Notes under the pieces: generated by a model
The model's database searches: none
What the model was told of the DNA's origin: nothing
The model's input: only the letters and a program-made list of their open reading frames with translations
Made by a program: the position numbers and the translations under genes
Assembly (NCBI GenBank): GCA_014800815.1
Contig: JAAVFI010000079.1
Coordinates: 1 to 64,000, forward strand
Reading direction: 5' to 3'
From: Bacteroidales bacterium
GTDB taxonomy: Bacteria > Bacteroidota > Bacteroidia > Bacteroidales > Muribaculaceae
DNA length: 64,000 nt
Shown here: piece by piece, positions 1 through 64,000 of the stretch
Layout of the letters: the number at the start of each line of letters is the position of its first letter
Numbering within the stretch: position 1 is the stretch's first letter

Positions 1-73
1 ACTCTAATGGTTCACCTGATAGTAGGCGACTGACTATTTTCAGCCGTTCTTCAAAGTTATGGTGTCTATACAT
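1..73 (-). CDS. IS3-family transposase OrfA, N-terminus only
   Basis: This partial frame starts at an ATG at 73 on the minus strand and leaves the window after 24 codons. The visible residues (MYRHHNFEERLKIV..., then LLSGEP) resemble the start of helix-turn-helix OrfA proteins of IS3-type elements, which bind the terminal repeats and are joined to OrfB by frameshifting. The start codon lies four bases inside the terminal inverted repeat, as expected for an IS end. The rest of the element is outside the window, so subfamily and integrity cannot be judged. Confidence 0.5.
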   Translation of the reverse strand, partial: MYRHHNFEERLKIVSRLLSGEPLE

Positions 74-113
74 AAAGCACCCCAAAAGTTTTGTGTCCAA
101 CTTTTGGGGTGCA
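1..113 (-). mobile_element. End of an IS3-type insertion sequence (partial)
   Basis: The left window edge holds the terminal ~113 bases of an insertion sequence that runs off the window. Its outer end carries a 14-base perfect inverted repeat (77-90 against 99-112, 8-base loop) that finishes in GGGGTGCA. Just inside it a transposase OrfA starts on the minus strand. Right after base ~113 a phage terminase reading frame resumes mid-gene, so the element most likely inserted into that gene. The family assignment rests on the OrfA N-terminus only. Confidence 0.6.
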
Positions 114-873
114 GTTCACCCCCGACGAGGCATTTTCAAACACCGCCCTGGCCGTGTTTGATCCCGCCGACCTCAGCCGCCTGCGCCCAGGTGCCGACGC
201 AGCCTCCGCCCGTCGCTACGAACTCGACCCACGCACCGGCCTCCCCGTCGCCACCCCCTCCGGGCGCCTCGAAATCTGGGCTCACCCCTGCCCCGCCGAC
301 CAACTGCGAACCAAGCCGGCCTACGTCATAGCCGTCGACGTTGGCGGCTGCTGGGAGGGCGCCGACTGGAGCGTCATCGCCGTTTTCGACGTTCGCACCC
401 CGGGGCAGCTCGAAGTCGTTGCCCAATGGCGCGGCCACGTCCACATTGACCGCCTCTGCTCGCTGGCCTGCGCGCTGGGCCGCTACTACCATCGCGCCCT
501 GCTCATCTTCGAAAGCAACACCCTCGAAACCCGCGGCACCCACGCCCTGGAAAAGCTCGGCCGCTCCGGCTACCCCAACCTCTACCGCCGCCAGGCGTTC
601 GACACCGTTACCAACACCATGTCGACCCGCATCGGCTTCCACACCAACGCCGCCACCAAGGCCGCCGCCATCTTCGAACTAACCTATGCCCTGCGCGACG
701 GCCGCCTGATCGAACGCTCAGCCGCCGCCATCGACGAAATGGCAACCTACATTCGCCGCGGCGAAAAAACCGAAGCCGCCCACGGCTGCCACGACGACAT
801 GCTCATGACCCGCGCCATCGCCGCCTACGCCCTGGCCCAATCCCCGCCCCGCCCCCTGAAATCCCTCTTCTAA
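114..873 (+). pseudogene. Phage terminase large subunit, C-terminal nuclease part, truncated by IS
   Basis: About 250 codons of the C-terminal nuclease domain of a phage large terminase remain. The acidic positions of the RNase-H-like fold are visible: VIAVDVGG, LIFESN and, near the end, GCHDDMLMTRAIA. The ATPase half is missing, because the frame begins directly at the right end of the IS at ~113. The TTG-initiated frame from 91 runs through the IS end and is an artefact of the fusion. No portal, capsid or tail genes follow. It is a stranded prophage remnant with very GC-rich codons (GCC, CGC, GAC) compared with the islet at 3.6-6.2 kb. The protein is unlikely to be functional. Confidence 0.7.
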
Positions 874-874
874 T

Positions 875-905
875 TTTGCGGATTAGAAAAAAAGCGCTAC
901 CTTTG
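875..905 (+). promoter_or_regulatory. Bacteroidetes-type promoter ahead of the decayed ATPase gene
   Basis: TTTG at 875-878, a 19-base spacer and TACCTTTG at 898-905 match the Bacteroidetes sigma-ABfr consensus (TTTG, 19-21, TAnnTTTG). The last base of the -7 element is the first base of the 905-946 inverted repeat, so the start site would fall inside the palindrome. Confidence 0.6.
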
Positions 906-946
906 TACTGCAACTTTACATGCACATGCAACCAAAGTTGCAGTAC
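905..946. repeat. 13-bp inverted repeat at a promoter, probable operator or hairpin
   Basis: GTACTGCAACTTT (905-917) and its exact reverse complement (934-946) are separated by 16 bases. The left arm abuts the -7 promoter element. It lies between the terminase remnant and the ATPase pseudogene. It could be an operator for the ATPase gene, a 5' hairpin, or the scar of a small mobile element. The sequence cannot tell these apart. Confidence 0.6.
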
Positions 947-968
947 AGCCATATTTTTCCCTTCACCT

Positions 969-1773
969 ATGATCATAGAACGATAAGACCGAAGCGTTGG
1001 AAGAGTACATGATGTATGGAGGAATGCCGACCGCCGCCATAGAACCCGACGAAAGGGAAAAACGTAAGTACCTGCAGGGATTATTCTCAAATGTGTATAT
1101 CAAGGACATTGTTGAACGCTATAAACTAAGAGGAGACAGCCTGCTGGATATTTTGGTTGACATACTGTCATCCTCGGTTGGCTCACTGACAAATCCCAAT
1201 AAACTCGCCAACACCGCCGGCTCACGGATGGGAAACAAGCCATCGAACAACACCATTAAGAACTACCTCGAATATTTAGAAGACGCATATCTTTTTCAGA
1301 GCGCAAAACGGTGGAACGTTAAAGGTCGTAAATATTTCGACACCATACAGAAATACTACGCAACAGACCTCGGGCTACGGAATGCGCGGTTAAACTTTCG
1401 CCAGCAGGAAAGATCGCATCTGATGGAAAACATGATTTACAACGAACTGATCCGCAGAGGATATTCAGTTGATGTAGGCGTTGTTGAAGTTCATCAGAGC
1501 ATCAATGGAGTCCGAAAAATGTCGCAATATGAAATAGACTTTGTGGTAAACATCGGGAACAACAAAATCTACATCCAGTCCGCCCTAAATATCGACACTC
1601 CCGAGAAAAAAGAACAAGAAACATTCTCACTGAGACACACCGGCGACTTCTTCCGCAAAATCGTAGTTCTCGGCGGAAGTCAGAAACCCTGGACAGACAA
1701 TGACGGCGTAATGTATATCGGCGTCATTCCATTCCTCTTGGCCGACATCATCTCCGAGCCCATCATTCCTTAA
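969..1773 (+). pseudogene. AAA/DUF4143 family ATPase, internal deletion and frameshift
   Basis: A start at 969 encodes MIIER, the usual first residues of this ATPase family, and then hits TAA at 984. From about 982 a different frame carries the family's C-terminal part: DKTEALEEYMMYGGMP, the DUF4143 core, and a C-terminus ending in FLLADIISEPIIP at 1773. Everything expected between, including the Walker A and Walker B regions (roughly 180 residues in full-length members), is absent. So an internal deletion joined codon ~5 to the DUF4143 part out of frame. The 258-residue open frame from TTG 997 is this remainder. Intact members are common accessory ATPases of uncertain function in Bacteroidales. 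This copy cannot bind ATP. Confidence 0.7.
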
Positions 1774-1810
1774 CCGTCCGAGAAAGCTTCAAAGTGCGGC
1801 AACAGCCTTT

Positions 1811-3367
1811 TCAGCGGATTTGCGCGCGCAGGGCGGCGCGCATCCGCTCGGCGGCAGGGGAGTTGGTTTTCAGGATGTTGAGGACTGCCGTCAGATAACC
1901 GCGCTTATCGCCGGTGCCGGTCAGCGGGCCGACGTTGCTCTGCCCGACCATCGACTTCTGATTATAAACCCTCAGAACCGACGCATAATCTCCCGCATGG
2001 ACATAGCCGCTGAACTCGCGGCATTTACTCTCATAAATTGCCCGCGGATTAATCTCGTCGACCAGGTCGGCCATGTGTTCTTCCAGCTTGCTTATCGACG
2101 CAAAGCGGCCGTCGATGCGATGCTCCATGATGTGCTTGACCTGGTGGCGCGTGTGCTGCAACGCCTGCTGGCGCATCTCGCCGCGAAACATTGCAATAAC
2201 CGCCTCCTTAACCTTCTGAAACACCCGCTGCGGGTCGCGGCGATGAACCTCGGCAACAGCCTTGACAACCCCCTCCACCATCAGCAGATTCTCAATCTCC
2301 GCCACCTCGGGCACCATAATCTTCTTGCGCCGCAAATAGGCCACCTCCTGCTCCGAACGCCGGTCGCGGTCAACGATACCCATGCTATCCAGATGATGAA
2401 AACCCTCGAGCGAATTAAAAACGCGCGTTGACTCAATCACCCGGTCACACGACCCCAGCGCCGTTACCGTATGTTCCGGAAAAATCAGCGGATACAACTT
2501 CGAATCAATCGAATGAGTATTATCACCCTCAATGAACAACACAGGCCGGCGCGCGCCCAAAATCGCCATATACATATCCTCGCGCAGCGGCGAATCCGGC
2601 GGCAAAACAACATAGTCAAACACCTGGGCCTCAGCGTCGCACCCGCGAACCCAAATCGTCGTTGCCCCGCTGCGCGTAGCCGCGAAATCCAGGTCATGCG
2701 TCGTGTAGACAAACGTGCAGTCCGGCCTCAGCGACTCAACCCGGTCCCAGACCCGGCGCAACGTCGACGGATGCAAAAACAGCTCCGGGCTCTCAATCGG
2801 AATCACCGCCCCGGGCGGAGCATACAAAACCCCGCCGAAATAATAAAGCACCAGCTTCTCGCCCGCCGACAACTTAACCTGCGGGCGGCCAACATCATCG
2901 CCGGCGCTCATAAACATCAGCGCCCCATCGGCGCGCAAAACCTCATTGTCAGGAAAAATCTCGCGCCACAGAGCCAACACCCTGTCAATACGCGTTACCG
3001 GCAAATCCCCTCGCCGCCCCTCAACCTTAAAAGCCAGCAAAGACTGCATCTCGTCGGCCAGCATCAACGCCATCAGCCTCTCGGCCTCAGTCGCCGGAGC
3101 GCCCGACACCACCGACGCAAACGGCATCCGCGCCTGCGCTCGCCCATAAAGCCAATCAATCGACCCCTCGGGCGCATCGGCCACGAAAGCGCCATAAAGC
3201 GCACGCAACGGCGACAACCTGAACACCGGCGCAGCCGCCGACTCAGCCAGCCTCGACGTGAAACGCGACTTACCCGCGCCATTAGCGCCGATAACCAAAA
3301 CCTGATGAGCCTGCTCCGGCAAAACCTCCGAAGCGCCGTCAACTTTCCTGGGCAAAATAATCTTCAT
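1811..3367 (-). CDS. ABC-type AAA ATPase fused to DUF4435 (TOPRIM-like), defence-like
   Basis: This is a 518-residue cytoplasmic protein starting at the ATG at 3367. The longer frame to 3427 runs through the promoter, so I reject its start. Residues 27-34 are a Walker A (GANGAGKS), followed by an ABC-like signature LSAGEK, a Walker B IPIESPELFLHP and an H-loop YTTHD. The C-terminal half has the DUF4435 pattern: VLFIEGDN, then GIVDRDRR, the acidic positions of a TOPRIM-like fold. In PARIS anti-phage systems an AAA15 ATPase (AriA) and a DUF4435 nuclease (AriB) work together and are sometimes fused. This protein has the same two parts but is shorter than the AriA plus AriB sum. It sits among phage and IS debris beside a tRNA. 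A defence role is inference. A housekeeping OLD-like nuclease is the alternative. Confidence 0.7.
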   Translation of the reverse strand: MKIILPRKVDGASEVLPEQAHQVLVIGANGAGKSRFTSRLAESAAAPVFRLSPLRALYGAFVADAPEGSIDWLYGRAQARMPFASVVSGAPATEAERLMALMLADEMQSLLAFKVEGRRGDLPVTRIDRVLALWREIFPDNEVLRADGALMFMSAGDDVGRPQVKLSAGEKLVLYYFGGVLYAPPGAVIPIESPELFLHPSTLRRVWDRVESLRPDCTFVYTTHDLDFAATRSGATTIWVRGCDAEAQVFDYVVLPPDSPLREDMYMAILGARRPVLFIEGDNTHSIDSKLYPLIFPEHTVTALGSCDRVIESTRVFNSLEGFHHLDSMGIVDRDRRSEQEVAYLRRKKIMVPEVAEIENLLMVEGVVKAVAEVHRRDPQRVFQKVKEAVIAMFRGEMRQQALQHTRHQVKHIMEHRIDGRFASISKLEEHMADLVDEINPRAIYESKCREFSGYVHAGDYASVLRVYNQKSMVGQSNVGPLTGTGDKRGYLTAVLNILKTNSPAAERMRAALRAQIR

Positions 3368-3374
3368 AACACTG

Positions 3375-3382
3375 CAAATATA
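3375..3382 (-). promoter_or_regulatory. -7 promoter element TATATTTG for the ATPase/DUF4435 gene
   Basis: On the minus strand TATATTTG ends 7 bases before the ATG at 3367. With transcription starting about 7 bases downstream of this element, the transcript would have almost no leader. No clear TTTG -33 element is seen at the expected distance. Confidence 0.5.
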
Positions 3383-3452
3383 CCCAAATCCCCCCGAAAA
3401 ACCTACTTCAGAAAGAAAAAAAATCATTTTTTCGCATTTTTTTCCTAAAAAA

Positions 3453-3484
3453 TTTGCTCAATCCAAAAATTATACCGAACTTTG
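3453..3484 (+). promoter_or_regulatory. Promoter of tRNA-Lys
   Basis: TTTG at 3453-3456, a 20-base spacer and GAACTTTG at 3477-3484 fit the Bacteroidetes promoter with one deviation (GA for TA). It lies 29 bases upstream of the tRNA. Confidence 0.5.
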
Positions 3485-3513
3485 CACCGCAAAACCCAAA
3501 CAAGGGCATGCAA

Positions 3514-3586
3514 GACTCCGTAGCTCAGTTGGTAGAGCAACTGACTCTTAATCAGTGGGTCGAGGGTTCGAGCCCCTCCGGGGTCA
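3514..3586 (+). tRNA. tRNA-Lys (anticodon CTT)
   Basis: The 73-base gene folds as a full cloverleaf. The acceptor arm is GACTCCG (3514-3520) with CGGGGTC (3579-3585) and discriminator A3586. The D-arm contains AGCTCAGTTGGTAGAGC, and the anticodon stem 3540-3544/3552-3556 encloses loop CTCTTAA with CTT at 3547-3549. The T-arm contains GGTTCGAGCCC. CCA is not encoded. Its 3' end and terminator are repeated at 6153-6224, which marks it as the integration target of the neighbouring islet. Confidence 0.96.
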
Positions 3587-3643
3587 CTCAGGCCGGAAAT
3601 CTTTCGATTTCCGGCTTTTTGTTTTGGGCGGGGAGAACCTTGG
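3572..3643 (+). repeat. attL-like direct repeat (tRNA 3' end plus terminator)
   Basis: These 72 bases cover the tRNA-Lys 3' end, its terminator and the following GAGAACCTTGG. They recur at equal length at 6153-6224 with few differences: one base after the tRNA, the terminator loop TTTC against GAAA, and two bases downstream. Repeats of a tRNA 3' end around a foreign-looking segment are the usual footprint of site-specific integration. Confidence 0.7.
3592..3620 (+). terminator. Intrinsic terminator of tRNA-Lys
   Basis: GCCGGAAATC (3592-3601), loop TTTC and GATTTCCGGC (3606-3615) form a perfect 10-bp stem followed by five T. Confidence 0.9.
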
Positions 3644-3675
3644 TGAGACGTACCATGCTTCGCTATTGCTTCTTC

Positions 3676-3698
3676 TATACCACCTTAGTGGTGGTATA
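3676..3698. promoter_or_regulatory. Palindromic operator candidate upstream of fic
   Basis: TATACCACC (3676-3684) and GGTGGTATA (3690-3698) are exact inverted arms around 5 bases. The half site GGTGGTATA recurs at 3751-3759 next to the -33 element of the Fic promoter, and looser copies (GTAGTATA) lie at 3710-3717 and 3771-3778. Repeated half sites around the promoter suggest a regulator, plausibly the winged-helix domain of the Fic protein itself. Confidence 0.5.
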
Positions 3699-3759
3699 AT
3701 CGTTTATTGGTAGTATATTTTCCTAAAAGATCTATTTGTATCACTTTTTTGGTGGTATA

Positions 3760-3791
3760 TTTGCATATAAGTAGTATATTTTGTATCTTTG
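3760..3791 (+). promoter_or_regulatory. Promoter of the fic operon
   Basis: TTTG (3760-3763), a 20-base spacer and TATCTTTG (3784-3791) are an exact Bacteroidetes promoter. The ATG at 3808 follows 16 bases after the -7 element. Confidence 0.75.
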
Positions 3792-3807
3792 CAACAAATT
3801 ATCGGAT

Positions 3808-4869
3808 ATGACGCAACTCAATAATCTTTACACTCAATGGATAGCCGTTCAGCCGCTTTCATCTGATGATGAAAAGCGACTGAAGCGCAAGTTTATGCTT
3901 GACTTCAACTACAATAGTAATCATATTGAGGGTAATACGCTCACATACGGGCAGACTGAGGTTCTGCTTCTTCTCGGTGAAGTCATTGGCTCGGCAAAGA
4001 TGAAAGATCTTGAGGAGATGAAGGCTCATAACATTTGTCTAAATATGGTTGAGCAAGAGGCTCAAACTGATGAGCCTCTGACTGAAACTTTCATCCGTCA
4101 GGTACATAAGGTTATGTTACGTGAAGATTACACGGTGTATCGACAGTTACCTGGAGGAGAAACAACAAGTTATACCGTTCACGCTGGAAGATACAAAACA
4201 CGTCCTAATTCGGTCATTACACCTACGGGTGAACGGTTTGAATATGCCTCACCAGACGAAACTCCAGCCTTGATGACAGATCTGGTTTCTTGGTATAACG
4301 AAGCGGCTGAAGATGGTTCGATGTCTCCCATTCAACTTGCGGCATTGTTTCATTACCGTTATATTCGTATTCACCCTTTTGAAGATGGCAATGGACGTAT
4401 CGCTCGACTGATGGTCAACTTTATTTTACGTCGCCACAAATGGCCGATGATGGTTATCCGTAGTAAAAATAAGAAAGCCTATCTGAATGCATTGGCACTT
4501 GCAGATTCCTCCGTTGGTCAGATTCCAGCAGACGGTGCACATGCATCACTTAAATCCATTACCCCATTTGTGGACTATATGGAGAAGGCATTGTCAGCTG
4601 ATATTTCTGCTATACTTGAATTTCTATCAGGTGACAGAGAAACAATGTGGTGGTATGAAGGTGAAATTATACGCTTCTCTACGACTACCCCCGGACGGAT
4701 TCTTCGTGTCCTTCAATCAGACCCTAATGCATCCCTATCGACCATATCCACAATCCTCGGCATAAGCCGATCCGCAATCCAAAAGCAAGTGGATAACCTT
4801 GCAGAAAAAGGCTACATAGCTCGTCCCGAAGGCAAAAAACGAGGTTGGATAGTTAGAGTCAAACAATGA
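3808..4869 (+). CDS. Fic family protein with inhibitory helix and C-terminal winged helix
   Basis: This 353-residue Fic protein belongs to the family that usually transfers AMP from ATP onto target proteins. The catalytic motif HPFEDGNGR occupies residues 189-197, with His189 as the general base. An N-terminal inhibitory motif S37-N-H-I-E41-G-N43 is present, so activity is expected to be autoinhibited (class II arrangement). The last ~60 residues (LSTISTILGISRSAIQKQV, then GYIARPEGKKRGW) form a winged helix-turn-helix, suggesting DNA binding and autoregulation. I take the ATG at 3808 rather than the in-frame TTG at 3781, because 3781 lies upstream of the -7 element. It is the first gene of the islet, 35 bases ahead of the cyclase-like gene and likely co-transcribed. 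Target and trigger are unknown. Confidence 0.9.
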   Translation: MTQLNNLYTQWIAVQPLSSDDEKRLKRKFMLDFNYNSNHIEGNTLTYGQTEVLLLLGEVIGSAKMKDLEEMKAHNICLNMVEQEAQTDEPLTETFIRQVHKVMLREDYTVYRQLPGGETTSYTVHAGRYKTRPNSVITPTGERFEYASPDETPALMTDLVSWYNEAAEDGSMSPIQLAALFHYRYIRIHPFEDGNGRIARLMVNFILRRHKWPMMVIRSKNKKAYLNALALADSSVGQIPADGAHASLKSITPFVDYMEKALSADISAILEFLSGDRETMWWYEGEIIRFSTTTPGRILRVLQSDPNASLSTISTILGISRSAIQKQVDNLAEKGYIARPEGKKRGWIVRVKQ

Positions 4870-4904
4870 CTTAGTCATAAATAGAAAATATCGCATATGT
4901 TATT

Positions 4905-5789
4905 ATGAATATTAGCACTCCAATAATCGACAGCAGTCGTCTTTTAGAAAGTCATATGGAAAAACCATCTTTTTCTTATAATGATGGGTTAGTTCTTTTT
5001 TTAGATATAATGGGGTTCAAAGATCGTATATTGCGGACTTCCCATGAGGAATTAGATTTACAATTACGAGAATTCAAGAAGCGGCACAACAAACTAAAAC
5101 CATTGATGGATAATGGAAGTATAGAATTACTTCATTTTTCAGATTCGATTATCGTTGTAGCACATAAGGCTGATATTTTTACCTTAAATCGATTAGTGAA
5201 GATCGCAACAATATTATTGCAGATTGGACTTGAAAGTCAATTTGCCATGAAAGGAGCAATAGCAAGAGGTAAAATAACATTCGATCCAATTGATCAATTA
5301 TATTTTGGGCAAGCACTTGTGGATGCTTATCTCATGGAAGAAGAATTAAAGTTCTATGGAGTTGCATTCCACCATTCAGCAGAAAAACTAGTAATAGAAG
5401 CTCTTGAAAGAATGTATTATCCGGGTAGTAAGAAAATACGTATCTATTATCCGATTCATGAATGTTCTATACCTCTTAAAACATGTAAATGTAAGCATTA
5501 TCTTATCGCATGGCATAAGCTAAATACAGCTCTTTCTCAGGACGATATAACTGAAGATTCAAAGAATTGGTTAGCAAATATGAACTTAACTGTCTCAGGA
5601 GGTCCACGTGTATATGTTGATAATACCATTACTATAATCGATGAAATCAATAAGACGCCTAAAATAGAATCTATTGAAAAGCATCGAGTAAAAACAGCAG
5701 AAATCAAACGAAAAAAACATAAAGAAAGACTGGAAAAAAAGATCAAGAAAGATAAAAATAAAGGCAAACACAAGAGTTCTCATAAATAA
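4905..5789 (+). CDS. Nucleotide-cyclase-fold protein of unknown function
   Basis: This 294-residue protein has the landmarks of the class III cyclase fold: LFLDIMGFKD (Asp34), HFSDSIIVV (Asp80), MKGAIARGK (115-123) and YFGQALVDAYLMEE (133-146). In true class III cyclases the first two motifs supply the two metal-binding aspartates, and both are kept here. The usual GD is SD, and residues that select the base are not recognisable. The C-terminal ~40 residues are extremely lysine-rich (ending KGKHKSSHK), a likely nucleic-acid or membrane-surface contact. The gene is AT-rich compared with the chromosome. It follows fic by 35 bases and ends before a non-coding stretch. Start 4905 is used; Met18 is a possible alternative. 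Whether it makes a cyclic nucleotide is unknown. Confidence 0.65.
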   Translation: MNISTPIIDSSRLLESHMEKPSFSYNDGLVLFLDIMGFKDRILRTSHEELDLQLREFKKRHNKLKPLMDNGSIELLHFSDSIIVVAHKADIFTLNRLVKIATILLQIGLESQFAMKGAIARGKITFDPIDQLYFGQALVDAYLMEEELKFYGVAFHHSAEKLVIEALERMYYPGSKKIRIYYPIHECSIPLKTCKCKHYLIAWHKLNTALSQDDITEDSKNWLANMNLTVSGGPRVYVDNTITIIDEINKTPKIESIEKHRVKTAEIKRKKHKERLEKKIKKDKNKGKHKSSHK

Positions 5790-6000
5790 ATTTATTAATT
5801 TTCAGTTGAGTTCTTGTGTCGGTAAGGAAGTGGATTATTGAAAAGCATAAGAGAGGTGTACTAGGAGGGTACATTATAGATTTACTTTCAGTAATTACAT
5901 TGACTGTTAACACTTATAGTTATTACTAACTCGCAACAAATCGAGTGTAAAGACAAAGAAATAATTGTCCTGAAAGTACCCTGACTTTCATATTGAAGGA

Positions 6001-6032
6001 TTTGGTTATCTGACCAAATTTTATTAACTTTG
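6001..6032 (+). promoter_or_regulatory. Consensus promoter without an obvious gene
   Basis: TTTG at 6001-6004, a 20-base spacer and TAACTTTG at 6025-6032 match the Bacteroidetes promoter exactly. The next terminator on this strand is at 6173-6201, so a transcript of about 160 bases is predicted. Confidence 0.5.
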
Positions 6033-6041
6033 CATTACCCA

Positions 6042-6134
6042 ATGGAAACAATGGGGAAGAACATTGGAATTGTGCCGTGTACAATTCGTGAACAACGGAA
6101 TGTGTGGCATTACAATATTCTGAATACCACTTAG
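6042..6134 (+). CDS. Possible 30-residue peptide in the islet
   Basis: An ATG at 6042, ten bases after a consensus -7 element, opens a 30-codon frame that begins METMGKNIGIVPC, contains NVWHYNILNTT and stops with TAG at 6134. It has no recognisable family and no clear ribosome-binding site, and could be a chance frame inside a small RNA. It is reported because promoter, frame and terminator line up in order. Confidence 0.2.
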   Translation: METMGKNIGIVPCTIREQRNVWHYNILNTT

Positions 6135-6152
6135 TTACAACGATATTATCCG

Positions 6153-6224
6153 GCCCCTCCGGGGTCACTAAGGCCGGAAATCGAAAGATTTCCGGCTTTT
6201 TGTTTTGGGTGGAGAGAACCTTGG
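6153..6224 (+). repeat. attR-like direct repeat (partial tRNA-Lys copy plus terminator)
   Basis: This is the second copy of the 72-bp repeat at 3572-3643. It starts with GCCCCTCCGGGGTCACT, the last 15 bases of tRNA-Lys plus two, and continues through the terminator to GAGAACCTTGG. The rest of the tRNA is missing, so it is not a tRNA gene. Confidence 0.7.
6173..6201 (+). terminator. Intrinsic terminator inside the attR-like repeat
   Basis: GCCGGAAATC (6173-6182), loop GAAA and GATTTCCGGC (6187-6196) are followed by five T. The stem is identical to the tRNA-Lys terminator, but the loop is its reverse complement. Confidence 0.85.
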
Positions 6225-6332
6225 GGCGGGCGGGGGTGTTTAAGAGAAGCATTTTATCTCTCCGGAGTTTGATACAGACAATCAGTTAACTTTGTTCTGA
6301 TTCCTTATCTCGAACTCACGTTAAGTAATATC

Positions 6333-7934
6333 TTATTCGGAAATTACAGGACAAATTTCCATGACATCGTTTTCAAATGAATCTCTACGGATTGCTCTAT
6401 TTCTTACTTGCGTCCGATGGTTAAATATTGTTTGCGGTGACAGAAACAACAGGGTGGCAATTTTATTGCTATCCGTAATCCCCATCCTCACCAGTGCATA
6501 AATGCGGAGATCTGTATTAAGTAATTCTCCCTTTTTGGGCGAAATCTGCTTATCTTCCTGAAGCAAAGAATTGAACTGATTGATATAGTCGGGATAAAGA
6601 CGCAGAAAGGCACTGTCAAAATTAAAGAACATCTCCTTCGTCTCCGTTTCCGTCGGACGAACATATTTATCAGCTACAGAATTAACATCGCTCAACTGCT
6701 TGACTTTCAATTTGAGAATCATGGGGAAGCGATTGAGCTTTTCTATATATGCAGCACATAAATCCATAAAAAGACTTACATATTGCTCTCGTGTTTTATT
6801 TGTTTGGCTTAACCTGAGGTTCAGTTCATTCTGTTTTTTATTTAACTCCTCTAATTTATCTCTTGATTTTGAGACGTTCTTATGTTGGCGACGTATATAT
6901 AAGACCGCTACGCCTATAAAAATCAATAGAAGCCCGATGAGAAGAATGTATATTTTAAGATGCTTGTTGTTCCTCTCTATGGTATCCTGATATACATTGG
7001 TTATTTCAGGAATCTTCTCGGCAATCTCAAGCATTCTCAGACGGTTATTGTAAAAGATTGCATCGTCAAGAGCTATCTTCAGATAGTAGTTGGCCCGAGG
7101 CAAGTCTCCTTCTTCTGTTTTAAGAAACAAAGCGAGCTGCTGTAATGCCAAGTTCTCTTTTAGTGGTGTCATCTGGTCAGATATGGCGGCATTTATCAGC
7201 CATTCTTTGTACTTAGCCTTGTTCCCTAATTCCTTATATGTTAGAGCGAGAGCATAGGCAGCCTGTGCGTAGAGGCGACTGTTAAGAGGCACTCTTTCGA
7301 GGACGGCGAGATAATTTAATTCAGCGTCATCATATTTTTTCTCTCTGAGACTTTTCTCTGCAATTCTATAGGAATATTCGGCCGTTTTTTTATCCGTTAC
7401 ATTTATGAGGGAATCGAGATACAATAAACTTTTGGCCGTAAACTCAGGTGCAATCGTGTGTTTATCTGAATACTCGGCCCACACTCCATAAGTCCATTCA
7501 CAGGCCGCATAGTATTCTTCACGGATTGAAACAGACAACCTCTTTGAATCTATTCCTTCAAGAATTGAAACCGCATGGCTGAAGTGTCCTGATGTAGCCA
7601 GAGATAAAGCCCTGTGAATTTTCACTTGCGCTATGTCATCATAGCTATCTGAGTTAGTCACAATTTCTTCCGCCTTGGCAACGTATGTCATCGTCGAATC
7701 GAAATTAAAGGCCAGATACTCATTGTAGAGTTCATTGTATGCGGCAAGTCTATCGGCCGGAATATGCGTTTTCGAGACAATATGAAGCAAGCTGTCAATT
7801 CTCTGCTGCTTGACCTGCATGACGTGTTCACGTTTTGATATAGCGTCATCAAGCCGTTCGATTTGCGATGCGGCTTGAACTTGGAGTGTCACGAATACAC
7901 TTATTATTAGAGTTATCAGTGCTTGTATCTTCAT
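6333..7934 (-). CDS. DUF6377 membrane-anchored regulator with TPR-like sensor domain
   Basis: This 533-residue protein has an N-terminal signal sequence (MKIQALITLIISVFVTLQVQA), about 300 residues of helical TPR-like repeats, and one transmembrane segment (IYILLIGLLLIFIGVAVLYI). A coiled coil and a C-terminal DUF6377 region follow, with a LuxR-like helix-turn-helix (GITDSNKIATLLFLSPQTI then FNHRTQVRNRAIR). Proteins of this build in Bacteroidetes are thought to sense signals in the periplasm and bind DNA from the membrane. It is divergent from the TonB receptor/alpha-galactosidase genes across 213 bases, so it is the likely local regulator. The -7 element TAACTTTG is at 7955-7962 on the minus strand. 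Ligand unknown. Confidence 0.8.
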   Translation of the reverse strand: MKIQALITLIISVFVTLQVQAASQIERLDDAISKREHVMQVKQQRIDSLLHIVSKTHIPADRLAAYNELYNEYLAFNFDSTMTYVAKAEEIVTNSDSYDDIAQVKIHRALSLATSGHFSHAVSILEGIDSKRLSVSIREEYYAACEWTYGVWAEYSDKHTIAPEFTAKSLLYLDSLINVTDKKTAEYSYRIAEKSLREKKYDDAELNYLAVLERVPLNSRLYAQAAYALALTYKELGNKAKYKEWLINAAISDQMTPLKENLALQQLALFLKTEEGDLPRANYYLKIALDDAIFYNNRLRMLEIAEKIPEITNVYQDTIERNNKHLKIYILLIGLLLIFIGVAVLYIRRQHKNVSKSRDKLEELNKKQNELNLRLSQTNKTREQYVSLFMDLCAAYIEKLNRFPMILKLKVKQLSDVNSVADKYVRPTETETKEMFFNFDSAFLRLYPDYINQFNSLLQEDKQISPKKGELLNTDLRIYALVRMGITDSNKIATLLFLSPQTIFNHRTQVRNRAIRRDSFENDVMEICPVISE

Positions 7935-7954
7935 GATTTCGGAGGTTTATATTG

Positions 7955-7962
7955 CAAAGTTA
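7955..7962 (-). promoter_or_regulatory. -7 element TAACTTTG for the DUF6377 gene
   Basis: On the minus strand TAACTTTG precedes the ATG at 7934 by 20 bases. The -33 element is not clear. Confidence 0.5.
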
Positions 7963-8084
7963 CACATAATTTTCGGTTCCTGCAATACTACCTGACATTT
8001 GTTCGGATTATAACTTATATTGCTTGTTATTAGATTTATAAAGATTACCTACACTACTGATTCACTACTTATCCACTCCCTGCT

Positions 8085-8116
8085 ATTGACAAAGGGCGTG
8101 TGTGAACGTAATTTTG
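8085..8116 (+). promoter_or_regulatory. Promoter of the TonB receptor/GH36 operon
   Basis: ATTG (8085-8088), 20 bases and TAATTTTG (8109-8116) fit the Bacteroidetes promoter with one -33 mismatch. The start codon is at 8148. The divergent regulator's promoter is about 125 bases away, leaving room for a shared operator. Confidence 0.5.
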
Positions 8117-8147
8117 CGGAAAAAACATCGACAAATCCCATGAACCC

Positions 8148-10418
8148 ATGAAACGGACACCGACACAAATTGCAGCATTGGCCGCTATGACACTACTTCC
8201 AATGCCGATTACTGCTCAGGAAAAATCCGACAGTATATCGGCTGCCGGGAAGGGTGAGGAAAGGAACGTTATGCTTAACGCTTCTGATGCCAACAAACCA
8301 AGAGAAATACAAATAGGACTTCCCGGCGAGGATGTCAACGTGTATGAGAACGGACTGCCGGCCGTATACTCATCCACGGTGCATCAACTTTCCCGTCATT
8401 GGCGTAGTGATGCAAGTCTCGCCAAAGTGGAACTGATGAATCCAATGGAATCAGCCATCAAAACAGGTAATATAGCATATTCAGTCAATAGTTACTCCAA
8501 TTTCGGACAGAAAGATTTCAAGGTGACGTTCAACTATCGTACAAACACTTTCGGATGGCAGAATTTCGATTTCAATGTATCAGGAGGTATAGGTGACAAA
8601 TGGCTGTATACCGCAAGCGTGTACCAGAACTTCGACCCCGGATACTTTAGATTAAACTTTACAGACTTCACTGACCGCACGCAGCTTTATCACGCCGGGC
8701 TGACACGTCTGCTCGATAAAGGCCAGATAAGCGTGTTGTATAAGTTCTCAAAAAGCAACGCACTCGGTTCAATGGTTAACTCAGCTCCTTTTATCTATGT
8801 CGGCGACGGGAGCGTAAAAGAAATACCGGGATTCGCACTCGGAACGACCTCTTATGCCCCGATTGGCGGAGAGTTCGAGTATATGGATATAATGGATGGC
8901 AAAATCAAGAAGGGGCGTTGGGGCGACTTTACCGGTAATTACGCCCACGATGTAACAGCCTGCCTCGACTATTCATTTGAAGGAGGTTATAATCTCAATG
9001 TAAATGCTAAATTCATGACTGCACCCCAAGCTGACTTCTGTGATTTTGGCGGAAGTTCAATTTTCCAGACAACAGATGCAGACAGGCTATATAAGGATGG
9101 CGAGACAACTCCATATATAGGTCTCGCGGAGGGACGCCGCACATGGCTTCATGCAGGTAAAGTCAGCAATGCATTGCTGACTGCTGAAATTGACAAATGG
9201 TTCGGAAAGCATAATATCCGCATGGGAATCAACGAATGGTTTTATCATCTAAATTATCATTCATCCTCATTCCAATGGACCGGCACTGTCTCGCCTTATC
9301 CCGATATACTGGTAAAACGTAATGAAGATGGCTCCGTCAGTCAATTTTACGGATTCAACGAATTGTCATCGGAGTATACCAAAGGCTATGAGAATAAACT
9401 GGCTCTTTATGCGACCGATAACTGGCAGGTGACGCCAAAATTCAATCTATATTTCGGGGGGAGGCTTGAATATTACCGTATGAGCGCTGACCAGATCCCG
9501 TTCAGCCGCTATTCGGGCTTTCATATTGGAGACAAGCATGATTACACCGATTCGGAAGGAAACACTCATTCCGTAATAGTCGAACCGCTTAATGTACTTA
9601 AAAACAAGCTCAATTATGCGGTGACATTACAGGGAATATATAATTTCAATAGCCATTTCGGATTGACTGCCGATGCAACCGTGGCCACCCGCTATCCGAG
9701 AATCAATGAATATGCAGGTACAGGTCCGACCGAAGAACAATACAAGCGTGTGACAATACCTCTCATTCGAGGTGGTATAACATATCACAACAAATTTATT
9801 GACCTTACATCAATGGTTACATATATTTCGAAGTCCAATAATATTGACCAGCAGAACGTGACCAAACCGGGAACCACACAATCAAAGACGACACTTCTGA
9901 TTTATAGCATCAAAACAATTGGCTGGACAACATCAGCTGAAATACATCCTGTCAAGGGCTTCAATCTTCATGCGCTGCTTACGTTGCAGAAACCCACATA
10001 CGATAACTATTTCATCAAGTCCCCGTTTGAAGGAGTACCTGATTTAAATGCCAACGGCAACATTGTGAAGGAAATTCCGCAGATTCTCATAGAACTGGAT
10101 CCGAGTTACCAGCTAAACGATAAATTGCGTTTTTGGCTGTCATTCAGATATTTCGGAAAGACCTACGCCAATCTGACCAATGCGCTTTTCTTCAATGGTC
10201 GATGGGAGACATTCGGTGGTATCAACTGGAGTGTCAATAAGCATCTGGACCTCGGCTGTACAGTTATCAACTTCCTTAATCAAAAGGGCGCAAGCGGCAC
10301 AATCAATGGAGCAGAACTTCTCAGCAAGGAGGATAGCGGAAAGTATAAGAACTACTATATGAGTGGGAGCTATCTTCGTCCATTCACAGTTGAGTTCAGT
10401 GCGGCTCTTAAGTTTTAA
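8148..10418 (+). CDS. TonB-dependent receptor, outer membrane, alpha-galactoside locus
   Basis: This 756-residue outer-membrane protein has a signal peptide ending near PITAQ. Its plug-like N-terminal part includes REIQIGLPGEDVNVYENGLP and KVELMNPMESAIKTGNIAYS. The rest is a long series of alternating aromatic beta-strands ending in a terminal phenylalanine (ALKF), the usual beta-barrel signature. It lacks the carboxypeptidase-like extension of SusC proteins, and no SusD-like gene is next to it. It lies 85 bases upstream of a GH36 alpha-galactosidase and is divergent from a DUF6377 regulator. It therefore probably imports alpha-galactosides such as melibiose or raffinose-type sugars. The substrate is inferred from context only. 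Confidence 0.75.
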   Translation: MKRTPTQIAALAAMTLLPMPITAQEKSDSISAAGKGEERNVMLNASDANKPREIQIGLPGEDVNVYENGLPAVYSSTVHQLSRHWRSDASLAKVELMNPMESAIKTGNIAYSVNSYSNFGQKDFKVTFNYRTNTFGWQNFDFNVSGGIGDKWLYTASVYQNFDPGYFRLNFTDFTDRTQLYHAGLTRLLDKGQISVLYKFSKSNALGSMVNSAPFIYVGDGSVKEIPGFALGTTSYAPIGGEFEYMDIMDGKIKKGRWGDFTGNYAHDVTACLDYSFEGGYNLNVNAKFMTAPQADFCDFGGSSIFQTTDADRLYKDGETTPYIGLAEGRRTWLHAGKVSNALLTAEIDKWFGKHNIRMGINEWFYHLNYHSSSFQWTGTVSPYPDILVKRNEDGSVSQFYGFNELSSEYTKGYENKLALYATDNWQVTPKFNLYFGGRLEYYRMSADQIPFSRYSGFHIGDKHDYTDSEGNTHSVIVEPLNVLKNKLNYAVTLQGIYNFNSHFGLTADATVATRYPRINEYAGTGPTEEQYKRVTIPLIRGGITYHNKFIDLTSMVTYISKSNNIDQQNVTKPGTTQSKTTLLIYSIKTIGWTTSAEIHPVKGFNLHALLTLQKPTYDNYFIKSPFEGVPDLNANGNIVKEIPQILIELDPSYQLNDKLRFWLSFRYFGKTYANLTNALFFNGRWETFGGINWSVNKHLDLGCTVINFLNQKGASGTINGAELLSKEDSGKYKNYYMSGSYLRPFTVEFSAALKF

Positions 10419-10503
10419 TGTGGTATAAATCTATATAAAGTCTCATTCTTAGGTAATAAAAGATTGTTTTTTTAGTTACTAAAATAATTAACACCAAAAT
10501 ATC

Positions 10504-12699
10504 ATGAAAGTATTATTATCAGCAATACTGTCGGTGGCGGCTATAGCCTCGGCAAGCGCGCAAGATACAGGGCGTAACATTATCCGTATTGCCACGGATA
10601 ACACGGACCTTGTACTTGAGGTCGGCCCTAACAAACGTCTGTACCAGACCTATCTCGGTCCGAAACTTATGCACGAATCCGACCTTCAGAATCTCTCGTG
10701 GAGCCAGTATGCCGGTTCGGACGGTTCTGTGTCGACACGCGGCTGGGAAGTATATTCCACATCCGGCAACGAAGACTTCTTTGAGCCGGCGCTCGGCATC
10801 ACCCATGCCGACGGCAACATGACCACATATCTGTATTATGTGGATTCTTCTCAGGAAAATGTGCCCGGAGGCGTGCATACACGCATCAACCTGAAAGACG
10901 ACAAATATCCCGTGAATGTCACGCTCAATTATGTGGCGTATCCCGAGGAGAATGTCATCAAGACATGGAGCGAAATTTCTCATCAGGAGAAGAAGCCGAT
11001 TACTATGTCGCAGTATGCCTCTGCGATGCTCTATTTCAATGAGCCTCAGTATTGGCTTACGGAGTTCAGCAGCGATTGGGCAAAAGAAGCGCAGATGAGC
11101 AGCCAGCAGCTGCAGTTCGGCAAAAAGGTAATCGACACCAAGCTCGGCAGCCGCGCGGCAATGCTCACTCACCCGTTCTTTGAAGTCGGTCTTAACGGAC
11201 CGGTGAAAGAGCACAGCGGTGAAGTACTTATGGGCACACTCGGCTGGACCGGCAACTTCCGATTCACCTTTGAGGTAGATAATGTGGGCAACCTCCGTGT
11301 AATACCCGGCATCAATCCCTATGCTTCAAATTATGAGCTGAAAGCAAATGAAGTGTTTACCACCCCCGAATTTATTTTTACGCTGAGCTATGACGGTGCA
11401 AGTCAAGGCAGCCGTAATCTTCACGACTGGGCGCGTAAATATGAGCTTAAAGACGGCGAGGGTGACCGACTGACACTGCTTAACAACTGGGAAAATACCG
11501 CGTTTGATTTCAATCAGGATATCCTTGCCGAATTGATGAAGGAGGCCAAACACCTTGGCGTGGATATGTTCCTGCTCGACGATGGTTGGTTCGGAAATAA
11601 ATATCCGCGTAAAGACGACCATGCCGGACTCGGCGACTGGGAGGTGACTCACGACAAACTTCCCGGTGGTATTGCAGCTCTCGTGAAATCGGCAAAAGAC
11701 GCCGATGTGAAATTCGGTATCTGGATTGAACCCGAAATGGTCAACCCCAAGAGCGAGCTCTATGAGAAGCATCCCGACTGGGTGATAGAGCAACCCAACC
11801 GCGAAACATATTATTATCGCAATCAGCTGGTACTCGACCTGAGTAATCCCAAAGTCCAGGATTATGTGTTCGGTGTTGTGGACAATATCCTCAAGGAAAA
11901 TCCCGAAGTTGCTTATTTCAAATGGGATTGCAACAGCCCGATAACAAACATCTACTCTCCGTCTTTAAAAGATAAGCAGGGTCAACTCTACATTGATCAC
12001 GTGCGCGGCATCTACAATGTGCTCAGCCGCATCAAGGAGAAATATCCCGATGTGCCTATGATGCTCTGCTCGGGTGGCGGCGCCCGTTGCGACTATGAGG
12101 CCCTGAAATATTTCACTGAATTCTGGTGTTCCGACAATACCGACCCGGTGGAGCGAATCTATATACAGTGGGGTTTCTCCCAGTTCTTCCCGGCGAAAGC
12201 CATGGCAGCGCACGTCACAAGCTGGAATAAGAATACCTCTGTGAAATTCCGTACTGATGTCGCCGCTATGTGTAAACTCGGATTTGACATCGGTCTTAAG
12301 GAGCTCAGCGCCGACGAGCTTGCATACTGTCAGCAGGCTGTGGCAAACTGGAAACGTCTTCAGCCTGCCGTTATGGACGGAGACCAATACCGTCTGGTAT
12401 CGCCCTACGAGTCCAACCATGCGGCAGTGGAGTATGTAGACAAGTCAAAGAATATGGCAGTGCTTTTCGCATACGACCTTGCACCGCGCTTCAAGGAAAA
12501 ACTCCCGGCAGTGAAGCTTCAGGGTCTTGACCCGGCAAAGAAATATATGGTAAAGGAAATCAACCTTATGCCCGGTACAGAATCAAAGTTAGCTCAAAAC
12601 GGCAAAGTATTTACCGGCGATTATCTGATGAAAGTAGGACTTAATGTCTTTTCAAGCAGCCATAACAACTCAAAGGTGATAGAGATAACGGCTGAATAA
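10504..12699 (+). CDS. Alpha-galactosidase, GH36 family, secreted
   Basis: This 731-residue enzyme hydrolyses terminal alpha-1,6-galactose residues. A signal peptide (ends ASASAQ, residues ~1-20) places it in the periplasm. The N-terminal beta-supersandwich is followed by the catalytic barrel with LLDDGWFG, FGIWIEPEMVNP, the nucleophile in FKWDCN (Asp475) and the acid/base in CSDNTDP (Asp544). A C-terminal beta domain follows. The length is typical of the family. It is transcribed with the upstream TonB receptor, and together they form a small alpha-galactoside utilisation unit. Affinity for melibiose, raffinose or galactomannan branches cannot be read from the sequence. Confidence 0.92.
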   Translation: MKVLLSAILSVAAIASASAQDTGRNIIRIATDNTDLVLEVGPNKRLYQTYLGPKLMHESDLQNLSWSQYAGSDGSVSTRGWEVYSTSGNEDFFEPALGITHADGNMTTYLYYVDSSQENVPGGVHTRINLKDDKYPVNVTLNYVAYPEENVIKTWSEISHQEKKPITMSQYASAMLYFNEPQYWLTEFSSDWAKEAQMSSQQLQFGKKVIDTKLGSRAAMLTHPFFEVGLNGPVKEHSGEVLMGTLGWTGNFRFTFEVDNVGNLRVIPGINPYASNYELKANEVFTTPEFIFTLSYDGASQGSRNLHDWARKYELKDGEGDRLTLLNNWENTAFDFNQDILAELMKEAKHLGVDMFLLDDGWFGNKYPRKDDHAGLGDWEVTHDKLPGGIAALVKSAKDADVKFGIWIEPEMVNPKSELYEKHPDWVIEQPNRETYYYRNQLVLDLSNPKVQDYVFGVVDNILKENPEVAYFKWDCNSPITNIYSPSLKDKQGQLYIDHVRGIYNVLSRIKEKYPDVPMMLCSGGGARCDYEALKYFTEFWCSDNTDPVERIYIQWGFSQFFPAKAMAAHVTSWNKNTSVKFRTDVAAMCKLGFDIGLKELSADELAYCQQAVANWKRLQPAVMDGDQYRLVSPYESNHAAVEYVDKSKNMAVLFAYDLAPRFKEKLPAVKLQGLDPAKKYMVKEINLMPGTESKLAQNGKVFTGDYLMKVGLNVFSSSHNNSKVIEITAE

Positions 12700-12709
12700 T
12701 CTCATCCTC

Positions 12710-12754
12710 AAAAATAGCGGAGGCTGCGTCGTAAACCATAGCGACACAGCCTCC
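12710..12754 (-). terminator. Terminator between GH36 and buk
   Basis: GGAGGCTGCGTCG (12719-12731) pairs with CGACACAGCCTCC (12742-12754) with one mismatch. On the minus strand the stem is followed within four bases by five T (12714-12710), so it terminates the ptb-buk transcript. The plus side has no T run. Confidence 0.75.
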
Positions 12755-12773
12755 ATGATTATAAGGTCAACTC

Positions 12774-13994
12774 TCAGTTTTTCTTATTCCCTAATTTACG
12801 CAGATAGTGGCGGATTGCGCTCACGGGTTTTGTGGCCGTCGTGGGCGAGATTGCTGCAAGGAGTGCTTCGCGTATCTTCGAGGAGCGCGATGTGTCGTTG
12901 ATCTGCGAGGGGTCGTCGTATTCTTCGCTCACATAGGTGCGTACCTGACGCTCGCCGCGGAGTACGGCAAGGGCGTTTTCGGCTAGCGATTTGAGCTCGT
13001 TCTCGCCGGGGTAGACGTATATCGGGGCGATAGTCTCCACATATCCGGCTATGAAGTCGGTCACGCGCTTGCTGTGAGCGATGCCTCCGGTGATGAGTAT
13101 GGCATCGACATCGCCTTTGAGAGCCACCGACATTGCGCCGATTTCCTTGGATATGGAGTAGCACATAGCGCGCAGGATGAGCATTGCGTGGAGGTCGTGG
13201 CCGAGTATGCGGTCGAGAACTTCGGGAACGGAGGTAGTGCCCAGATGAGCCATGAGGCCGCCTGCACCATGTACTTTCCGGATGAGTTCTTCCTCGGTGT
13301 ATTTGCCGGAGAAGCAGAGGTGAATCAGCGGACCGGGTGGGAGAGAGCCTGAGCGTTCGGGGGAGAACGGGCCGCAACCGTCGAGAGCGTTGGTGGTGTC
13401 TATCACGCGTCCGCGTCGGTGAGCGCTCACCGTGCATCCGCCGCCCATGTGGCATACCACGAGGTTGAGGTCTTCGTAGCGTTTGCCCGATTCCTTTGCA
13501 AAGAGTCGTGCCACCGCTTTCTGGTTGAGAGCGTGGAATACAGACTCGCGCGGCAGTTCGGGCATGCCGCTGATGCGGGCGTAGGGCATCATTTCGTCGA
13601 CTACTACAGGGTCGGCTATGTATGATTTTACACCTGCCTCGTCGGCAATCTCGCGGGCGATGAGGCCGCCGAGATTCGAGGCGTGCTGCATACGCGCATG
13701 CTGCAGGTCGTGGCGGAGGTCGTCGTTTACTTCGTAGACACCGCTCTCTACCGGGCTTATAATGCCCCCGCGTCCGATGACGGCAGAGAGGGTGTGTATG
13801 TCGATGCCGTTTTCTTCAAGAGCTTTTTCTACAAGGTCTTTTCGCCAGTCAAACTGGTCGATGACGCTCTTGAAGTTGGAGAGTTCCTCTGCCGAGTGGG
13901 GTATCGAGAGAGTGAAAGTGGGTTCTTCGTCGGTATAGACCGCAATTTTGGTTGAGGTCGACCCCGGGTTTATGGCTAATATTTTGTAGGGCAT
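12774..13994 (-). CDS. buk: Butyrate kinase
   Basis: This 406-residue acetokinase-family enzyme interconverts butyryl phosphate plus ADP and butyrate plus ATP. The nucleotide and substrate motifs are present: ILAINPGSTSTKIAVY at the N-terminus, VVCHMGGGCTVSAHRRGRV in the middle and ILITGGIAHSKRV before the C-terminus. It sits 9 bases after the phosphotransbutyrylase gene, the classic ptb-buk pair. The C-terminus runs about 45 residues beyond the usual ~355-residue length with a polar, basic tail (ending RHYLRKLGNKKN). In vivo it may act on branched-chain acids as well as butyrate. Confidence 0.92.
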   Translation of the reverse strand: MPYKILAINPGSTSTKIAVYTDEEPTFTLSIPHSAEELSNFKSVIDQFDWRKDLVEKALEENGIDIHTLSAVIGRGGIISPVESGVYEVNDDLRHDLQHARMQHASNLGGLIAREIADEAGVKSYIADPVVVDEMMPYARISGMPELPRESVFHALNQKAVARLFAKESGKRYEDLNLVVCHMGGGCTVSAHRRGRVIDTTNALDGCGPFSPERSGSLPPGPLIHLCFSGKYTEEELIRKVHGAGGLMAHLGTTSVPEVLDRILGHDLHAMLILRAMCYSISKEIGAMSVALKGDVDAILITGGIAHSKRVTDFIAGYVETIAPIYVYPGENELKSLAENALAVLRGERQVRTYVSEEYDDPSQINDTSRSSKIREALLAAISPTTATKPVSAIRHYLRKLGNKKN

Positions 13995-14003
13995 CGGCTT
14001 GTA

Positions 14004-14909
14004 TTATTTGCACTGGAGGCAAGCCAGGGCTATTGAGTAAAGTTTGGTGAGGGGAGTGTCGCCTCGCGAGGTGAGTACGCAGGGCACTTTCGTGCCTACA
14101 ACCATGGCTGCGATTTCGGCACCGGCGATGTGCGTGGCGGCTTTGAAGAATACATTTCCCGACTCGATATTGGGGAAAAGGAGGCAGTCGGCCTCACCGG
14201 CTACTGTCGAACCCTGTACCTTCTTTTCGCGTGCACATTCGGCATAGAGGGCTACGTCGAGCGAGAGCGGGCCGTCGACAGTGACGCGTCCGAGCTGGCC
14301 GCGGTCGCCCATTTTGGCGAGGATAGCGGCCTCTGTCGACGACGGTACCGTAGGAAGCACCTGCTCCGAGGGTGCGATGCAAGCAATCTTCGGCAGCTCT
14401 ATGCCGAGCGATGCCGCCGTTGCAGCGAGGTATTTTATGAGCTGAGTCTTCTGCTTGAAGTCGGGCTGGGGTATCACGGCTACGTCGGAGATGCACAGCA
14501 GGCGTTCGCGGCCCGGCAATTCCACTACCGAAACGTGGCTGAGGGTGCCTTTGGGCGGGAACAGGCCGGCTTCCTTGTTGAGGATGCCGCGCATATATTT
14601 GTCGGTGGATACAAGGCCTTTCATGAGCACGTCTGCACCGCCTGTTGCCACGAGCGACACGGCGAGTTCCACGCAGCGCACGTCGCTTTTCTCGTCGACA
14701 ATGGCAAAAACCGTGGGGTCGATACCCTCATTCTGGCAGACTTCCAGTATGGCAGATTTATCGCCGAATACTGTAGGGTCTACAAGTCCTTCGGAGTAAG
14801 CATCGTATACGGCACGCAGGGTGTGTGCATCGTTTCCGTAGGCTACGGCGAGTCGGCGGCGGCCACGGCGGCGGGCTTCCTCTACTATTTGGCTCAGTCG
14901 TGTTATCAT
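14004..14909 (-). CDS. ptb: Phosphate butyryltransferase
   Basis: This 301-residue enzyme transfers an acyl group from CoA to phosphate, feeding the adjacent butyrate kinase for ATP formation. Family features include DVLMKGLVSTDKYMRGIL, a central VAVIPQPDF, and a C-terminal VPCVLTSRGDTPLTKLYSI. I choose the ATG at 14909 (MITRLSQIVEEARRRG). The open frame to 14978 runs through the promoter and palindrome. buk follows after 9 bases, with a joint terminator at 12710-12754. A palindrome overlaps the promoter, so the pair may be controlled by a repressor. Confidence 0.9.
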   Translation of the reverse strand: MITRLSQIVEEARRRGRRRLAVAYGNDAHTLRAVYDAYSEGLVDPTVFGDKSAILEVCQNEGIDPTVFAIVDEKSDVRCVELAVSLVATGGADVLMKGLVSTDKYMRGILNKEAGLFPPKGTLSHVSVVELPGRERLLCISDVAVIPQPDFKQKTQLIKYLAATAASLGIELPKIACIAPSEQVLPTVPSSTEAAILAKMGDRGQLGRVTVDGPLSLDVALYAECAREKKVQGSTVAGEADCLLFPNIESGNVFFKAATHIAGAEIAAMVVGTKVPCVLTSRGDTPLTKLYSIALACLQCK

Positions 14910-14966
14910 AATGACAGGGTCGTTTAGGGTGTAGGTAAGGTGTGCGACCTCAAGGGTTTCACTTTG

Positions 14967-14999
14967 CAAAAATAACACTTATTTTCAGATATAAGTGTT
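14967..14999 (-). promoter_or_regulatory. ptb-buk promoter with overlapping operator palindrome
   Basis: On the minus strand TATTTTTG (14974-14967) is the -7 element. Immediately upstream and touching it lie perfect inverted arms AACACTTAT (14974-14982) and ATAAGTGTT (14991-14999), separated by 8 bases. A dimeric regulator bound here would cover the spacer between -33 and -7, so repression is the simplest reading. Confidence 0.55.
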
Positions 15000-15031
15000 A
15001 AATTGGCCAAATGTGCGAATCTTTGGTTGAA

Positions 15032-15931
15032 TCAGCGAAAGATAATGCTGTTTCGACCCGAGGGACTGACCTTGAGGGTGATTTCCGCAGACTCTATCAC
15101 GGGTATGTTGTGGTCTACGTGGCCGATAGGCACATTGTAGGCTACGGGGAATTTGTATCCCGCCACGGCTGCGCTGATCATCGACTCCATGTCGGCGTGG
15201 TTGGCGTCGGGCTTGTAGTCGGTAAACTGTCCTATGATAAGGCCTCTGATTTTATTGAGCAGACCGCTCAGACGGAGCTGGTAAAATATGCGTTCGATTT
15301 TGTAGACGGGTTCTGATACGTCTTCAACGAAGAGTATTGTGTCAGGGTCGAGGATGTCGTAGGGAGTGTTGATGAGTTCTGCCAGCACCGCGAGGTTGCC
15401 TCCGAGGAGCTTGCCGGTGGCAATGCCTTGACGGTCGAGCTGATGGCTGTCGAAGATATGCACGGGTTTCTCGCCGCGGAGTATGGCGAAGAGGGTGGCA
15501 TTGTCGGGGTCGTCGGCACCCTTCAGTATCTGGGCGCACATCGACGAGTGTATGCTCGCTATGCCGTGCTTTGCCATAAGTGCGTGGAGGGCCGATATGT
15601 CGGAGAACCCTATAACCCATTTGGGGTCGTCTTCGAGTGGGAGTTCGTCGAGACGGTCCATGATATGCACCACTCCGTAGCCGCCGCGCGAGCATAGCAC
15701 GGCACGTATCTCGGGATTGGTGAAAGCTTCCTTGAGGTCGCTGAAACGCTCATCGGCAGTACCGCTGAAATATCCGTTCTCGCCTAAGGCGTGGGGCATT
15801 ATCACCGGTTCCCAGCCCTGTTGGCGGAGCACTTCGGCAGCTTGGTACACAATGTCCGGATTGATTTTTCCGGCAGGGGAGCATATTGCTATTTTGTCAC
15901 CTTTCTTCAGTGGTGCGGGGTAGACTGGCAT
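15032..15931 (-). CDS. ldcA: LD-carboxypeptidase, peptidase family S66
   Basis: This 299-residue enzyme removes the terminal D-alanine from murein tetrapeptides during cytoplasmic wall recycling. The S66 landmarks are present: CSRGGYG, the serine motif WVIGFSDISALHA, the glutamate motif LFVEDVSEPVYKIER and the histidine motif VPIGHVDHN. There is no signal peptide, consistent with a cytoplasmic enzyme. It has its own promoter at 15975-16005, which overlaps the end of the phosphatase gene upstream. Confidence 0.88.
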   Translation of the reverse strand: MPVYPAPLKKGDKIAICSPAGKINPDIVYQAAEVLRQQGWEPVIMPHALGENGYFSGTADERFSDLKEAFTNPEIRAVLCSRGGYGVVHIMDRLDELPLEDDPKWVIGFSDISALHALMAKHGIASIHSSMCAQILKGADDPDNATLFAILRGEKPVHIFDSHQLDRQGIATGKLLGGNLAVLAELINTPYDILDPDTILFVEDVSEPVYKIERIFYQLRLSGLLNKIRGLIIGQFTDYKPDANHADMESMISAAVAGYKFPVAYNVPIGHVDHNIPVIESAEITLKVSPSGRNSIIFR

Positions 15932-15946
15932 ATCACAGAGTTTTAC

Positions 15947-15975
15947 GTCAGGCGGTGAAGTTCGCCGAGCCTGAC
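15947..15975. repeat. Palindrome in the ldcA promoter/leader
   Basis: GTCAGGC (15947-15953) and GCCTGAC (15969-15975) are exact inverted arms. Inside them GGTGAA and TTCGCC also nearly pair. It lies just downstream of the -7 element, covering the likely start site, so it could be an operator, an RNA hairpin, or the terminator stem of the upstream phosphatase gene (without a T run). Confidence 0.45.
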
Positions 15976-16005
15976 AAAATTACCAAATTATTTTTGCTTC
16001 ACAAA
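15975..16005 (-). promoter_or_regulatory. Promoter of ldcA
   Basis: On the minus strand TTTG (16005-16002), 19 bases and TAATTTTG (15982-15975) match the Bacteroidetes consensus. Confidence 0.65.
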
Positions 16006-16649
16006 ATCAAGTCGATAATCTGCGCCGGAGTGGATATTATATGGTCGGCGTAGGCGTCTTTGAGTTCGTGTATGGGGCGGAATCCCCATGTGACGCCTAC
16101 CGATTCGACGCAGGCGCGGCGTGCGGTCTCCATATCCACGCCCGAGTCGCCCACATACAGTACCTGAGCTTTGGGCGTGGGGCACATGCTCAGAGCCTTG
16201 AATACAATCGAGGGGTCGGGTTTGCGGGGCATGCCCTCCATGTTTCCGAGTATTGCCTTGAAGTTGGCGTTGGGGAAGTACCGGGCTATGATTTTCGTCA
16301 CTGCCTCCTGATATTTGTTGGATGTCACGGCGAGATTTACCCCGCGGGCTGTCAAATCTTCCAGGAGTTCGGGAATGCCGGGATACGGCTTTGTGGCATC
16401 GCAGCAGTGCTCGTCGTAGTACTCCTTGAAGTGCTCCAGGGCCGTGTTTACGTTCATCTCTGAGCGGGCTTCGGCAGGAAGCGCGCGTTCGATAAGTTTG
16501 GCCACGCCGTTGCCTACCATATTGGGGTAGACCCATAGTCCGTGGGGCGGAAATCCCATGGACTTCATGGCGTGATTGGTGGCATTCGCGAGGTCGTCGA
16601 TAGTATTGAGCAGAGTGCCGTCGAGGTCAAAAATTACGAGCGATTTCAT
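15999..16649 (-). CDS. gph: HAD hydrolase, phosphoglycolate phosphatase type
   Basis: This 216-residue haloacid-dehalogenase phosphatase has motif I FDLDGTLLNT (residues 8-17), motif II AVTSNK, a motif III lysine near NMEGMPRKPDP and motif IV VLYVGDSGVDMETARRA. It belongs to the Gph-like subgroup with a helical cap, which usually removes phosphoglycolate or similar small phosphates. The gene starts 4 bases after the end of tamL, so it is translated from the same message. The exact substrate is not certain. Confidence 0.8.
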   Translation of the reverse strand: MKSLVIFDLDGTLLNTIDDLANATNHAMKSMGFPPHGLWVYPNMVGNGVAKLIERALPAEARSEMNVNTALEHFKEYYDEHCCDATKPYPGIPELLEDLTARGVNLAVTSNKYQEAVTKIIARYFPNANFKAILGNMEGMPRKPDPSIVFKALSMCPTPKAQVLYVGDSGVDMETARRACVESVGVTWGFRPIHELKDAYADHIISTPAQIIDLIL

Positions 16650-16653
16650 AAGC

Positions 16654-19002
16654 TTAGAAAGGATAGCCCACCGAGAAATGGAAGTTGGCGTCGCGACTCC
16701 ACTTGGGGTGGATTATAGGCCAACGTTCCTGATTCATAGCGGGGTTGTGCGCCTTGAGACCGAGGTCGAAGCGCAGGAGGAAATATGTGAAGTCAAGACG
16801 GATACCGACGCCGTAGGCTGCCGCTATCTGCTTGTAGAACGTGTCGAAACGGAATACGCCGCCGGGCTGAGTGGCATAGTCGCGTATGGTCCAGATATTG
16901 CCGGCGTCGACGAAGAGCGCTCCCTCTATCACCCAAAAAAGTTTGGCGCGGTATTCGAGCGAGAGTTCGAGGTCGATGTCGCCGCACTGGTTTATGAAGT
17001 CGGTCACCGAGTTGCGCGCATCGTAGGCTCCGGGGCCGAGGGTTCGCACGCCCCAGCCGCGCACGCCGTTGGCGCCGCCGGCGTAGAATCGCTTCTCGAA
17101 GGGCACCATGGTAGAGTTGCCGTAGGGCCACACTATACCGAAGCCTCCGTGAGCCGATATCGAGTTGCGGTAGTTGAAATTATGGGTGTAGGTGTAGTCG
17201 AACTGGCCTTTGAGATACTGCGCATATTGTATGCCGAGTATCTTGTAGACGCCGTCGGAGCGCTTCTGGCCTACGAGGTTTGATATTCCGTAGAGCAGGT
17301 TACCGGCCGACTCCGCCGATACGCGCAGGGTGTTGATGTCGGACTGTACGGAGTGTACGTTGGCCGTGGCGTCGGGCATGCGTTTGTTTGTGCGGTAGAA
17401 TGTATAGCCCATTCGCATGATGAAGTGGTCTTCGTAGCTGTAGCGCAGCAGGGGGTTGTCTGGGGCTATCTCGTCGATGAAGTTGATGCTCGAGCGGGGC
17501 AGTCGCACGTAGTTGATGTCTATCAGGTCGTAGGTCTGGCTGCGGGTGTAGTCGGCGCGATGCTGCTGCCACTTCCATTTCCACGCCGTACCGAATATTA
17601 CGCGGGTGTACTCGGGACGCTCCTGGTAGTTGGCCGATATGGAAAATTCTGTAGATGCGAGCACCTTCTGCTTGAACGAGCGGGAGAGGAAGGGGCACTC
17701 GAATTTCGGGAAGGTGATGCCCACTTCACCGGCAAACTCGGTGTAGCGGTTGTTGATAAGTCCGTCGAAATTTCCCGACAGACTCTCGTAGGACCCGCGG
17801 AACTTCGCCGTAAGCAATTCCGAGCCGCGGGCAAGGTTTCGGTGCTGATATGTGAAGCCGAGTCCGGCGCCGAGGTCTCCTTCCGAGTTGGTGCCTTCAA
17901 GTTCTACGGTTATGGTCTGCTTCTTGTTGCGCGACAGGTGGATATATACGTCGAGCAATCCTATGTTGCCGACGGTACCGGCCGGTTCCATTTCGATGTT
18001 TATAAACTTGACAATGGCCAGACGCCCCAATGCCTCATAGGTGCGTTCGACCGCCCGTGCCGAGTATGGGCGTCCGGTACGGATATGGCACATCTCGTCA
18101 AGGATCGAGGGGGTGAGGTATCTGTCCTTGCCGTAGACCACGGAGATATTGCGATAATCGACAGTGTCGCATACGGCGGCATCTATTCCCGAGTCGTCGA
18201 GCACATATATCACCTTTCGGATATCGTAGCGGTGGTGCACGTCGGGCGCGAGGGCCGATAGTGCTCCCGAAACGCCGCCTGCCTTTTCCTTGGGCGGAAG
18301 CAGGTTGAGCTGGAGCGACACCAGGCGGCTGCCGGCGATAGTGTCGGCGGTGTAGGATATGTATTCGCGGTTGAAATCGTAGTAGCCGCGGTTGCGGAGC
18401 TCGCGTGTGAGGCGTGAGCGCTCGTTGTCGAGCTCGGTAAGGTCGAGGAGCATGCCCGGGCGGAGTCCCGACTCATTGTGTACCGACATCACTATCCGTC
18501 TCAGTGTGGTGTCGGGAATGTGGTAGCCCATAGAGCCTATGCGCAGAGGGTCGCCCGCGTTGATGTGGTACTTGAGCGACATTTTTTTGCCGTGCGATAC
18601 GGTGTCGGCCGTTACCGAGGCATTTGTGTAACCGTTGTTTACCAGGGCCTGGCGCAGCTGTCTTGCCGAGGCTTCGGTAAGATTTTCGTCGTAAATCACC
18701 GGCGGCTGACCCATGCGTCTCAGCCAGCGGTTGTACCACTTTGAGGAGTCGCGGCCCGAGAGGCTGTACATGCCGAGCTGGAGTTTGGTGAATCCGAGTA
18801 CTTTGTGGTTAGGAGTCTGACGCAGGAAGTTGTATAGCTCGGTGCTCTCGATATCGTCGCGGTCGTCCACCTCGATAGATACCTTGTCGAGCAGATACTC
18901 ACCGTCGGGAACATGCTTTGTCGAGGAGCATCCGCATACAGCCGTGAGCATCACGGCAGACAGTAAGTAGAGCAGAGTCCGTCCTGCGGAGCTTCGGGTC
19001 AT
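16654..19002 (-). CDS. tamL: TamL-type outer-membrane assembly lipoprotein (BamA/TamA superfamily)
   Basis: This 782-residue protein has a lipoprotein signal (MTRSSAGRTLLYLLSAVML, then VCGCSS), POTRA-like repeats in the first ~400 residues and a C-terminal 16-strand Omp85 barrel. The barrel includes GGANGVRGWGVRTLGPG, the conserved VRGW lid-lock region, and ends NFHFSVGYPF. Bacteroidetes carry such BamA-superfamily lipoproteins to help insert outer-membrane proteins. I use the ATG at 19002, because the lipobox then falls at the right distance and the codon overlaps the stop of the upstream histidine kinase (ATGA). No tamB-like gene is adjacent, which is unusual. Confidence 0.85.
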   Translation of the reverse strand: MTRSSAGRTLLYLLSAVMLTAVCGCSSTKHVPDGEYLLDKVSIEVDDRDDIESTELYNFLRQTPNHKVLGFTKLQLGMYSLSGRDSSKWYNRWLRRMGQPPVIYDENLTEASARQLRQALVNNGYTNASVTADTVSHGKKMSLKYHINAGDPLRIGSMGYHIPDTTLRRIVMSVHNESGLRPGMLLDLTELDNERSRLTRELRNRGYYDFNREYISYTADTIAGSRLVSLQLNLLPPKEKAGGVSGALSALAPDVHHRYDIRKVIYVLDDSGIDAAVCDTVDYRNISVVYGKDRYLTPSILDEMCHIRTGRPYSARAVERTYEALGRLAIVKFINIEMEPAGTVGNIGLLDVYIHLSRNKKQTITVELEGTNSEGDLGAGLGFTYQHRNLARGSELLTAKFRGSYESLSGNFDGLINNRYTEFAGEVGITFPKFECPFLSRSFKQKVLASTEFSISANYQERPEYTRVIFGTAWKWKWQQHRADYTRSQTYDLIDINYVRLPRSSINFIDEIAPDNPLLRYSYEDHFIMRMGYTFYRTNKRMPDATANVHSVQSDINTLRVSAESAGNLLYGISNLVGQKRSDGVYKILGIQYAQYLKGQFDYTYTHNFNYRNSISAHGGFGIVWPYGNSTMVPFEKRFYAGGANGVRGWGVRTLGPGAYDARNSVTDFINQCGDIDLELSLEYRAKLFWVIEGALFVDAGNIWTIRDYATQPGGVFRFDTFYKQIAAAYGVGIRLDFTYFLLRFDLGLKAHNPAMNQERWPIIHPKWSRDANFHFSVGYPF

Positions 19003-21098
19003 AAAGGAAGTGTCAGTATAAAACGGGCACCTTTGTGATAGTCCGTGTCTACTTCTACGGTGCCTCCGAGCAGACGCGCTATAAGACGCGATATGTACAG
19101 GCCGAGTCCGCAACCCTTAAATGATGTGTCGAGCTGCTTGAAGCGGGTGAAAATCTCCTCTTCCTGTCCGGCAGGGATGCCGATGCCGGTGTCGGATACG
19201 ATGAACATGAGCTCTTTGCGGTCTTTCGACAACTTGTATTCGAGCTGTATAGAGCCGTTCTCGGTGAACTTGTCGGCATTCTTGAGCAGGTTTACAAGTA
19301 TCTGTACCACACGCTGCGGGTCGGTGTCGATGATTACGTCGGGCATGCCTGAGGGGTCGAACACGAGCTTTACGTCGGGCTTCGATGTACGGCGGTTTTC
19401 GAATACCGTATCGACGGCCATTTCGCACATCACTGAAGCCTGGGTAGGCTTGCGCTGTAGCGACAGATTGCCGTTCTCAGCCGAAGCTATATCGAGCACA
19501 TCGTTGACGAGCGTGAGCAGGAGATGCGAATTGAGGTCGATGATGTGAGCGAAGCGTTCGAGGTAGTTGCGTTTTTCGTCGGGAATGCAATCTACAATCA
19601 GGTGGGTGTACTCGACGATAGCTTCGAGCGGTGTGCGCACTTCATGACTCATATTGTTGATGAAGTCCGACTTCATGCGGTCGGCGCTGTGAGCCTTGTC
19701 GCGGGCTTCGATAAGGGCATCCTGAGCTTTCTTGAGCACATTGCGCTCTTCGCGCAGGTTCTTTACCGCATGTTTCAACTGGGCTGCGAGAGCCTTGTTG
19801 CGGCGGTTCTGGCGGGCAAGGAATACAATAGTGACCACGAGGAGCACAAACACCAGAATGATGCTTGCTGTCATCAGCATCTGCTTGTGAGCGGCTTCTT
19901 CGCGCTCGGCGTCGATATTGGTTGACTGTCCCTCCCGCATACGTGTTACAAAGTCGAGCAATTTCAGCTCCTTGTCGCGCTCCACATTCTTTTGTTTCTG
20001 TCGGTCGCGGTAGAGGTCGGAGAGACTGTCGGCCGCGTGCAGTCGTATGCTCTCCATGCCCGATTTTGCTGCAGCATCTTCGAGGGCGGTGTATAGCTGT
20101 ATGTGATACTTGCTGTTGGCCGGTACCGCTATGGCGTCGAGGAGGTAGGGCACGGCTTCTTCATAGCGTTCCTTCGCCATGAGATAGTATGCAATAGTGC
20201 GCGGATTGTTCTGATAGTCGGCCTCTATCTGTGAATTATGGGCTACGAGGTCAAGGATTGCCTTGTGGAACTGCTCCACCTCAAGCGGCGCAAGCACCTT
20301 GTAGTTTGCGAGCATCCGTCGGTAGCAGTTGTACTTGTCAATCTCGAGTTTGCGGAATTTCCTGCCGTTGGCCGCATGAGCCACGCTCAGGGAGTCGATG
20401 ATGTTGAGAGTCTTTTTGTCGATACGCACGGCATCTTCAGCGCGGTCGTTGCGCGAATATGTGCTTGCAGCGCGTGTGTACACCAGATTTCGCACCGCAC
20501 CTACGGGTAGCGGACTTTTCTCCACAAGTTTTTCGAGCTGACCTTCGTAGAGCACAAGGAGGTCGCCCTTGCTCGTTTCGGCAATGCGGTTGCAGATAGA
20601 GAATAGCAGTGCAATCTGCTCCTTGTAGTCGGCGGGCGTGTCCATGGTGTGACGTAGGATGAGCGACTGCAGCGAAGTGGCGCTGTCCTTAGGATTTTCT
20701 TTCAGGAAAGTCTCGGTGCGCAGCAGGTCGATAAAAAGCGTTACCTCGTCGACACGCAGCGAGGGATCGAAATCTTTCATCTTGTCGCGCAGAGAGTTGA
20801 GGCTCATGGCATCGCCGCTCGCAAGGTTGGCGCGGTGCATAATGGCCGTGATCTGTGCCGTGGTGTCGCGGGCTGCGCGCGCCGCTCTGTACACGCGTTG
20901 GGCAGCTTCCTGACGGTGCTCCGTGCCGGTCGACAGGTCGAAGATGTCGAAGAGAATCTTGGTGCTGTCGGCAGGGGTCGCAGCCGTCTGCAGGCAGTCT
21001 TCAAGACTGTCTATGAGCTCGGCCCGTCGGTCGTTGGAGGCCTCTATGGCAAGAGTGGATATGATGAGGACAAAAAGCCCGAGTATAAATCGTTTCAT
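18999..21098 (-). CDS. Sensor histidine kinase with helical periplasmic domain
   Basis: This 699-residue kinase has a signal/anchor (KRFILGLFVLIISTLAIEA), about 380 residues of TPR-like helices, one transmembrane segment (MLMTASIILVFVLLVVTIVF) and a coiled coil. The HisKA motif FINNMSHEVRTPLEAIVEY carries the phospho-acceptor His. The HATPase domain has LVNLLKNADKFT, VSDTGIGIPAG and GCGLGLYISRLIARLLGGT. There is no receiver domain and no response regulator nearby. Its stop overlaps the start of tamL by four bases, so the two are translationally coupled, suggesting a link between envelope sensing and outer-membrane assembly. The signal is unknown. The -7 element is at 21120-21127. Confidence 0.88.
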   Translation of the reverse strand: MKRFILGLFVLIISTLAIEASNDRRAELIDSLEDCLQTAATPADSTKILFDIFDLSTGTEHRQEAAQRVYRAARAARDTTAQITAIMHRANLASGDAMSLNSLRDKMKDFDPSLRVDEVTLFIDLLRTETFLKENPKDSATSLQSLILRHTMDTPADYKEQIALLFSICNRIAETSKGDLLVLYEGQLEKLVEKSPLPVGAVRNLVYTRAASTYSRNDRAEDAVRIDKKTLNIIDSLSVAHAANGRKFRKLEIDKYNCYRRMLANYKVLAPLEVEQFHKAILDLVAHNSQIEADYQNNPRTIAYYLMAKERYEEAVPYLLDAIAVPANSKYHIQLYTALEDAAAKSGMESIRLHAADSLSDLYRDRQKQKNVERDKELKLLDFVTRMREGQSTNIDAEREEAAHKQMLMTASIILVFVLLVVTIVFLARQNRRNKALAAQLKHAVKNLREERNVLKKAQDALIEARDKAHSADRMKSDFINNMSHEVRTPLEAIVEYTHLIVDCIPDEKRNYLERFAHIIDLNSHLLLTLVNDVLDIASAENGNLSLQRKPTQASVMCEMAVDTVFENRRTSKPDVKLVFDPSGMPDVIIDTDPQRVVQILVNLLKNADKFTENGSIQLEYKLSKDRKELMFIVSDTGIGIPAGQEEEIFTRFKQLDTSFKGCGLGLYISRLIARLLGGTVEVDTDYHKGARFILTLPL

Positions 21099-21119
21099 TG
21101 CAAGATTTCAACTGAATTG

Positions 21120-21127
21120 CAAATTTA
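21120..21127 (-). promoter_or_regulatory. -7 element TAAATTTG for the histidine kinase-tamL-gph operon
   Basis: On the minus strand TAAATTTG precedes the ATG at 21098 by 21 bases. The three genes downstream overlap or are 4 bases apart, so this is likely the operon promoter. No clear -33 element. Confidence 0.5.
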
Positions 21128-21194
21128 GCTAAAATCCTCGAAAAATCATAGCGTACGGCCATGATAGTGTGGTGTCACGACAAAAAATACCGTT

Positions 21195-22292
21195 TTATTC
21201 TCCGGCGACAGGTTCAAGTTTGACGGCAGCTCCTGTGGCTGTGTCGAAGGTGACCGAGTAAGGCTCCTTTTTGTCGGTAAAGAGTGCGGGATTCAGACCG
21301 AATACCACGCCGAGCTGTGCAAGGTCGACCTCTTCGGATGCAACGGGGCGACCGGCATAGCTTACCGTCACGAGGGCGCGTCCGGGGATGCGGTATGCCA
21401 CACCACCCTTGGGGAAGGTCTTGAGCTCGCCTTTATCGGTGAGGGGCAGCTCAGCGCGTTCGAGAACTTTGACATCAAGGGTGACCGGAGCTCCGGCAAG
21501 GTTGTCGGAGGGGATGATGCCGTCGACAGCCGACAGTCGGGCTATGACATTGTCGCGAACCTCGTCGGAATCGGGCACGAATGTAATCTTCTCTACCACG
21601 GTACGCGAGGTCTTCACGCCGGCAAACATCGCGGTGAGAGCGGCTTCCTGTGCCGCAAGATTGTCGAGGACAAGCTTCATTGCAGCGCCGTCGGCAGGCG
21701 GATTGTCTGCCTGACCCGAAAGGATGTCGGAGCGGGTTTCGCGGAGCTCGAATATACGCTGTGCGGCAAGTTCGGCTTTCTTGGAAGTGGAGGAGCTGCG
21801 TGCCATGTCTTGCGTAACGGCCTGAGCCGCAGCGGGGCCCTCGAGAGGCGAAGGAGTGGCCGCGCGGGGAGCCGGTATGGCGGGAGCTTTACTCTCGGGA
21901 GCGCCGTCGCCGTTGATTGCCAGAGGGAGACCCTCGGGAGTGAGAGTCATCGAAGCCGATGTACCGTTCTTGAACTGGGCAGTCCAGCGGTTGTCGGCAT
22001 CAGGAATGCCGCGGGGAACAATAGTCACACTCTTCAGCTTGGCGGCGCGGCCTGCAGTGGTCACGGCGTCGTTGATACCCAGGTGACGGCGTGCATAGTT
22101 GTAGAACTCGCCGGGCGTCTCTTCTGAAATCTCAGCCTCAAGATATATATCGAGGGCTGTGAGCGGCAGAGAGTAAGTCAGACCGTAGTCCGAAGCCTTT
22201 CCGGCAGTGATTTTCTGAGAAGTCTGGGCGTTGGCCGCGCTTCCTGTGAGAACTATTGCAGCTGCGGCAATTGCCGCGGTGAGTATTTTCAT
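21195..22292 (-). CDS. DUF4831 family secreted protein
   Basis: This 365-residue protein has a cleavable signal peptide (MKILTAAIAAAAIVLTGSAANAQ). It has the layout of the Bacteroidetes DUF4831 family: an N-terminal part with YGLTYSLPLTALDIYLEAEI, an alanine/proline-rich linker near residues 130-165, and the conserved FELRETRSDILSGQADN followed by VVEKITFVPD. The function of the family is unknown. It starts 14 bases after the nnr stop, so it is probably co-transcribed with nnr. No catalytic motif is visible. Confidence 0.82.
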   Translation of the reverse strand: MKILTAAIAAAAIVLTGSAANAQTSQKITAGKASDYGLTYSLPLTALDIYLEAEISEETPGEFYNYARRHLGINDAVTTAGRAAKLKSVTIVPRGIPDADNRWTAQFKNGTSASMTLTPEGLPLAINGDGAPESKAPAIPAPRAATPSPLEGPAAAQAVTQDMARSSSTSKKAELAAQRIFELRETRSDILSGQADNPPADGAAMKLVLDNLAAQEAALTAMFAGVKTSRTVVEKITFVPDSDEVRDNVIARLSAVDGIIPSDNLAGAPVTLDVKVLERAELPLTDKGELKTFPKGGVAYRIPGRALVTVSYAGRPVASEEVDLAQLGVVFGLNPALFTDKKEPYSVTFDTATGAAVKLEPVAGE

Positions 22293-22306
22293 AGCTGTGG
22301 GGGTGA

Positions 22307-23908
22307 TTAAGCGCCCTGGCGGCGCGGATTAAGGATAGAGTCTATTGCCGGACCTACGGCATCGGCTATGTCTTCGGCCGTGGTGCCGGCTATTCCGTTG
22401 ATTTTGGCTGATATGCGTCCGGCCACGCCGTGGAGGTATACAGCGGCCACTGCGGCTACTTCGGGCATCATCTTCTGTGCCACAAGGCCTGCCATGAGGC
22501 CTGTAAGCACATCGCCGCTGCCCGCTGTGGCAAGGGCTTCTGTTCCCGACGAATTCACTATCACCGAGCCGTCGGGCCATACGGTGAATGTGTAGTGGCC
22601 TTTGAGCACCACTATGAATTTGTGAATCGCCGAAATCTCGAGAGCCTTGAGCAGACGCTGCGACTGTGTGATGTGAGGGCCGAACATGCGGTCGAACTCG
22701 CCGGCATGCGGGGTGATGATAGACCTTGCGGGTATGAAATCGATCATCGACGGACGCTCCGATATGCAGTTGAGGGCGTCGGCGTCGAGGATGAGCGGCT
22801 TGCCCGTGGCGAAGCAGGATTTCAGGAATATCTCGAGGCCTCGTACGGTCTCGTCGGTGTGTCCCAGGCCGGGGCCTATGGCCACGCCCTGACAGTCGCG
22901 CGGATTCTCGAAATGATGAATGGCGGTGTCGCCGCCGTCGGTAACATACATGGCCGACGGTACGGCCGACTGCATGACGTAGAATCCGCAGCGCGGGCCG
23001 TGGCAGGTGACTTTGCCGCATCCCGAGCGCGTGGCGGCTCGCGTGGCGAGTACGGCGGCGCCGAGCATGCCGTAGCTGCCGGCGAATATCAGCGCTTCGC
23101 CGAGGTCGGCTTTCGATGCGTAGGCCTGACGGACCGGGAGCACCGTGCGTACCGCCCTGGCATCTATGATGCGCGATGTGCACCTTACTGCAGCCATAGC
23201 GTCGGCGTCGAAAGGTACGTCGAGGGTCTTCCAGCGGCCTATAAGTTCGGCATTCTCTGGCATGAAGAATGCCAGAGTGGGGCCGACAAGGGTGAGCGTG
23301 AGGTCGGCATGGACTATGTTGCGGTTGACCATGCCGACGGTAAGGTCGGTAATCATTCCCGAAGGCAAATCTATGGAAATCACCTTGGGGGAATGTTCGT
23401 TGATAAACCGTGCTACGGCCTGATAGCCACCCTTGAGCGGCTTGCGGTATTCGCTGCCGAAGATGCCGTCGATTACCACGGTACGGCGGTTCATGTCGGG
23501 CATGGTGAATCCGGGGCCCGGATTTATCACCTCCTCGAGATATTCTTCGCTGCAGGCCTCCACAAACTCGTCGCGTGCGCGGAGGGCGTCGTAGGATAGC
23601 ATGTCGCCCCCGATGTTGAAGAGAATCACCCCCGCCTTGATGCCGCGGCTGTGAAGCAGACGCGCCGCCGACATGGCGTAAGCACCGCAGATGCCGTCGC
23701 CGGCGAATACAAGTACTTCGGTTTCGGGTCTCACACCGAACGCCAGGACCTCGGCGGCCACCTGTTCGCCTACGGATGTGACGAAAGAGTGCCGGCGGTC
23801 GAGCATCAGCTCCCGTCGGCCTTCGTCGAGCTCCTCGATTTCATCGAGGCGACCTATCGTGGCATCGACAATTTCTTCGATCTCCGCAGGGGTATAGACA
23901 TTCTTCAT
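22307..23908 (-). CDS. nnr: Bifunctional NAD(P)HX epimerase/dehydratase, epimerase site altered
   Basis: This 533-residue two-domain enzyme repairs hydrated NADH and NADPH. The C-terminal dehydratase (from ~245) is well kept: GVAIGPGLGHTDE, LILDADALNCI, IITPHAGEFDRMFG, VVLKGHYT and TEALATAGSGDVLTGLMAGL. The N-terminal YjeF domain keeps the fold (VVIDGIFGSEYRKP, ISIDLPSGM). However, the nucleotide/cation motif normally read as GxGNNGGDG is GDGICGAYAM at residues 70-79, without the paired Asn and the Gly-Gly-Asp. The epimerase half may be inactive or changed. It is followed at 14 bases by the DUF4831 gene. Confidence 0.85.
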   Translation of the reverse strand: MKNVYTPAEIEEIVDATIGRLDEIEELDEGRRELMLDRRHSFVTSVGEQVAAEVLAFGVRPETEVLVFAGDGICGAYAMSAARLLHSRGIKAGVILFNIGGDMLSYDALRARDEFVEACSEEYLEEVINPGPGFTMPDMNRRTVVIDGIFGSEYRKPLKGGYQAVARFINEHSPKVISIDLPSGMITDLTVGMVNRNIVHADLTLTLVGPTLAFFMPENAELIGRWKTLDVPFDADAMAAVRCTSRIIDARAVRTVLPVRQAYASKADLGEALIFAGSYGMLGAAVLATRAATRSGCGKVTCHGPRCGFYVMQSAVPSAMYVTDGGDTAIHHFENPRDCQGVAIGPGLGHTDETVRGLEIFLKSCFATGKPLILDADALNCISERPSMIDFIPARSIITPHAGEFDRMFGPHITQSQRLLKALEISAIHKFIVVLKGHYTFTVWPDGSVIVNSSGTEALATAGSGDVLTGLMAGLVAQKMMPEVAAVAAVYLHGVAGRISAKINGIAGTTAEDIADAVGPAIDSILNPRRQGA

Positions 23909-23938
23909 TCGGGCACGGTTTACGACAGTATAACGTGA

Positions 23939-24256
23939 TTAGAGTGCGAGGAGTTCGTCGATTTTTGCGCGGATAGCGTCGGCTTTCTGTCCGCCTACGA
24001 GTCGAAGGTCGGTCTTTTTGCCGTCTTTGAAGAAGAGGATTGTGGGGAGGCTGCGGATATTGTTTTCGCTGCAGAAATCGTTTTCTTCATCTACATTATA
24101 TTTACCTATCACTGCACGACCTTCGTATTCCTTGGCAAGTTCCTCGATAATAGGGGCCATGGCCATGCAGGGGCCGCACCAGGTGGCCCAGAAGTCAACT
24201 ACTACGGGTTTCCCGCTCGCGATAATTTCAGCTACATTTTCGTCGGTAAAAGTCAT
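23939..24256 (-). CDS. trxA: Thioredoxin
   Basis: This 105-residue cytoplasmic thioredoxin has the redox motif WATWCGPC near residue 30 and the cis-proline region SLPTILFFKDGKK. It reduces protein disulfides using electrons from thioredoxin reductase. It lies between dnaE and nnr on the same strand. A second, distinct thioredoxin is encoded at 32037-32354. Confidence 0.93.
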   Translation of the reverse strand: MTFTDENVAEIIASGKPVVVDFWATWCGPCMAMAPIIEELAKEYEGRAVIGKYNVDEENDFCSENNIRSLPTILFFKDGKKTDLRLVGGQKADAIRAKIDELLAL

Positions 24257-24305
24257 TGTTGTGATTCTTTGAGGTTTATGTTTGGTTTTTCGATAGAGTC
24301 AATTT

Positions 24306-27300
24306 TTATGCAGGTATGTGCCGGCGTATGTGGAAGTCGATGCCGAGGTCGGTGAGCGTAGTTATGAACTTACGCGTGAGCTTGACCTTGAGGGCCGTCG
24401 AGAGGCTCACCTTACGCTCGATGTCGGATGCGTATATTATCATCGACAGGGGCACGGGCACGGCATCGGGATGCGCGTCGGCGTAGAGAGTTTTGTCGTC
24501 GAGGGTCTGCATCACTTCGAGAGCCTGCTGCGGGTTGAGTTTGAGGGTGATCTCCTCAATGAGTTTGCCGCGCAGACCGTCGAGCGGATACATGTTCTCA
24601 AGCTGGAAACGGAGATTGCTGACGCCCGTCGAGCGATTGACAACTTGCTTGAACGAACCTGTGACGAGCACTGCCGTGCCCGGGATGCACAGATGCGCGA
24701 ACTCGGCACGCTGCTTCTCGAATATTGCAAAATCGGTAGTGCCGGTATAGTCTTCCACCTTTACAATGGTCATGGTGCTGTTGGTGAGCTTGCGCTCCTC
24801 AAGTGCCACTACCATGCCGGCGAAGGCAATCGGTCGGGGTGTGGGCGACGATATCTCGTTCTTCTCGGCGGCACTCACTTCCACGCCGTGGTTCACTTCG
24901 AGCCAGTAGGTGTCGAGCGGATGTGCCGAGAGGTACATACCCACGAGTTCGCGCTCTTTGTTGAGTCGCACAAGGGTGTCCCACGACGGTGCCGAGGGTA
25001 TTGCCGGACGGCTTGAGGCGCGTATCTCCTCGTCGTCGAAGGCAAAGAGAGATGTCGCCTGCAGCTTGGCTTCGCTCTGACGCTGAGCGCCGTAGCGCAG
25101 AAGTTGTTCGGCCACGGTCTCGCCTTTCTTGCCTGCTTCGGCAGCAAGATCTTCGCGCTTGGTGCCTTCGAAGCAGTCGAAGGCTCCCGAGAGGGCGAGG
25201 TTGTCGAATACGCGTCGGTTGATAGTCTGGGGCGGCACGCGCTCCACAAAATCATATATATCTTTGAAGGGTCCGCCCTGGGTACGGCACTCTATGATGC
25301 CGCGCACCACATCGGAGCCTATACCCTTGATAGCCGAAAGTCCGAAGCGGATGACTCCCGGCTCCGACACGCTGAAGTTGGAGAACGATTCGTTGATGTC
25401 GGGGCCCTTGACCTCAAGACCCATAGCACGGCACTCGTCCATATAGAACGAGAGCTTGGTGATATCGTCGAGGTTTCGGCTCAGTACCGCCGCCATGAAT
25501 TCTGCGGGATAGTTGGCCTTGAGGTAGCCTGTCTGGAATGCGACCCAGCTGTAGCAGGTGGCGTGGCTCTTGTTGAAGGCGTAGGAGGCGAATTTTTCCC
25601 ACTCGCTCCATATCTTCTCGAGCACGTCTTTCTTGTGTCCCTTGGCCTGACCGCCCTCCAGGAATTTATCCTTGAGCTCGTTCATCTTGTCGATGAGCTT
25701 CTTACCCATAGCTTTACGCAGGGTATCGCTCTGGCCGCGGGTAAAGCCTGCGAGCAGACGCGAGAGAAGCATCACCTGTTCCTGATATACCGTAATGCCG
25801 TAGGTATCTTTGAGATACACTTCCATTTCGGGTATATCGTATTTTATTTCCTGCCGTCCGTGCTTTCGCGCGATAAACTCCGGGATGTTCTCCATAGGGC
25901 CCGGACGGTAGAGCGCGTTCATCGCAATAAGGTCTTCGAATACGGTGGGCTGCAGTTCGCGCAGATAGCGCTGCATGCCCGGCGACTCGAACTGGAATGT
26001 ACCTACGGTGGCACCGCGGGAGTATAGCTCGTAGGTCTTGCGGTCGTCGATAGGTATGGTGTCGATGTCGAGGTCTATGCCGTAGCTTTGCTTGATGTTG
26101 GCCACAGCCTCGCGGATAATCGAGAGAGTCTTGAGACCGAGGAAGTCCATTTTGATAAGACCCGTATCCTCAATCACGCGGCCTTCGTACTGTGTGACGA
26201 GTATTCGGTCGCCGTTCTTGTCGTTTGCCGTGCTCACGGGTACCCAGTCGGTCACGTCGTCGCGACAGATGATTACGCCGCAGGCATGTACGCCCACGTT
26301 GCGAATCGTGCCCTCGAGTTTGTCGGCAAAGTTCATTATCTCTGCCACGCCCGGGTCGTGGTCCATTTCGGTCTTGAACTCGGGCACGTATTTTATACAG
26401 TTCGATACCGTCTGCTTGAGCTCTTTCGACTCGTCTTTCGGGTCGGCGGGCATGTGGCGTGGGATGAGCTTGGTGAGGCGGTTTGAGGTGGCAACGGGAT
26501 ACCTCATGACTCGTGCCACGTCTTTGATTGCCGACTTCGCGGCCATGGTGCCGTAGGTGATGATGTGTGCCACATTGGCGGCGCCATATCGCTCGGTCAC
26601 ATAGTTGAGCACGGTCTCGCGTCCGTCGTCGTCGAAGTCCACGTCGATATCAGGGAGCGAGATACGGTCGGGGTTGAGGAAGCGTTCGAAAAGGAGGTCG
26701 TACTTCAGAGGGTCTATCTGGGTGATGCCGAGGCAGTAGGCCACGACGGAGCCGGCAGCCGAACCACGGCCCGGGCCGATGCTCACGCCGAGCTGACGAC
26801 CTACGCGGATAAAGTCTTCCACGATAAGGAAGTAGCCGGGGAAACCCATGGTCTTCATTATATGGAGCTCGAAGCGTATGCGGTCGTCGACTTCCTCGCT
26901 CAGAGGGGTGCCGTAGCGGCGTGCGGCGCCCTCGTAGGTAATCTTGCGGAGGTAGTCGGCCTCGAATTTTATTCGGTACAACTTCTCGTAGCCGCCGAGA
27001 CGCTCTATTTTCTTGCGTCCTTCTTCTTCGGAGACCACGACATTGCCGTTCTCGTCGCGGGTAAACTCGTCAAAGAGCTCCTGCTCGGTGATGCGGCTGC
27101 GGTATTCCTCCTCGGTGCCGAATTCCTTGGGAATGGCGAAGTTGGGCATGATAGGCGCATGGTCGATGTCGTATTCTTCGACCTTTGCGGCTATCTCAAG
27201 TGTATTTTCGAGAACCTCGGGTATGTCGGCAAATACTTGGCTCATCTCCGCCGAAGTCTTGAACCACTCCTGCTTTGAGTAGAGCATACGGTCTTCGTCG

Positions 27301-28136
27301 CTCACAAAGTGGTTGGTGGCGAGGCATATAAGTTTGTCGTGAGCTTCGGCGTCGGCTTCGTCTACGAAGTGTACGTCGTTGCTCGCTATCAGCTTTACGT
27401 TGTGCTTGCGGGCGAGCTCGATGAGCTGCGGCTCTATCTGCCGCTGGAGCTCATAGGTCTCGTGATTGGCTCGCGACTGGGTGGCCTTGTGGCGCTGCAG
27501 CTCGATGTAGTAGTCGTCGCCGAACATCTCCTTCCACCACGCCACGGCGCGGTCGGCACCTTCGATGTCGCCGTTGCGGAGCAGTGTCGGGATTTCGCCG
27601 CCAAGACATGCCGAGCATATTATAAGGCCTTCGCGGTGAGCCTCAAGTTCTTTCTTGTCGGTACGCGGATGATAGTAGTAGCCCTCGGTCCAGGCCTTCG
27701 ATACGAGCTTTATCAGATTTTTGTAGCCGCGTTCGTTCTTGGCGAGCACCACGAGGTGGCGGCCCTTGTCTTTCTGGTCGGTACGATCGTGCAGGTCGTT
27801 GCGCGCCACATACATCTCGCAGCCGAGGATGGGCTTGAGATACTTGGCCTGAGCGTGCTCGAGCTCTGCGCGGGCTGCTTCGATTGCCTCGGCGTCGCCC
27901 GACTCCTCGGCGGCTTTAAGGGCATCGCGGGCCTTGCCGATTTCGCCTTTCACCTTCTTGTTGTGCTTCTTCACATCGTTGAAGAAGGCTTTGGCACCGA
28001 ACATGTTGCCGTGGTCGGTGATGGCGAGCGCCGGCATCCCGTCTGCTACGGCCTTCTTGATAAGGCCCGATACCGACGAGAGTCCGTCCAGAAGTGAATA
28101 TGAGGTGTGTACGTGTAGATGTACGAACTGCGACAT
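24306..28136 (-). CDS. dnaE: DNA polymerase III subunit alpha
   Basis: This 1276-residue replicative polymerase catalytic subunit contains an N-terminal PHP domain (FVHLHVHTSYSLLDGLSS, AITDHGNMFGAKAF). The catalytic aspartates lie in RISLPDIDVDFDDDGRETV, with GPGRGSAAGSVVAYCLGIT nearby. The fingers region has MNALYRPGPMENIPEFI and AYGITVYQEQ-like YGITVYQEQVMLLSRL. A helix-hairpin-helix part (AIKGIGSDVV) and an OB fold near the C-terminus (RPIAFAGMVVALEER) follow. There is no exonuclease domain, so it is the DnaE rather than the PolC type. The length is normal for Bacteroidales, where an insert of ~100 residues in the PHP region is common. Confidence 0.96.
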   Translation of the reverse strand: MSQFVHLHVHTSYSLLDGLSSVSGLIKKAVADGMPALAITDHGNMFGAKAFFNDVKKHNKKVKGEIGKARDALKAAEESGDAEAIEAARAELEHAQAKYLKPILGCEMYVARNDLHDRTDQKDKGRHLVVLAKNERGYKNLIKLVSKAWTEGYYYHPRTDKKELEAHREGLIICSACLGGEIPTLLRNGDIEGADRAVAWWKEMFGDDYYIELQRHKATQSRANHETYELQRQIEPQLIELARKHNVKLIASNDVHFVDEADAEAHDKLICLATNHFVSDEDRMLYSKQEWFKTSAEMSQVFADIPEVLENTLEIAAKVEEYDIDHAPIMPNFAIPKEFGTEEEYRSRITEQELFDEFTRDENGNVVVSEEEGRKKIERLGGYEKLYRIKFEADYLRKITYEGAARRYGTPLSEEVDDRIRFELHIMKTMGFPGYFLIVEDFIRVGRQLGVSIGPGRGSAAGSVVAYCLGITQIDPLKYDLLFERFLNPDRISLPDIDVDFDDDGRETVLNYVTERYGAANVAHIITYGTMAAKSAIKDVARVMRYPVATSNRLTKLIPRHMPADPKDESKELKQTVSNCIKYVPEFKTEMDHDPGVAEIMNFADKLEGTIRNVGVHACGVIICRDDVTDWVPVSTANDKNGDRILVTQYEGRVIEDTGLIKMDFLGLKTLSIIREAVANIKQSYGIDLDIDTIPIDDRKTYELYSRGATVGTFQFESPGMQRYLRELQPTVFEDLIAMNALYRPGPMENIPEFIARKHGRQEIKYDIPEMEVYLKDTYGITVYQEQVMLLSRLLAGFTRGQSDTLRKAMGKKLIDKMNELKDKFLEGGQAKGHKKDVLEKIWSEWEKFASYAFNKSHATCYSWVAFQTGYLKANYPAEFMAAVLSRNLDDITKLSFYMDECRAMGLEVKGPDINESFSNFSVSEPGVIRFGLSAIKGIGSDVVRGIIECRTQGGPFKDIYDFVERVPPQTINRRVFDNLALSGAFDCFEGTKREDLAAEAGKKGETVAEQLLRYGAQRQSEAKLQATSLFAFDDEEIRASSRPAIPSAPSWDTLVRLNKERELVGMYLSAHPLDTYWLEVNHGVEVSAAEKNEISSPTPRPIAFAGMVVALEERKLTNSTMTIVKVEDYTGTTDFAIFEKQRAEFAHLCIPGTAVLVTGSFKQVVNRSTGVSNLRFQLENMYPLDGLRGKLIEEITLKLNPQQALEVMQTLDDKTLYADAHPDAVPVPLSMIIYASDIERKVSLSTALKVKLTRKFITTLTDLGIDFHIRRHIPA

Positions 28137-28178
28137 AGATTGATTCTTTTCGAGGTGAGAGAGATAGGGTTGCCGGCT

Positions 28179-28904
28179 TTAACGGTTGCCAAGCTCCGAC
28201 GGGTGCTTGAGGAAATACTGCTTGAGGATTTCCTCGATATTGAAGTAGTAGCCTTCAAGGCCTTTTCCCGACTGATTGTTGACGCTTATGTAGTCGAAGT
28301 GCGGGGGCTGGAATTCCTGCGATTTGGCAGTGATGCCGGAGAGATTCAGGAAGTCGTACTCGTGCTGAGGATACACTACGATGAAGGCGTTGTCGGTGTC
28401 GGCGCCGGTGCCCGAGGCCGCTATCACGAGCAGGAGGTGGTTGAGCTTGTACTGCCATATCTTGGCGAGGTCGTACTTGCGGTTCTGCTCGTACACGAAT
28501 ATGCGGTTGGTGAGCTGGCGGAGGTCTACGGGATTGTCGTCGATTACCTGGAGGGCGTAGTCGAGCATCTTGTCGCGGTCGGCACGTGTGCGTTTCTCAC
28601 GGGCATATACCGGCAGAAGTTCGTTGAGCAGGGCTGGGTTGGGAGCCTCGCGGTAGGGGTCGTAGTCCTCCTGGAACATTGTTCCGTAGTAGAAATACTG
28701 AAATTCCTCGGCAGTCATCGTGGTGTCGTTGGCAAGGAACGACTTGAGCAGGCGAGGGTAGTAGTACTGAGAATTTTCGTCGACACTCGCTTTGGCTATA
28801 GCTTCGAGGTCGGGCTTGCCAAGCTCAGTGCGCGCCGTCGACTTACCGTAAGCCGACACGATTGCCGCAATGCTCACGGCTATAAGCAGGAGATACTTTT
28901 TCAT
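28179..28904 (-). CDS. DUF4919 domain secreted protein
   Basis: This 241-residue protein has a signal peptide (MKKYLLLIAVSIAAIVSAYG). Its core (EEFQYFYYGTMFQEDYDPYR, and PQHEYDFLNLSGI near the C-terminus) is typical of the Bacteroidetes DUF4919 family, whose function is unknown. The ATG at 28904 is chosen for the signal peptide. It overlaps the stop of the upstream membrane protein gene by 4 bases (ATGA), so the two are translationally coupled. The longer open frame to 29267 reads through that gene and is rejected. Confidence 0.78.
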   Translation of the reverse strand: MKKYLLLIAVSIAAIVSAYGKSTARTELGKPDLEAIAKASVDENSQYYYPRLLKSFLANDTTMTAEEFQYFYYGTMFQEDYDPYREAPNPALLNELLPVYAREKRTRADRDKMLDYALQVIDDNPVDLRQLTNRIFVYEQNRKYDLAKIWQYKLNHLLLVIAASGTGADTDNAFIVVYPQHEYDFLNLSGITAKSQEFQPPHFDYISVNNQSGKGLEGYYFNIEEILKQYFLKHPSELGNR

Positions 28905-29377
28905 AGCACCGACATTACAGCTATCGCGGCCATTACGGAGCTTACCACTGCGGGCAGACCCTGAGCCGCGAGATACGACAGAAAACGGGGAGAATTTATA
29001 GCCATACGGGGGCTGCGGGGCGTGCGCATATATGCAGCGCCGCCGAAGAACGCGCCCAGTGCCGAGCACAGTATCATCGAGGCCGCCGTGGGCGAGAGCA
29101 GATAGCCGAGCAGTGCACCGGTGAGTGCGCCGCCGCATATATATCCGCGGCCGTACTTGGCTGATTGAGGCTGAAGTACGCGGAGACCCAGAACGATAGC
29201 CGTGGCCACGGCCCAATAGATATAAACCTGTGTGGTGATATATTGTGCGCCCGAAAGGCCTGCACAAACCAGCGATGTGTACGACAGCACTACCGACGGC
29301 ACACGGGGCACAAACAGCAGTGCCGCACTCACTGTGGCAAGCACGATGGCGATTATAGCGAGGGATGAAAGTGTCAT
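28901..29377 (-). CDS. Small glycine-rich inner-membrane protein, function unknown
   Basis: This 158-residue protein has about five hydrophobic segments. Small-residue-rich stretches such as GGALTGALLGYLLSPTAA and SALGAFFGGAAYM recall DUF456-like membrane proteins, but I cannot assign it firmly. The ATG at 29377 lies 5 bases after a -7 element, so the mRNA may be nearly leaderless. The stop overlaps the start of the DUF4919 gene. Confidence 0.6.
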   Translation of the reverse strand: MTLSSLAIIAIVLATVSAALLFVPRVPSVVLSYTSLVCAGLSGAQYITTQVYIYWAVATAIVLGLRVLQPQSAKYGRGYICGGALTGALLGYLLSPTAASMILCSALGAFFGGAAYMRTPRSPRMAINSPRFLSYLAAQGLPAVVSSVMAAIAVMSVL

Positions 29378-29382
29378 ACCTG

Positions 29383-29390
29383 CAAAATTA
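29383..29390 (-). promoter_or_regulatory. -7 element TAATTTTG abutting a start codon
   Basis: On the minus strand TAATTTTG is followed by five bases and the ATG at 29377. Transcription would begin at or within a few bases of the start codon. Confidence 0.5.
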
Positions 29391-29521
29391 CCAAAAAATA
29401 TCCCGGCACCACAATATTTCACTTAAATTAACGGCTCAAAGTAAATAACTTTTTGTGTTAACATATCTTAATCAGCGAACTCGCCCGCAGCATCCTGCGT
29501 CATATAAAGAAACTACATCCT

Positions 29522-29575
29522 ATGGCAAGTCAATACTACATTCGTCAAACATTAACATATACCCCGGAATCATGA
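29522..29575 (+). CDS. Possible 17-residue leader peptide overlapping the transporter start
   Basis: A short frame (MASQYYIRQTLTYTPES) starts at 29522 and ends with TGA at 29573-29575. That TGA overlaps the transporter ATG at 29572 as ATGA. It is in another frame from the transporter. It could couple translation or be a chance frame. There are no runs of one amino acid as in classical attenuators. Confidence 0.25.
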   Translation: MASQYYIRQTLTYTPES

Positions 29576-31272
29576 GTTGGATAGCAGACATACTTCGCGA
29601 ATATCCGGCTCTCGCGCTGTTTCTAACCGTCGGCGTCGGATTCTTTATAGGAAAAATCAAAATCGGCAACTTCTCGCTCGGAAGTGTCACAGCTGTGCTC
29701 CTCGTGGGTGTGGTTGTGGGTCAGCTCGACATCACTCTTTCCGATCAGCTCAAGACCGTATTCTTCATGATGTTCCTCTTCTCGGTGGGCTACAGCGTCG
29801 GTCCTAAATTTTTCCATTCGCTCCGCGGAATGGGACTCAAGCAGGTGCTCTTTGCAGTGCTTATGTCGCTCAGTTGCTTCGGCGTAACAGTACTCATTGC
29901 CAAGATTTTCTCCTACACTCCGGGCGAAACCGTCGGCCTTTTCGGTGGTTCGCAGACCTGCTCATCTCTAATAGGAGTGGGTGGCGATGCCATTAAGAAT
30001 CTCAATATATCGGAAGCCGCCAAGCAGCACGAAACCAACATCTTACCCGTGTGCTACGCCGTGACATATATCTTCGGCACACTCGGTACTGTCATCATCC
30101 TCGGCACCTTCGGTCCCAAACTTCTCGGCGGTCTTGAATACGTCAAAAAAGACACCGCCGAACTCGAAGCGCAGATGAATCGCAACGTGTGGGAGTCCGA
30201 CCCCGCATTTGTACGCGCCGCCCGCGGAAATGCCTATCGCGCCTATGTAGCCGAAAATGAATTTTTCGAGCATCCGCGTACAATCAAGGAGGTCGAGCGG
30301 TATCTCCACGCAGGAGGAGCGGTAGTCTTCGTCGACCGTGTGCGCTCGAAGCACGGAGTCACCCCCGCATCGCCTCGCCGTACCATAGCTACGGGCGATA
30401 CGATAGTTGTTTGTGGCACACGCTCGCAACTCTTCGGATGTACCGAACTTATCGGAGAAGAGGTGCACGATAAAGAACTTCTTGACTATCCCGTAGTGCG
30501 CCTGCAGGTGCTCCTCCGCCGCAAGAAGGCCGGCGAAATAACACTGCGTCGCCTCTACGATAAACCGTTTATGCACGGAGTGCTCATCGAGCGTATCACA
30601 CGTCGTGGACGCGAAGTGCCTGTCGAAGGTGGCACCACACTTATGCGCTCCGACAAAGTAACCCTTATCGGCCGTAACGACAATATCCACAAGGCTGCGT
30701 CGCGACTCGGCGTGGTCGACCGACCTACCGTGGCCACCGACATCATGTTCCTCGGTCTCGCCCTCTTTATAGGCGGTTTCCTCGGGGCAATATCCATAGT
30801 TATCGGAGGTGTGCCCGTGAGCTTTGGCACAAGCGGAGGCGCCCTCATTGCCGGCCTCGTATTCGGATGGTTGCGTTCGCGTCATCCGTCGGTAGGCCAA
30901 ATCCCCGATTCCGCCCTGTGGCTTATGAACCACCTGGGCCTCAACGTATTCATCGCCGTTGTGGGCATCAACGCCGCCACCTCCTTTATGGCCGGCCTGC
31001 GCGAAGTCGGATGGATGCTCCTCGTGGTCGGCGCCATAGGCACCACCATACCACTCCTCATCGGGCTGTGGCTCGGTCACAAAGTATTCCGTTTCCACCC
31101 CGCGCTCACTCTCGGCTGCTGTGCCGGCACACGCACCTGCACCGCCGCCCTCGGCGCAGTCCAGGATTCCCTCGGCAGCACCCTCCCCGCCATGGGCTAC
31201 ACCGTGACCTATGCCGTCAGCAACATCCTCCTCGTCATCTGGGGCATACTTACGGTGTATATTGTGGCGTGA
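29572..31272 (+). CDS. AspT/YidE-family transporter with two TrkA_C domains
   Basis: This 566-residue inner-membrane transporter is built as two membrane halves with related motifs (GLFGGSQTCSSLIGVGGDAI and LTLGCCAGTRTCTAALGAVQ) flanking two cytoplasmic TrkA_C/RCK_C domains (about residues 210-390). This is the layout of the aspartate:alanine exchanger family. The ATG at 29572 is selected because MSWIADILREYPALALFL begins the first membrane helix. The frame to 29455 would add polar residues with no support. AspT members exchange aspartate for alanine, but no decarboxylase is nearby, so the substrate is uncertain. Confidence 0.8.
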   Translation: MSWIADILREYPALALFLTVGVGFFIGKIKIGNFSLGSVTAVLLVGVVVGQLDITLSDQLKTVFFMMFLFSVGYSVGPKFFHSLRGMGLKQVLFAVLMSLSCFGVTVLIAKIFSYTPGETVGLFGGSQTCSSLIGVGGDAIKNLNISEAAKQHETNILPVCYAVTYIFGTLGTVIILGTFGPKLLGGLEYVKKDTAELEAQMNRNVWESDPAFVRAARGNAYRAYVAENEFFEHPRTIKEVERYLHAGGAVVFVDRVRSKHGVTPASPRRTIATGDTIVVCGTRSQLFGCTELIGEEVHDKELLDYPVVRLQVLLRRKKAGEITLRRLYDKPFMHGVLIERITRRGREVPVEGGTTLMRSDKVTLIGRNDNIHKAASRLGVVDRPTVATDIMFLGLALFIGGFLGAISIVIGGVPVSFGTSGGALIAGLVFGWLRSRHPSVGQIPDSALWLMNHLGLNVFIAVVGINAATSFMAGLREVGWMLLVVGAIGTTIPLLIGLWLGHKVFRFHPALTLGCCAGTRTCTAALGAVQDSLGSTLPAMGYTVTYAVSNILLVIWGILTVYIVA

Positions 31273-31302
31273 ATATCGGCTTATCGGTATGACATAAGAA
31301 CT

Positions 31303-31355
31303 TATACTGCAAAATTATTGTATATATAATACATATACATTAACTTTGCAGTATA
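31303..31355 (+). promoter_or_regulatory. Toxin-antitoxin promoter with operator inverted repeat
   Basis: ATTG (31317-31320), 20 bases and TAACTTTG (31341-31348) form the promoter. TATACTGCAAA (31303-31313) and TTTGCAGTATA (31345-31355) are exact 11-base inverted arms. The right arm overlaps the -7 element, so binding of the ribbon-helix-helix antitoxin here would block transcription. Confidence 0.65.
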
Positions 31356-31368
31356 AAATATTACAGCC

Positions 31369-31623
31369 GTGGATATAGCTTTAAAGAAGAATCAAAGTTT
31401 TCGTTTATCGGTAGATCTTATCGACCGCCTCAAGCAATTGGCTAAGCGTCAGAACCGCAGTCTCAACAACTATGTTGAAACCTTGCTCCTTGATGCGGCC
31501 TATAATGAGCCCAATGCTACTACAATAGCAGCCATGAAAGAGGCAGAAAGTGGAGCCCTCCGTAATGAACCGGCCCTTGACTTGACTTCGATTCAAGCCA
31601 TGGAAAAATCCATGGGCTTATGA
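31369..31623 (+). CDS. Antitoxin, ribbon-helix-helix type
   Basis: This 84-residue protein starts at a GTG (31369), 20 bases after the -7 element. The N-terminal part (NQSFRLSVDLIDRLKQLA, then KRQNRSLNNYVETLLLDA) fits a MetJ/Arc ribbon-helix-helix DNA-binding fold. The C-terminal ~35 residues should wrap the toxin. It overlaps the downstream toxin gene by four bases (ATGA). Antitoxins of this arrangement neutralise the toxin and repress their own promoter, which here carries a matching palindrome. Confidence 0.8.
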   Translation: MDIALKKNQSFRLSVDLIDRLKQLAKRQNRSLNNYVETLLLDAAYNEPNATTIAAMKEAESGALRNEPALDLTSIQAMEKSMGL

Positions 31624-31895
31624 AAAAACTCAAGCCGACCGGTCAGTACAAGAAGGACTATAAGCGCTTTCGCCACAACCCAAAGAAAGTCGAAAAACTC
31701 TTCAAAATTTTAGGATTACTTCAGAACGAACTTCCAATACCGGAAGAAAATCGTCCACACCCTCTGACAGGGAATTATGCCGGGCATATGGAGTGCCACA
31801 TAGAAGGTGATTTCCTGTTAATATGGTTTGATCCGAATACCGACGAAATCAGCCTTGTACGATTAGGATCTCATTCCGAGCTGTTTGGCTCGTGA
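31620..31895 (+). CDS. YafQ-family mRNA interferase toxin
   Basis: This 91-residue RelE-superfamily toxin has the YafQ-like pattern: an N-terminal GQYKKDYKRFRHNP, RPHPLTGNYAGHMECHIEGD, LLIWFDPNTDEISLVRLGSHSELF. YafQ cuts mRNA on the ribosome, and the C-terminal HSELF contains the histidine usually needed. It is coupled to the upstream antitoxin by an ATGA overlap. Its last codons overlap, on the opposite strand, a fragment that resembles the same antitoxin. Confidence 0.85.
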   Translation: MKKLKPTGQYKKDYKRFRHNPKKVEKLFKILGLLQNELPIPEENRPHPLTGNYAGHMECHIEGDFLLIWFDPNTDEISLVRLGSHSELFGS

Positions 31896-31949
31896 TAAAC
31901 CGCCTCAAGCAGAATCCATTCGACATAGTTGTTCAAGCTTCTTCGATCA
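31871..31949 (-). pseudogene. Inverted fragment of a related antitoxin gene
   Basis: Reading the minus strand from 31949 gives RRSLNNYVEWILLEAVYHEP, then NSSE and a stop. This is close to residues RSLNNYVETLLLDAAYNEPN of the intact antitoxin at 31369-31623. The fragment lies tail-to-tail with the toxin and overlaps its stop codon. It has no start and no toxin partner, so it is a scrap of a second, inverted toxin-antitoxin locus. Confidence 0.6.
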
Positions 31950-31980
31950 TTATAAAAATTAATCTCCGTAAAGACAGAAA

Positions 31981-32013
31981 AAAGCGCCTTCGGCACTGTG
32001 CCGAAGGCGCTTT
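31981..32013. terminator. Bidirectional terminator between toxin and thioredoxin genes
   Basis: AAAGCGCCTTCGGC (31981-31994) and GCCGAAGGCGCTTT (32000-32013) form a perfect 14-bp stem with a 5-base loop. On the minus strand it continues into a T-rich tract, so it ends the thioredoxin transcript and probably the toxin transcript too. Confidence 0.85.
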
Positions 32014-32036
32014 CGCAATTGGTATGAGAGGGGTGT

Positions 32037-32354
32037 TTAAAATTCGTCACTCTTGGTTTCGAGGTGATCTTTGAGCTTGTCGACGAGAGTGTCGATCTGC
32101 TGAACACCTACGGCACGCCATACGGCTTCGCCGTTCTTGAAGAGGATAAGAGTAGGCACTGAGCGTACGTTGTATTCCGCGGCAAGTGCCTGATTCTGGT
32201 CGATATCGACTTTAAGAATATTGGCCTTGTCACCTATTCTTTTCTTTACATCTTCGAGTATAGGGCTCATCACCTTGCACGGACCGCACCAGGTGGCAAA
32301 GAAGTCCACGAGGGTGGGTTTGTTTTCATTGATAATTTTGTTGAAGTCGCTCAT
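32037..32354 (-). CDS. trxA: Thioredoxin (second copy)
   Basis: This 105-residue thioredoxin has FATWCGPCKVMSPIL and the cis-proline motif SVPTLILFKNGE. It is clearly diverged from the thioredoxin at 23939-24256 and has a different context: alone, with its own bidirectional terminator. Both lack signal peptides, so both act in the cytoplasm. Several thioredoxins per genome is normal in Bacteroidales, which depend on them for oxidative stress resistance. Confidence 0.93.
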   Translation of the reverse strand: MSDFNKIINENKPTLVDFFATWCGPCKVMSPILEDVKKRIGDKANILKVDIDQNQALAAEYNVRSVPTLILFKNGEAVWRAVGVQQIDTLVDKLKDHLETKSDEF

Positions 32355-32471
32355 AGTGCGTATATGTTTAAGTTATTATTTTTTGTTTCTGACTCTATAA
32401 CAATCGCGCGTGCATATCTGTTCGATTAAGCACTCTCTAAAAAATTATTTGGTGTGTACGGCGAAAAACAC

Positions 32472-32479
32472 TAAATTTG
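32472..32479 (+). promoter_or_regulatory. -7 element TAAATTTG four bases before the ftsE start
   Basis: TAAATTTG at 32472-32479 is followed by CCGT and the ATG at 32484. A start site ~7 bases downstream falls on the start codon, predicting a leaderless mRNA. The ATG context has no ribosome-binding site. Confidence 0.5.
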
Positions 32480-32483
32480 CCGT

Positions 32484-33149
32484 ATGGAGAAAATAATTGA
32501 ATACTCTAAAGTAGAGGTAATGCGCAACGAGCACATTGCTCTGCGTGATGTGGACTTCGCCGTATCTCCCGGCGAATTTGTGTATCTGCTCGGGCGTGTA
32601 GGCAGCGGTAAGACTTCTTTGTTGAAAACGATTTATGCCGAAGTCCCGGTCACAACAGGCTCTGCAAGGGTCTTCGATTACGACCTCCTCTCTATAAAGA
32701 GTTCGCAGGTGCCCATGCTCAGGCGCAAAATCGGTATCGTATTCCAGGACTTCCAGCTGCTGCAGGACCGCACGGCCTTCGCCAACCTTGAATTCGTGCT
32801 CCAGGCCACGGGCTGGAAAGACCGCCATGAGCGCGACGAGCGTATAGACACTGTGCTCCGTCAGGTGGGAATGGCTACCAAAGCCTATAAGATGCCGCAC
32901 CAGCTCTCCGGCGGTGAGCAGCAGCGCATTGTCATTGCGCGGGCTCTCCTCAATAATCCCGGTCTTATCATCGCCGACGAGCCTACAGGGAATCTCGACC
33001 CCGAGACCGGCGACCAGATTATGACTCATCTCTACAACATTTCTCAGCAGGAAGGCGTTGCCGTAGTTGTGGCCACTCACAATCACGGGTTTGTGCGCCG
33101 CTTCCCCGGACGTGTGCTGCGATGCGAGCGCAAGATGCTCATTGAGTGA
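32484..33149 (+). CDS. ftsE: Cell-division ATP-binding protein FtsE
   Basis: This 221-residue ABC ATPase has Walker [11 protein letters not shown]-loop FQDFQLL, signature LSGGEQQR, Walker [10 protein letters not shown] and H-loop ATHN. The pattern [15 protein letters not shown] with [19 protein letters not shown] is characteristic of Bacteroidetes FtsE. With FtsX it controls murein hydrolases at the division site. ftsX is not adjacent, which is usual in this phylum. It probably starts from a leaderless mRNA. Confidence 0.88.
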
Positions 33150-33150
33150 A

Positions 33151-33182
33151 TTTGCTCCGCTGAGCCAAAGTAACTATATTTG
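33151..33182 (+). promoter_or_regulatory. Promoter of the 33206 gene and cyclophilin operon
   Basis: TTTG (33151-33154), 20 bases and TATATTTG (33175-33182) match the Bacteroidetes consensus exactly. The ATG is at 33206. Confidence 0.75.
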
Positions 33183-33205
33183 CCGAAATTTTCATTGTTA
33201 GTTTT

Positions 33206-33586
33206 ATGACAGAAAACGATATCAAAGCTCTCCGACAGGACCCCGACGGTCTCCTTTCTTACGAGTATCTCGCAAATCATATCGGCGAGTGCGTGCCCGC
33301 CGACATTGATGCCCTTATAGAAAATATGATACACGTGGACCTCACCGGTCAGTTCCTCGCGAGCGCAGCCCGCTACCTCTTTGCAATAGATTCTGTGGGC
33401 TACGATACCCCCATTCGCACTCTTGTGGCTGCCGCTATCGACAAAGACCGAGAGCACCGCTACCTCCCCGAACTCATGCACGGCCTCTACGGTGCCGACT
33501 GTCTCGACCGTGCCGACGAACTCTGCGGATGCGACGACAATTTCAGGAGAATCTACAAGCGACTTTATCCCGCAAACATTATCTGA
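33206..33586 (+). CDS. Conserved small acidic protein of unknown function
   Basis: This 126-residue cytoplasmic protein has no signal peptide. It is acidic and mostly helical by eye (LASAARYLFAIDSVGYDTPI, ELMHGLYGADCLDRADEL). I recognise no family. It has a consensus promoter and is followed one base later by the cyclophilin gene, so the two share a message. Regular coding style and placement make it a real gene. Confidence 0.65.
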   Translation: MTENDIKALRQDPDGLLSYEYLANHIGECVPADIDALIENMIHVDLTGQFLASAARYLFAIDSVGYDTPIRTLVAAAIDKDREHRYLPELMHGLYGADCLDRADELCGCDDNFRRIYKRLYPANII

Positions 33587-33587
33587 T

Positions 33588-34472
33588 ATGAAAATACTCC
33601 TCCGCACCGCTCTGTCGGTACTCATCTCCCTCTCTATCCTCTCCGCCTGCACCAAGACTCAGGCTCAACCCGAAACATCTGACGAAAACATAACTACTAT
33701 GACACAGCAGACTCCCGATACCGCTTCGGCAAAAGTAGAAATCAAAACTACTGCCGGCGATTTCACCGTACTTCTCTACGGCGATACCCCCAAACACCGC
33801 GATAACTTCCTCCGCCTCGTTCGCGAAGGATACTACGACAGCACTCTCTTCCACCGCGTTATCAAAAACTTTATGGTTCAGGCCGGCGACCCCGACTCGA
33901 AGACCGCTCCCAAAGGCGCTCACCTCGGTGCCGGAGGCCCTGACTACAAGATCGACGCAGAAATTGTATATCCCGCTCACTTCCACAAGCGCGGCGCTCT
34001 CGCTGCAGCGCGTCAGGGCGACCAGGTGAACCCCATGCGCCAGTCGTCGGGCTCGCAGTTCTACGTAGTGACAGGCAACAAGGTATCTGAAGGCCAGCTC
34101 GCTCAGCTCGAAAATCAGCTCAAGAACAGGCAGATGCAGACCGTATTCAACGAACTCGCCATGGAGCACCGTCCCGAAATCATCGAGATGCAGCGTACAG
34201 GCGACCGCGACGGCCTCCGCAAGCTTCAGGACGAGCTCATCGCACAGACCGAAGCTAAAGTAGCTGCAATGCCCGCTCCCGCACTCACTCCCGAGCAGCG
34301 CGAAGCCTACACCACAGTCGGCGGCGCTCCCCACCTCGACGGCGACTACACCGTGTTCGGCGAAGTTATCAAGGGTATGGATGTAATCGACCGCATCGAA
34401 AAGGCAGAGACCGACGGTGCCGATCGTCCCAAAGACGACATCCGCATCCTCTCCATGAAAGTCATCGAATAA
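33588..34472 (+). CDS. Peptidyl-prolyl isomerase, cyclophilin-type lipoprotein
   Basis: This 294-residue protein speeds cis-trans proline isomerisation, here in the envelope. It has a lipoprotein signal (LSILSACTK), then the cyclophilin core: FLRLVREGYYDSTLFHRVIK, FMVQAGDP, MRQSSGSQFYVVTGNK and TVFGEVIKGMDVIDRI. Between the last two motifs is an insert of ~85 helical residues rich in Glu and Gln (about residues 170-255), typical of Bacteroidetes secreted cyclophilins but absent from the minimal fold. I use the ATG at 33588. Earlier in-frame codons overlap the 33206 gene. Confidence 0.88.
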   Translation: MKILLRTALSVLISLSILSACTKTQAQPETSDENITTMTQQTPDTASAKVEIKTTAGDFTVLLYGDTPKHRDNFLRLVREGYYDSTLFHRVIKNFMVQAGDPDSKTAPKGAHLGAGGPDYKIDAEIVYPAHFHKRGALAAARQGDQVNPMRQSSGSQFYVVTGNKVSEGQLAQLENQLKNRQMQTVFNELAMEHRPEIIEMQRTGDRDGLRKLQDELIAQTEAKVAAMPAPALTPEQREAYTTVGGAPHLDGDYTVFGEVIKGMDVIDRIEKAETDGADRPKDDIRILSMKVIE

Positions 34473-34481
34473 TCTCCGGCC

Positions 34482-35717
34482 GTGCTCCACACACTCAGCA
34501 ACGGCCTACGCATAGTTCACAGCTACGATGCCAATACGGCTATGGTGGCTGTGAACGTGCTGTATAATGTAGGCTCCCGCGACGAATCGCGTCACCTCAC
34601 GGGCATTGCCCACCTCTTCGAGCACCTGATGTTCGGAGGGTCGGCCAACGTGCCCTCTTTCGACGGCGCTCTGCAGGCTGCCGGGGGCAAGAGCAACGCC
34701 TGGACCGGCGACGACTTCACAAATTTCTACGAGACCCTCCCCGCGGCAAACCTCGATACCGCTCTCTGGCTCGAAAGCGACCGCATGCTCGCCGTCGACC
34801 TCAGCGAGCACAGCCTCGAAGTGCAGCGTGCCGTGGTGATTGAAGAATTCAAGCAGCAGTGTCTCGACCGCCCATACGGCGATCTCATGCACCACCTGCG
34901 CCGCATAGCCTACGCCGAGTCGCACCCCTATTCATGGCCCGTGATAGGCCTCGAACCCGACCATATAGCACGCGTGACGCGCGCCGATGCAGTCAACTGG
35001 TTCGAAGGACACTACGCACCCGGTAATGCCGTACTCGCCATTTCGGGTCACGTAGATTTCGACACGGCTTGTAAGGCTGCCGAGGAGTGGTTTGCCGACG
35101 TGCCTGCACGCCCCGTGGCACCTCGCGCCGCGGTCAACCCCGGTTTTCCCGAAGCCGACATCATCGAGACCGTCACAGGCGACGTGCCCTATCCGCTTGT
35201 CGTTGTGGCCTTCCCCATGAGCTCCTACGGCACGCCCGAATATTTCGCCGCCGATACCATTACCGACCTGCTCGCCGTGGGGCGCTCCTCGCGCTTCCGT
35301 ACAGGCCTTGTAGTGGGCGAAGGCAAGGGAGTACTCTCCGAAGCCGACGCCTCTATCATAGGTTGTGAAATGCCCGGTCTGCTCCTGCTCACCGCCCGCG
35401 TTGCCGACAACGACGACGCTCTCATCTCCCGCACGCGCGAGCTCCTTATTGAATACGCGCGTCGCCTCGCTGAGCCCGGAAATCTCTCTGAGAGAGAGCT
35501 GCGTCGCTGCCTCAACAACTTTGAGTCCAACTTCCGTTTCTCCAATATGGATTACCGCTCGAAGGCCACAAATCTCGCTACAGCAGTGATGCACGGCGAG
35601 AGCCTTGAGCACGACCTCGACGTACGCCTCGCGCTCACTCCCGCCGACATCCGCAAGGCTGCCGCCGACATTTTCGTGCGCCCCTCTGCAACAGTAGTAT
35701 ATCGCCCCGAACAATAG
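34482..35717 (+). CDS. M16-family zinc peptidase, cytoplasmic
   Basis: This 411-residue protein starts at a GTG (34482), nine bases after the cyclophilin gene. The inverted zinc motif HLFEH lies at residues 44-48 and the third ligand in VVIEEF (Glu121/122). The C-terminal half is the usual non-catalytic M16 repeat. It has no signal peptide, unlike many Bacteroidetes M16 proteases, so it probably acts on cytoplasmic peptides. Substrate unknown. Confidence 0.85.
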   Translation: MLHTLSNGLRIVHSYDANTAMVAVNVLYNVGSRDESRHLTGIAHLFEHLMFGGSANVPSFDGALQAAGGKSNAWTGDDFTNFYETLPAANLDTALWLESDRMLAVDLSEHSLEVQRAVVIEEFKQQCLDRPYGDLMHHLRRIAYAESHPYSWPVIGLEPDHIARVTRADAVNWFEGHYAPGNAVLAISGHVDFDTACKAAEEWFADVPARPVAPRAAVNPGFPEADIIETVTGDVPYPLVVVAFPMSSYGTPEYFAADTITDLLAVGRSSRFRTGLVVGEGKGVLSEADASIIGCEMPGLLLLTARVADNDDALISRTRELLIEYARRLAEPGNLSERELRRCLNNFESNFRFSNMDYRSKATNLATAVMHGESLEHDLDVRLALTPADIRKAAADIFVRPSATVVYRPEQ

Positions 35718-35766
35718 TCGCGTTGCCGTTGTTGGAATAATCAGTAAAACTTATTTCCCGCTGATT

Positions 35767-38700
35767 ATGACCGACAAACAAGTAATGGACGGCTGTACGG
35801 CTGCCGCCTACGTGGCTTTCGCTATGAGCGATGTGGCTACCATATATCCTATCACACCTATCGCTTCGATGGGCGAAATCGCTCAGAAATGGGGTATGCA
35901 GGGGCGCCGCAACTATAATGGCGCAGCACTCGATGTACGTGAAATGGAGTCGGAACTCGGTGCTGCAGGTGCCACCCACGGTGCCGCTGCCGCCGGTTCT
36001 CTCGCCACAACTTTCACCTCATCGCAGGGCCTTATGCTCATGATTCCGAACATGTATAAAATCTCCGGCGAACTCCTCCCGGTGGTTTTTCATGTCGGTT
36101 CACGCTCGCTGGCCACCCACGCGCTGTCGATTTTCGGTGATCATCAGGACGTAATGGCCTGTCGAGCTACAGGTTTCTCCATACTTGCCTCGGCCTCCGT
36201 GCAGGAAACAATGGACCTTGCCGTAGTGGCTCACCTCGCGGCTATCGACGGTTCGCTCCCCGTGCTACACTTCTTCGACGGCTGGCGCACTTCCAACGAA
36301 ATCTCTACAATCGAGCCTATCGAATATTCTACGATATTCTCGCTCATGGATCGCGATAAAATCGAGGCGTTCCGCCGTCGCGGCCTTAATCCCGAGCACC
36401 CCGAACTCCGAGGCTCCGCACAGGACCCCGACGTTTACTTCCAGAATCGCGAGGCTGCCAACAAATACTACGATGCCTTCCCCGGCATCGTGCAGGCGGC
36501 TATGGACAAGGTTGCCGCAGTCACCGGCCGCCGGTATCATCTCTTTGACTACTACGGCGACCCCGATGCCGATACGGTGATAGTAATTCTCGGCAGCGGC
36601 GGCGAGGTGGCCGCGCAGACTGTCGAATATCTCAATGCTTCCAAGGGCTATAAAGCCGGAGTGGTGCAGGTACGCCTCTACCGTCCGTTCGACGCCAAGG
36701 CACTGCTTGCCGCCATTCCCTCTACCGTACGCAATATCGCAGTGCTCGACCGCACCAAAGAGCCCGGCTCGCAGGGCGAACCGCTCTTCCTGGATGTGGC
36801 TACTGCCGTGCAGTCGTCGGGTCGCACGATACGGGTAATCGGTGGCCGCTACGGCCTCTCGAGCAAAGATTTCACTCCGGCTATGGTCAAGGCCGTGCTC
36901 GACAATGCCGCTTCGGCCACTCCTCAACATCCCTTCACTGTAGGTATCGACGACGATGTGACACATCTCTCGCTCTCTGTCGGACAGGTAGACGACGTGG
37001 TGCCCTCTACAGTACGCCAATGCATATTCTATGGTATAGGTTCCGACGGTACCGTGGGCGCCACCAAGCAGATAGCGGGAATCATCGGTGCCCTCCCCGG
37101 CAAATATGCCCAGGCCTACTTCCATTATTCGGCCAAGAAATCAGGTGGCTATACTATATCGCAACTGCGTATAGGCGACGCTCCCGTCAAGGCTGCCTAT
37201 GCCATAGAGAGTGCCGACTGCGTATTCTGCAATAAGTCGAACTATGTGGAGCGCTATCCGCTCCTCGACACCATTAAGGAAGGCGGAGTCTTCGTGCTCA
37301 ACGCATCGTGGACCGATGCCGACCTCGATAAGCGCCTCCCGGCATCGCTCAAGCGCATCATTGCCTCGCGTAAGGTTCAGTTCTATTGCATCGACGCCAC
37401 GGCGATAGCCGAGGCTGAGAATCTCGGCGTGCGCATCAACACCATAATGGAGACTGTCTTCTTCAAACTGGCCGATGTAATGCCTTTCGACGAAGCGCTC
37501 GAAGCCGTCCGCAACGCCGTGACGACCACCTACAAGCACGAAGGCAATCAGGTGGTTGAGTGCAACCTCGCCGCTATCGACAAGGCTTCTGCAGCCCTCC
37601 GGCGTGTGAACTACCCCGATTCGTGGGCAACGGCTCAGGATACTCCCGTAGTGTCTACACGTCGCGTACCCGAGTTTATAAGCCGCGTGGCACGTCCGTG
37701 TCTCGACCTTCGCGGCGACTTCCTGCCGGTGTCGTACTTCACGCCCGACGGCAGCATGCCTATGGGCACCACCGCCTACGAGAAGCGACGAATCGCCCTC
37801 AAAGTTCCGCATTGGGACCCCGAGAAGTGCGTGCAGTGCACCGAGTGTTCGTTTGTCTGCGCACATGCAGCTATCCGTCCCGTGCTTCTCGATGCCGCCG
37901 AGGCTGCAGCCGCTCACGCCGACTTCGTTTCCGTGCCCGCTCACGGCAAGGCTCTTGCCGGCTATCGCTATCGTATCCAGGTATATACCGAAGACTGCGT
38001 AGGCTGCGCGTCGTGTGCAACTATCTGTCCGGGTCACGCTCTTACTATGTCGGACCCCGCTCCCGAAATCGCCGCGCAGGCTCCGCTCCTCGAGTACGCT
38101 CAGCAATACATCTCCGAGAAGCCCGACCTCATCAACCGCTTCACTGTCAACGGTTCACAGTTCTGCCGTCCGCTCCTCGAATTCTCGGGTGCCTGCGGCG
38201 GTTGCGGCGAGACTCCGTATATCAAGCTCCTCACACAGCTCTTCGGTCAGCGCATGATTATTGCCAACGCTACGGGCTGTAGCTCGATATGGGGCGCCAA
38301 CTATCCGTCGAACGCCTATTGCACCGATACCGACGGACGCGGTCCTGCATGGGCCAACTCTCTCTTTGAGGATAACGCCGAGTATGGCTATGGTATGGCC
38401 GTGGCTACCGACAGCCGTCGTGCCCGCGCCAAAGCTCTCGCCGAGTCGGTGTCTGCATCGGCTCAGGGCGACCTCAAAACCGCAGTCGATGCGTGGATAG
38501 CGGCATTCGACGATGCCTCGGCGAGCGACAGCACGGGTCGAACTCTGGCCAAAGCACTCGCGGCGGTGGAGAGTCCTTCGCAAGAAATAAAGGAGTTGCT
38601 TGGCCATGCCGACGACTTCGCCAAGAAGAGCATATGGATAGTCGGTGGCGACGGCTGGGCTTACGATATCGGCTTCGCCGGCCTCGACCACATCCTCGCC

Positions 38701-39264
38701 ACTCGTCAGAATGTAAATATTTTCGTAATGGATACGGAGTGCTACTCCAATACCGGCGGCCAAACTTCGAAGGCGACGCCTCTGAGTGCCGTCACCAAGT
38801 ATTCGCCCGACGGCAAACGCACTTTCAAGAAAGACCTCGGCCGCATGATGATGACCTACGGCACCGTATATGTGGCATCTGTGAGCCTCGGAGCCGATAT
38901 GCAGCAGACTATCAACGCGCTCAAAGAGGCTGAGGCATACGACGGTCCTTCGATAGTGATAGGCTACTGTCCGTGTATCAACCATGGTCTGCGTACGGGC
39001 ATGTCGCACGCCGTCATTGAGCAGCGCGAAGCCGTAAAGGCCGGTTATTGGCCACTGTACCGCTTCAATCCTGCTTCGGATCAACCTTTGACTGTGGACT
39101 ATTCGGCGCCCGACGGAACTCTGCCCGACTTCCTCGATAAGGAAGACCGCTACGCCGACCTTAAAATCATCGACCCTGCGGCTCTCGCCACTCTCCGCCC
39201 CGAGCTCGCTTCACGCCTCTCGGAAATATATACTCTCCTTACCGACAGGAGCAAAGAATCGTAG
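35767..39264 (+). CDS. nifJ: Pyruvate:ferredoxin (flavodoxin) oxidoreductase
   Basis: This 1165-residue single-chain enzyme oxidises pyruvate to acetyl-CoA and CO2 and reduces ferredoxin, the central step of anaerobic energy metabolism. The domains in order are the N-terminal pyruvate-binding part (YPITPIASMGEIAQKW), the gamma-type domain (GIGSDGTVGATKQIAGIIG), two 4Fe-4S sites (CVQCTECSFVCAHAAI and CVGCASCATICPGHAL), and the thiamine-diphosphate domain (CGGCGETPYIKLLTQLFG; GGDGWAYDIGFAGLDH). The C-terminal part has ECYSNTGGQTSKATP. Length and order are normal. The stop is one base from the stop of the convergent glycosyltransferase gene. Confidence 0.96.
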   Translation: MTDKQVMDGCTAAAYVAFAMSDVATIYPITPIASMGEIAQKWGMQGRRNYNGAALDVREMESELGAAGATHGAAAAGSLATTFTSSQGLMLMIPNMYKISGELLPVVFHVGSRSLATHALSIFGDHQDVMACRATGFSILASASVQETMDLAVVAHLAAIDGSLPVLHFFDGWRTSNEISTIEPIEYSTIFSLMDRDKIEAFRRRGLNPEHPELRGSAQDPDVYFQNREAANKYYDAFPGIVQAAMDKVAAVTGRRYHLFDYYGDPDADTVIVILGSGGEVAAQTVEYLNASKGYKAGVVQVRLYRPFDAKALLAAIPSTVRNIAVLDRTKEPGSQGEPLFLDVATAVQSSGRTIRVIGGRYGLSSKDFTPAMVKAVLDNAASATPQHPFTVGIDDDVTHLSLSVGQVDDVVPSTVRQCIFYGIGSDGTVGATKQIAGIIGALPGKYAQAYFHYSAKKSGGYTISQLRIGDAPVKAAYAIESADCVFCNKSNYVERYPLLDTIKEGGVFVLNASWTDADLDKRLPASLKRIIASRKVQFYCIDATAIAEAENLGVRINTIMETVFFKLADVMPFDEALEAVRNAVTTTYKHEGNQVVECNLAAIDKASAALRRVNYPDSWATAQDTPVVSTRRVPEFISRVARPCLDLRGDFLPVSYFTPDGSMPMGTTAYEKRRIALKVPHWDPEKCVQCTECSFVCAHAAIRPVLLDAAEAAAAHADFVSVPAHGKALAGYRYRIQVYTEDCVGCASCATICPGHALTMSDPAPEIAAQAPLLEYAQQYISEKPDLINRFTVNGSQFCRPLLEFSGACGGCGETPYIKLLTQLFGQRMIIANATGCSSIWGANYPSNAYCTDTDGRGPAWANSLFEDNAEYGYGMAVATDSRRARAKALAESVSASAQGDLKTAVDAWIAAFDDASASDSTGRTLAKALAAVESPSQEIKELLGHADDFAKKSIWIVGGDGWAYDIGFAGLDHILATRQNVNIFVMDTECYSNTGGQTSKATPLSAVTKYSPDGKRTFKKDLGRMMMTYGTVYVASVSLGADMQQTINALKEAEAYDGPSIVIGYCPCINHGLRTGMSHAVIEQREAVKAGYWPLYRFNPASDQPLTVDYSAPDGTLPDFLDKEDRYADLKIIDPAALATLRPELASRLSEIYTLLTDRSKES

Positions 39265-39265
39265 T

Positions 39266-40435
39266 TTATATCGCGTTGATAAGTAAGTCAATGAGTCTGT
39301 TCATACCGGGTCTCCCGTCGAACAGGCTCATTGCTGATTCTCGTGCAGATGTGCGTATGCTCTCAGGCGCCGCGAGCATAGTGCGGGTGTGTGCTATCAG
39401 TTCGTCGTCGGTATCGCCGGCGAGCACAGGGGCTGCTGCGGTGAGCAAACCTTCGGTAGCGCCGCCTGCATTACGTGTCACTACGGGGCATCCGCAGGCT
39501 ATGGCTTCACGGTTGACAAGCCCGTAACTCTCCGCCATTGTGGGGTTTACAAAGACCGTAGCGCGTGAATATTCCTCCACGAGCTGCTTGCGGGCAAGTA
39601 CGCCGGTGAAAGTGATTCCGGCGATGTCGTGCCGCGGTTTCTTGCCGACTATACGTATCTCTACATCGTCGGGAATTTCATTGCGCAGGCGCGAGAAGAA
39701 GTCGGGAGATTTGCGCTTATCCCAGTTTGTGGCCACGCCGAGCACACGCTTCACAGCGGGAGTTCCCGTAGGGCGGAAAATATCGGTGTCGATATCTATC
39801 TTGATGATATGGCGCGGCAGGTCGGCCAGAGGCGAACTCGCCACCATATCGCTCATCCATTGGCTTACGGGAAGAAGCGTGAGGTCGGGAACTGAGGTGA
39901 ATATCTTGGCTTTAAGGTCGAAATTCGATGCACTGCGGTCGGCAAACAGTGATTGCGGATATTCTCGGAGCTGGGTGCACTCTCCGCATCCCACGGCACG
40001 CCGCGGACATTTCCACGCGCCGGATTCGGGGAAGGGGCAGTGCCCTGTCAGCGCCCAGCAGTCGTGCAGAGTCCAGAAAACGGGTGCTCCGTAGTCTTTG
40101 AGCCACTCGAAGAAAGTGGGGTAGTGGAGGTAGTAGCCGTGGATATTGTGGAGGTGGATTACATCGGGTGCAAACCCTTCGGCATACTCTATGAAATTAC
40201 GTGTGGCTCTCGCTCCCGTGCGTCCGTGTAAATCAAACAGACGGGTTGCAAGGCCGTCGACAGCGAGTGAGAGAGGCGTGGAGGTGTCGATATTGAGGTA
40301 GCCGGGCACATCGTCGCGCCGGCCTTTGGCTATGGCCACCTCGACGCCTCGGCGCCGGGCTTCGTGTGCCACCGAACGCATATATGCGCCGACAGAACTG
40401 CCATAGGCTACTGTATTTACCTCCAGGAGTCTCAT
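39266..40435 (-). CDS. Glycosyltransferase, GT4-like
   Basis: This 389-residue GT-B fold enzyme of the group 1 type has an N-terminal acceptor domain with DVIHLHNIHGYYLHYP and WTLHDCWALTGHCPFP, seen in several Bacteroidetes polysaccharide transferases. The donor domain has VLGVATNWDKRKSPDFF and the E-x7-E motif in AESYGLVNREAIACGCPVV. The true start is the ATG at 40435 (MRLLEVNTVAYGSSVGAYM). It shares one base with the stop of the upstream lipoprotein gene (TGATG). It probably builds a surface polysaccharide, but no other polysaccharide genes are adjacent. Confidence 0.85.
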   Translation of the reverse strand: MRLLEVNTVAYGSSVGAYMRSVAHEARRRGVEVAIAKGRRDDVPGYLNIDTSTPLSLAVDGLATRLFDLHGRTGARATRNFIEYAEGFAPDVIHLHNIHGYYLHYPTFFEWLKDYGAPVFWTLHDCWALTGHCPFPESGAWKCPRRAVGCGECTQLREYPQSLFADRSASNFDLKAKIFTSVPDLTLLPVSQWMSDMVASSPLADLPRHIIKIDIDTDIFRPTGTPAVKRVLGVATNWDKRKSPDFFSRLRNEIPDDVEIRIVGKKPRHDIAGITFTGVLARKQLVEEYSRATVFVNPTMAESYGLVNREAIACGCPVVTRNAGGATEGLLTAAAPVLAGDTDDELIAHTRTMLAAPESIRTSARESAMSLFDGRPGMNRLIDLLINAI

Positions 40436-41871
40436 CAATCTTCTGTCGGAGGGGTGAATACGTATGCACCGAGGTCGGGGATGCTTCCGCGACGGTTGCC
40501 GTAGAAGTCGACTGCCGCTTCCGGGCCCGAAAGTGTGCCGTCGGCCTTGCCGATAGCGGGGGACTCGGGGCGCAGACGATAGTCGAAGATGTATTCGAGG
40601 CGCTCGGTGTAGTAGAGCGGGTCTTCGCCCCAGATGCAATTGATGAAATTGTCGTCGTCGTCGCCTTTGCTCTTGAAGAGACAGTTACGGAAATAGATTT
40701 CGCAGCCTTCAAGCTCGCCGTGCGATAGCTCCGTGCCTATGCCGTAGAGTATGGAGTTGGTGAATTCGGCCTTGATATATGATGCCGGCAGACCGTCGGT
40801 ATCGCCGTCCCACTCTTCGTCGTAGGCCGGTTCGCCGAACTGTACGGCAGGGCCCGAAATTGCGGCGAAGAGGTAATTGTTTGCGAAAGTCGACTGGTCG
40901 AAGCGGTATTCGCCCCCCTGGAGGTAGACAAGGCCGTCGGCGGCCTCGGCAAACTCACATCCCGTGGCCTTGATACCGCTGCGGTAGGCCTCGAGGACGC
41001 ATCCTGCCGAGTTGCGGAGCACGCTGTTGAGCAGAGTGAGCTGCGGGCGGGTGCTGTAGTCGGCTTCAGGGTCGCCGCTTACCGTCACGCCCTGAGTCGT
41101 GTTTTTCACCACGGTGTACGCCATGTGGTTGTCGGCGGAAGTGCGGGTGAAGAATACGCCAGTCCACTGGCGCGACATGATGTCGAACGATATGTCTGTC
41201 ACCACATTACCCGTGCGGTCGCCGGTCATTACAATTGGTTGCTCGGCTGTACCCTCGCAGATAAGGGTTCCGCGCACTATCAGTTCGCCTTTGTCGTGGA
41301 AGCAGAGGGTTGTTCCGGGGTCAATGGTAAGAGTTGCGCCGGGAGCCACCACCAGCGAGTCGTAGATCTGGTAGGGCTTGTCAGCCACAAGACGGGTGTC
41401 GGAGGTGATTGTCTGAGCGCGCAGGCGGGTGACATTGACGCCACGGGCCACGATAGGCAGCGAGGTGACAACGCCGTTGGTGCGCACGTCGAGTTGGGCC
41501 GAGAAATTGTCGGTAAGGTCGCCGCGCTCGGGCAGAGTGGCCTGGATGAGCACGAAGACAGAATCCTTGCCTCGGATTTCAAGATTGTTCCAGCCTTGCG
41601 GCGTAGAACTTCCGTCGACGTTGATGCGGAAATATTCAGCATCAGGGCCGCTCAGTGATATTTCGCTGAGGAGTAACGACTTACTATTGCGATTGTGGAT
41701 GAGAATACGGCTCGTAGGCGTCGTTTCATCGGTGAAAACGTCGCCCATATCAACGATATCGGTAGAGAAAACGGGAGTGTCCGACGGCGAAGTAGTGAAG
41801 CCGTCTTCGATACATGCTCCGAGAGCAAGTACCACCGTTATGGAGAGAAGAAATCTAACTATCATTTTCAT
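40435..41871 (-). CDS. Right-handed beta-helix lipoprotein
   Basis: This 478-residue predicted lipoprotein has signal MKMIVRFLLSITVVLALGAC. The N-terminal ~150 residues form a beta-sandwich (SRILIHNRNSKSLLLSEISL). The rest repeats short beta-strands typical of a parallel beta-helix (TLTIDPGTTLCFHDKGELIV, LTLLNSVLRNSAGCVLEAY, IYFRNCLFKSKGDDDDNF). It ends IPDLGAYVF, a frequent terminus in this family. Such proteins bind or cut polysaccharides or act as surface scaffolds. No catalytic residues can be named. It is translationally coupled to the glycosyltransferase downstream. Confidence 0.78.
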   Translation of the reverse strand: MKMIVRFLLSITVVLALGACIEDGFTTSPSDTPVFSTDIVDMGDVFTDETTPTSRILIHNRNSKSLLLSEISLSGPDAEYFRINVDGSSTPQGWNNLEIRGKDSVFVLIQATLPERGDLTDNFSAQLDVRTNGVVTSLPIVARGVNVTRLRAQTITSDTRLVADKPYQIYDSLVVAPGATLTIDPGTTLCFHDKGELIVRGTLICEGTAEQPIVMTGDRTGNVVTDISFDIMSRQWTGVFFTRTSADNHMAYTVVKNTTQGVTVSGDPEADYSTRPQLTLLNSVLRNSAGCVLEAYRSGIKATGCEFAEAADGLVYLQGGEYRFDQSTFANNYLFAAISGPAVQFGEPAYDEEWDGDTDGLPASYIKAEFTNSILYGIGTELSHGELEGCEIYFRNCLFKSKGDDDDNFINCIWGEDPLYYTERLEYIFDYRLRPESPAIGKADGTLSGPEAAVDFYGNRRGSIPDLGAYVFTPPTED

Positions 41872-42018
41872 AGTAAGATAATAACGGCCTGATTATAGTA
41901 AATATTGTGTGAATTGATCCGGGCGCTTATCGGGTGAATGGAAATTCTAATTCTCATTTTACACCGTCATTTACGCCTGAACTCACCGCTGCAAAATCTT
42001 TTCGGGAACAAATCTCCG

Positions 42019-42693
42019 TCAATCCAGCAAGTCGGGACGGAGGCGGCGGGTGCGCTCCAGCGACTGTTCGTGGCGCCATTCGTCAATTTTTGCCTGATGT
42101 CCCGAGAGGAGGATTTCGGGTACGGTCCAACCGTTGTATTCTGCCGGACGGGTGTAGAGAGGCGGCTCGAGGAGATTGTCCTGGAATGAGTCGGTGAGGG
42201 CGCTTTGTTCGTCGCCGATAGCTCCGGGGAGGAGTCGCACCAGAGCGTCGGTGATGATAGCGGCGGGGAGTTCGCCTCCTGTAAGTACGTAATCGCCGAT
42301 TGATATCTCTTTGGTAATCAGATGTTCGCGGATGCGGTAGTCGATACCCTTGTAGTGCCCGCAGAGTATTATGATATTGTTGAGCAGAGAGAGAGAATTG
42401 GCCATACGCTGGTTGAATACCTCGCCGTCGGGAGCGGTGAAAATCACCTCGTCGTAGTCGCGCTGAGCCTTGAGAGCGGCTATGCAGCGGTCGACGGGCT
42501 CAATCTGAATCACCATGCCCGCGTCGCCTCCGAAAGGATAGTCGTCGACCTTGCGGTGACGGTTCGTGGTGTAGTCGCGCAGATTATGTACTGCGATTTC
42601 GGCCAGACCCTTGTCGCAGGCACGTTTGATAATCGAGCAATTAAGAGGAGATTCGAGCATCTCGGGCAAAACAGTGATGATATCTATGCGCAT
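42019..42693 (-). CDS. trmD: tRNA (guanine-37-N1)-methyltransferase
   Basis: This 224-residue SPOUT methyltransferase methylates G37 next to the anticodon to prevent frameshifting. It shows the knot region motifs [14 protein letters not shown] and [15 protein letters not shown] that bind S-adenosylmethionine, and the C-terminal tRNA-binding tail with [17 protein letters not shown]. The length is normal. It has its own promoter element at 42725-42732. Confidence 0.95.
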
Positions 42694-42724
42694 GTTGCGG
42701 ATGTTTTTTGTAAATTTGCAGTTG

Positions 42725-42732
42725 CAAAGTTA
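42725..42732 (-). promoter_or_regulatory. -7 element TAACTTTG for trmD
   Basis: On the minus strand TAACTTTG lies 31 bases upstream of the ATG at 42693. No good -33 element. Confidence 0.45.
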
Positions 42733-42817
42733 ATCATTTTCGGTGGTGTTACCAACGGAGCGAACACTTTGCCCTCTCGTGCGGTTAGATATTAAATAGT
42801 ATATCGTCGATATTTTT

Positions 42818-43258
42818 ATGAAATCTTTGCTCAAATACTTGTTCTTAACGGCTGTCGCGGCCTTGATGTTGCCGATGGCCTCTTGCTCGGGCACGGGCGA
42901 TGTGGAGCGTCCCTACGACTCCTCGCTGTGCGAAAGCCTTGCCATTCTGATTGAGCGACACGACTCAATCTCACAGGAGCAATATCGCGAGATGATAGGC
43001 CAGAATGCCGCTATCCTACACTATATTATCGACCGCACTCGCGAAATTTCCGAAGAACCCGGCGACGAACAGAACGGCTCGTGGCGACAGCTTCTCGCCG
43101 ACCCGGACTATCTCGAGCGCTTCGGCTACATGTTCACTCTCGGCTCAGCACTATATCAGGCCGATGCCGACGGACTTCTCGACAAAGACAATCAACACCT
43201 CTATAAGGCTCTCGACGAGTACAACCGTCAGTTGGCCGAATATTCCGACCGCAACTGA
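42818..43258 (+). CDS. Small lipoprotein of unknown function
   Basis: This 146-residue protein has a lipoprotein signal (LLKYLFLTAVAALMLPMASC, Cys at ~23). A helical acidic body follows (ILIERHDSISQEQYREMIG, LYKALDEYNRQLAEYSD). No family is recognised. It is followed three bases later by the RecD-like helicase gene, so they share a transcript, which is common in Bacteroidales without implying a shared task. Confidence 0.7.
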   Translation: MKSLLKYLFLTAVAALMLPMASCSGTGDVERPYDSSLCESLAILIERHDSISQEQYREMIGQNAAILHYIIDRTREISEEPGDEQNGSWRQLLADPDYLERFGYMFTLGSALYQADADGLLDKDNQHLYKALDEYNRQLAEYSDRN

Positions 43259-43261
43259 CAG

Positions 43262-44728
43262 GTGGATACGATAGCGTTTGCAGCGGAAGTCCTCGACGCA
43301 CTTCCTTATGAGGCCAACGACCAGCAGCTTGAGGTCGTGGCCGCCCTCTCGCGCTTCTGCGACCCCGCGCCGAGGCCCGAGAGCGCATTCATACTCAACG
43401 GCTACGCCGGCACTGGCAAAACGTCGCTCACGGGTGCACTCGTGCGCACTCTCGAGGCACATCGCCGCCCTGTAGTGCTCATGGCACCCACAGGCCGCGC
43501 CGCTAAAGTGTTCAGTGCCAACTCCCGCGGACATCAGGCATTCACTATCCACCGCAAAATATATCGCCACAACCCCGAGGGCAGTGCTCCCGGAGAATAT
43601 TCGGCGCCGCTGCCTGCCGAAAATAAATACCGCAACGCAATATTCATAGTCGACGAGGCCTCGATGATAGGTGCGGGTGACGAGCGCGGCAACAACCTCC
43701 TCGACGACCTCGTAACATATGTATTCGCAGGCGAAAACAACCGCCTCATTCTCGTGGGAGATACAGCCCAGCTTCCCCCTGTCGGCGCCGACCGCTCGCC
43801 GGCGATGAATCCTGAGGTGCTCCGCCGCCTCGGCCTCAAGGTGACACGCGCAACCCTCACAGAGACAGCCCGTCAAGCCGCCGATTCGGGCATACTTTTC
43901 AACGCCACCCGTCTGCGCCGCGCTATGGCCGTAGCCGCCAAGGCAGAGAAAGAAAATACTACGCCTCCGATACCAAAACTGCGCACCCGCGGCTTCGACG
44001 ATGTGATAATAGTAAACGGTGAAGACCTCCCCGAACTCCTCACCACGGCCTACGACTCGTCTGCCGGCGGAATTTCCGACACCATACTCGTGACCCGAAG
44101 CAACCGCCGCGCCGCCGAATACAATGCAGCAATACGCTCGGAGGTGCTCTACCGCGAGGAAGAGCTTACTCGTGGCGACATGCTCATCGTGGCCCGAAAT
44201 CATTATTTCAAGAAAAAAGAGCATGGCATCGACTTCATTGCCAACGGCGACATCCTCACCGTCGAGAAAGTCTACGGCACTGAGACACGCTACGGCATGC
44301 GATTTGCCGACGTAAGGCTCTCCATGCCCCCCGACCCTTCGCAGCCCGATGCAGAGCCGCCGGCCTTCGAGGTCAAGATAATGCTCGACACACTTTCCGA
44401 CCCCAACGCCACCATAGCCCGCGAGACATGGGACAGACTGTACTACGGCTGCCTCAACGACAACGAACGCTACGGCGACATGCCTATCGACAAACGCGTG
44501 TGGGCACTGCGCTCCGACCCCTACTGGACGGCACTCATAGTCAAATATGCCTATGCCGTCACCTGCCACAAAGCCCAGGGCGGACAGTGGGAGAATGTAT
44601 TTGTCGACCTCTCATATATACCTGAAGACGCCTTCGGGCTCCCGCTCTACCGCTGGTTCTACACCGCGGTGACACGTGCCCGAAAGCGTCTGTATCTGAT
44701 AGCTCCTCCCGAAGCTCTTATCGAGTAG
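43262..44728 (+). CDS. RecD-like superfamily 1 DNA helicase
   Basis: This 488-residue SF1 helicase begins at a GTG three bases after the lipoprotein stop. It has Walker A NGYAGTGKTSLTGAL (~residue 43 onward), motif Ia VLMAPTGRAAKVF, Walker B FIVDEASMIG, motif III LVGDTAQLPPVGADRSP, and the C-terminal motifs VTCHKAQGGQWENVFVDL and WFYTAVTRARKRLYLI. It is shorter than RecD2 because it lacks the N-terminal extension, as in the common Bacteroidetes form. It likely unwinds 5' to 3' in repair. Its 3' end overlaps the convergent GH89 gene by 11 bases. Confidence 0.9.
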   Translation: MDTIAFAAEVLDALPYEANDQQLEVVAALSRFCDPAPRPESAFILNGYAGTGKTSLTGALVRTLEAHRRPVVLMAPTGRAAKVFSANSRGHQAFTIHRKIYRHNPEGSAPGEYSAPLPAENKYRNAIFIVDEASMIGAGDERGNNLLDDLVTYVFAGENNRLILVGDTAQLPPVGADRSPAMNPEVLRRLGLKVTRATLTETARQAADSGILFNATRLRRAMAVAAKAEKENTTPPIPKLRTRGFDDVIIVNGEDLPELLTTAYDSSAGGISDTILVTRSNRRAAEYNAAIRSEVLYREEELTRGDMLIVARNHYFKKKEHGIDFIANGDILTVEKVYGTETRYGMRFADVRLSMPPDPSQPDAEPPAFEVKIMLDTLSDPNATIARETWDRLYYGCLNDNERYGDMPIDKRVWALRSDPYWTALIVKYAYAVTCHKAQGGQWENVFVDLSYIPEDAFGLPLYRWFYTAVTRARKRLYLIAPPEALIE

Positions 44729-46892
44729 CCCACTTGGCGTATATGCGCCTTGCGGTAGAGAGAGCGTCGCCCTCAGGCAGATATTTTATACTTACCTGCG
44801 CGGGGTCTGTCCATTGTTCCTCAAATTCATACATTTCATTAAGGAAGCCGTCGGTATCGAATTCCTTTCCTTCGGCCAGCGACTTTTCGGCAGCTGCTAT
44901 GAAGCGGCGCCAGCGTTCGCCATAGTACTGGTCGTTTAGTTCGGCCAGCATGCGGTTTGCATAGTCGGTGAGAGAGTGCGAGCCCCAGAGTGTGACTATC
45001 GTGCGCGCATTCTGCTCGAAATAGTCCTGAAGTTCAGGCTTGTCGGAGATATTGGTGCGTGCGGGTTCAATCCATGTCTTGAGCGAGAATGCAGGGTGGC
45101 AGGCAAGGAGAGCAGTGCAATCGTCGATAAGCTCGGTCATCTTCTTACCGGCCTTCTTGAGAGCTTTTTTGTCGCCCTTCTTGTAAGCCTCGGTGAAGTT
45201 GTCGCGGAGAGTTATGAAGTGGTTTCCGAGAGCCTGGCGGCCGAGGTTCACTATATCGTAGCGATAGCTGTCGCGGCCTTTTGCGCCTTTGGCAGCGTCG
45301 AGGAGCTTGCCCCAGGCCTTGAAGAGATCGGCATTGTTGTAGTCATAGCGGTTGTTGGTGAGCCAGCGTCCGAAGCCTTCGAAAGCAGGGCGACTGCAGA
45401 GCAGAGTACCCTGGCTGTTGTAGATGCGGCTGCGGTAAATGCTGTCGGCGAGAATGGTCCACGCCTCGAGAGCCTCGGGCGAATCGCCGGCACGACGGCG
45501 TGCGATAGACGCAATGCGCTGATTTTCATCGAGAGGCTGATTCCATGCCTGATCGAAAACCATTTCGTACATATAAGGATTCACATCCAGACCCTCGAGA
45601 GTCGAACCGATACCTGTCATCGACGGAGCGTTTTTCAGCGCATTGTCGATGCGGCTTTTCACGGTCTTGTGGTCGCCGGCAAGGAAGGTGTTGCCGCCGA
45701 AGTTGCCGAGATAGCTCCATATGAAGTCGTGGCCGTGGAAGCTGTCATTGCCCGGCCAGAGTTCGGTGAAATCGCAGTAATAGTCGAGGAACTTCATGCG
45801 TCCGGTGGGCACGCCTTCGAGGTATGCCTTCACGCGCTCGGGAGTCCAGTGATTGCGGTCGTAGTAGAACATCCACGCCATTTGCACCCAGATACCTTCG
45901 GGGTCTACATCGTTGAGCGAAGCGAATACGCCGGCTCCGGCAGAGCGCAGAGAGTCGGGTTCCCACGACGGCGGATCTACCTCGTTGAAGCAGTCGATGC
46001 CGTAGAGGTGGTCGGTGCCGTAGATACGGGTCTGAGCCTCGATGAAGTCGCGCTGAATGGTGGCGAACAGCGAGTCGGAGGGCGAGAGATATGTGCAGGT
46101 ATATTCGGGTTCGAAGCCGCCCCATTTGCTCACGGGCGAAGTCTTGGCCTCGGGATATATCTCCTTGAGTTTTGCGGGTACGTGACCTGCGAAGCCGGGA
46201 AGCACGGGTTTCATGCCCAGCGAACGCTCGCGTTCGAGGATAAACTTCTGAAGTTCACGCTGATTGTCGAGCCACTCCGCGGGCAGCGGGCCCTGGTAGG
46301 CGTCGATATTGCACATGCGGTGCCAGGGGAGGTGAGCCGGCCCGGTGAAGTAGGCGAGGATATCCTCGTCGGCAAGGCCGTGTTTGCGCCATACGTCAAG
46401 CCATACAGCCTCCTGGCCGGTGATAGCGAGGGGCATCGTCACGCCGTTGAGAGCCATCCAGTCGATGAGTCGCTCCCACTCTTTTTCGCCCCAGTAAGGC
46501 ATCGTGTAGCCGAAAGTGCAGTAGTTGAGGAAGAAGCGGTCGGGCACGAGTGCCTCTACACTCACCGTATCGCCAACAGCGGGGAAAACCTCGGGTACGT
46601 AGACCGGCTCCGAAGCATACCACGACACCGAAGTGCCGGCATGATTCTTCAGATAGTAGTTGAGACCCGTAGCGAGCGAATTGACATTATTTCCGCTTAC
46701 GGCAATGCGGCCGTCGCGGTCGGTGATAGTGAAATGGTCGCGGGGAGAGCCTTCGGTGAGTTCAAAGACGAAATGCTGAGATGCGTCGCCCAGAATTCGG
46801 CCGGCCAGTTCTTCCACCGCACGAGTACCGGGCTCTCCGGCATAAGCTGTGGCTCCGGCAAGCAGCATAAGAGCCATAGTTGTTTTTCTCAT
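44718..46892 (-). CDS. Alpha-N-acetylglucosaminidase, GH89 family, secreted
   Basis: This 724-residue enzyme removes terminal alpha-linked N-acetylglucosamine, found on gastric mucin and heparan sulfate. A signal peptide (MRKTTMALMLLAGATAYA) is followed by a small N-terminal domain. The family signature comes next: FLNYCTFGYTMPYWGEKEWE, RLIDWMALNGVTMPLAITGQ, and YLGNFGGN. The acid/base glutamate is expected in DCFNEVDPPSWEP and the nucleophile in GSTLEGLDVNP. The all-helical C-terminal domain is present. It stands alone with its own promoter, suggesting a periplasmic trimming role on host glycans. Confidence 0.92.
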   Translation of the reverse strand: MRKTTMALMLLAGATAYAGEPGTRAVEELAGRILGDASQHFVFELTEGSPRDHFTITDRDGRIAVSGNNVNSLATGLNYYLKNHAGTSVSWYASEPVYVPEVFPAVGDTVSVEALVPDRFFLNYCTFGYTMPYWGEKEWERLIDWMALNGVTMPLAITGQEAVWLDVWRKHGLADEDILAYFTGPAHLPWHRMCNIDAYQGPLPAEWLDNQRELQKFILERERSLGMKPVLPGFAGHVPAKLKEIYPEAKTSPVSKWGGFEPEYTCTYLSPSDSLFATIQRDFIEAQTRIYGTDHLYGIDCFNEVDPPSWEPDSLRSAGAGVFASLNDVDPEGIWVQMAWMFYYDRNHWTPERVKAYLEGVPTGRMKFLDYYCDFTELWPGNDSFHGHDFIWSYLGNFGGNTFLAGDHKTVKSRIDNALKNAPSMTGIGSTLEGLDVNPYMYEMVFDQAWNQPLDENQRIASIARRRAGDSPEALEAWTILADSIYRSRIYNSQGTLLCSRPAFEGFGRWLTNNRYDYNNADLFKAWGKLLDAAKGAKGRDSYRYDIVNLGRQALGNHFITLRDNFTEAYKKGDKKALKKAGKKMTELIDDCTALLACHPAFSLKTWIEPARTNISDKPELQDYFEQNARTIVTLWGSHSLTDYANRMLAELNDQYYGERWRRFIAAAEKSLAEGKEFDTDGFLNEMYEFEEQWTDPAQVSIKYLPEGDALSTARRIYAKWATR

Positions 46893-47225
46893 TGGTACGT
46901 TGTTTTTACAGATAAGTAAAAGGGTAGTGTGATAACTTGTGCAAAGATAAGAAAAATTGTGTTACCCGCAATATTTATGCCGGATTATAGTATGATACGG
47001 GCTTCGACATATTACTTTTCGCTTCTCGAATAGTTTACCTGTGAGTCAACTTTGAGAAACGGTAATACGCGCATTATCAATATTATAAGATTTGGGGCTA
47101 CTTACTTTTGCGCCTTACCATAGAAAAAGTATAGTATAAATATAGTGTAATTTTGTATCGCAGATTTCAAAGCGGCTGTGTGCCGCGCTGCAACCTATAT
47201 TATGAACCAACCAAACAATCTCTTC
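46893..47225. promoter_or_regulatory. Intergenic region between divergent GH89 gene and beta-glucan operon
   Basis: The stretch has no gene. For GH89 on the minus strand, ATTG (46972-46969), 19 bases and TATCTTTG (46949-46942) form a good promoter. For the plus-strand operon, TACTTTTG (47103-47110) and TAATTTTG (47148-47155) are candidate -7 elements without clear -33 partners, so activator-dependent transcription is possible. Confidence 0.5.
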
Positions 47226-48185
47226 ATGAAAAATTCTTTACTCTTCGCTGCCGCGCTTCTCGTAAGCGGCAATCTCTGCGCTCAGAACTACATCACCGCT
47301 GCTCCCGAAGGTGGCTTCAACACCGCTGCCGGCAAAGACTACGTAGTGCTCTATGCTCCCGAGAACGTTCTCGCTTCTATGGGCTCAAAAGTAATCACCA
47401 ACAACAACCTCGACCAGACTCAGGTAGACAACTACCTCGAATACTGGGTGACCGACTGGGACAAGAAAGACCTTACATTATATAATGTCCCCGCGGCAGA
47501 AGGCGAGCTCAACTCTTTCGGTGGTGACGACTTCATCAACGCAACCCCTCTCTACGCTTGGGGTACAGGCGTGTTCATGCCCAAGGCAAAAGCCTACGAT
47601 CTCTCTAAAGTGACCGACGAGCACCACCTCCACATCGGTCTGCGCGACTTCGGTTCGAGCCCCTCCAAGTACCAGTTCTCAATCGGCTCGCAGAAGACTA
47701 TCAAGAACAACGGCTTCCAGATTATGGCCGGTATCGGCGTAGGTGCTGCAAGCGGCGACTTCGTGGGCGTAGGCACACTCCCCGGCGGCAACGACGGCAA
47801 GTGGTACTACATCGACGTACCCGTTAAAGACCTCGTGGATGAAAACGGCGACTTCGGCTTCGTCTACAACTTCTCCGCTCCTATCACCGACGGCGTTTTC
47901 ACCTTCACATTCAACGAACCCGTGACCTCTACCGCAAAGAAGAGCGGTCCCGAACCCGGCGAAGATGTGTATTCTTATGAAATCACCAAGCTCGGCTCTG
48001 CACTCTCTCTCGACCACGTATTCTTCTATGTTCCCGACGGAAACGGTGTGGGTGAAGTATCTGCCGACGTCGAAGAAGAAGTTCTCGGCATCTACGACCT
48101 CGCCGGACGCCGTGTCGAAAATCCCGCTGCAGGTCTCTACATCGTTAAAACAAACATCGGCGCACGCAAAGTCCTCTTTAAATAA
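47226..48185 (+). CDS. Secreted one-module protein, putative glycan-binding, C-terminal tail
   Basis: This 319-residue protein has a signal peptide (MKNSLLFAAALLVSGNLCAQ), for which I choose the ATG at 47226 over in-frame ATGs at 47178 and 47202. It carries one beta-sandwich-like module of ~230 residues whose landmarks (ELNSFGGDDF, DGKWYYIDVPVKDL, LDHVFFYVPDG) match each of the three modules in the following GH16 protein. The last ~35 residues (EEEVLGIYDLAGRRVENPA, then GLYIVKTNIGARKVLFK) are a sorting-type tail. It is the first gene of a four-gene operon for beta-1,3-glucan. A surface glycan-binding role is inference from the shared module. Confidence 0.65.
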   Translation: MKNSLLFAAALLVSGNLCAQNYITAAPEGGFNTAAGKDYVVLYAPENVLASMGSKVITNNNLDQTQVDNYLEYWVTDWDKKDLTLYNVPAAEGELNSFGGDDFINATPLYAWGTGVFMPKAKAYDLSKVTDEHHLHIGLRDFGSSPSKYQFSIGSQKTIKNNGFQIMAGIGVGAASGDFVGVGTLPGGNDGKWYYIDVPVKDLVDENGDFGFVYNFSAPITDGVFTFTFNEPVTSTAKKSGPEPGEDVYSYEITKLGSALSLDHVFFYVPDGNGVGEVSADVEEEVLGIYDLAGRRVENPAAGLYIVKTNIGARKVLFK

Positions 48186-48206
48186 TAGCACCGAAGCACT
48201 AATCTT

Positions 48207-51200
48207 ATGAAAAAATCTATACTTACGGCTCTCATGGCAGGTATCTGCCTCGGAGCCGCAGCCGAGGGTACGACCGAATCCCCCGCAGGCTACACCCTGC
48301 GCTGGCAGGACGAATTCTCAGGCAATGCCCTTAATGAAAAACTCTGGAACATAGAGGTGAACGGTGCCGGTGGCGGCAACCAGGAATTGCAGTACTACCG
48401 TCGCGAAAACGTGAGCGTGGGCACCGACCCCGCTACGGGCGAAAACTGCCTCGTGCTCACCGCCCGCCGCGAAAACTTTGGCGGCAAGTCCTTTACCTCG
48501 GGTCGTATCACCACTCAGAATAAGGCTGCTTTCCGCCACGGTATACTCCAGGCGCGTATCAAGTTCCCCCGCACCACCGACGGCCTCTGGCCCGCATACT
48601 GGATGATGGGCAACGACATGAGCAAATACGGCTGGCCCCGCTGCGGCGAAATGGATATCGTAGAGCTCGGCCATGCCAACGGCATCAAGAACGGAACTCA
48701 GGACCGCTACTTCGGAGGTACGCTTCACTACGGTCCCAACGCCACTGCCGAAGGCCACCAGCAGCTGTCGCAGGAGTATCTCGCTCCCGAAGACAATCCC
48801 ATTACCAACGACGAATACCACATCATCACCGTCGAATGGGACGACACCAACCTCTACATGTACTACGATCTCGAGGCATACACCGCTGCTGCAAAGCGTC
48901 GTGCACGCTACTTCACATGCGACGTTACCGAGACCGACGCCGACCTCTCAGTAGGCAAGTACTTCCAGAAGCCATTCTTCTTTCTCTTCAACCTCGCGGT
49001 AGGCGGCAGCTACACATCTATCTACGACCCCGCCAAAATCACCGCCCTTCCCAATGCCGGCGACGAAGCACACATGTATGTCGACTGGGTACGCGTATAT
49101 CAGAAAGATGACGACGAAAACGCTCAGTATACATACATCGACGCCGAAGGCAATGTAGTGACAAACATCGAGTCTGAGCCCGAAAAGCCCTCCGACCCCG
49201 ACAACAAGACCGAGCTCTCGAGTTTCGCCACAAAGGCTCTCGACGATAACGGTGAAACTACATTCGACTTCGACGGCATCACCGACGCCGTACTCATCAG
49301 CACCAGCGACGGCGTTACCGGCCACCTCCTTTCGGCAGGTGCAAACGTCATCGACCTTAACGTAAACGATGACAACCGCAACCTCTGGGTGTGGGACAAC
49401 ACCTACGTTCCCGTCGACCGCAAGGGTCAGATCAACTCTTTCGGTTGGGAAGAAGGCTACAACAAATTCACCGTAGCTTCTGTGGGTTGGTCAGGTCTCG
49501 GCTTCAATATCGCCAACGAAGACCTCTCCATGATCGACGATAGCTACTGGCTCCACTTTGCCATGCGTGCCAACGACGTCGACATCCACACTTCGCACGA
49601 GATGTCGGTAGGCAAAGCCAAATTCATTGTCGGCAACTCCAACGGCAAGCTCGCAAGCATCGGCGACTTCCGTCGCGACGGTGAGTGGTACTACTTCGAT
49701 ATCCCCGTTGCTGCGCTCGAGCAGTTCTACGCTCCTCAGATTGGCCTCAAAGCCGGATACAACGATAATATCATTACCTTCACCTCAGGCGGCTACACCG
49801 ATGCCGAACTCTGCTTCGACAATATCTTCTTCTACAAATCGTCGAAGAAAGAAATCCCCGCCTTTACCGACACTAAGTCAGACCTCGGCAAGTACGGTTA
49901 CCGCAGCCTCGACGAAGACGGCAACCCCGTGTTCTCGTTCAACGGCGTGACCGACATCGTGCCCCTCTACCTCTCCGGCGACACCTGGGAGAGCCTCACT
50001 GCAGGCGGCAACTATGGCGAGACATCGCTTGTAAAGGCCGAGTGGGACAACTCCGAGCAGGGCGGCCGCAACAACTTCTTCGTATGGGGCGACCCTCAGA
50101 CCATGAAGGTTGGCAACGTATCCGAAACTCCTAACTCTTTCGGTCGTATCCCCTACGGCGGTTTTGCAACCTACAGCTCAGAGACCGACAACATCACCTG
50201 GAACGGTGCCGGCTGGGCTTCAATCGCAGGCCAGGGCATGTCACCCCTGCCTAAAGACCTCTCTATGATCGACGACGAGTGGTATGTACACTTCTCTGTA
50301 CGCTCCGATGCCGCAGTAAGCCACATCCCCGTGATGATTCGCTTCGGTTCTACCGATGCCGACGCCACAATTATCCTCGGCAAATATGCTACAAAAGCAC
50401 TCTTCGCCGACTTCAACCGCGATGGCAACTGGTATTCGTTCGACATCCCCGTAGCTCAGCTCAAGAAATACGGTCAGCTCTGGAGCAACGCTCCCCAGAA
50501 TGGAGGTATCTCTGCTTACACCGACTATTCGCTCTGTATCTACACCGACCAGACTTTCTACAATAACTCGTTCTTTGCCATTGACAACGTATTCTTCTAT
50601 CGCACAGCCGATGCTCCCGTTGTCGACGACCTCGGCGAGTACACCACCAAGAGTCTTGACGAAAACGGCGAATCGTATTTCGACTTCACCGGCAAGCACT
50701 TCATCTCAATCTCTGCCAACGGTTCTGTGACAGAGCAGATGAAGGTTGAAGGCGAAGAAGACATCCTCCTCGACCTCCGCGCAGGAGTGGGATTCTGCAA
50801 CTTCTACAATTGGGGCGACGGCAATACCTATACAGCAGGTACCATCCCCGCCGGCGTTCCCGACTCTTTCGGCGGCGACGAAGGCTGGATTTTCTTCACC
50901 ACCAACGGCGGCTGGACCGGTGCAGGCTACATCAACGATCAGGGTCAGGACTTCTCCGAACTCGAAAACGGCAACTGGCACCTCCACTTCGCTATGCGCG
51001 GCACCGACGACTGCTCGCACCAGATAGCTCTCGCTCAGGCTAAATTCACTATCGGCAGCACTGCCTACGCTGCAGGCGTGCCCGTGCTCGGCAACTATCG
51101 CCGCGACGGTGAGTGGTATTCCTTCGATATCCCCATGACCGAGCTCAACCAGCTCGCCACCGAGATATTCCCCGCTTCGAACGGCGGTATCAAGGCTTAC

Positions 51201-51446
51201 AAAGACAACTACTTCTGGTTTATGTCAGGCGGTGCTGTAGGCAAGGAACTCCACCTCGACAACATCTTCCTCTGGCGCGACAAAGACTCGGTAGACTCTT
51301 CAGTAGCTGTTGTTGAAATCGACGACAATACCGACGCTCCCGTCGAAATCTACAATATCGCAGGTCACCGTCTCTCTTCTATGTCGGCTCCCGGCCTCTA
51401 CATCGTACGCAAGGGCTCCGAAGTTCGCAAGGTTGTCGTACGCTGA
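48207..51446 (+). CDS. GH16 endo-beta-glucanase with three C-terminal modules
   Basis: This 1079-residue secreted enzyme has a signal peptide (~1-20) and a GH16 domain at ~27-303. The catalytic GEMDIVE carries Glu148 as nucleophile, Asp150 and Glu153 as acid/base, and the domain shows typical FSGNALNEKLWN and MYVDWVRVYQ. Laminarinase-type GH16 enzymes cut beta-1,3 or mixed-linked glucan. Three repeats of ~220-240 residues follow (about 336-555, 558-800, 808-1027), each running from (S/A)LD(E/D)(N/D)G through (D/N)G(E/N)WYxFDIP to LxxDNxFxY/W. The end is a sorting-type tail (EIYNIAGHRLSS, GLYIVRKG). The repeats look like carbohydrate-binding modules but are not a family I can name. It lies 21 bases after the one-module protein. 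Confidence 0.88.
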   Translation: MKKSILTALMAGICLGAAAEGTTESPAGYTLRWQDEFSGNALNEKLWNIEVNGAGGGNQELQYYRRENVSVGTDPATGENCLVLTARRENFGGKSFTSGRITTQNKAAFRHGILQARIKFPRTTDGLWPAYWMMGNDMSKYGWPRCGEMDIVELGHANGIKNGTQDRYFGGTLHYGPNATAEGHQQLSQEYLAPEDNPITNDEYHIITVEWDDTNLYMYYDLEAYTAAAKRRARYFTCDVTETDADLSVGKYFQKPFFFLFNLAVGGSYTSIYDPAKITALPNAGDEAHMYVDWVRVYQKDDDENAQYTYIDAEGNVVTNIESEPEKPSDPDNKTELSSFATKALDDNGETTFDFDGITDAVLISTSDGVTGHLLSAGANVIDLNVNDDNRNLWVWDNTYVPVDRKGQINSFGWEEGYNKFTVASVGWSGLGFNIANEDLSMIDDSYWLHFAMRANDVDIHTSHEMSVGKAKFIVGNSNGKLASIGDFRRDGEWYYFDIPVAALEQFYAPQIGLKAGYNDNIITFTSGGYTDAELCFDNIFFYKSSKKEIPAFTDTKSDLGKYGYRSLDEDGNPVFSFNGVTDIVPLYLSGDTWESLTAGGNYGETSLVKAEWDNSEQGGRNNFFVWGDPQTMKVGNVSETPNSFGRIPYGGFATYSSETDNITWNGAGWASIAGQGMSPLPKDLSMIDDEWYVHFSVRSDAAVSHIPVMIRFGSTDADATIILGKYATKALFADFNRDGNWYSFDIPVAQLKKYGQLWSNAPQNGGISAYTDYSLCIYTDQTFYNNSFFAIDNVFFYRTADAPVVDDLGEYTTKSLDENGESYFDFTGKHFISISANGSVTEQMKVEGEEDILLDLRAGVGFCNFYNWGDGNTYTAGTIPAGVPDSFGGDEGWIFFTTNGGWTGAGYINDQGQDFSELENGNWHLHFAMRGTDDCSHQIALAQAKFTIGSTAYAAGVPVLGNYRRDGEWYSFDIPMTELNQLATEIFPASNGGIKAYKDNYFWFMSGGAVGKELHLDNIFLWRDKDSVDSSVAVVEIDDNTDAPVEIYNIAGHRLSSMSAPGLYIVRKGSEVRKVVVR

Positions 51447-51464
51447 TAATCTCCCCTCCGAAAG

Positions 51465-52952
51465 ATGAACTCTCTGAAAGCAATATCTCTCGCCGCTCTC
51501 ATGCTTGCACTCCCGGCCGTATCTTCGGCCAAGAGTGCCAAGCGTGGCGCCGGCTGGGACGATAAGGCAGTTACCCTCAACGCGCACCACGCCTCGCTCC
51601 TCGAGCCGGGTGTGAGCTGGGTTTACAACTGGGGTCCCGATGCCGCTAACAGCGAAATCTACTCTTCCGACTTCTGCTTCATACCCATGGCATGGAACGG
51701 CGGCTACAATGCGTCGCGTATCCGCACCTGGCTCACGAATCATCCCGAAGTAAAGTACCTGCTCGGATTCAACGAACCTAACTTTGCATCGCAGGCCCGA
51801 ATGACACCCGAAGACGCCGTCAAGGCATGGCCCGGCCTCGAAGCAATTGCCGAGGAATTCGGCGTGAAACTCGTGGCTCCCGCCCTCAACTTCACCGACT
51901 CGCAGGTGGGAGGTCGTTACTGGGATCCCTACGAGTGGTACGATGAATTCTTCCGTCTATACCCCGACGCAAAAGTCGACTGTCTGGCAATGCACTGCTA
52001 CATGAACTGGTACAGCGCTAATACATGGCTCGCCACCGAGTATTTCTATGCCGATCTCTACAACCCTCGCAAGGACTGCTACGGCCACTATCCGGCTCTC
52101 GTCAAATTCCTCGACGGCTTCAAGGAGGTCAACGGTCACTTCCCGCGTATGATGCTCACCGAATTCTGTTCATGGGAGAACGACGGTACTATCAAGAATG
52201 TCGACTTCCAGATCGACCAGATGACCCAGAAACTCCAGAAGCTCGAGCAGAGCGACCTCGTGGAAGGATATGCATGGTTCATGGCCAACGCCGGCTCAGG
52301 TGCCGCAGCATATCCCTATATGAGTCTCTTTGAGAAGAATACTGCCGACAGCGAGCTCTCCGACCTCGGCAAGATATATGTGTATCTCTCCGACTTCGAT
52401 ACCTCGCGCAGCTATGCTCCCGGCGAGACTGTTCAGGCCAAGGACTATGTGGAGGCTACCACCGATGACCGCCAGATCAAAGTACGCCCCAATACCGAGG
52501 CGACCTCCGATCTCCCGCTGCAGATTGAAATTCCCGTTGGCGGATACACCGACTATGTGGTCAATATCCCCGCCGACGGCGAATACACTTTCTCCTTCCA
52601 CATCGAATCGGCCAAGCTCTCAGCTATCACTCTCTACGTCGACTCGAAGAAAGACAATCGTATCGACATCGAAGCCGCTAAGGGCTGGCACGACGCCACA
52701 CTCACTACCTCCCTCAAAGCAGGCATCCACAGAATCATGCCCTATAACTCCGGCGAAAATTCGCTCCTTATGAACTCTTTCAGCTTCGCGAATACCGATG
52801 CGGCCTTCGCCCCCGAAGCTGCCGAAGCTACAGTCGAAGGTGTGTACAATCTCTGCGGAGTGTCATTAGGTAATCCCGATCTCACAACCCTTTCCCCCGG
52901 GGTGTATTTCCTCAAATATTCCGACGGAAATACCTCCAAACTCAAAATCTGA
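51465..52952 (+). CDS. GH128-type endo-beta-1,3-glucanase with CBM6-like domain
   Basis: This 495-residue secreted enzyme has a signal peptide (MNSLKAISLAALMLALPAVSSA). The Asl1-like barrel (~25-300) has KRGAGWDD, the acid/base in LLGFNEPNF (Glu104), the MHCYMNWY strand and the nucleophile in MLTEFCSWE (Glu233). These are hallmarks of GH128 endo-beta-1,3-glucanases. Residues ~325-450 form a CBM6/35-like sandwich (YTDYVVNIPADGEYTFSFHI, LYVDSKKDNRIDIEA, LKAGIHRIMPY). A C-terminal sorting-type tail follows (GVYNLCGVSL, PGVYFLKYSDGNTSKLKI). It is 18 bases behind the GH16 gene. Together they could cleave laminarin-like or fungal cell-wall glucan. Confidence 0.88.
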   Translation: MNSLKAISLAALMLALPAVSSAKSAKRGAGWDDKAVTLNAHHASLLEPGVSWVYNWGPDAANSEIYSSDFCFIPMAWNGGYNASRIRTWLTNHPEVKYLLGFNEPNFASQARMTPEDAVKAWPGLEAIAEEFGVKLVAPALNFTDSQVGGRYWDPYEWYDEFFRLYPDAKVDCLAMHCYMNWYSANTWLATEYFYADLYNPRKDCYGHYPALVKFLDGFKEVNGHFPRMMLTEFCSWENDGTIKNVDFQIDQMTQKLQKLEQSDLVEGYAWFMANAGSGAAAYPYMSLFEKNTADSELSDLGKIYVYLSDFDTSRSYAPGETVQAKDYVEATTDDRQIKVRPNTEATSDLPLQIEIPVGGYTDYVVNIPADGEYTFSFHIESAKLSAITLYVDSKKDNRIDIEAAKGWHDATLTTSLKAGIHRIMPYNSGENSLLMNSFSFANTDAAFAPEAAEATVEGVYNLCGVSLGNPDLTTLSPGVYFLKYSDGNTSKLKI

Positions 52953-52979
52953 TTTGACTAATCTAATCAATCATACCAT

Positions 52980-55664
52980 ATGAACCTTAAACAATCTTTA
53001 CTCACTGCCGCGCTTGTATGCCTCTCGGCATCGGCTTATGCAGAGACCTACACTCTCTGGCCCTCACAGGAAGGCGCAACACAGATACCGTTCGAATTCA
53101 ACGGATGGTGGAATCTTGCTGTAGAGGATATCGACGGTACCATTAAGGGTTATCCCGCCGACCCTGCTTCTGATGCAGCTTCCAGCGGCTGGATGACTAC
53201 CGAAAACATGGAATTCGACTTCGCTCAGCTCGCTCCCCTCGACCTTACTTTCGACGCCAAGATTGAAGGCCCCGGTCAGTGGAACGTACGCCTTACAGCT
53301 GCCGACGGCGTTGAGTCGGACGTAACCGTAGCCGTACCCACCGACGGTGAATTCCATAAAGTACGCATCAACATACAGGATGAGTACCCCGCAGTTTACG
53401 CTAAGTGGCTTGCAGGCGGTGCTAACGGTAAGACCGTATTCACTTTCGCACTCTCCGGCACAGGCCTCGACGCCACCTCGGCAATCTATGTTGCCAACTG
53501 CAAATATGTAGATGCTATCGCACGCCCCGCACTCACTGCCGAGGCTGCCGATATCACCTCTACTTCGGCAAAACTCAACATCAACGCCTCTTTCCCCGAA
53601 GGCTACACCAACACTAAGGTGACAGTTAACGGCGAGACTGTGACCGGCAACGAAATCCTCCTCGAAAACCTCGCCGCTGCAACCGAATACAACTATCTCG
53701 TGGCTGCCGAAGGCGAATTCGAAGGCGAAACTGTAACCGTCTATACCAACGTATCTTTCCGCACCCTCCGCAACTACGATAAGAATGCATTTGTATGGTA
53801 CGGCACTACCGATATGGCCGGTTTCTATGCAGACTACAGCATCTCTTACGACTGGAAAACAAAAAAACTTACCGTAAACGCTGAAATCGTTACTGAAAAG
53901 GAAACTCCCGCAGCCGACCGCAACTTCCACATCTTCATCGGAGGTGACGAATGGCTCAAGCTCTACGATGACGGCACCGGAATCCTCACAGGTACCACCA
54001 CTTCTACTTTCGAAGAAGGTGCGGAAATCACCTGGGAATGGTATCTCCCCTATGCAGGCGGTGTATATCAGGAAGCCAACAAATATATTGTAGGCTCTGA
54101 AAACGAAGCTCCTCTCGCAATCCGCATCTCGGCTGCCGCTCAGAATGTAAGCTCCGACAGCGCCGAAATCACCTACACCGTTACTGCTCCCGACGCAAAC
54201 TACAAGGTTTACTACCGTCTCGCCTACGGTGAAGCTGTAGAAGCTACCTCGAACCCCATTGTTCTCACAGGTCTTGCAGAAAGAACTGAATATACTTACG
54301 AAGTTTACGCAGTATATACCGCCGGCGACGAAGAAATCACCGCGCATCCCGCAACCGTTACCTTCAAGACCACTGCAGAAGGTGCTGTAGACCTCGTGTA
54401 CGCCGACCTCTACGCGGCTGAATTCAAAAACGCATTCCTCATTGGTGAAGACGAGTCGATGCGCCGCTCTATCTTCGTAACCCTCCCTTGGCAGGTTGTT
54501 TACAAGGCCGACGGCACTGCTGTTTACTCTGTAGACCTCTCTGCTGTTGAAAACGTTGTAGGTCTTGTTCCCCAGATTTACTGGAACGGCTTCCAAAATC
54601 TTACCAAGAACGCTTCTACAGGCCTCTATGAATACGACTTCGGTGCTCAGGAACTCGACGCCGTGACTGCTATCTCTCACTACTTCGCATACTCAGGCGG
54701 TGTAGTAGACTCCCGTACACCCTATACAAACTGGGGTATGGAGAAAGAAGCTCCCTCAATTGGCAAAATGGCAAGCCTTACTCTCTCTGCTTCTGCCGAA
54801 TCAGCACTGCTCGGCGACAAGATTCTCCTCACAGTAGTCGCTAAAGACGAAAATGGCAACATTCTCCCTGCCGACGATGTAGTCTTCACCGAAGAAGATG
54901 CTGAAGATACATTCGACGGCAACACCGTGACAATGACAGGTAAAAAGGGCGAACGCACAATCGTGGCTACATGCGGCGAATTCTCTGCATGGGTTAAAGT
55001 TCTGGTAATCGCTTCTGCTGATGCCAAGAACGTTGCTGCCGGCCTCCTCGGATACTCCGACCTCAACATTCAGGCAGGTACTGTCGAAAACGTAACTGAC
55101 GCCGACCGCAACTCTCAGCTCGAATGGGCTTGTGGCGAAACTGAAGATCACTACTTCATCCTCGACCTCGGCGAAGGTGCCGAAGGCGCAGGCTACTACA
55201 TCGAAGGTCTCGACGTTTACTTCGAAGGTGCTTATGCTACAGAGTTTACCGTAACACTTTCTTCCGCTGCTCCGGCCGAAATCGCAGCAATGTCATCGCC
55301 CAACCAAAGCACAGTGCGTGCAGCCCGCCGCGCAGCTGCTGCCGACGACGTAGTGTTCACCAACACCAAAAACGACACCCAGCACTACTTCACTCAGGAG
55401 CCCGAAGGCTCACACCGCTATGTAGCCCTCCGCACTACCAAGGCTCTCAACACCGGCTGGGGTATCAAGCTCCGCGACCTCAAGGTTTACGCTACCGAGC
55501 AAGCTCCCATTCCTACCGGTGTAGACGCTGTCGCTGCTGATGCTGCCGATGCCACCGCTCCCGTAGAATTCTTCGACCTCAACGGCCGTCGCATCGAAAA
55601 TCCCGCTACCGGCATCTACATCCGCCGTCAGGGCTCAACCGTATCTAAGGTATTCATAAAATAA
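52980..55664 (+). CDS. Large multidomain secreted protein with FN3-like domains, possible surface adhesin
   Basis: This 894-residue protein has a signal peptide (MNLKQSLLTAALVCLSASAYA). By eye the domains are an N-terminal beta-sandwich (~22-175), two fibronectin-III-like domains (~178-262 and ~385-470, each with a TEYxYxV strand), SusE/F-like strands between and after them (FHIFIGGDEWLKLYDDGTG, FKNAFLIGEDESM), a bacterial Ig-like domain (~600-680), and a discoidin-like domain (~690-850, QLEWACGETEDHYFILDLGE). The last ~35 residues are a sorting-type tail (VEFFDLNGRRIENPATGIY). It has no catalytic motif. As the last gene of the glucan operon it is likely a surface binding protein, the SusE/F-like part of a system lacking SusC/D. 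Confidence 0.65.
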   Translation: MNLKQSLLTAALVCLSASAYAETYTLWPSQEGATQIPFEFNGWWNLAVEDIDGTIKGYPADPASDAASSGWMTTENMEFDFAQLAPLDLTFDAKIEGPGQWNVRLTAADGVESDVTVAVPTDGEFHKVRINIQDEYPAVYAKWLAGGANGKTVFTFALSGTGLDATSAIYVANCKYVDAIARPALTAEAADITSTSAKLNINASFPEGYTNTKVTVNGETVTGNEILLENLAAATEYNYLVAAEGEFEGETVTVYTNVSFRTLRNYDKNAFVWYGTTDMAGFYADYSISYDWKTKKLTVNAEIVTEKETPAADRNFHIFIGGDEWLKLYDDGTGILTGTTTSTFEEGAEITWEWYLPYAGGVYQEANKYIVGSENEAPLAIRISAAAQNVSSDSAEITYTVTAPDANYKVYYRLAYGEAVEATSNPIVLTGLAERTEYTYEVYAVYTAGDEEITAHPATVTFKTTAEGAVDLVYADLYAAEFKNAFLIGEDESMRRSIFVTLPWQVVYKADGTAVYSVDLSAVENVVGLVPQIYWNGFQNLTKNASTGLYEYDFGAQELDAVTAISHYFAYSGGVVDSRTPYTNWGMEKEAPSIGKMASLTLSASAESALLGDKILLTVVAKDENGNILPADDVVFTEEDAEDTFDGNTVTMTGKKGERTIVATCGEFSAWVKVLVIASADAKNVAAGLLGYSDLNIQAGTVENVTDADRNSQLEWACGETEDHYFILDLGEGAEGAGYYIEGLDVYFEGAYATEFTVTLSSAAPAEIAAMSSPNQSTVRAARRAAAADDVVFTNTKNDTQHYFTQEPEGSHRYVALRTTKALNTGWGIKLRDLKVYATEQAPIPTGVDAVAADAADATAPVEFFDLNGRRIENPATGIYIRRQGSTVSKVFIK

Positions 55665-55706
55665 GATTGTTTGGTGGCCGCAAGGCCCCAGGGTTCTTCA
55701 ATCGAT

Positions 55707-55732
55707 GAGGGCGTGCCGCAAGGCACGCCCTC
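55707..55732 (+). terminator. Terminator of the beta-glucan operon
   Basis: GAGGGCGTGCC (55707-55717), loop GCAA and GGCACGCCCTC (55722-55732) make a perfect 11-bp stem followed by TGTCTT, a weak T tract. Confidence 0.75.
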
Positions 55733-55825
55733 TGTCTTATAGGCCCTTTGTAGCAGACAGCAGATACAGCAATAATATTGAATACTGTGCAGCGTTATGT
55801 ATATACTTCATCAGGCCGCAAAGTA

Positions 55826-55857
55826 AATCAGGTACCCCGCAAGCGGGATACCTGATT
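55826..55857. terminator. Second hairpin, likely terminator of the convergent histidine kinase
   Basis: AATCAGGTACCCCGC (55826-55840) pairs with GCGGGATACCTGATT (55843-55857) with one G-T type mismatch. It lies between two convergent transcripts. T tracts are weak on both sides. Confidence 0.5.
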
Positions 55858-55903
55858 AAATGCTGTTGCCCTGTGTCGGGCTGCTTGTAGTAAGTGCTGT
55901 GCC

Positions 55904-57331
55904 TTATGCCTTGGGCAGTGTAAATGTGAAGCGGAGGCCGCCGGTCGGAGCGTTATCTACAGTCACGTCACCGTCCATTGCCTTGATGATTCTTCTCACG
56001 AGTGGAAGACCGAGACCCGAGCCGCCGTTCTTGCGTGCGCGGCCGCTGTCTACGCGGTAGAAGAGGTCGAAGAGGCGGCTGAGATGTTCGGGACTCACAC
56101 CCTCGCCGTTGTCGGCGAAAGTGAAGGTGTACATGCCGTCTTTCTCGCCGATGAGATTGAACGATATCATCGTACCGCCCGAGTATTTTGCGGCATTGTA
56201 CACAAGGTTGAGCAGGGCGTTGGTGAGCAGCGATTCATGGCCCTTCACCTTGCAGCCTTCGGGTATGTCGTAGCTGAACTTCAAGCTGTCGGCAATGTGT
56301 CCCAGTTCGATATCGCCGGCCATACGCGTCACCAGATCGTGCATGTCCACTTCCGACTTCTCGAGTTTGATTCCGCCCTCGGTGAGCTTCATCACCAGGC
56401 CGATGTCCTTCACAAGATGTGTCAGGCGGTCGATAGTCTGCTGGATACGCTGCATGAAGTTCTCACGCATCTCCCCTGGCATATCAGGGTTTTCGACTAT
56501 CGAGTCCACGTATCCTTTGATGATGCTTATAGGAGTCATGAGCTCGTGGCTTATATTCATGCTTATCTGTCGCTCATGATTTATCTTTTCCTGTTCGGCG
56601 GTAATCTTCTCGCTGTAGAGTCGCATCAGCTGCTTAGACACATCGCCGAGCTCATCGTTGGAGAAAGTGATATCCGACACATCCTCCGGCAGAGTATCGT
56701 TGGCTATATTATTGGCAAAGTCGCGGAGCACATACACATTGCGACACACTGCCGCAACACCAACAAAGGCGAGTACAGAAGTGAATATGCCAAGCAGAAT
56801 CACCACTATCCATATAGCAGGGTCGATGCTGAGAAACGACACAACCTCTCCCTGGTAGGGCAGGGCGGCAAGGGTGTAAATCTCGCCGTCGGCGCTCTTC
56901 TTGGAGCATATCATATTGATATCGTCGCCGGCAAGGAGGTCGCGAACTCGGGTATCTTCATTGTCGTCTATTAGCTTAAGGATGCCGGGATTCGGCTTAC
57001 CGTCAGTATCATACAGCTTAATAGTTTCGCCGGGATTGTCGGCCACCATTTCGCCGTTCTTGTTATATACGGTTATTCGCAGAGGGTCCAGAGTGGTCTT
57101 GTCGGTAAACAGCTGTATGAAGTCTACAGTATTCCTCAGATCCTCTCCACGCTCGTAAGCGTCAATCACAGTGTTATTGACGTTCAGTAATCGGTTTTCA
57201 AGATTCTGTCGCTGGCGGTTCTGTTCGTGTTTTACAAAGTAGCAAATCGTTATGCCTATTATCACCCACAGAACTCCCACTATCGGGAAAAAGAGCTTCC
57301 TGTGGAGTCGAGACATCTGGTTGTTTGACAT
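55904..57331 (-). CDS. Sensor histidine kinase, orphan
   Basis: This 475-residue kinase has two membrane helices (LFFPIVGVLWVIIGITICYF and WIVVILLGIFTSVLAFVGVA) around a ~130-residue extracytoplasmic domain. A HAMP linker, HisKA with MNISHELMTPISIIKGYVD, and a HATPase follow (LLNLVYNAAKYSGG, DNGEGVSPEHLSRLFDLFYR, GGSGLGLPLVRRII). The ATG at 57331 is chosen because MSNNQMSRLHRK leads directly into the first helix. The frame reaching 57439 would add a non-membrane N-terminus. No response regulator is adjacent. The nearest neighbours are the glucan operon (convergent) and the serine hydrolase (divergent). Confidence 0.87.
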   Translation of the reverse strand: MSNNQMSRLHRKLFFPIVGVLWVIIGITICYFVKHEQNRQRQNLENRLLNVNNTVIDAYERGEDLRNTVDFIQLFTDKTTLDPLRITVYNKNGEMVADNPGETIKLYDTDGKPNPGILKLIDDNEDTRVRDLLAGDDINMICSKKSADGEIYTLAALPYQGEVVSFLSIDPAIWIVVILLGIFTSVLAFVGVAAVCRNVYVLRDFANNIANDTLPEDVSDITFSNDELGDVSKQLMRLYSEKITAEQEKINHERQISMNISHELMTPISIIKGYVDSIVENPDMPGEMRENFMQRIQQTIDRLTHLVKDIGLVMKLTEGGIKLEKSEVDMHDLVTRMAGDIELGHIADSLKFSYDIPEGCKVKGHESLLTNALLNLVYNAAKYSGGTMISFNLIGEKDGMYTFTFADNGEGVSPEHLSRLFDLFYRVDSGRARKNGGSGLGLPLVRRIIKAMDGDVTVDNAPTGGLRFTFTLPKA

Positions 57332-57551
57332 TCTTGGGATACTGTTAGATAAGTATGCTTGTTCTGCCTGCAAAGATAGTGATTTTATCATGAAAAAATA
57401 AATATTCCGATGATTTTTAGTAAAATGGTTAACGCTCAATTACAGACGCGTTACACCTTTAACAATATTGATACAAATGCAACAATATATAATGAATGCA
57501 CTTTTTTATTGAAAAATACTTACCAATTTTGTATTGGAAATTTAATCACGA

Positions 57552-58757
57552 ATGAAGAAACGCAATCTTATAATATCGGCTTTAAGCCTCTGTTTTATCA
57601 TTATTCTATGCGAGTGTACGCGTAGAATAGAAGCGGCGGAGCCTGTAGATATATATGCCGGAGGACCGGTGACAGCTCCTCTCGATTCACTTTTCGGCGA
57701 TATATTCTCTTCCGACGGCCCCGGTGGAATAGTCATGGTACTCTCCGGCGACAGCATCCTCTACGAGCGTGCCTTCGGATACGCCGACATAAAGACGAAA
57801 GAACCGATCACCGACCGTACGGTGTTCAACTATGCCTCTCTGTCTAAATTTTTCTGTGCTACGGCTCTCCTGAAGCTCGCCGAGCAGGGAAAGGTTTCGA
57901 TCGACGACAGCCTGAGCATGTATTTCCCCGAATTCCCCGCCGAGCTCTTCGATAAAATCACGCTACGCCATATCCTTACCCACACATCCGGCCTGCCCGA
58001 CCTTCGCCCCCGCGACGAGTCGGAGTGGGACAAATACCTCCGCGAGCAGAAGTCGGTATTCGGGTTCTCGCGCGACTACCGCCTATACGGCACCGAAAAA
58101 GAGCATAGTCAGGTCTTCAAAATGCTTAAAAACCTCGAGTTCGAGCCCGGTACCACATACCAGCCTAACGACCCCGGATACGTACTCATTGCTCCTCTCG
58201 TAGAAAAAGTCACAGGCGAAGACTTCCAGAAATGGATGAATGAAAATATCTTCGAACCCGCCGGTATGTCCGACCAATTCTATATCCGTCCCGGATACAA
58301 TCCGCCCCACTCAGCCCACGGATACACCCTCGACGAGAACGGCGCATGGAAGGAATACGACTATGGCGAAGCCGAATTCTTCATCACGAAGGCCGACAGA
58401 GGCCTCTTCGGCTCAATGCACGACTTCCGCAACTGGATGAGAGCATTGGTCGACGGAAAAATCATCTCGAACGAATCACGCAGCGACATGTGTTCCGGCT
58501 CCATGGAACATTACTCGCCTCATACATACCTCGGGCTGGGCGTACTCATAGTCAAGAAGCCCGGACAGCCCACGAAGGCGTGTCATCGTCGCTCAAACGG
58601 CGGTTTTACCGCCGTAGAATCGTCGTGGCCCGAGATTGACCTTCACTATGTGATACTCTCAAACCGAAACGACTGGGACTACAGGGCCACTATCGAACAA
58701 GTGGACAGCATACTGCTGGACAAAATAATGATACAGCAAGATAGTTTACGCAAATAA
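57552..58757 (+). CDS. Beta-lactamase-fold serine hydrolase with altered second motif
   Basis: This 401-residue secreted protein has an N-terminal hydrophobic signal (LIISALSLCFIIILC). It belongs to the class C beta-lactamase/esterase superfamily. The nucleophile motif SLSK is at residues 96-99, followed by LRHILTHTSGLPDL. At the place of the usual Tyr-x-Asn motif the protein reads YQPNDPGY (203-210). In the gap-free alignment the tyrosine position is Pro205, with Tyr203 two residues earlier. The third motif region is CHRRSNGGF instead of HTG. Substrate unknown. The gene may be a shifted-active-site esterase/peptidase or a binding protein. Confidence 0.8.
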   Translation: MKKRNLIISALSLCFIIILCECTRRIEAAEPVDIYAGGPVTAPLDSLFGDIFSSDGPGGIVMVLSGDSILYERAFGYADIKTKEPITDRTVFNYASLSKFFCATALLKLAEQGKVSIDDSLSMYFPEFPAELFDKITLRHILTHTSGLPDLRPRDESEWDKYLREQKSVFGFSRDYRLYGTEKEHSQVFKMLKNLEFEPGTTYQPNDPGYVLIAPLVEKVTGEDFQKWMNENIFEPAGMSDQFYIRPGYNPPHSAHGYTLDENGAWKEYDYGEAEFFITKADRGLFGSMHDFRNWMRALVDGKIISNESRSDMCSGSMEHYSPHTYLGLGVLIVKKPGQPTKACHRRSNGGFTAVESSWPEIDLHYVILSNRNDWDYRATIEQVDSILLDKIMIQQDSLRK

Positions 58758-58819
58758 ATCTGATACGACTTATTTTTCATAGAATTATTTTAGTACAATA
58801 AGTGAATCATAGGTTAGAG

Positions 58820-58852
58820 TGCATTTGCCCGAGAGGGTAGATGCATTTTTTT
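58820..58852 (+). terminator. Terminator of the serine hydrolase gene
   Basis: TGCAT (58820-58824) and CCC (58828-58830) pair with GGG (58834-58836) and ATGCA (58841-58845), followed by seven T. Confidence 0.75.
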
Positions 58853-58870
58853 AGCCGAACTTGCTGAAAA

Positions 58871-58902
58871 TTTGGTAGTACGGGATAAAAACATTATCTT
58901 TG
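58871..58902 (+). promoter_or_regulatory. Promoter of rplS with 81-base leader
   Basis: TTTG (58871-58874), 20 bases and TATCTTTG (58895-58902) fit the consensus exactly. The leader to the ATG at 58984 is about 75 bases and contains a small hairpin GCAGG/CCTGC (58924-58941). Ribosomal protein leaders often autoregulate, but no known L19 leader structure is recognised. Confidence 0.75.
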
Positions 58903-58983
58903 CACCCGATTTCGTAATCTCTGGCAGGACAAGCAGCCTGCGAATATTGCGAGTAATGTTAACATTCTAAATCATTTTTATCA

Positions 58984-59343
58984 ATGGACTTGATTAAAAT
59001 TGCCGAAGAAGCCTTCGCTACAGGAAAACAGCATCCCGAATTCGGCCCCGGTGACACTATCACCGTTGCTTACCGTATCAAAGAAGGCAACAAGGAGCGT
59101 ATCCAGCAGTACCGTGGTGTGGTTATCCGCATCTCTGGTGAAGGCGCTAAGAAACGCTTCACTGTGCGCAAGATGAGCGACAACATCGGTGTTGAACGTA
59201 TCTTCCCCATCGAATCGCCCTTCATCGACTCTATCACCGTTAACAAATACGGTAAAGTTCGTCGCGCAAAACTCTACTACCTCCGTGCCCTCACCGGCAA
59301 GAAAGCTCGTATCAAAGAGCGTCGCGTAGTAGCCAAGAAGTAA
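58984..59343 (+). CDS. rplS: Ribosomal protein L19
   Basis: This 119-residue protein of the large subunit lies at the 30S-50S interface. The family core is clear: [59 protein letters not shown]. The basic C-terminus ([15 protein letters not shown]) is normal. It is monocistronic here, with a consensus promoter and a terminator. trmD, its usual neighbour in many bacteria, is 16 kb away. Confidence 0.97.
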
Positions 59344-59367
59344 TTTCACTTCGGCCAAAAAAAGATG

Positions 59368-59403
59368 AAAATGCTGTCGCAGAGTCTGCGGCGGCATTTT
59401 TTA
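59368..59403 (+). terminator. Terminator of rplS
   Basis: AAAATGC (59368-59374) pairs with GCATTTT (59394-59400) and the inner GTCGC/GCGGC continues the stem. T residues follow to 59403. Confidence 0.8.
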
Positions 59404-59423
59404 TGCCCGGGAATTCTCTGCAA

Positions 59424-59589
59424 TAAGTAAGTCATGTAAATTAGTTTATACCAAAATTTGAAGTAGTTATGAGTAAGATTCGTCCTTGCGAAGAAGGAGT
59501 TATGGGGCTCCATAATGACTGATGAACAAGCACGAAGATTACCTTAACTACTCAAAGGTTGATATAAACTAATTTTTATGACTTACTTA
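59424..59589. repeat. MITE-like element with 27-bp terminal inverted repeats
   Basis: TAAGTAAGTCAT..AAATTAG-type arms lie at 59424-59450 and, inverted, at 59563-59589. They match at 25 of 27 positions, differing only at the two central bases. The 112 bases between them hold no gene. Size, long terminal repeats and lack of coding capacity fit a miniature inverted-repeat element. A structured RNA is the alternative. No target-site duplication is evident. Confidence 0.6.
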
Positions 59590-59628
59590 CTCCCCGAATT
59601 ATGCAAGGAGCAACCATACATTTTGCCG

Positions 59629-59636
59629 TATCTTTG
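59629..59636 (+). promoter_or_regulatory. -7 element TATCTTTG for the metal efflux operon
   Basis: TATCTTTG lies 18 bases before the ATG at 59655. No TTTG is found at the -33 position, which fits a promoter needing an activator. Confidence 0.5.
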
Positions 59637-59654
59637 CACCAAAATCCCTTAACT

Positions 59655-60821
59655 ATGAAATCAATATCACGATATTTGCTGTATATAGCCGTGGCAGCTG
59701 TGGCCGCGGGATGTCATCATGAACATGACCACGACCATGATCACGACCACGGGCACGATCATGGCCATGAACACGCTCACGAAGCTGAGGCACCCGAGCA
59801 CAAGCACGAGCACCCCGGTATCATCGAGCTGCACGACCATGCCGCCGAGCGCTTCGGTGTGCGCCTCGATACTCTCCGCCCCGGCAATTTCAATACCGTA
59901 GTACGTGCCTCGGGCACAGTCACACAGGCTTCAGGTGAGCGCGGAACCGTTTCGGCACCCACGGCAGGTATCGTACGCTTCGCCCCCGGCATCTCTGCCG
60001 GCAGCGAGGTGGGCAAAGGCGCTGCCATTGCATATATCGACGGCACTTCGGTGTCGGGCGGCGACTCCAATGCCGCTGCCAAAGCGCGTCTGCAGGCCGC
60101 CGAGGCAGAACTCAAACGCGTCGAAGCACTCGCCGCAGAGCGTCTCGCCACCCAGGGCGAACTCATAGCCGCACGTGCCGAACTCGAGTCGGCCCGTGCA
60201 GCTTACTCTCCCGCCGCATCTTCCGGCCGTGCCACCGCACCCCTCGCCGGCGTAGTCACATCGCTGCTCGTCGACCCCGGAGCCTTCGTCGCAGTAGGCC
60301 AGCCCATTGCCACCATCGGAAAAGGCGGAGGCACAGTGCTGAGAGTCGACCTCCCCTCGCGCTATTTTGCCGAAGCACCCACATTTACCGACCTCGTGGC
60401 CGACTTCCCCGCCGGCGGCAGCCTCAGAATATCCGCTACCGGCGGCCGACGCCTCGGCTCCGCTCCCGCAGGCTCGCCCGAGAGCACAGGCGCATATATC
60501 CCCGTCTACTTCACAGCCCCCGCCGCCTCTGTTGCCGCAGGTACGCCCTTCACGGCCTACCTCATCGGCGCCGACCGCACGGGCGTGCTCTCCGTACCCC
60601 GCACAGCCCTCTCCGAACAGCAGGGACGCTTCTTCATATATCGTTTCGTCAAGCCCGAACACTTCGAAAAACTTCCCGTCGACGTGCTCTCTACCGACGG
60701 CGAACGTGCCGAGATAGCAGGTCTGCCCGAAGGCACCGTATATGTAGCCGACGGCGTAACGGCAGTGCGACTCGCCGAGACCTCGGCAGTAGCTCCTCAG
60801 GGTCACACTCATAACCATTGA
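59655..60821 (+). CDS. RND efflux periplasmic adaptor (CusB/CzcB type), His-rich
   Basis: This 388-residue adaptor links an inner-membrane RND pump to the outer-membrane channel. A lipoprotein signal (YLLYIAVAAVAAGC, lipid on Cys ~19) is followed by a striking metal-binding stretch of ~35 residues with over 15 histidines alternating with Asp and Glu. The barrel-sandwich hybrid (SGTVTQASGERGTVSAPTAG, PLAGVVTSLLVDPGAFVAVG) and a short helical hairpin follow. The C-terminal beta-barrel and membrane-proximal parts are present, and a second His-rich end (APQGHTHNH) closes it. The ATG at 59655 gives the lipobox. The pump gene starts 7 bases on. Likely ions are Cu, Zn, Co or Cd. Confidence 0.9.
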   Translation: MKSISRYLLYIAVAAVAAGCHHEHDHDHDHDHGHDHGHEHAHEAEAPEHKHEHPGIIELHDHAAERFGVRLDTLRPGNFNTVVRASGTVTQASGERGTVSAPTAGIVRFAPGISAGSEVGKGAAIAYIDGTSVSGGDSNAAAKARLQAAEAELKRVEALAAERLATQGELIAARAELESARAAYSPAASSGRATAPLAGVVTSLLVDPGAFVAVGQPIATIGKGGGTVLRVDLPSRYFAEAPTFTDLVADFPAGGSLRISATGGRRLGSAPAGSPESTGAYIPVYFTAPAASVAAGTPFTAYLIGADRTGVLSVPRTALSEQQGRFFIYRFVKPEHFEKLPVDVLSTDGERAEIAGLPEGTVYVADGVTAVRLAETSAVAPQGHTHNH

Positions 60822-60828
60822 TGCCGCC

Positions 60829-63800
60829 ATGCTCAACAAGATAATTTCGCTATCGCTCCGCAACCGTCTTGCCGTTGCCGTTATCAGTGCGCTCCTCCTC
60901 GTGGCGGGTGTGATTGCGCTCATGCGCATGGAAGTGGACATCTTCCCCGACCTCAATGCACCCACCGTCGTTGTAATGACCGAAGCTCCCGGCCTCGCTG
61001 CTGAAGAAGTGGAGCAGGTGGTGAGCTACCCCATAGAGACCGCTGTCAACGGCTCCACGGGCGTCCGTCGCGTGCGTTCGGCCTCCAACGCCGGCTTCTC
61101 GGTAGTCTGGGTTGAATTCGACTGGGGCACCGACATCTACACCGCCCGCCAGATAGTGGGTGAGCGTCTCGACGCCGCCGCCGACCGCCTGCCCTCAGGT
61201 GTTGAGAAACCCGTCATGGGCCCGCAGTCGTCGATTCTCGGCGAAATGATGATTATCGGCCTGCGCTCCGACAGCACCTCGATGCTCGAACTCCGCCGCA
61301 TTGCCGAGCGCGACCTCCGCACCCGCCTGCTCGCCCTCGGAGGCGTATCGCAGGTGTCGGTAATCGGTGGCGATGCGCCCGAGTACCAGATTAAACTCAA
61401 CCCCGCCGCCATGCAGGCCTACGGCGTGAGCATCGCCGATGTCACCGCCGCCACACAAGGCTTCAACAGCAATGCCGGCGGCGCCGCGCTCTACGACTAC
61501 GGCAACGAATACATCGTCAAGGCAAACCTCAACACCTCCGACCCCGAAGAACTCGCAATGGCCGTTGTACGCTCCGATGAGAACGGAGTCGTAACCCTCG
61601 CTGACATCGCCACAGTAGAGGAGGGCGGACGTCTGCCCCGAATCGGTGCGGCTTCTGTCGAAGGCGAACCCGCCGTTATCATCACCGTGACCAAGCAACC
61701 CGGTGCCGACACCAAGCGCCTCACTGCCGCTATCGACGCCGAACTCGATGTGATAGAGCCCTCGCTCCCCTTCGACGTGCGCCTCTCGCGCAACATATTC
61801 CGCCAGTCCGACTTTATCGACGGTGCTATCGGTAACCTTCAGAGCTCACTGCTCGAAGGCGCCTTCTTCGTCATCATCATCCTCTTCATCTTCCTGATGA
61901 ACGTGCGCACCACGCTCATCTCCGTCACAGCTCTGCCGCTCTCTATTATTGTCACCGTATTGCTCCTCAACGCCATGGGTTATACCGTCAACACCATGAG
62001 CCTCGGCGGTATCGCCATTGCTATCGGCTGTCTTGTCGACGATGCCATTGTCGACGTTGAGAATGTCTACCGGCGCCTGCGCGAGAACAGAGCCTTGCCG
62101 CCGGCAGAGCGCCGCAGCGTGCTCGACGTGGTCTACCACGCCTCGGCAGAAGTGCGTATGCCTATCTTCAACTCCACGCTGATAGTTGCTGCTGCCTTCC
62201 TCCCGCTCTTCTTCCTCGACGGAATGGAAGGACGCATGCTCAAGCCCCTCGGCGTAGCCTTCATTGTGGCACTCGTGGCCTCGACGGTGGTTGCCCTCAC
62301 CGTCACTCCCGTGCTTTCGAGCTGGCTCCTCGGGTCGCCCTCGCAGGACGCCGCCCTCTCGCGCGAACCCCGCGTGAGCCGTACCCTCAAAAACGCCTAC
62401 GCCCGCTCACTGGCTTGGGCTCTTCGCCACGGCCGCGCTCTGATAGTCGCCACAGCCATACTCTTCGCCCTGGCTCTGGGCCTCTTCTTTACCCTTGGCA
62501 GCGGCTTCCTGCCGTCGTTCAACGAAGGCTCGTTCACTATCAACGTCAGCACCCTCCCCGGCATATCCCTCGACGAGAGCGACCGCATAGGGCGCGAGGC
62601 CGAGAGAATCATCATGGAGACCCCCGAAATCATCACCGTGGCACGCAAGACAGGCCGCGCCGAGCTCGACGAACACTCGCTCGGAGTGAACGTTTCGGAA
62701 ATCGAGGCTCCCTATCGCCACGACGGACGTTCACGCCGCGAAATCGCCGCAGAACTCCGTCAGCGTCTTTCCGAAATTCCCGGTGCCGTGATCGAAATCG
62801 GTCAGCCCATCTCGCACCGTATCGACGCCATGCTCTCGGGTACACAGAGCCAGATAGCAATAAAGCTTTTCGGCCCCGACCTCAACACACTCTTCGCCCT
62901 CGGCAAACAGATTAAAGCCGTAGTCGACGAAGTGCCAGGCGCCGTGGATGTCAACATCGAGCAGCAGACGGAGCGCCCGCAGCTGCTCATCCGCCCCCGC
63001 CGCGAACTCCTCGCCCGCTACGGCGTGACTCTCGCCGACTACGGCGCTACAGTGTCCACCGCCTTGGGCGGCACGGAAGTTGCCGAAGTCTACGACCGCG
63101 GCGTGGCCTATCCCATTACCGTAATTCTCGACGAGGCTCACCGCAATTCTATCGACGACGTGGCCATGATACCCGTGGCTACCAATGTCGGCCCCATGCC
63201 ACTCGGCGACCTCTCCGATATAACCGTCGCCTCAGGCCCCAACGCCGTCAACCGCGAGAATGTGGAGCGACGCCTCATAATCAGCGCCAATGTCGGCGAC
63301 CGCGACCTCGTCAGCACCGTCGATGATATCCGATCGCGCGTTGCTGCATCGGTAGAGCTGCCCGAAGGCTACCACGTGGTATACGGAGGCCAGTTCGAGA
63401 ACCAGCGTTCGGCCTCTCGCCGTCTCGCCCTTGCCTCGCTCGGTGCCCTCCTGGTCATCCTCATGCTCCTCTACGGCGAGTTCCACAGCATGTCTCAGTC
63501 GCTCGTAATCCTTGTGAATATGCCTCTTGCGGTGATTGGCGGCGTGATAATGCTCGCCATTACCGGCAACGACCTCAATATCCCCGCGATTATAGGCTTT
63601 ATTTCGCTCATGGGTATCAGCACCCGCAACGGTATGTTGCTCGTAAGCCGATACAATGCCCTCGCTGCCGACGGCTTGAACCTTCCCGACCGCATCATGG
63701 CCGGATCTACCGACCGTCTGCTGCCTATCGTCATGACGGCACTCACGTCAGCTCTCGCCCTCGTGCCCATGGCCGTGAAGGCATCCGCTCCCGGCAACGA

Positions 63801-63921
63801 GATTCAGGCGCCTATGGCTATTGTAATTCTTGGTGGACTCGTAAGCTCTACTGCGCTGAATATCTACGTAGTACCTGTTCTCTACCGATATATTACAAAA
63901 AAATTCTGCAAGAAGATGTAA
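60829..63921 (+). CDS. Heavy-metal RND efflux pump (CusA/CzcA type)
   Basis: This 1030-residue inner-membrane pump uses the proton gradient to expel metal ions. The family pattern is complete: the N-terminal helix LAVAVISALLLVAGVIALMR, the DIFPDLNAPTVVVMTEAPGL periplasmic entry, and TM4 motif GGIAIAIGCLVDDAIVDVEN with the proton-relay aspartates. Two porter halves are present. The C-terminal membrane block has GFISLMGISTRNGMLLVSRY and IMAGSTDRLLPIVMTAL. It follows the adaptor by 7 bases. Compared with CusA, the methionine relay cannot be judged by eye, so monovalent (Cu/Ag) versus divalent (Zn/Co/Cd) preference stays open. Confidence 0.93.
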   Translation: MLNKIISLSLRNRLAVAVISALLLVAGVIALMRMEVDIFPDLNAPTVVVMTEAPGLAAEEVEQVVSYPIETAVNGSTGVRRVRSASNAGFSVVWVEFDWGTDIYTARQIVGERLDAAADRLPSGVEKPVMGPQSSILGEMMIIGLRSDSTSMLELRRIAERDLRTRLLALGGVSQVSVIGGDAPEYQIKLNPAAMQAYGVSIADVTAATQGFNSNAGGAALYDYGNEYIVKANLNTSDPEELAMAVVRSDENGVVTLADIATVEEGGRLPRIGAASVEGEPAVIITVTKQPGADTKRLTAAIDAELDVIEPSLPFDVRLSRNIFRQSDFIDGAIGNLQSSLLEGAFFVIIILFIFLMNVRTTLISVTALPLSIIVTVLLLNAMGYTVNTMSLGGIAIAIGCLVDDAIVDVENVYRRLRENRALPPAERRSVLDVVYHASAEVRMPIFNSTLIVAAAFLPLFFLDGMEGRMLKPLGVAFIVALVASTVVALTVTPVLSSWLLGSPSQDAALSREPRVSRTLKNAYARSLAWALRHGRALIVATAILFALALGLFFTLGSGFLPSFNEGSFTINVSTLPGISLDESDRIGREAERIIMETPEIITVARKTGRAELDEHSLGVNVSEIEAPYRHDGRSRREIAAELRQRLSEIPGAVIEIGQPISHRIDAMLSGTQSQIAIKLFGPDLNTLFALGKQIKAVVDEVPGAVDVNIEQQTERPQLLIRPRRELLARYGVTLADYGATVSTALGGTEVAEVYDRGVAYPITVILDEAHRNSIDDVAMIPVATNVGPMPLGDLSDITVASGPNAVNRENVERRLIISANVGDRDLVSTVDDIRSRVAASVELPEGYHVVYGGQFENQRSASRRLALASLGALLVILMLLYGEFHSMSQSLVILVNMPLAVIGGVIMLAITGNDLNIPAIIGFISLMGISTRNGMLLVSRYNALAADGLNLPDRIMAGSTDRLLPIVMTALTSALALVPMAVKASAPGNEIQAPMAIVILGGLVSSTALNIYVVPVLYRYITKKFCKKM

Positions 63922-63984
63922 TGATTTGCCCGCTTCATGCGTCTTATAGAAGAACACATATAATAAACTAAACAATCTATAAGA

Positions 63985-64000
63985 ATGAAGAAACTTATCT
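63985..64000 (+). CDS. Start of next gene, probably TolC-type outer-membrane channel (cut by window)
   Basis: An ATG at 63985 followed by AAG AAA CTT ATC begins a lysine/hydrophobic signal-like N-terminus, 63 bases after the pump stop. In this operon type the third gene is normally the TolC-family outer-membrane factor. Only five codons are visible, so the identity is inferred from context. Confidence 0.3.

Follow-up and report, generated by a model that had tools for sequence, protein, structure and literature searches.

Fic and cyclase-fold genes of a tRNA-Lys islet look like interchangeable cargo of a recurring insertion slot

An islet between two tRNA-Lys repeats

The window, the whole stretch of 64,000 nucleotides that was analysed (contig JAAVFI010000079.1 of a Bacteroidales bacterium, family Muribaculaceae), contains a short islet next to a tRNA-Lys(CTT) gene (3514..3587; ARAGORN; Rfam tRNA model, 72.1 bits), its likely integration target. 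All window features given here with coordinates lie on the forward strand. The islet is bracketed by two 72-nt direct repeats with a spacing of 2,581 nt. The left repeat (3572..3643) is composed of the tRNA 3' end, a terminator-like hairpin and some flank; the right, attR-like one (6153..6224) has the tRNA-Lys 3' end, a terminator-like hairpin and flank as well. Such repeats around the segment had been described in an earlier note made from the sequence alone, and a repeat search of the window recovered them. By eye, the terminator in each of the two repeats is of the type native to the host, in the window and in the islet copy L027/L004; a simple attP/attB crossover does not account for host-type terminators on both sides.

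Between the repeats we observed a gene of a Fic protein, a gene of a cyclase-fold protein (CYC) and a conserved right end (RE). An AriAB/PARIS-type gene (PADLOC) is located next to the tRNA. Three copies of the islet were found: that of the window, one on two contigs of a single genome (L027 and L004), and a truncated one (G026).

The Fic protein, its promoter and the cyclase-fold protein

The Fic gene (3811..4869) codes for 352 aa. The core motif HxFx(D/E)GNGR is present as HPFEDGNGR (PF02661, 1.2e-19), and N-terminal to it the residues SNHIEGN fit (S/T)xxxE(G/N), the inhibitory motif of Fic proteins. The closest solved relative, PDB 3cuc (phmmer, 3.2e-99), has the same inhibitory and core context; its chain has 291 residues, and the alignment covers query residues 3-274, ending short of the C-terminal winged helix. 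The description in the earlier note, of a Fic protein that inhibits itself and includes a winged helix, was upheld. Among PADLOC models, the protein matched the candidate system PDC-S04 (5.9e-36) and SoFic (3.1e-30). These single-gene Fic defence systems have the same class II layout, with an N-terminal inhibitory motif, Fic core and C-terminal winged helix, while the islet gene differs in its location in a tRNA slot, in having CYC downstream and in its score against the NCBIfam SoFic equivalog, 29.9 bits compared to the cut-off of 550. Therefore, we call it SoFic-like rather than SoFic. By analogy with the family, the protein would, once released, act as a SoFic-like defence toxin that transfers AMP onto its target.

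A pattern search upstream of the gene produced two palindromes, a distal TACCACC-N5-GGTGGTA (3678..3696) and a proximal one (3739..3757), both putative operators for the winged helix, with half sites overlapping a predicted promoter (3760..3791) of the Bacteroidota consensus TTTG-N20-TAnnTTTG. When up to two mismatches were allowed, the palindrome pattern was present upstream of 7 of the 12 readable Fic homologues outside the islet, as well as in the islet copy L027, and the same seven homologues also had the promoter pattern. The position of the proximal palindrome, -72, recurred in L083, L084 and L027, with -75 in L085. The operator pattern occurs in homologues without CYC. Most likely, the winged helix represses its own promoter via both palindromes; this Fic regulator thereby gains a putative operator that can be tested. 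Judging from its sequence, the gene is best read as a class II (self-inhibited), autoregulated, SoFic-like gene.

The protein CYC (4905..5789; 294 aa) consists of a class III cyclase-fold domain at approximately residues 20-209, a helical region with SGGPRVYVDNT, and a lysine-rich tail. Its fold, proposed in the earlier note along with the tail, was recovered by Foldseek and VIA searches with the predicted AlphaFold model (pLDDT 85.6). Both metal-binding aspartates, D34 and D80, are there, 46 apart, and they are invariant in 23/23 aligned members. The transition-state Asn/Arg pair (VNxAxR) is absent, with GQALVDAYLMEE in that place, a position held by DAYLLEE or similar; it was read by a motif anchored on G135 and on two true cyclases, the automatic alignment being poor there. 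For this reason we describe CYC as a cyclase-fold protein and do not file it as a canonical cyclase. Compared to class III nucleotidyl cyclases (soluble guanylate cyclase, Rv1625c), it shows 17% identity, lacks the usual catalytic Asn/Arg and has extra C-terminal helices. The PF00211 cut-off was not reached in Pfam: CYC of the window had no match, and the matches of 5 of the 23 members were weak (best 0.0033). Since the aspartates are kept and the Asn/Arg pair is not, it is less likely that CYC makes cAMP in the ordinary way than that it binds nucleotides or metal, or is a cyclase whose chemistry is altered.

We regard it as highly improbable that CYC functions as an active Pycsar-type cyclase with Fic as its effector. 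The cyclase fold with an aspartate pair is shared with PycC, and the spacing is close to the 44 of the two PycC proteins for which the available part of the source names these residues (PMC11224242). However, CYC had no PADLOC match up to E 1, a DAYLLEE-like stretch replaces the Asn/Arg motif, and the TIR or membrane effector gene that accompanies PycC was not seen among the listed neighbours.

Neighbours of Fic and CYC in other genomes

The two genes are separated by 35 nt and share direction, and CYC is probably carried on the Fic transcript. They are adjacent in all three islet copies. Between the window and L027/L004 both genes are under purifying selection, with dN/dS well below 1 for each; for Fic, dN was 0.014 and dS 0.147 against L027. 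Selection on both genes and adjacency in the three copies leave room for a working link between Fic and CYC.

The earlier note had gone further and proposed one system, to be recognised by conserved adjacency in unrelated sites. If the two genes formed such a dedicated unit, for defence or addiction, CYC would make or sense a nucleotide and thereby release or restrain the Fic toxin. The spacing, the shared direction, the selection and the adjoining positions in the three carriers found of this CYC lineage are consistent with such a design; a downstream partner is not absurd either, given that E. coli SoFic has an antitoxin gene of 47 residues downstream, according to the part of the source available (PMC12249575). 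Nevertheless, we consider this system unlikely, as the expected adjacency was not found. Outside the islet, 42 distinct loci with CYC were compared, and none had a Fic motif in the initial flanks; the wider flanks of 11 of these loci contained a single Fic gene, on the opposite strand at a distance of 1.1 kb and with another gene between. Likewise, this CYC was present in only 2 of the 15 genomes of the genus with a Fic homologue (the window's own and G026), and no CYC was located downstream of L084, L085 and L086, which are the three Fic homologues at 75-86% identity with downstream sequence. In two slots (G692, G756) genes other than CYC follow Fic. The G026 and L027/L004 copies also have a broken CYC frame, in the latter possibly owing to sequencing errors, as contig ends and homopolymers suggest. 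CYC is therefore best read as an independent gene beside Fic and not as its dedicated partner.

Set apart from Fic, CYC represents a family of cyclase-fold proteins that is uncharacterised, has an altered active site and regularly has a neighbour of its own. A small GIY-YIG-like gene is located directly upstream of CYC in the 16 loci nearest in kinship; the islet CYC is without it.

The conserved right end and its cargo

The RE (6023..6165) has a length of about 140 nt, starts with a TAnnTTTG box in most copies and ends with the tRNA-Lys 3'-end sequence. In a genome search counting matches of at least 90 nt, it was detected at 79-100% identity in 31 of the 397 family genomes, the window's own among them; the alignment of 22 copies showed no conserved reading frame. 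The right flanks of 13 out of 21 copies matched tRNA-Lys 3' flanks, compared to 0 of 100 controls; two of the 13 (window, L004) were matched against the tRNA of their own genome. In the window, the RE ends at the tRNA-Lys end, and the flank that follows agrees with that of the genome's own tRNA-Lys, at 89% over 64 nt. The remaining eight flanks matched none of the tRNA-Lys flanks compared, and at one locus (G676 locus B) no tRNA-Lys was present within the 70 kb examined.

These flank matches back the earlier view of the segment as a tRNA-Lys insertion. It is quite improbable that integration played no part, with the second repeat left over from a tRNA-Lys gene duplicated in tandem and the genes acquired via ordinary recombination. 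Tandem tRNA-Lys genes do occur in the genus (G035, G048), and the host's terminator type on both repeats would suit a duplication; the right repeat, however, is preceded by an element that recurs in part of the family (31 of 397 genomes) and is joined to tRNA-Lys flanks in 13 of the 21 copies compared.

A fuller slot would begin with a regulator gene, frequently a broken one; at least one accessory gene of like orientation, the RE, and the tRNA-Lys 3' part with its downstream flank would follow, the cargo between regulator and RE varying by genome. Of the 20 RE loci fetched, 9 had a sigma-54-type regulator on their upstream side and in the same orientation, several of the regulators being in pieces. 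In the other 11 it was missing; ten of these had a contig end within about 4 kb, and L189 had none in 7.9 kb. The islet copy L027 has the regulator directly before Fic, while the window islet has none on its left; the regulator is taken here as an accompanying and not a defining feature. A DUF4143 ATPase was present in 12 of the 20 loci. Fic was present in two, with neighbours that differ from those in the islet; in both L183 and L178, homology to the window stops at window position 4854, a short way before the Fic gene ends. Nearly empty slots were observed at L174 and L176. As for the empty site sought in the earlier note, a regulator and right end with neither Fic nor CYC between them were found in two genomes, but no sister strain turned up in which the tRNA-Lys site itself is exactly empty.

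We consider it probable that the islet represents, in truncated form, a tRNA-Lys(CTT) cargo slot that recurs in the family (probably Muribaculaceae), carrying the autoregulated SoFic-like gene and an independent CYC. The pair has more the look of interchangeable cargo than of a two-part system in its own right. One guess about a gene pair thus gives way to a searchable address, the RE marking cargo slots in several genomes of a gut family.

Recurring sites with exchangeable defence cargo are described for P2/P4-like phages and as core defence hotspots of Pseudomonas in the parts of the sources available (PMC9122126, PMC10250203); the slot differs from these in hosts and ends, with its sigma-54-type regulator and the RE at tRNA-Lys. 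The RE could itself be a working part of a new defence-cargo slot, as a transcribed and folded element of about 140 nt, a possibility that we regard as doubtful. The RE, the tRNA-Lys 3' end and the regulator on the opposite side would then capture and exchange single accessory genes without an integrase of their own, the cargo being Fic, CYC, DUF4143 ATPases, HEPN and restriction genes. Integron cassettes likewise place one-direction cargo beside a conserved non-coding end; unlike them, the slot has no attC or IntI shown, and its Fic has its own promoter.

In several related genomes the slot often carries predicted anti-virus genes and ends in the same sequence of about 140 bases. Genes to the left of the RE are often predicted defence genes, and some are of no known family. 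For example, 6 of 8 cargo proteins from other slots matched PADLOC models at 1e-8 or better (PDC-S01, PDC-M34B, HEC-06, AbiLi); the eight were picked by the analyst, and the count describes these proteins and not an enrichment for defence. The other two, both from L183 and one of them encoded by the gene after Fic, had no PADLOC or Pfam match. HEPN_Swt1 and GmrSD_N domains were identified by Pfam among the cargo proteins. Together with the Fic matches to PDC-S04 and SoFic and the AriAB/PARIS-type gene beside the tRNA, the PADLOC matches of the cargo agree with the defence-type setting suggested earlier.

Layout of the islet and the proposed pairing of its two genes

As the earlier note had observed, two direct repeats of 72 nt (3572-3643 and 6153-6224, 90% identical to each other), the first overlapping tRNA-Lys(CTT) at 3514-3587, enclose two substantial reading frames, the Fic gene (3811-4869) and the gene of the class III cyclase-fold protein, CYC (4905-5789). 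A near-identical islet is present in a Muribaculaceae record. The tRNA-Lys is adjoined on the left by an AriAB (PARIS-type) fusion gene on the reverse strand (1811-3361; PADLOC model match 7.8e-86), with a terminase-like frame in the region 91-1773 (PHROG 24361, 1.4e-9). Right of the islet, a SusR-like regulator has a second copy (73% identity) at G000:C31:7697-9289, on contig C31 of genome G000.

Three carriers of the Fic-CYC pair were found: the window, a genome where the islet copy is split across two contigs (loci L027 and L004), and genome G026, where the copy is truncated and lies beside a tRNA-Leu. Between the window and L027/L004, dN and dS were 0.014 and 0.147 for Fic, and 0.022 and 0.150 for codons 87-286 of CYC; the low dN relative to dS in both genes indicates that both are under constraint. 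The CYC frames of L027 and L004 show single-base length differences close to contig ends or homopolymers, and the CYC copy in G026 has larger deletions.

The pair had been proposed to form a Fic plus cyclase system. From 47 inspected loci of CYC relatives we removed the islet copies L027 and L104 and three duplicates (L003/L110, L028/L105, L029/L107), leaving 42, which still include the near-identical gene pairs L013/L014 and L011/L032. The Fic motif appeared in none of these 42 distinct non-islet loci within flanks of a few hundred bases up to 8 kb. Wider flanks, inspected for 11 of the loci, held one Fic gene (genome G331), situated 1.1 kb from CYC on the opposite strand with a peptidyl-prolyl isomerase-like gene in between. 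Such a system was not shown, and conserved adjacency at other sites was not observed. Among the 49 genus genomes, 15 had a Fic homologue meeting the 1e-40 threshold and two had CYC.

A conserved right end and exchangeable cargo at tRNA-Lys

The best reading of the islet is a truncated tRNA-Lys cargo slot, a recurring site whose genes are exchangeable and often defence-like; it is as such a slot, and not as a Fic-cyclase system, that the locus is of interest. When positions 5790-6165 were searched against 397 family genomes, 48 matched; in 31 of these (the window's own genome included) the match covered at least 90 nt at 79-100% identity, and in 24 of the 31 it started at or beyond 6001. The alignment of 22 copies of this right end (6023-6165) has few gaps; it extends from a TAnnTTTG box, seen in most copies, to the tRNA-end sequence.

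Gene content was read at 20 right-end loci. Nine (L174, L176, L180, L183, L184, L185, L190, L191 and L193) carry a sigma-54-type regulator 5' on the same strand, several of these regulators being fragmented or cut off by a contig end. Ten of the 11 loci lacking it stop within ~4 kb, while L189 has none across 7.9 kb. The regulator lies immediately 5' of Fic in L027 and is missing from the window. A protein scan covered ten proteins from six loci, two being regulators and eight cargo; six of the eight reached 1e-8 or better against PADLOC models (PDC-S01 and PDC-M34B twice each, HEC-06, AbiLi), and the other two, both in L183, had no match in the model scans. The gene order in L183 is regulator, Fic and a 240-aa gene lacking a model match, and in L178 a Fic fragment followed by a DUF4143 gene; in both loci homology to the window breaks off at 4854, just within the Fic 3' end. 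Loci L174 and L176 are nearly empty slots, with the right end within ~500 nt of the regulator. By eye, this interval has in both a common non-coding filler of ~350 nt with a promoter-like box. DUF4143 ATPases occur in 12 of the 20 loci. A DUF4143 gene in the window region 91-1773 has 48% identity to a slot-type DUF4143 ATPase.

At E 1e-4, and with a comparison set of 39 tRNA-Lys flanks, 13 of 21 right ends were followed by sequence that matched a tRNA-Lys 3' flank in register; two of these (window and L004) matched a tRNA of their own genome. Of 100 random stretches drawn from these loci, 0 matched. In genome G676, one right end (locus A) has a tRNA-Lys ~52 kb to its left, with mobile-element-like genes in between; another (locus B) has no tRNA-Lys within 70 kb, and its flank nonetheless matches a tRNA-Lys flank. 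By eye, the right-hand core and terminator in the window and L004 are of the host's own type. The left repeat likewise bears a host-type terminator; an earlier duplication in tandem, or insertions stacked on one another, might account for it.

The right end starts at a promoter-like box and is able to fold; covariation in its alignment was no better than in shuffles, and no Rfam family covered it. Its role could be that of an RNA gene, of a recombination site, or of the two combined.

The Fic promoter

The Fic protein combines the Fic core with a winged helix. Among solved structures 3cuc is its nearest relative, with the inhibitory context intact. It matched the PADLOC models PDC-S04 (5.9e-36) and SoFic (3.1e-30), and did not reach the cut-off of the NCBIfam SoFic equivalog. 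Upstream, two palindromes, TACCACC-N5-GGTGGTA and a variant, overlap a Bacteroidota-type promoter. With a palindrome pattern derived from the window and two mismatches allowed, we surveyed the upstream regions of the islet copy L027 and of 13 non-islet Fic homologues in the genus (53-91% identity), 12 of them readable and one (L086) masked. Palindrome and promoter pattern were both present in L027 and in seven of the 12 (L083, L084, L085, L087, L093, L094 and L098, with L093 and L094 near-identical genes); neither was found in the remaining five (L088, L095, L097, L099, L100). The palindrome pattern occurs three times in the 64-kb window, twice at the Fic promoter. From this arrangement we infer that Fic would repress its own promoter. 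By eye, the promoters of L095, L099 and L100 (53-54% identity) carry different palindromes, as though operator and winged helix had changed together. One tRNA-Lys gene besides that of the islet, in genome G016, has the Fic gene of L088 (57% identity) directly 3' of it, without CYC and without the palindrome.

Neighbours of the CYC relatives

Of the 42 loci, 16, all from Bacteroidales (L006-L014, L017-L019, L029, L031-L033), have a small GIY-YIG-like gene immediately 5' of CYC; none was found in the islet. In a tree from which L018, L029 and L033 (broken or partial CYC) were left out, a branch supported at 100/99 separated 13 of the 16 linked CYC sequences and the islet CYC, itself a long branch, from the 11 rows lacking the GIY-YIG-like gene. 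By eye, a few GIY-YIG-CYC loci sit among capsule-type genes. Two distant CYC relatives (L118 and L119) have in common a downstream gene of ~360 aa, which follows CYC at 2 nt or overlaps it.
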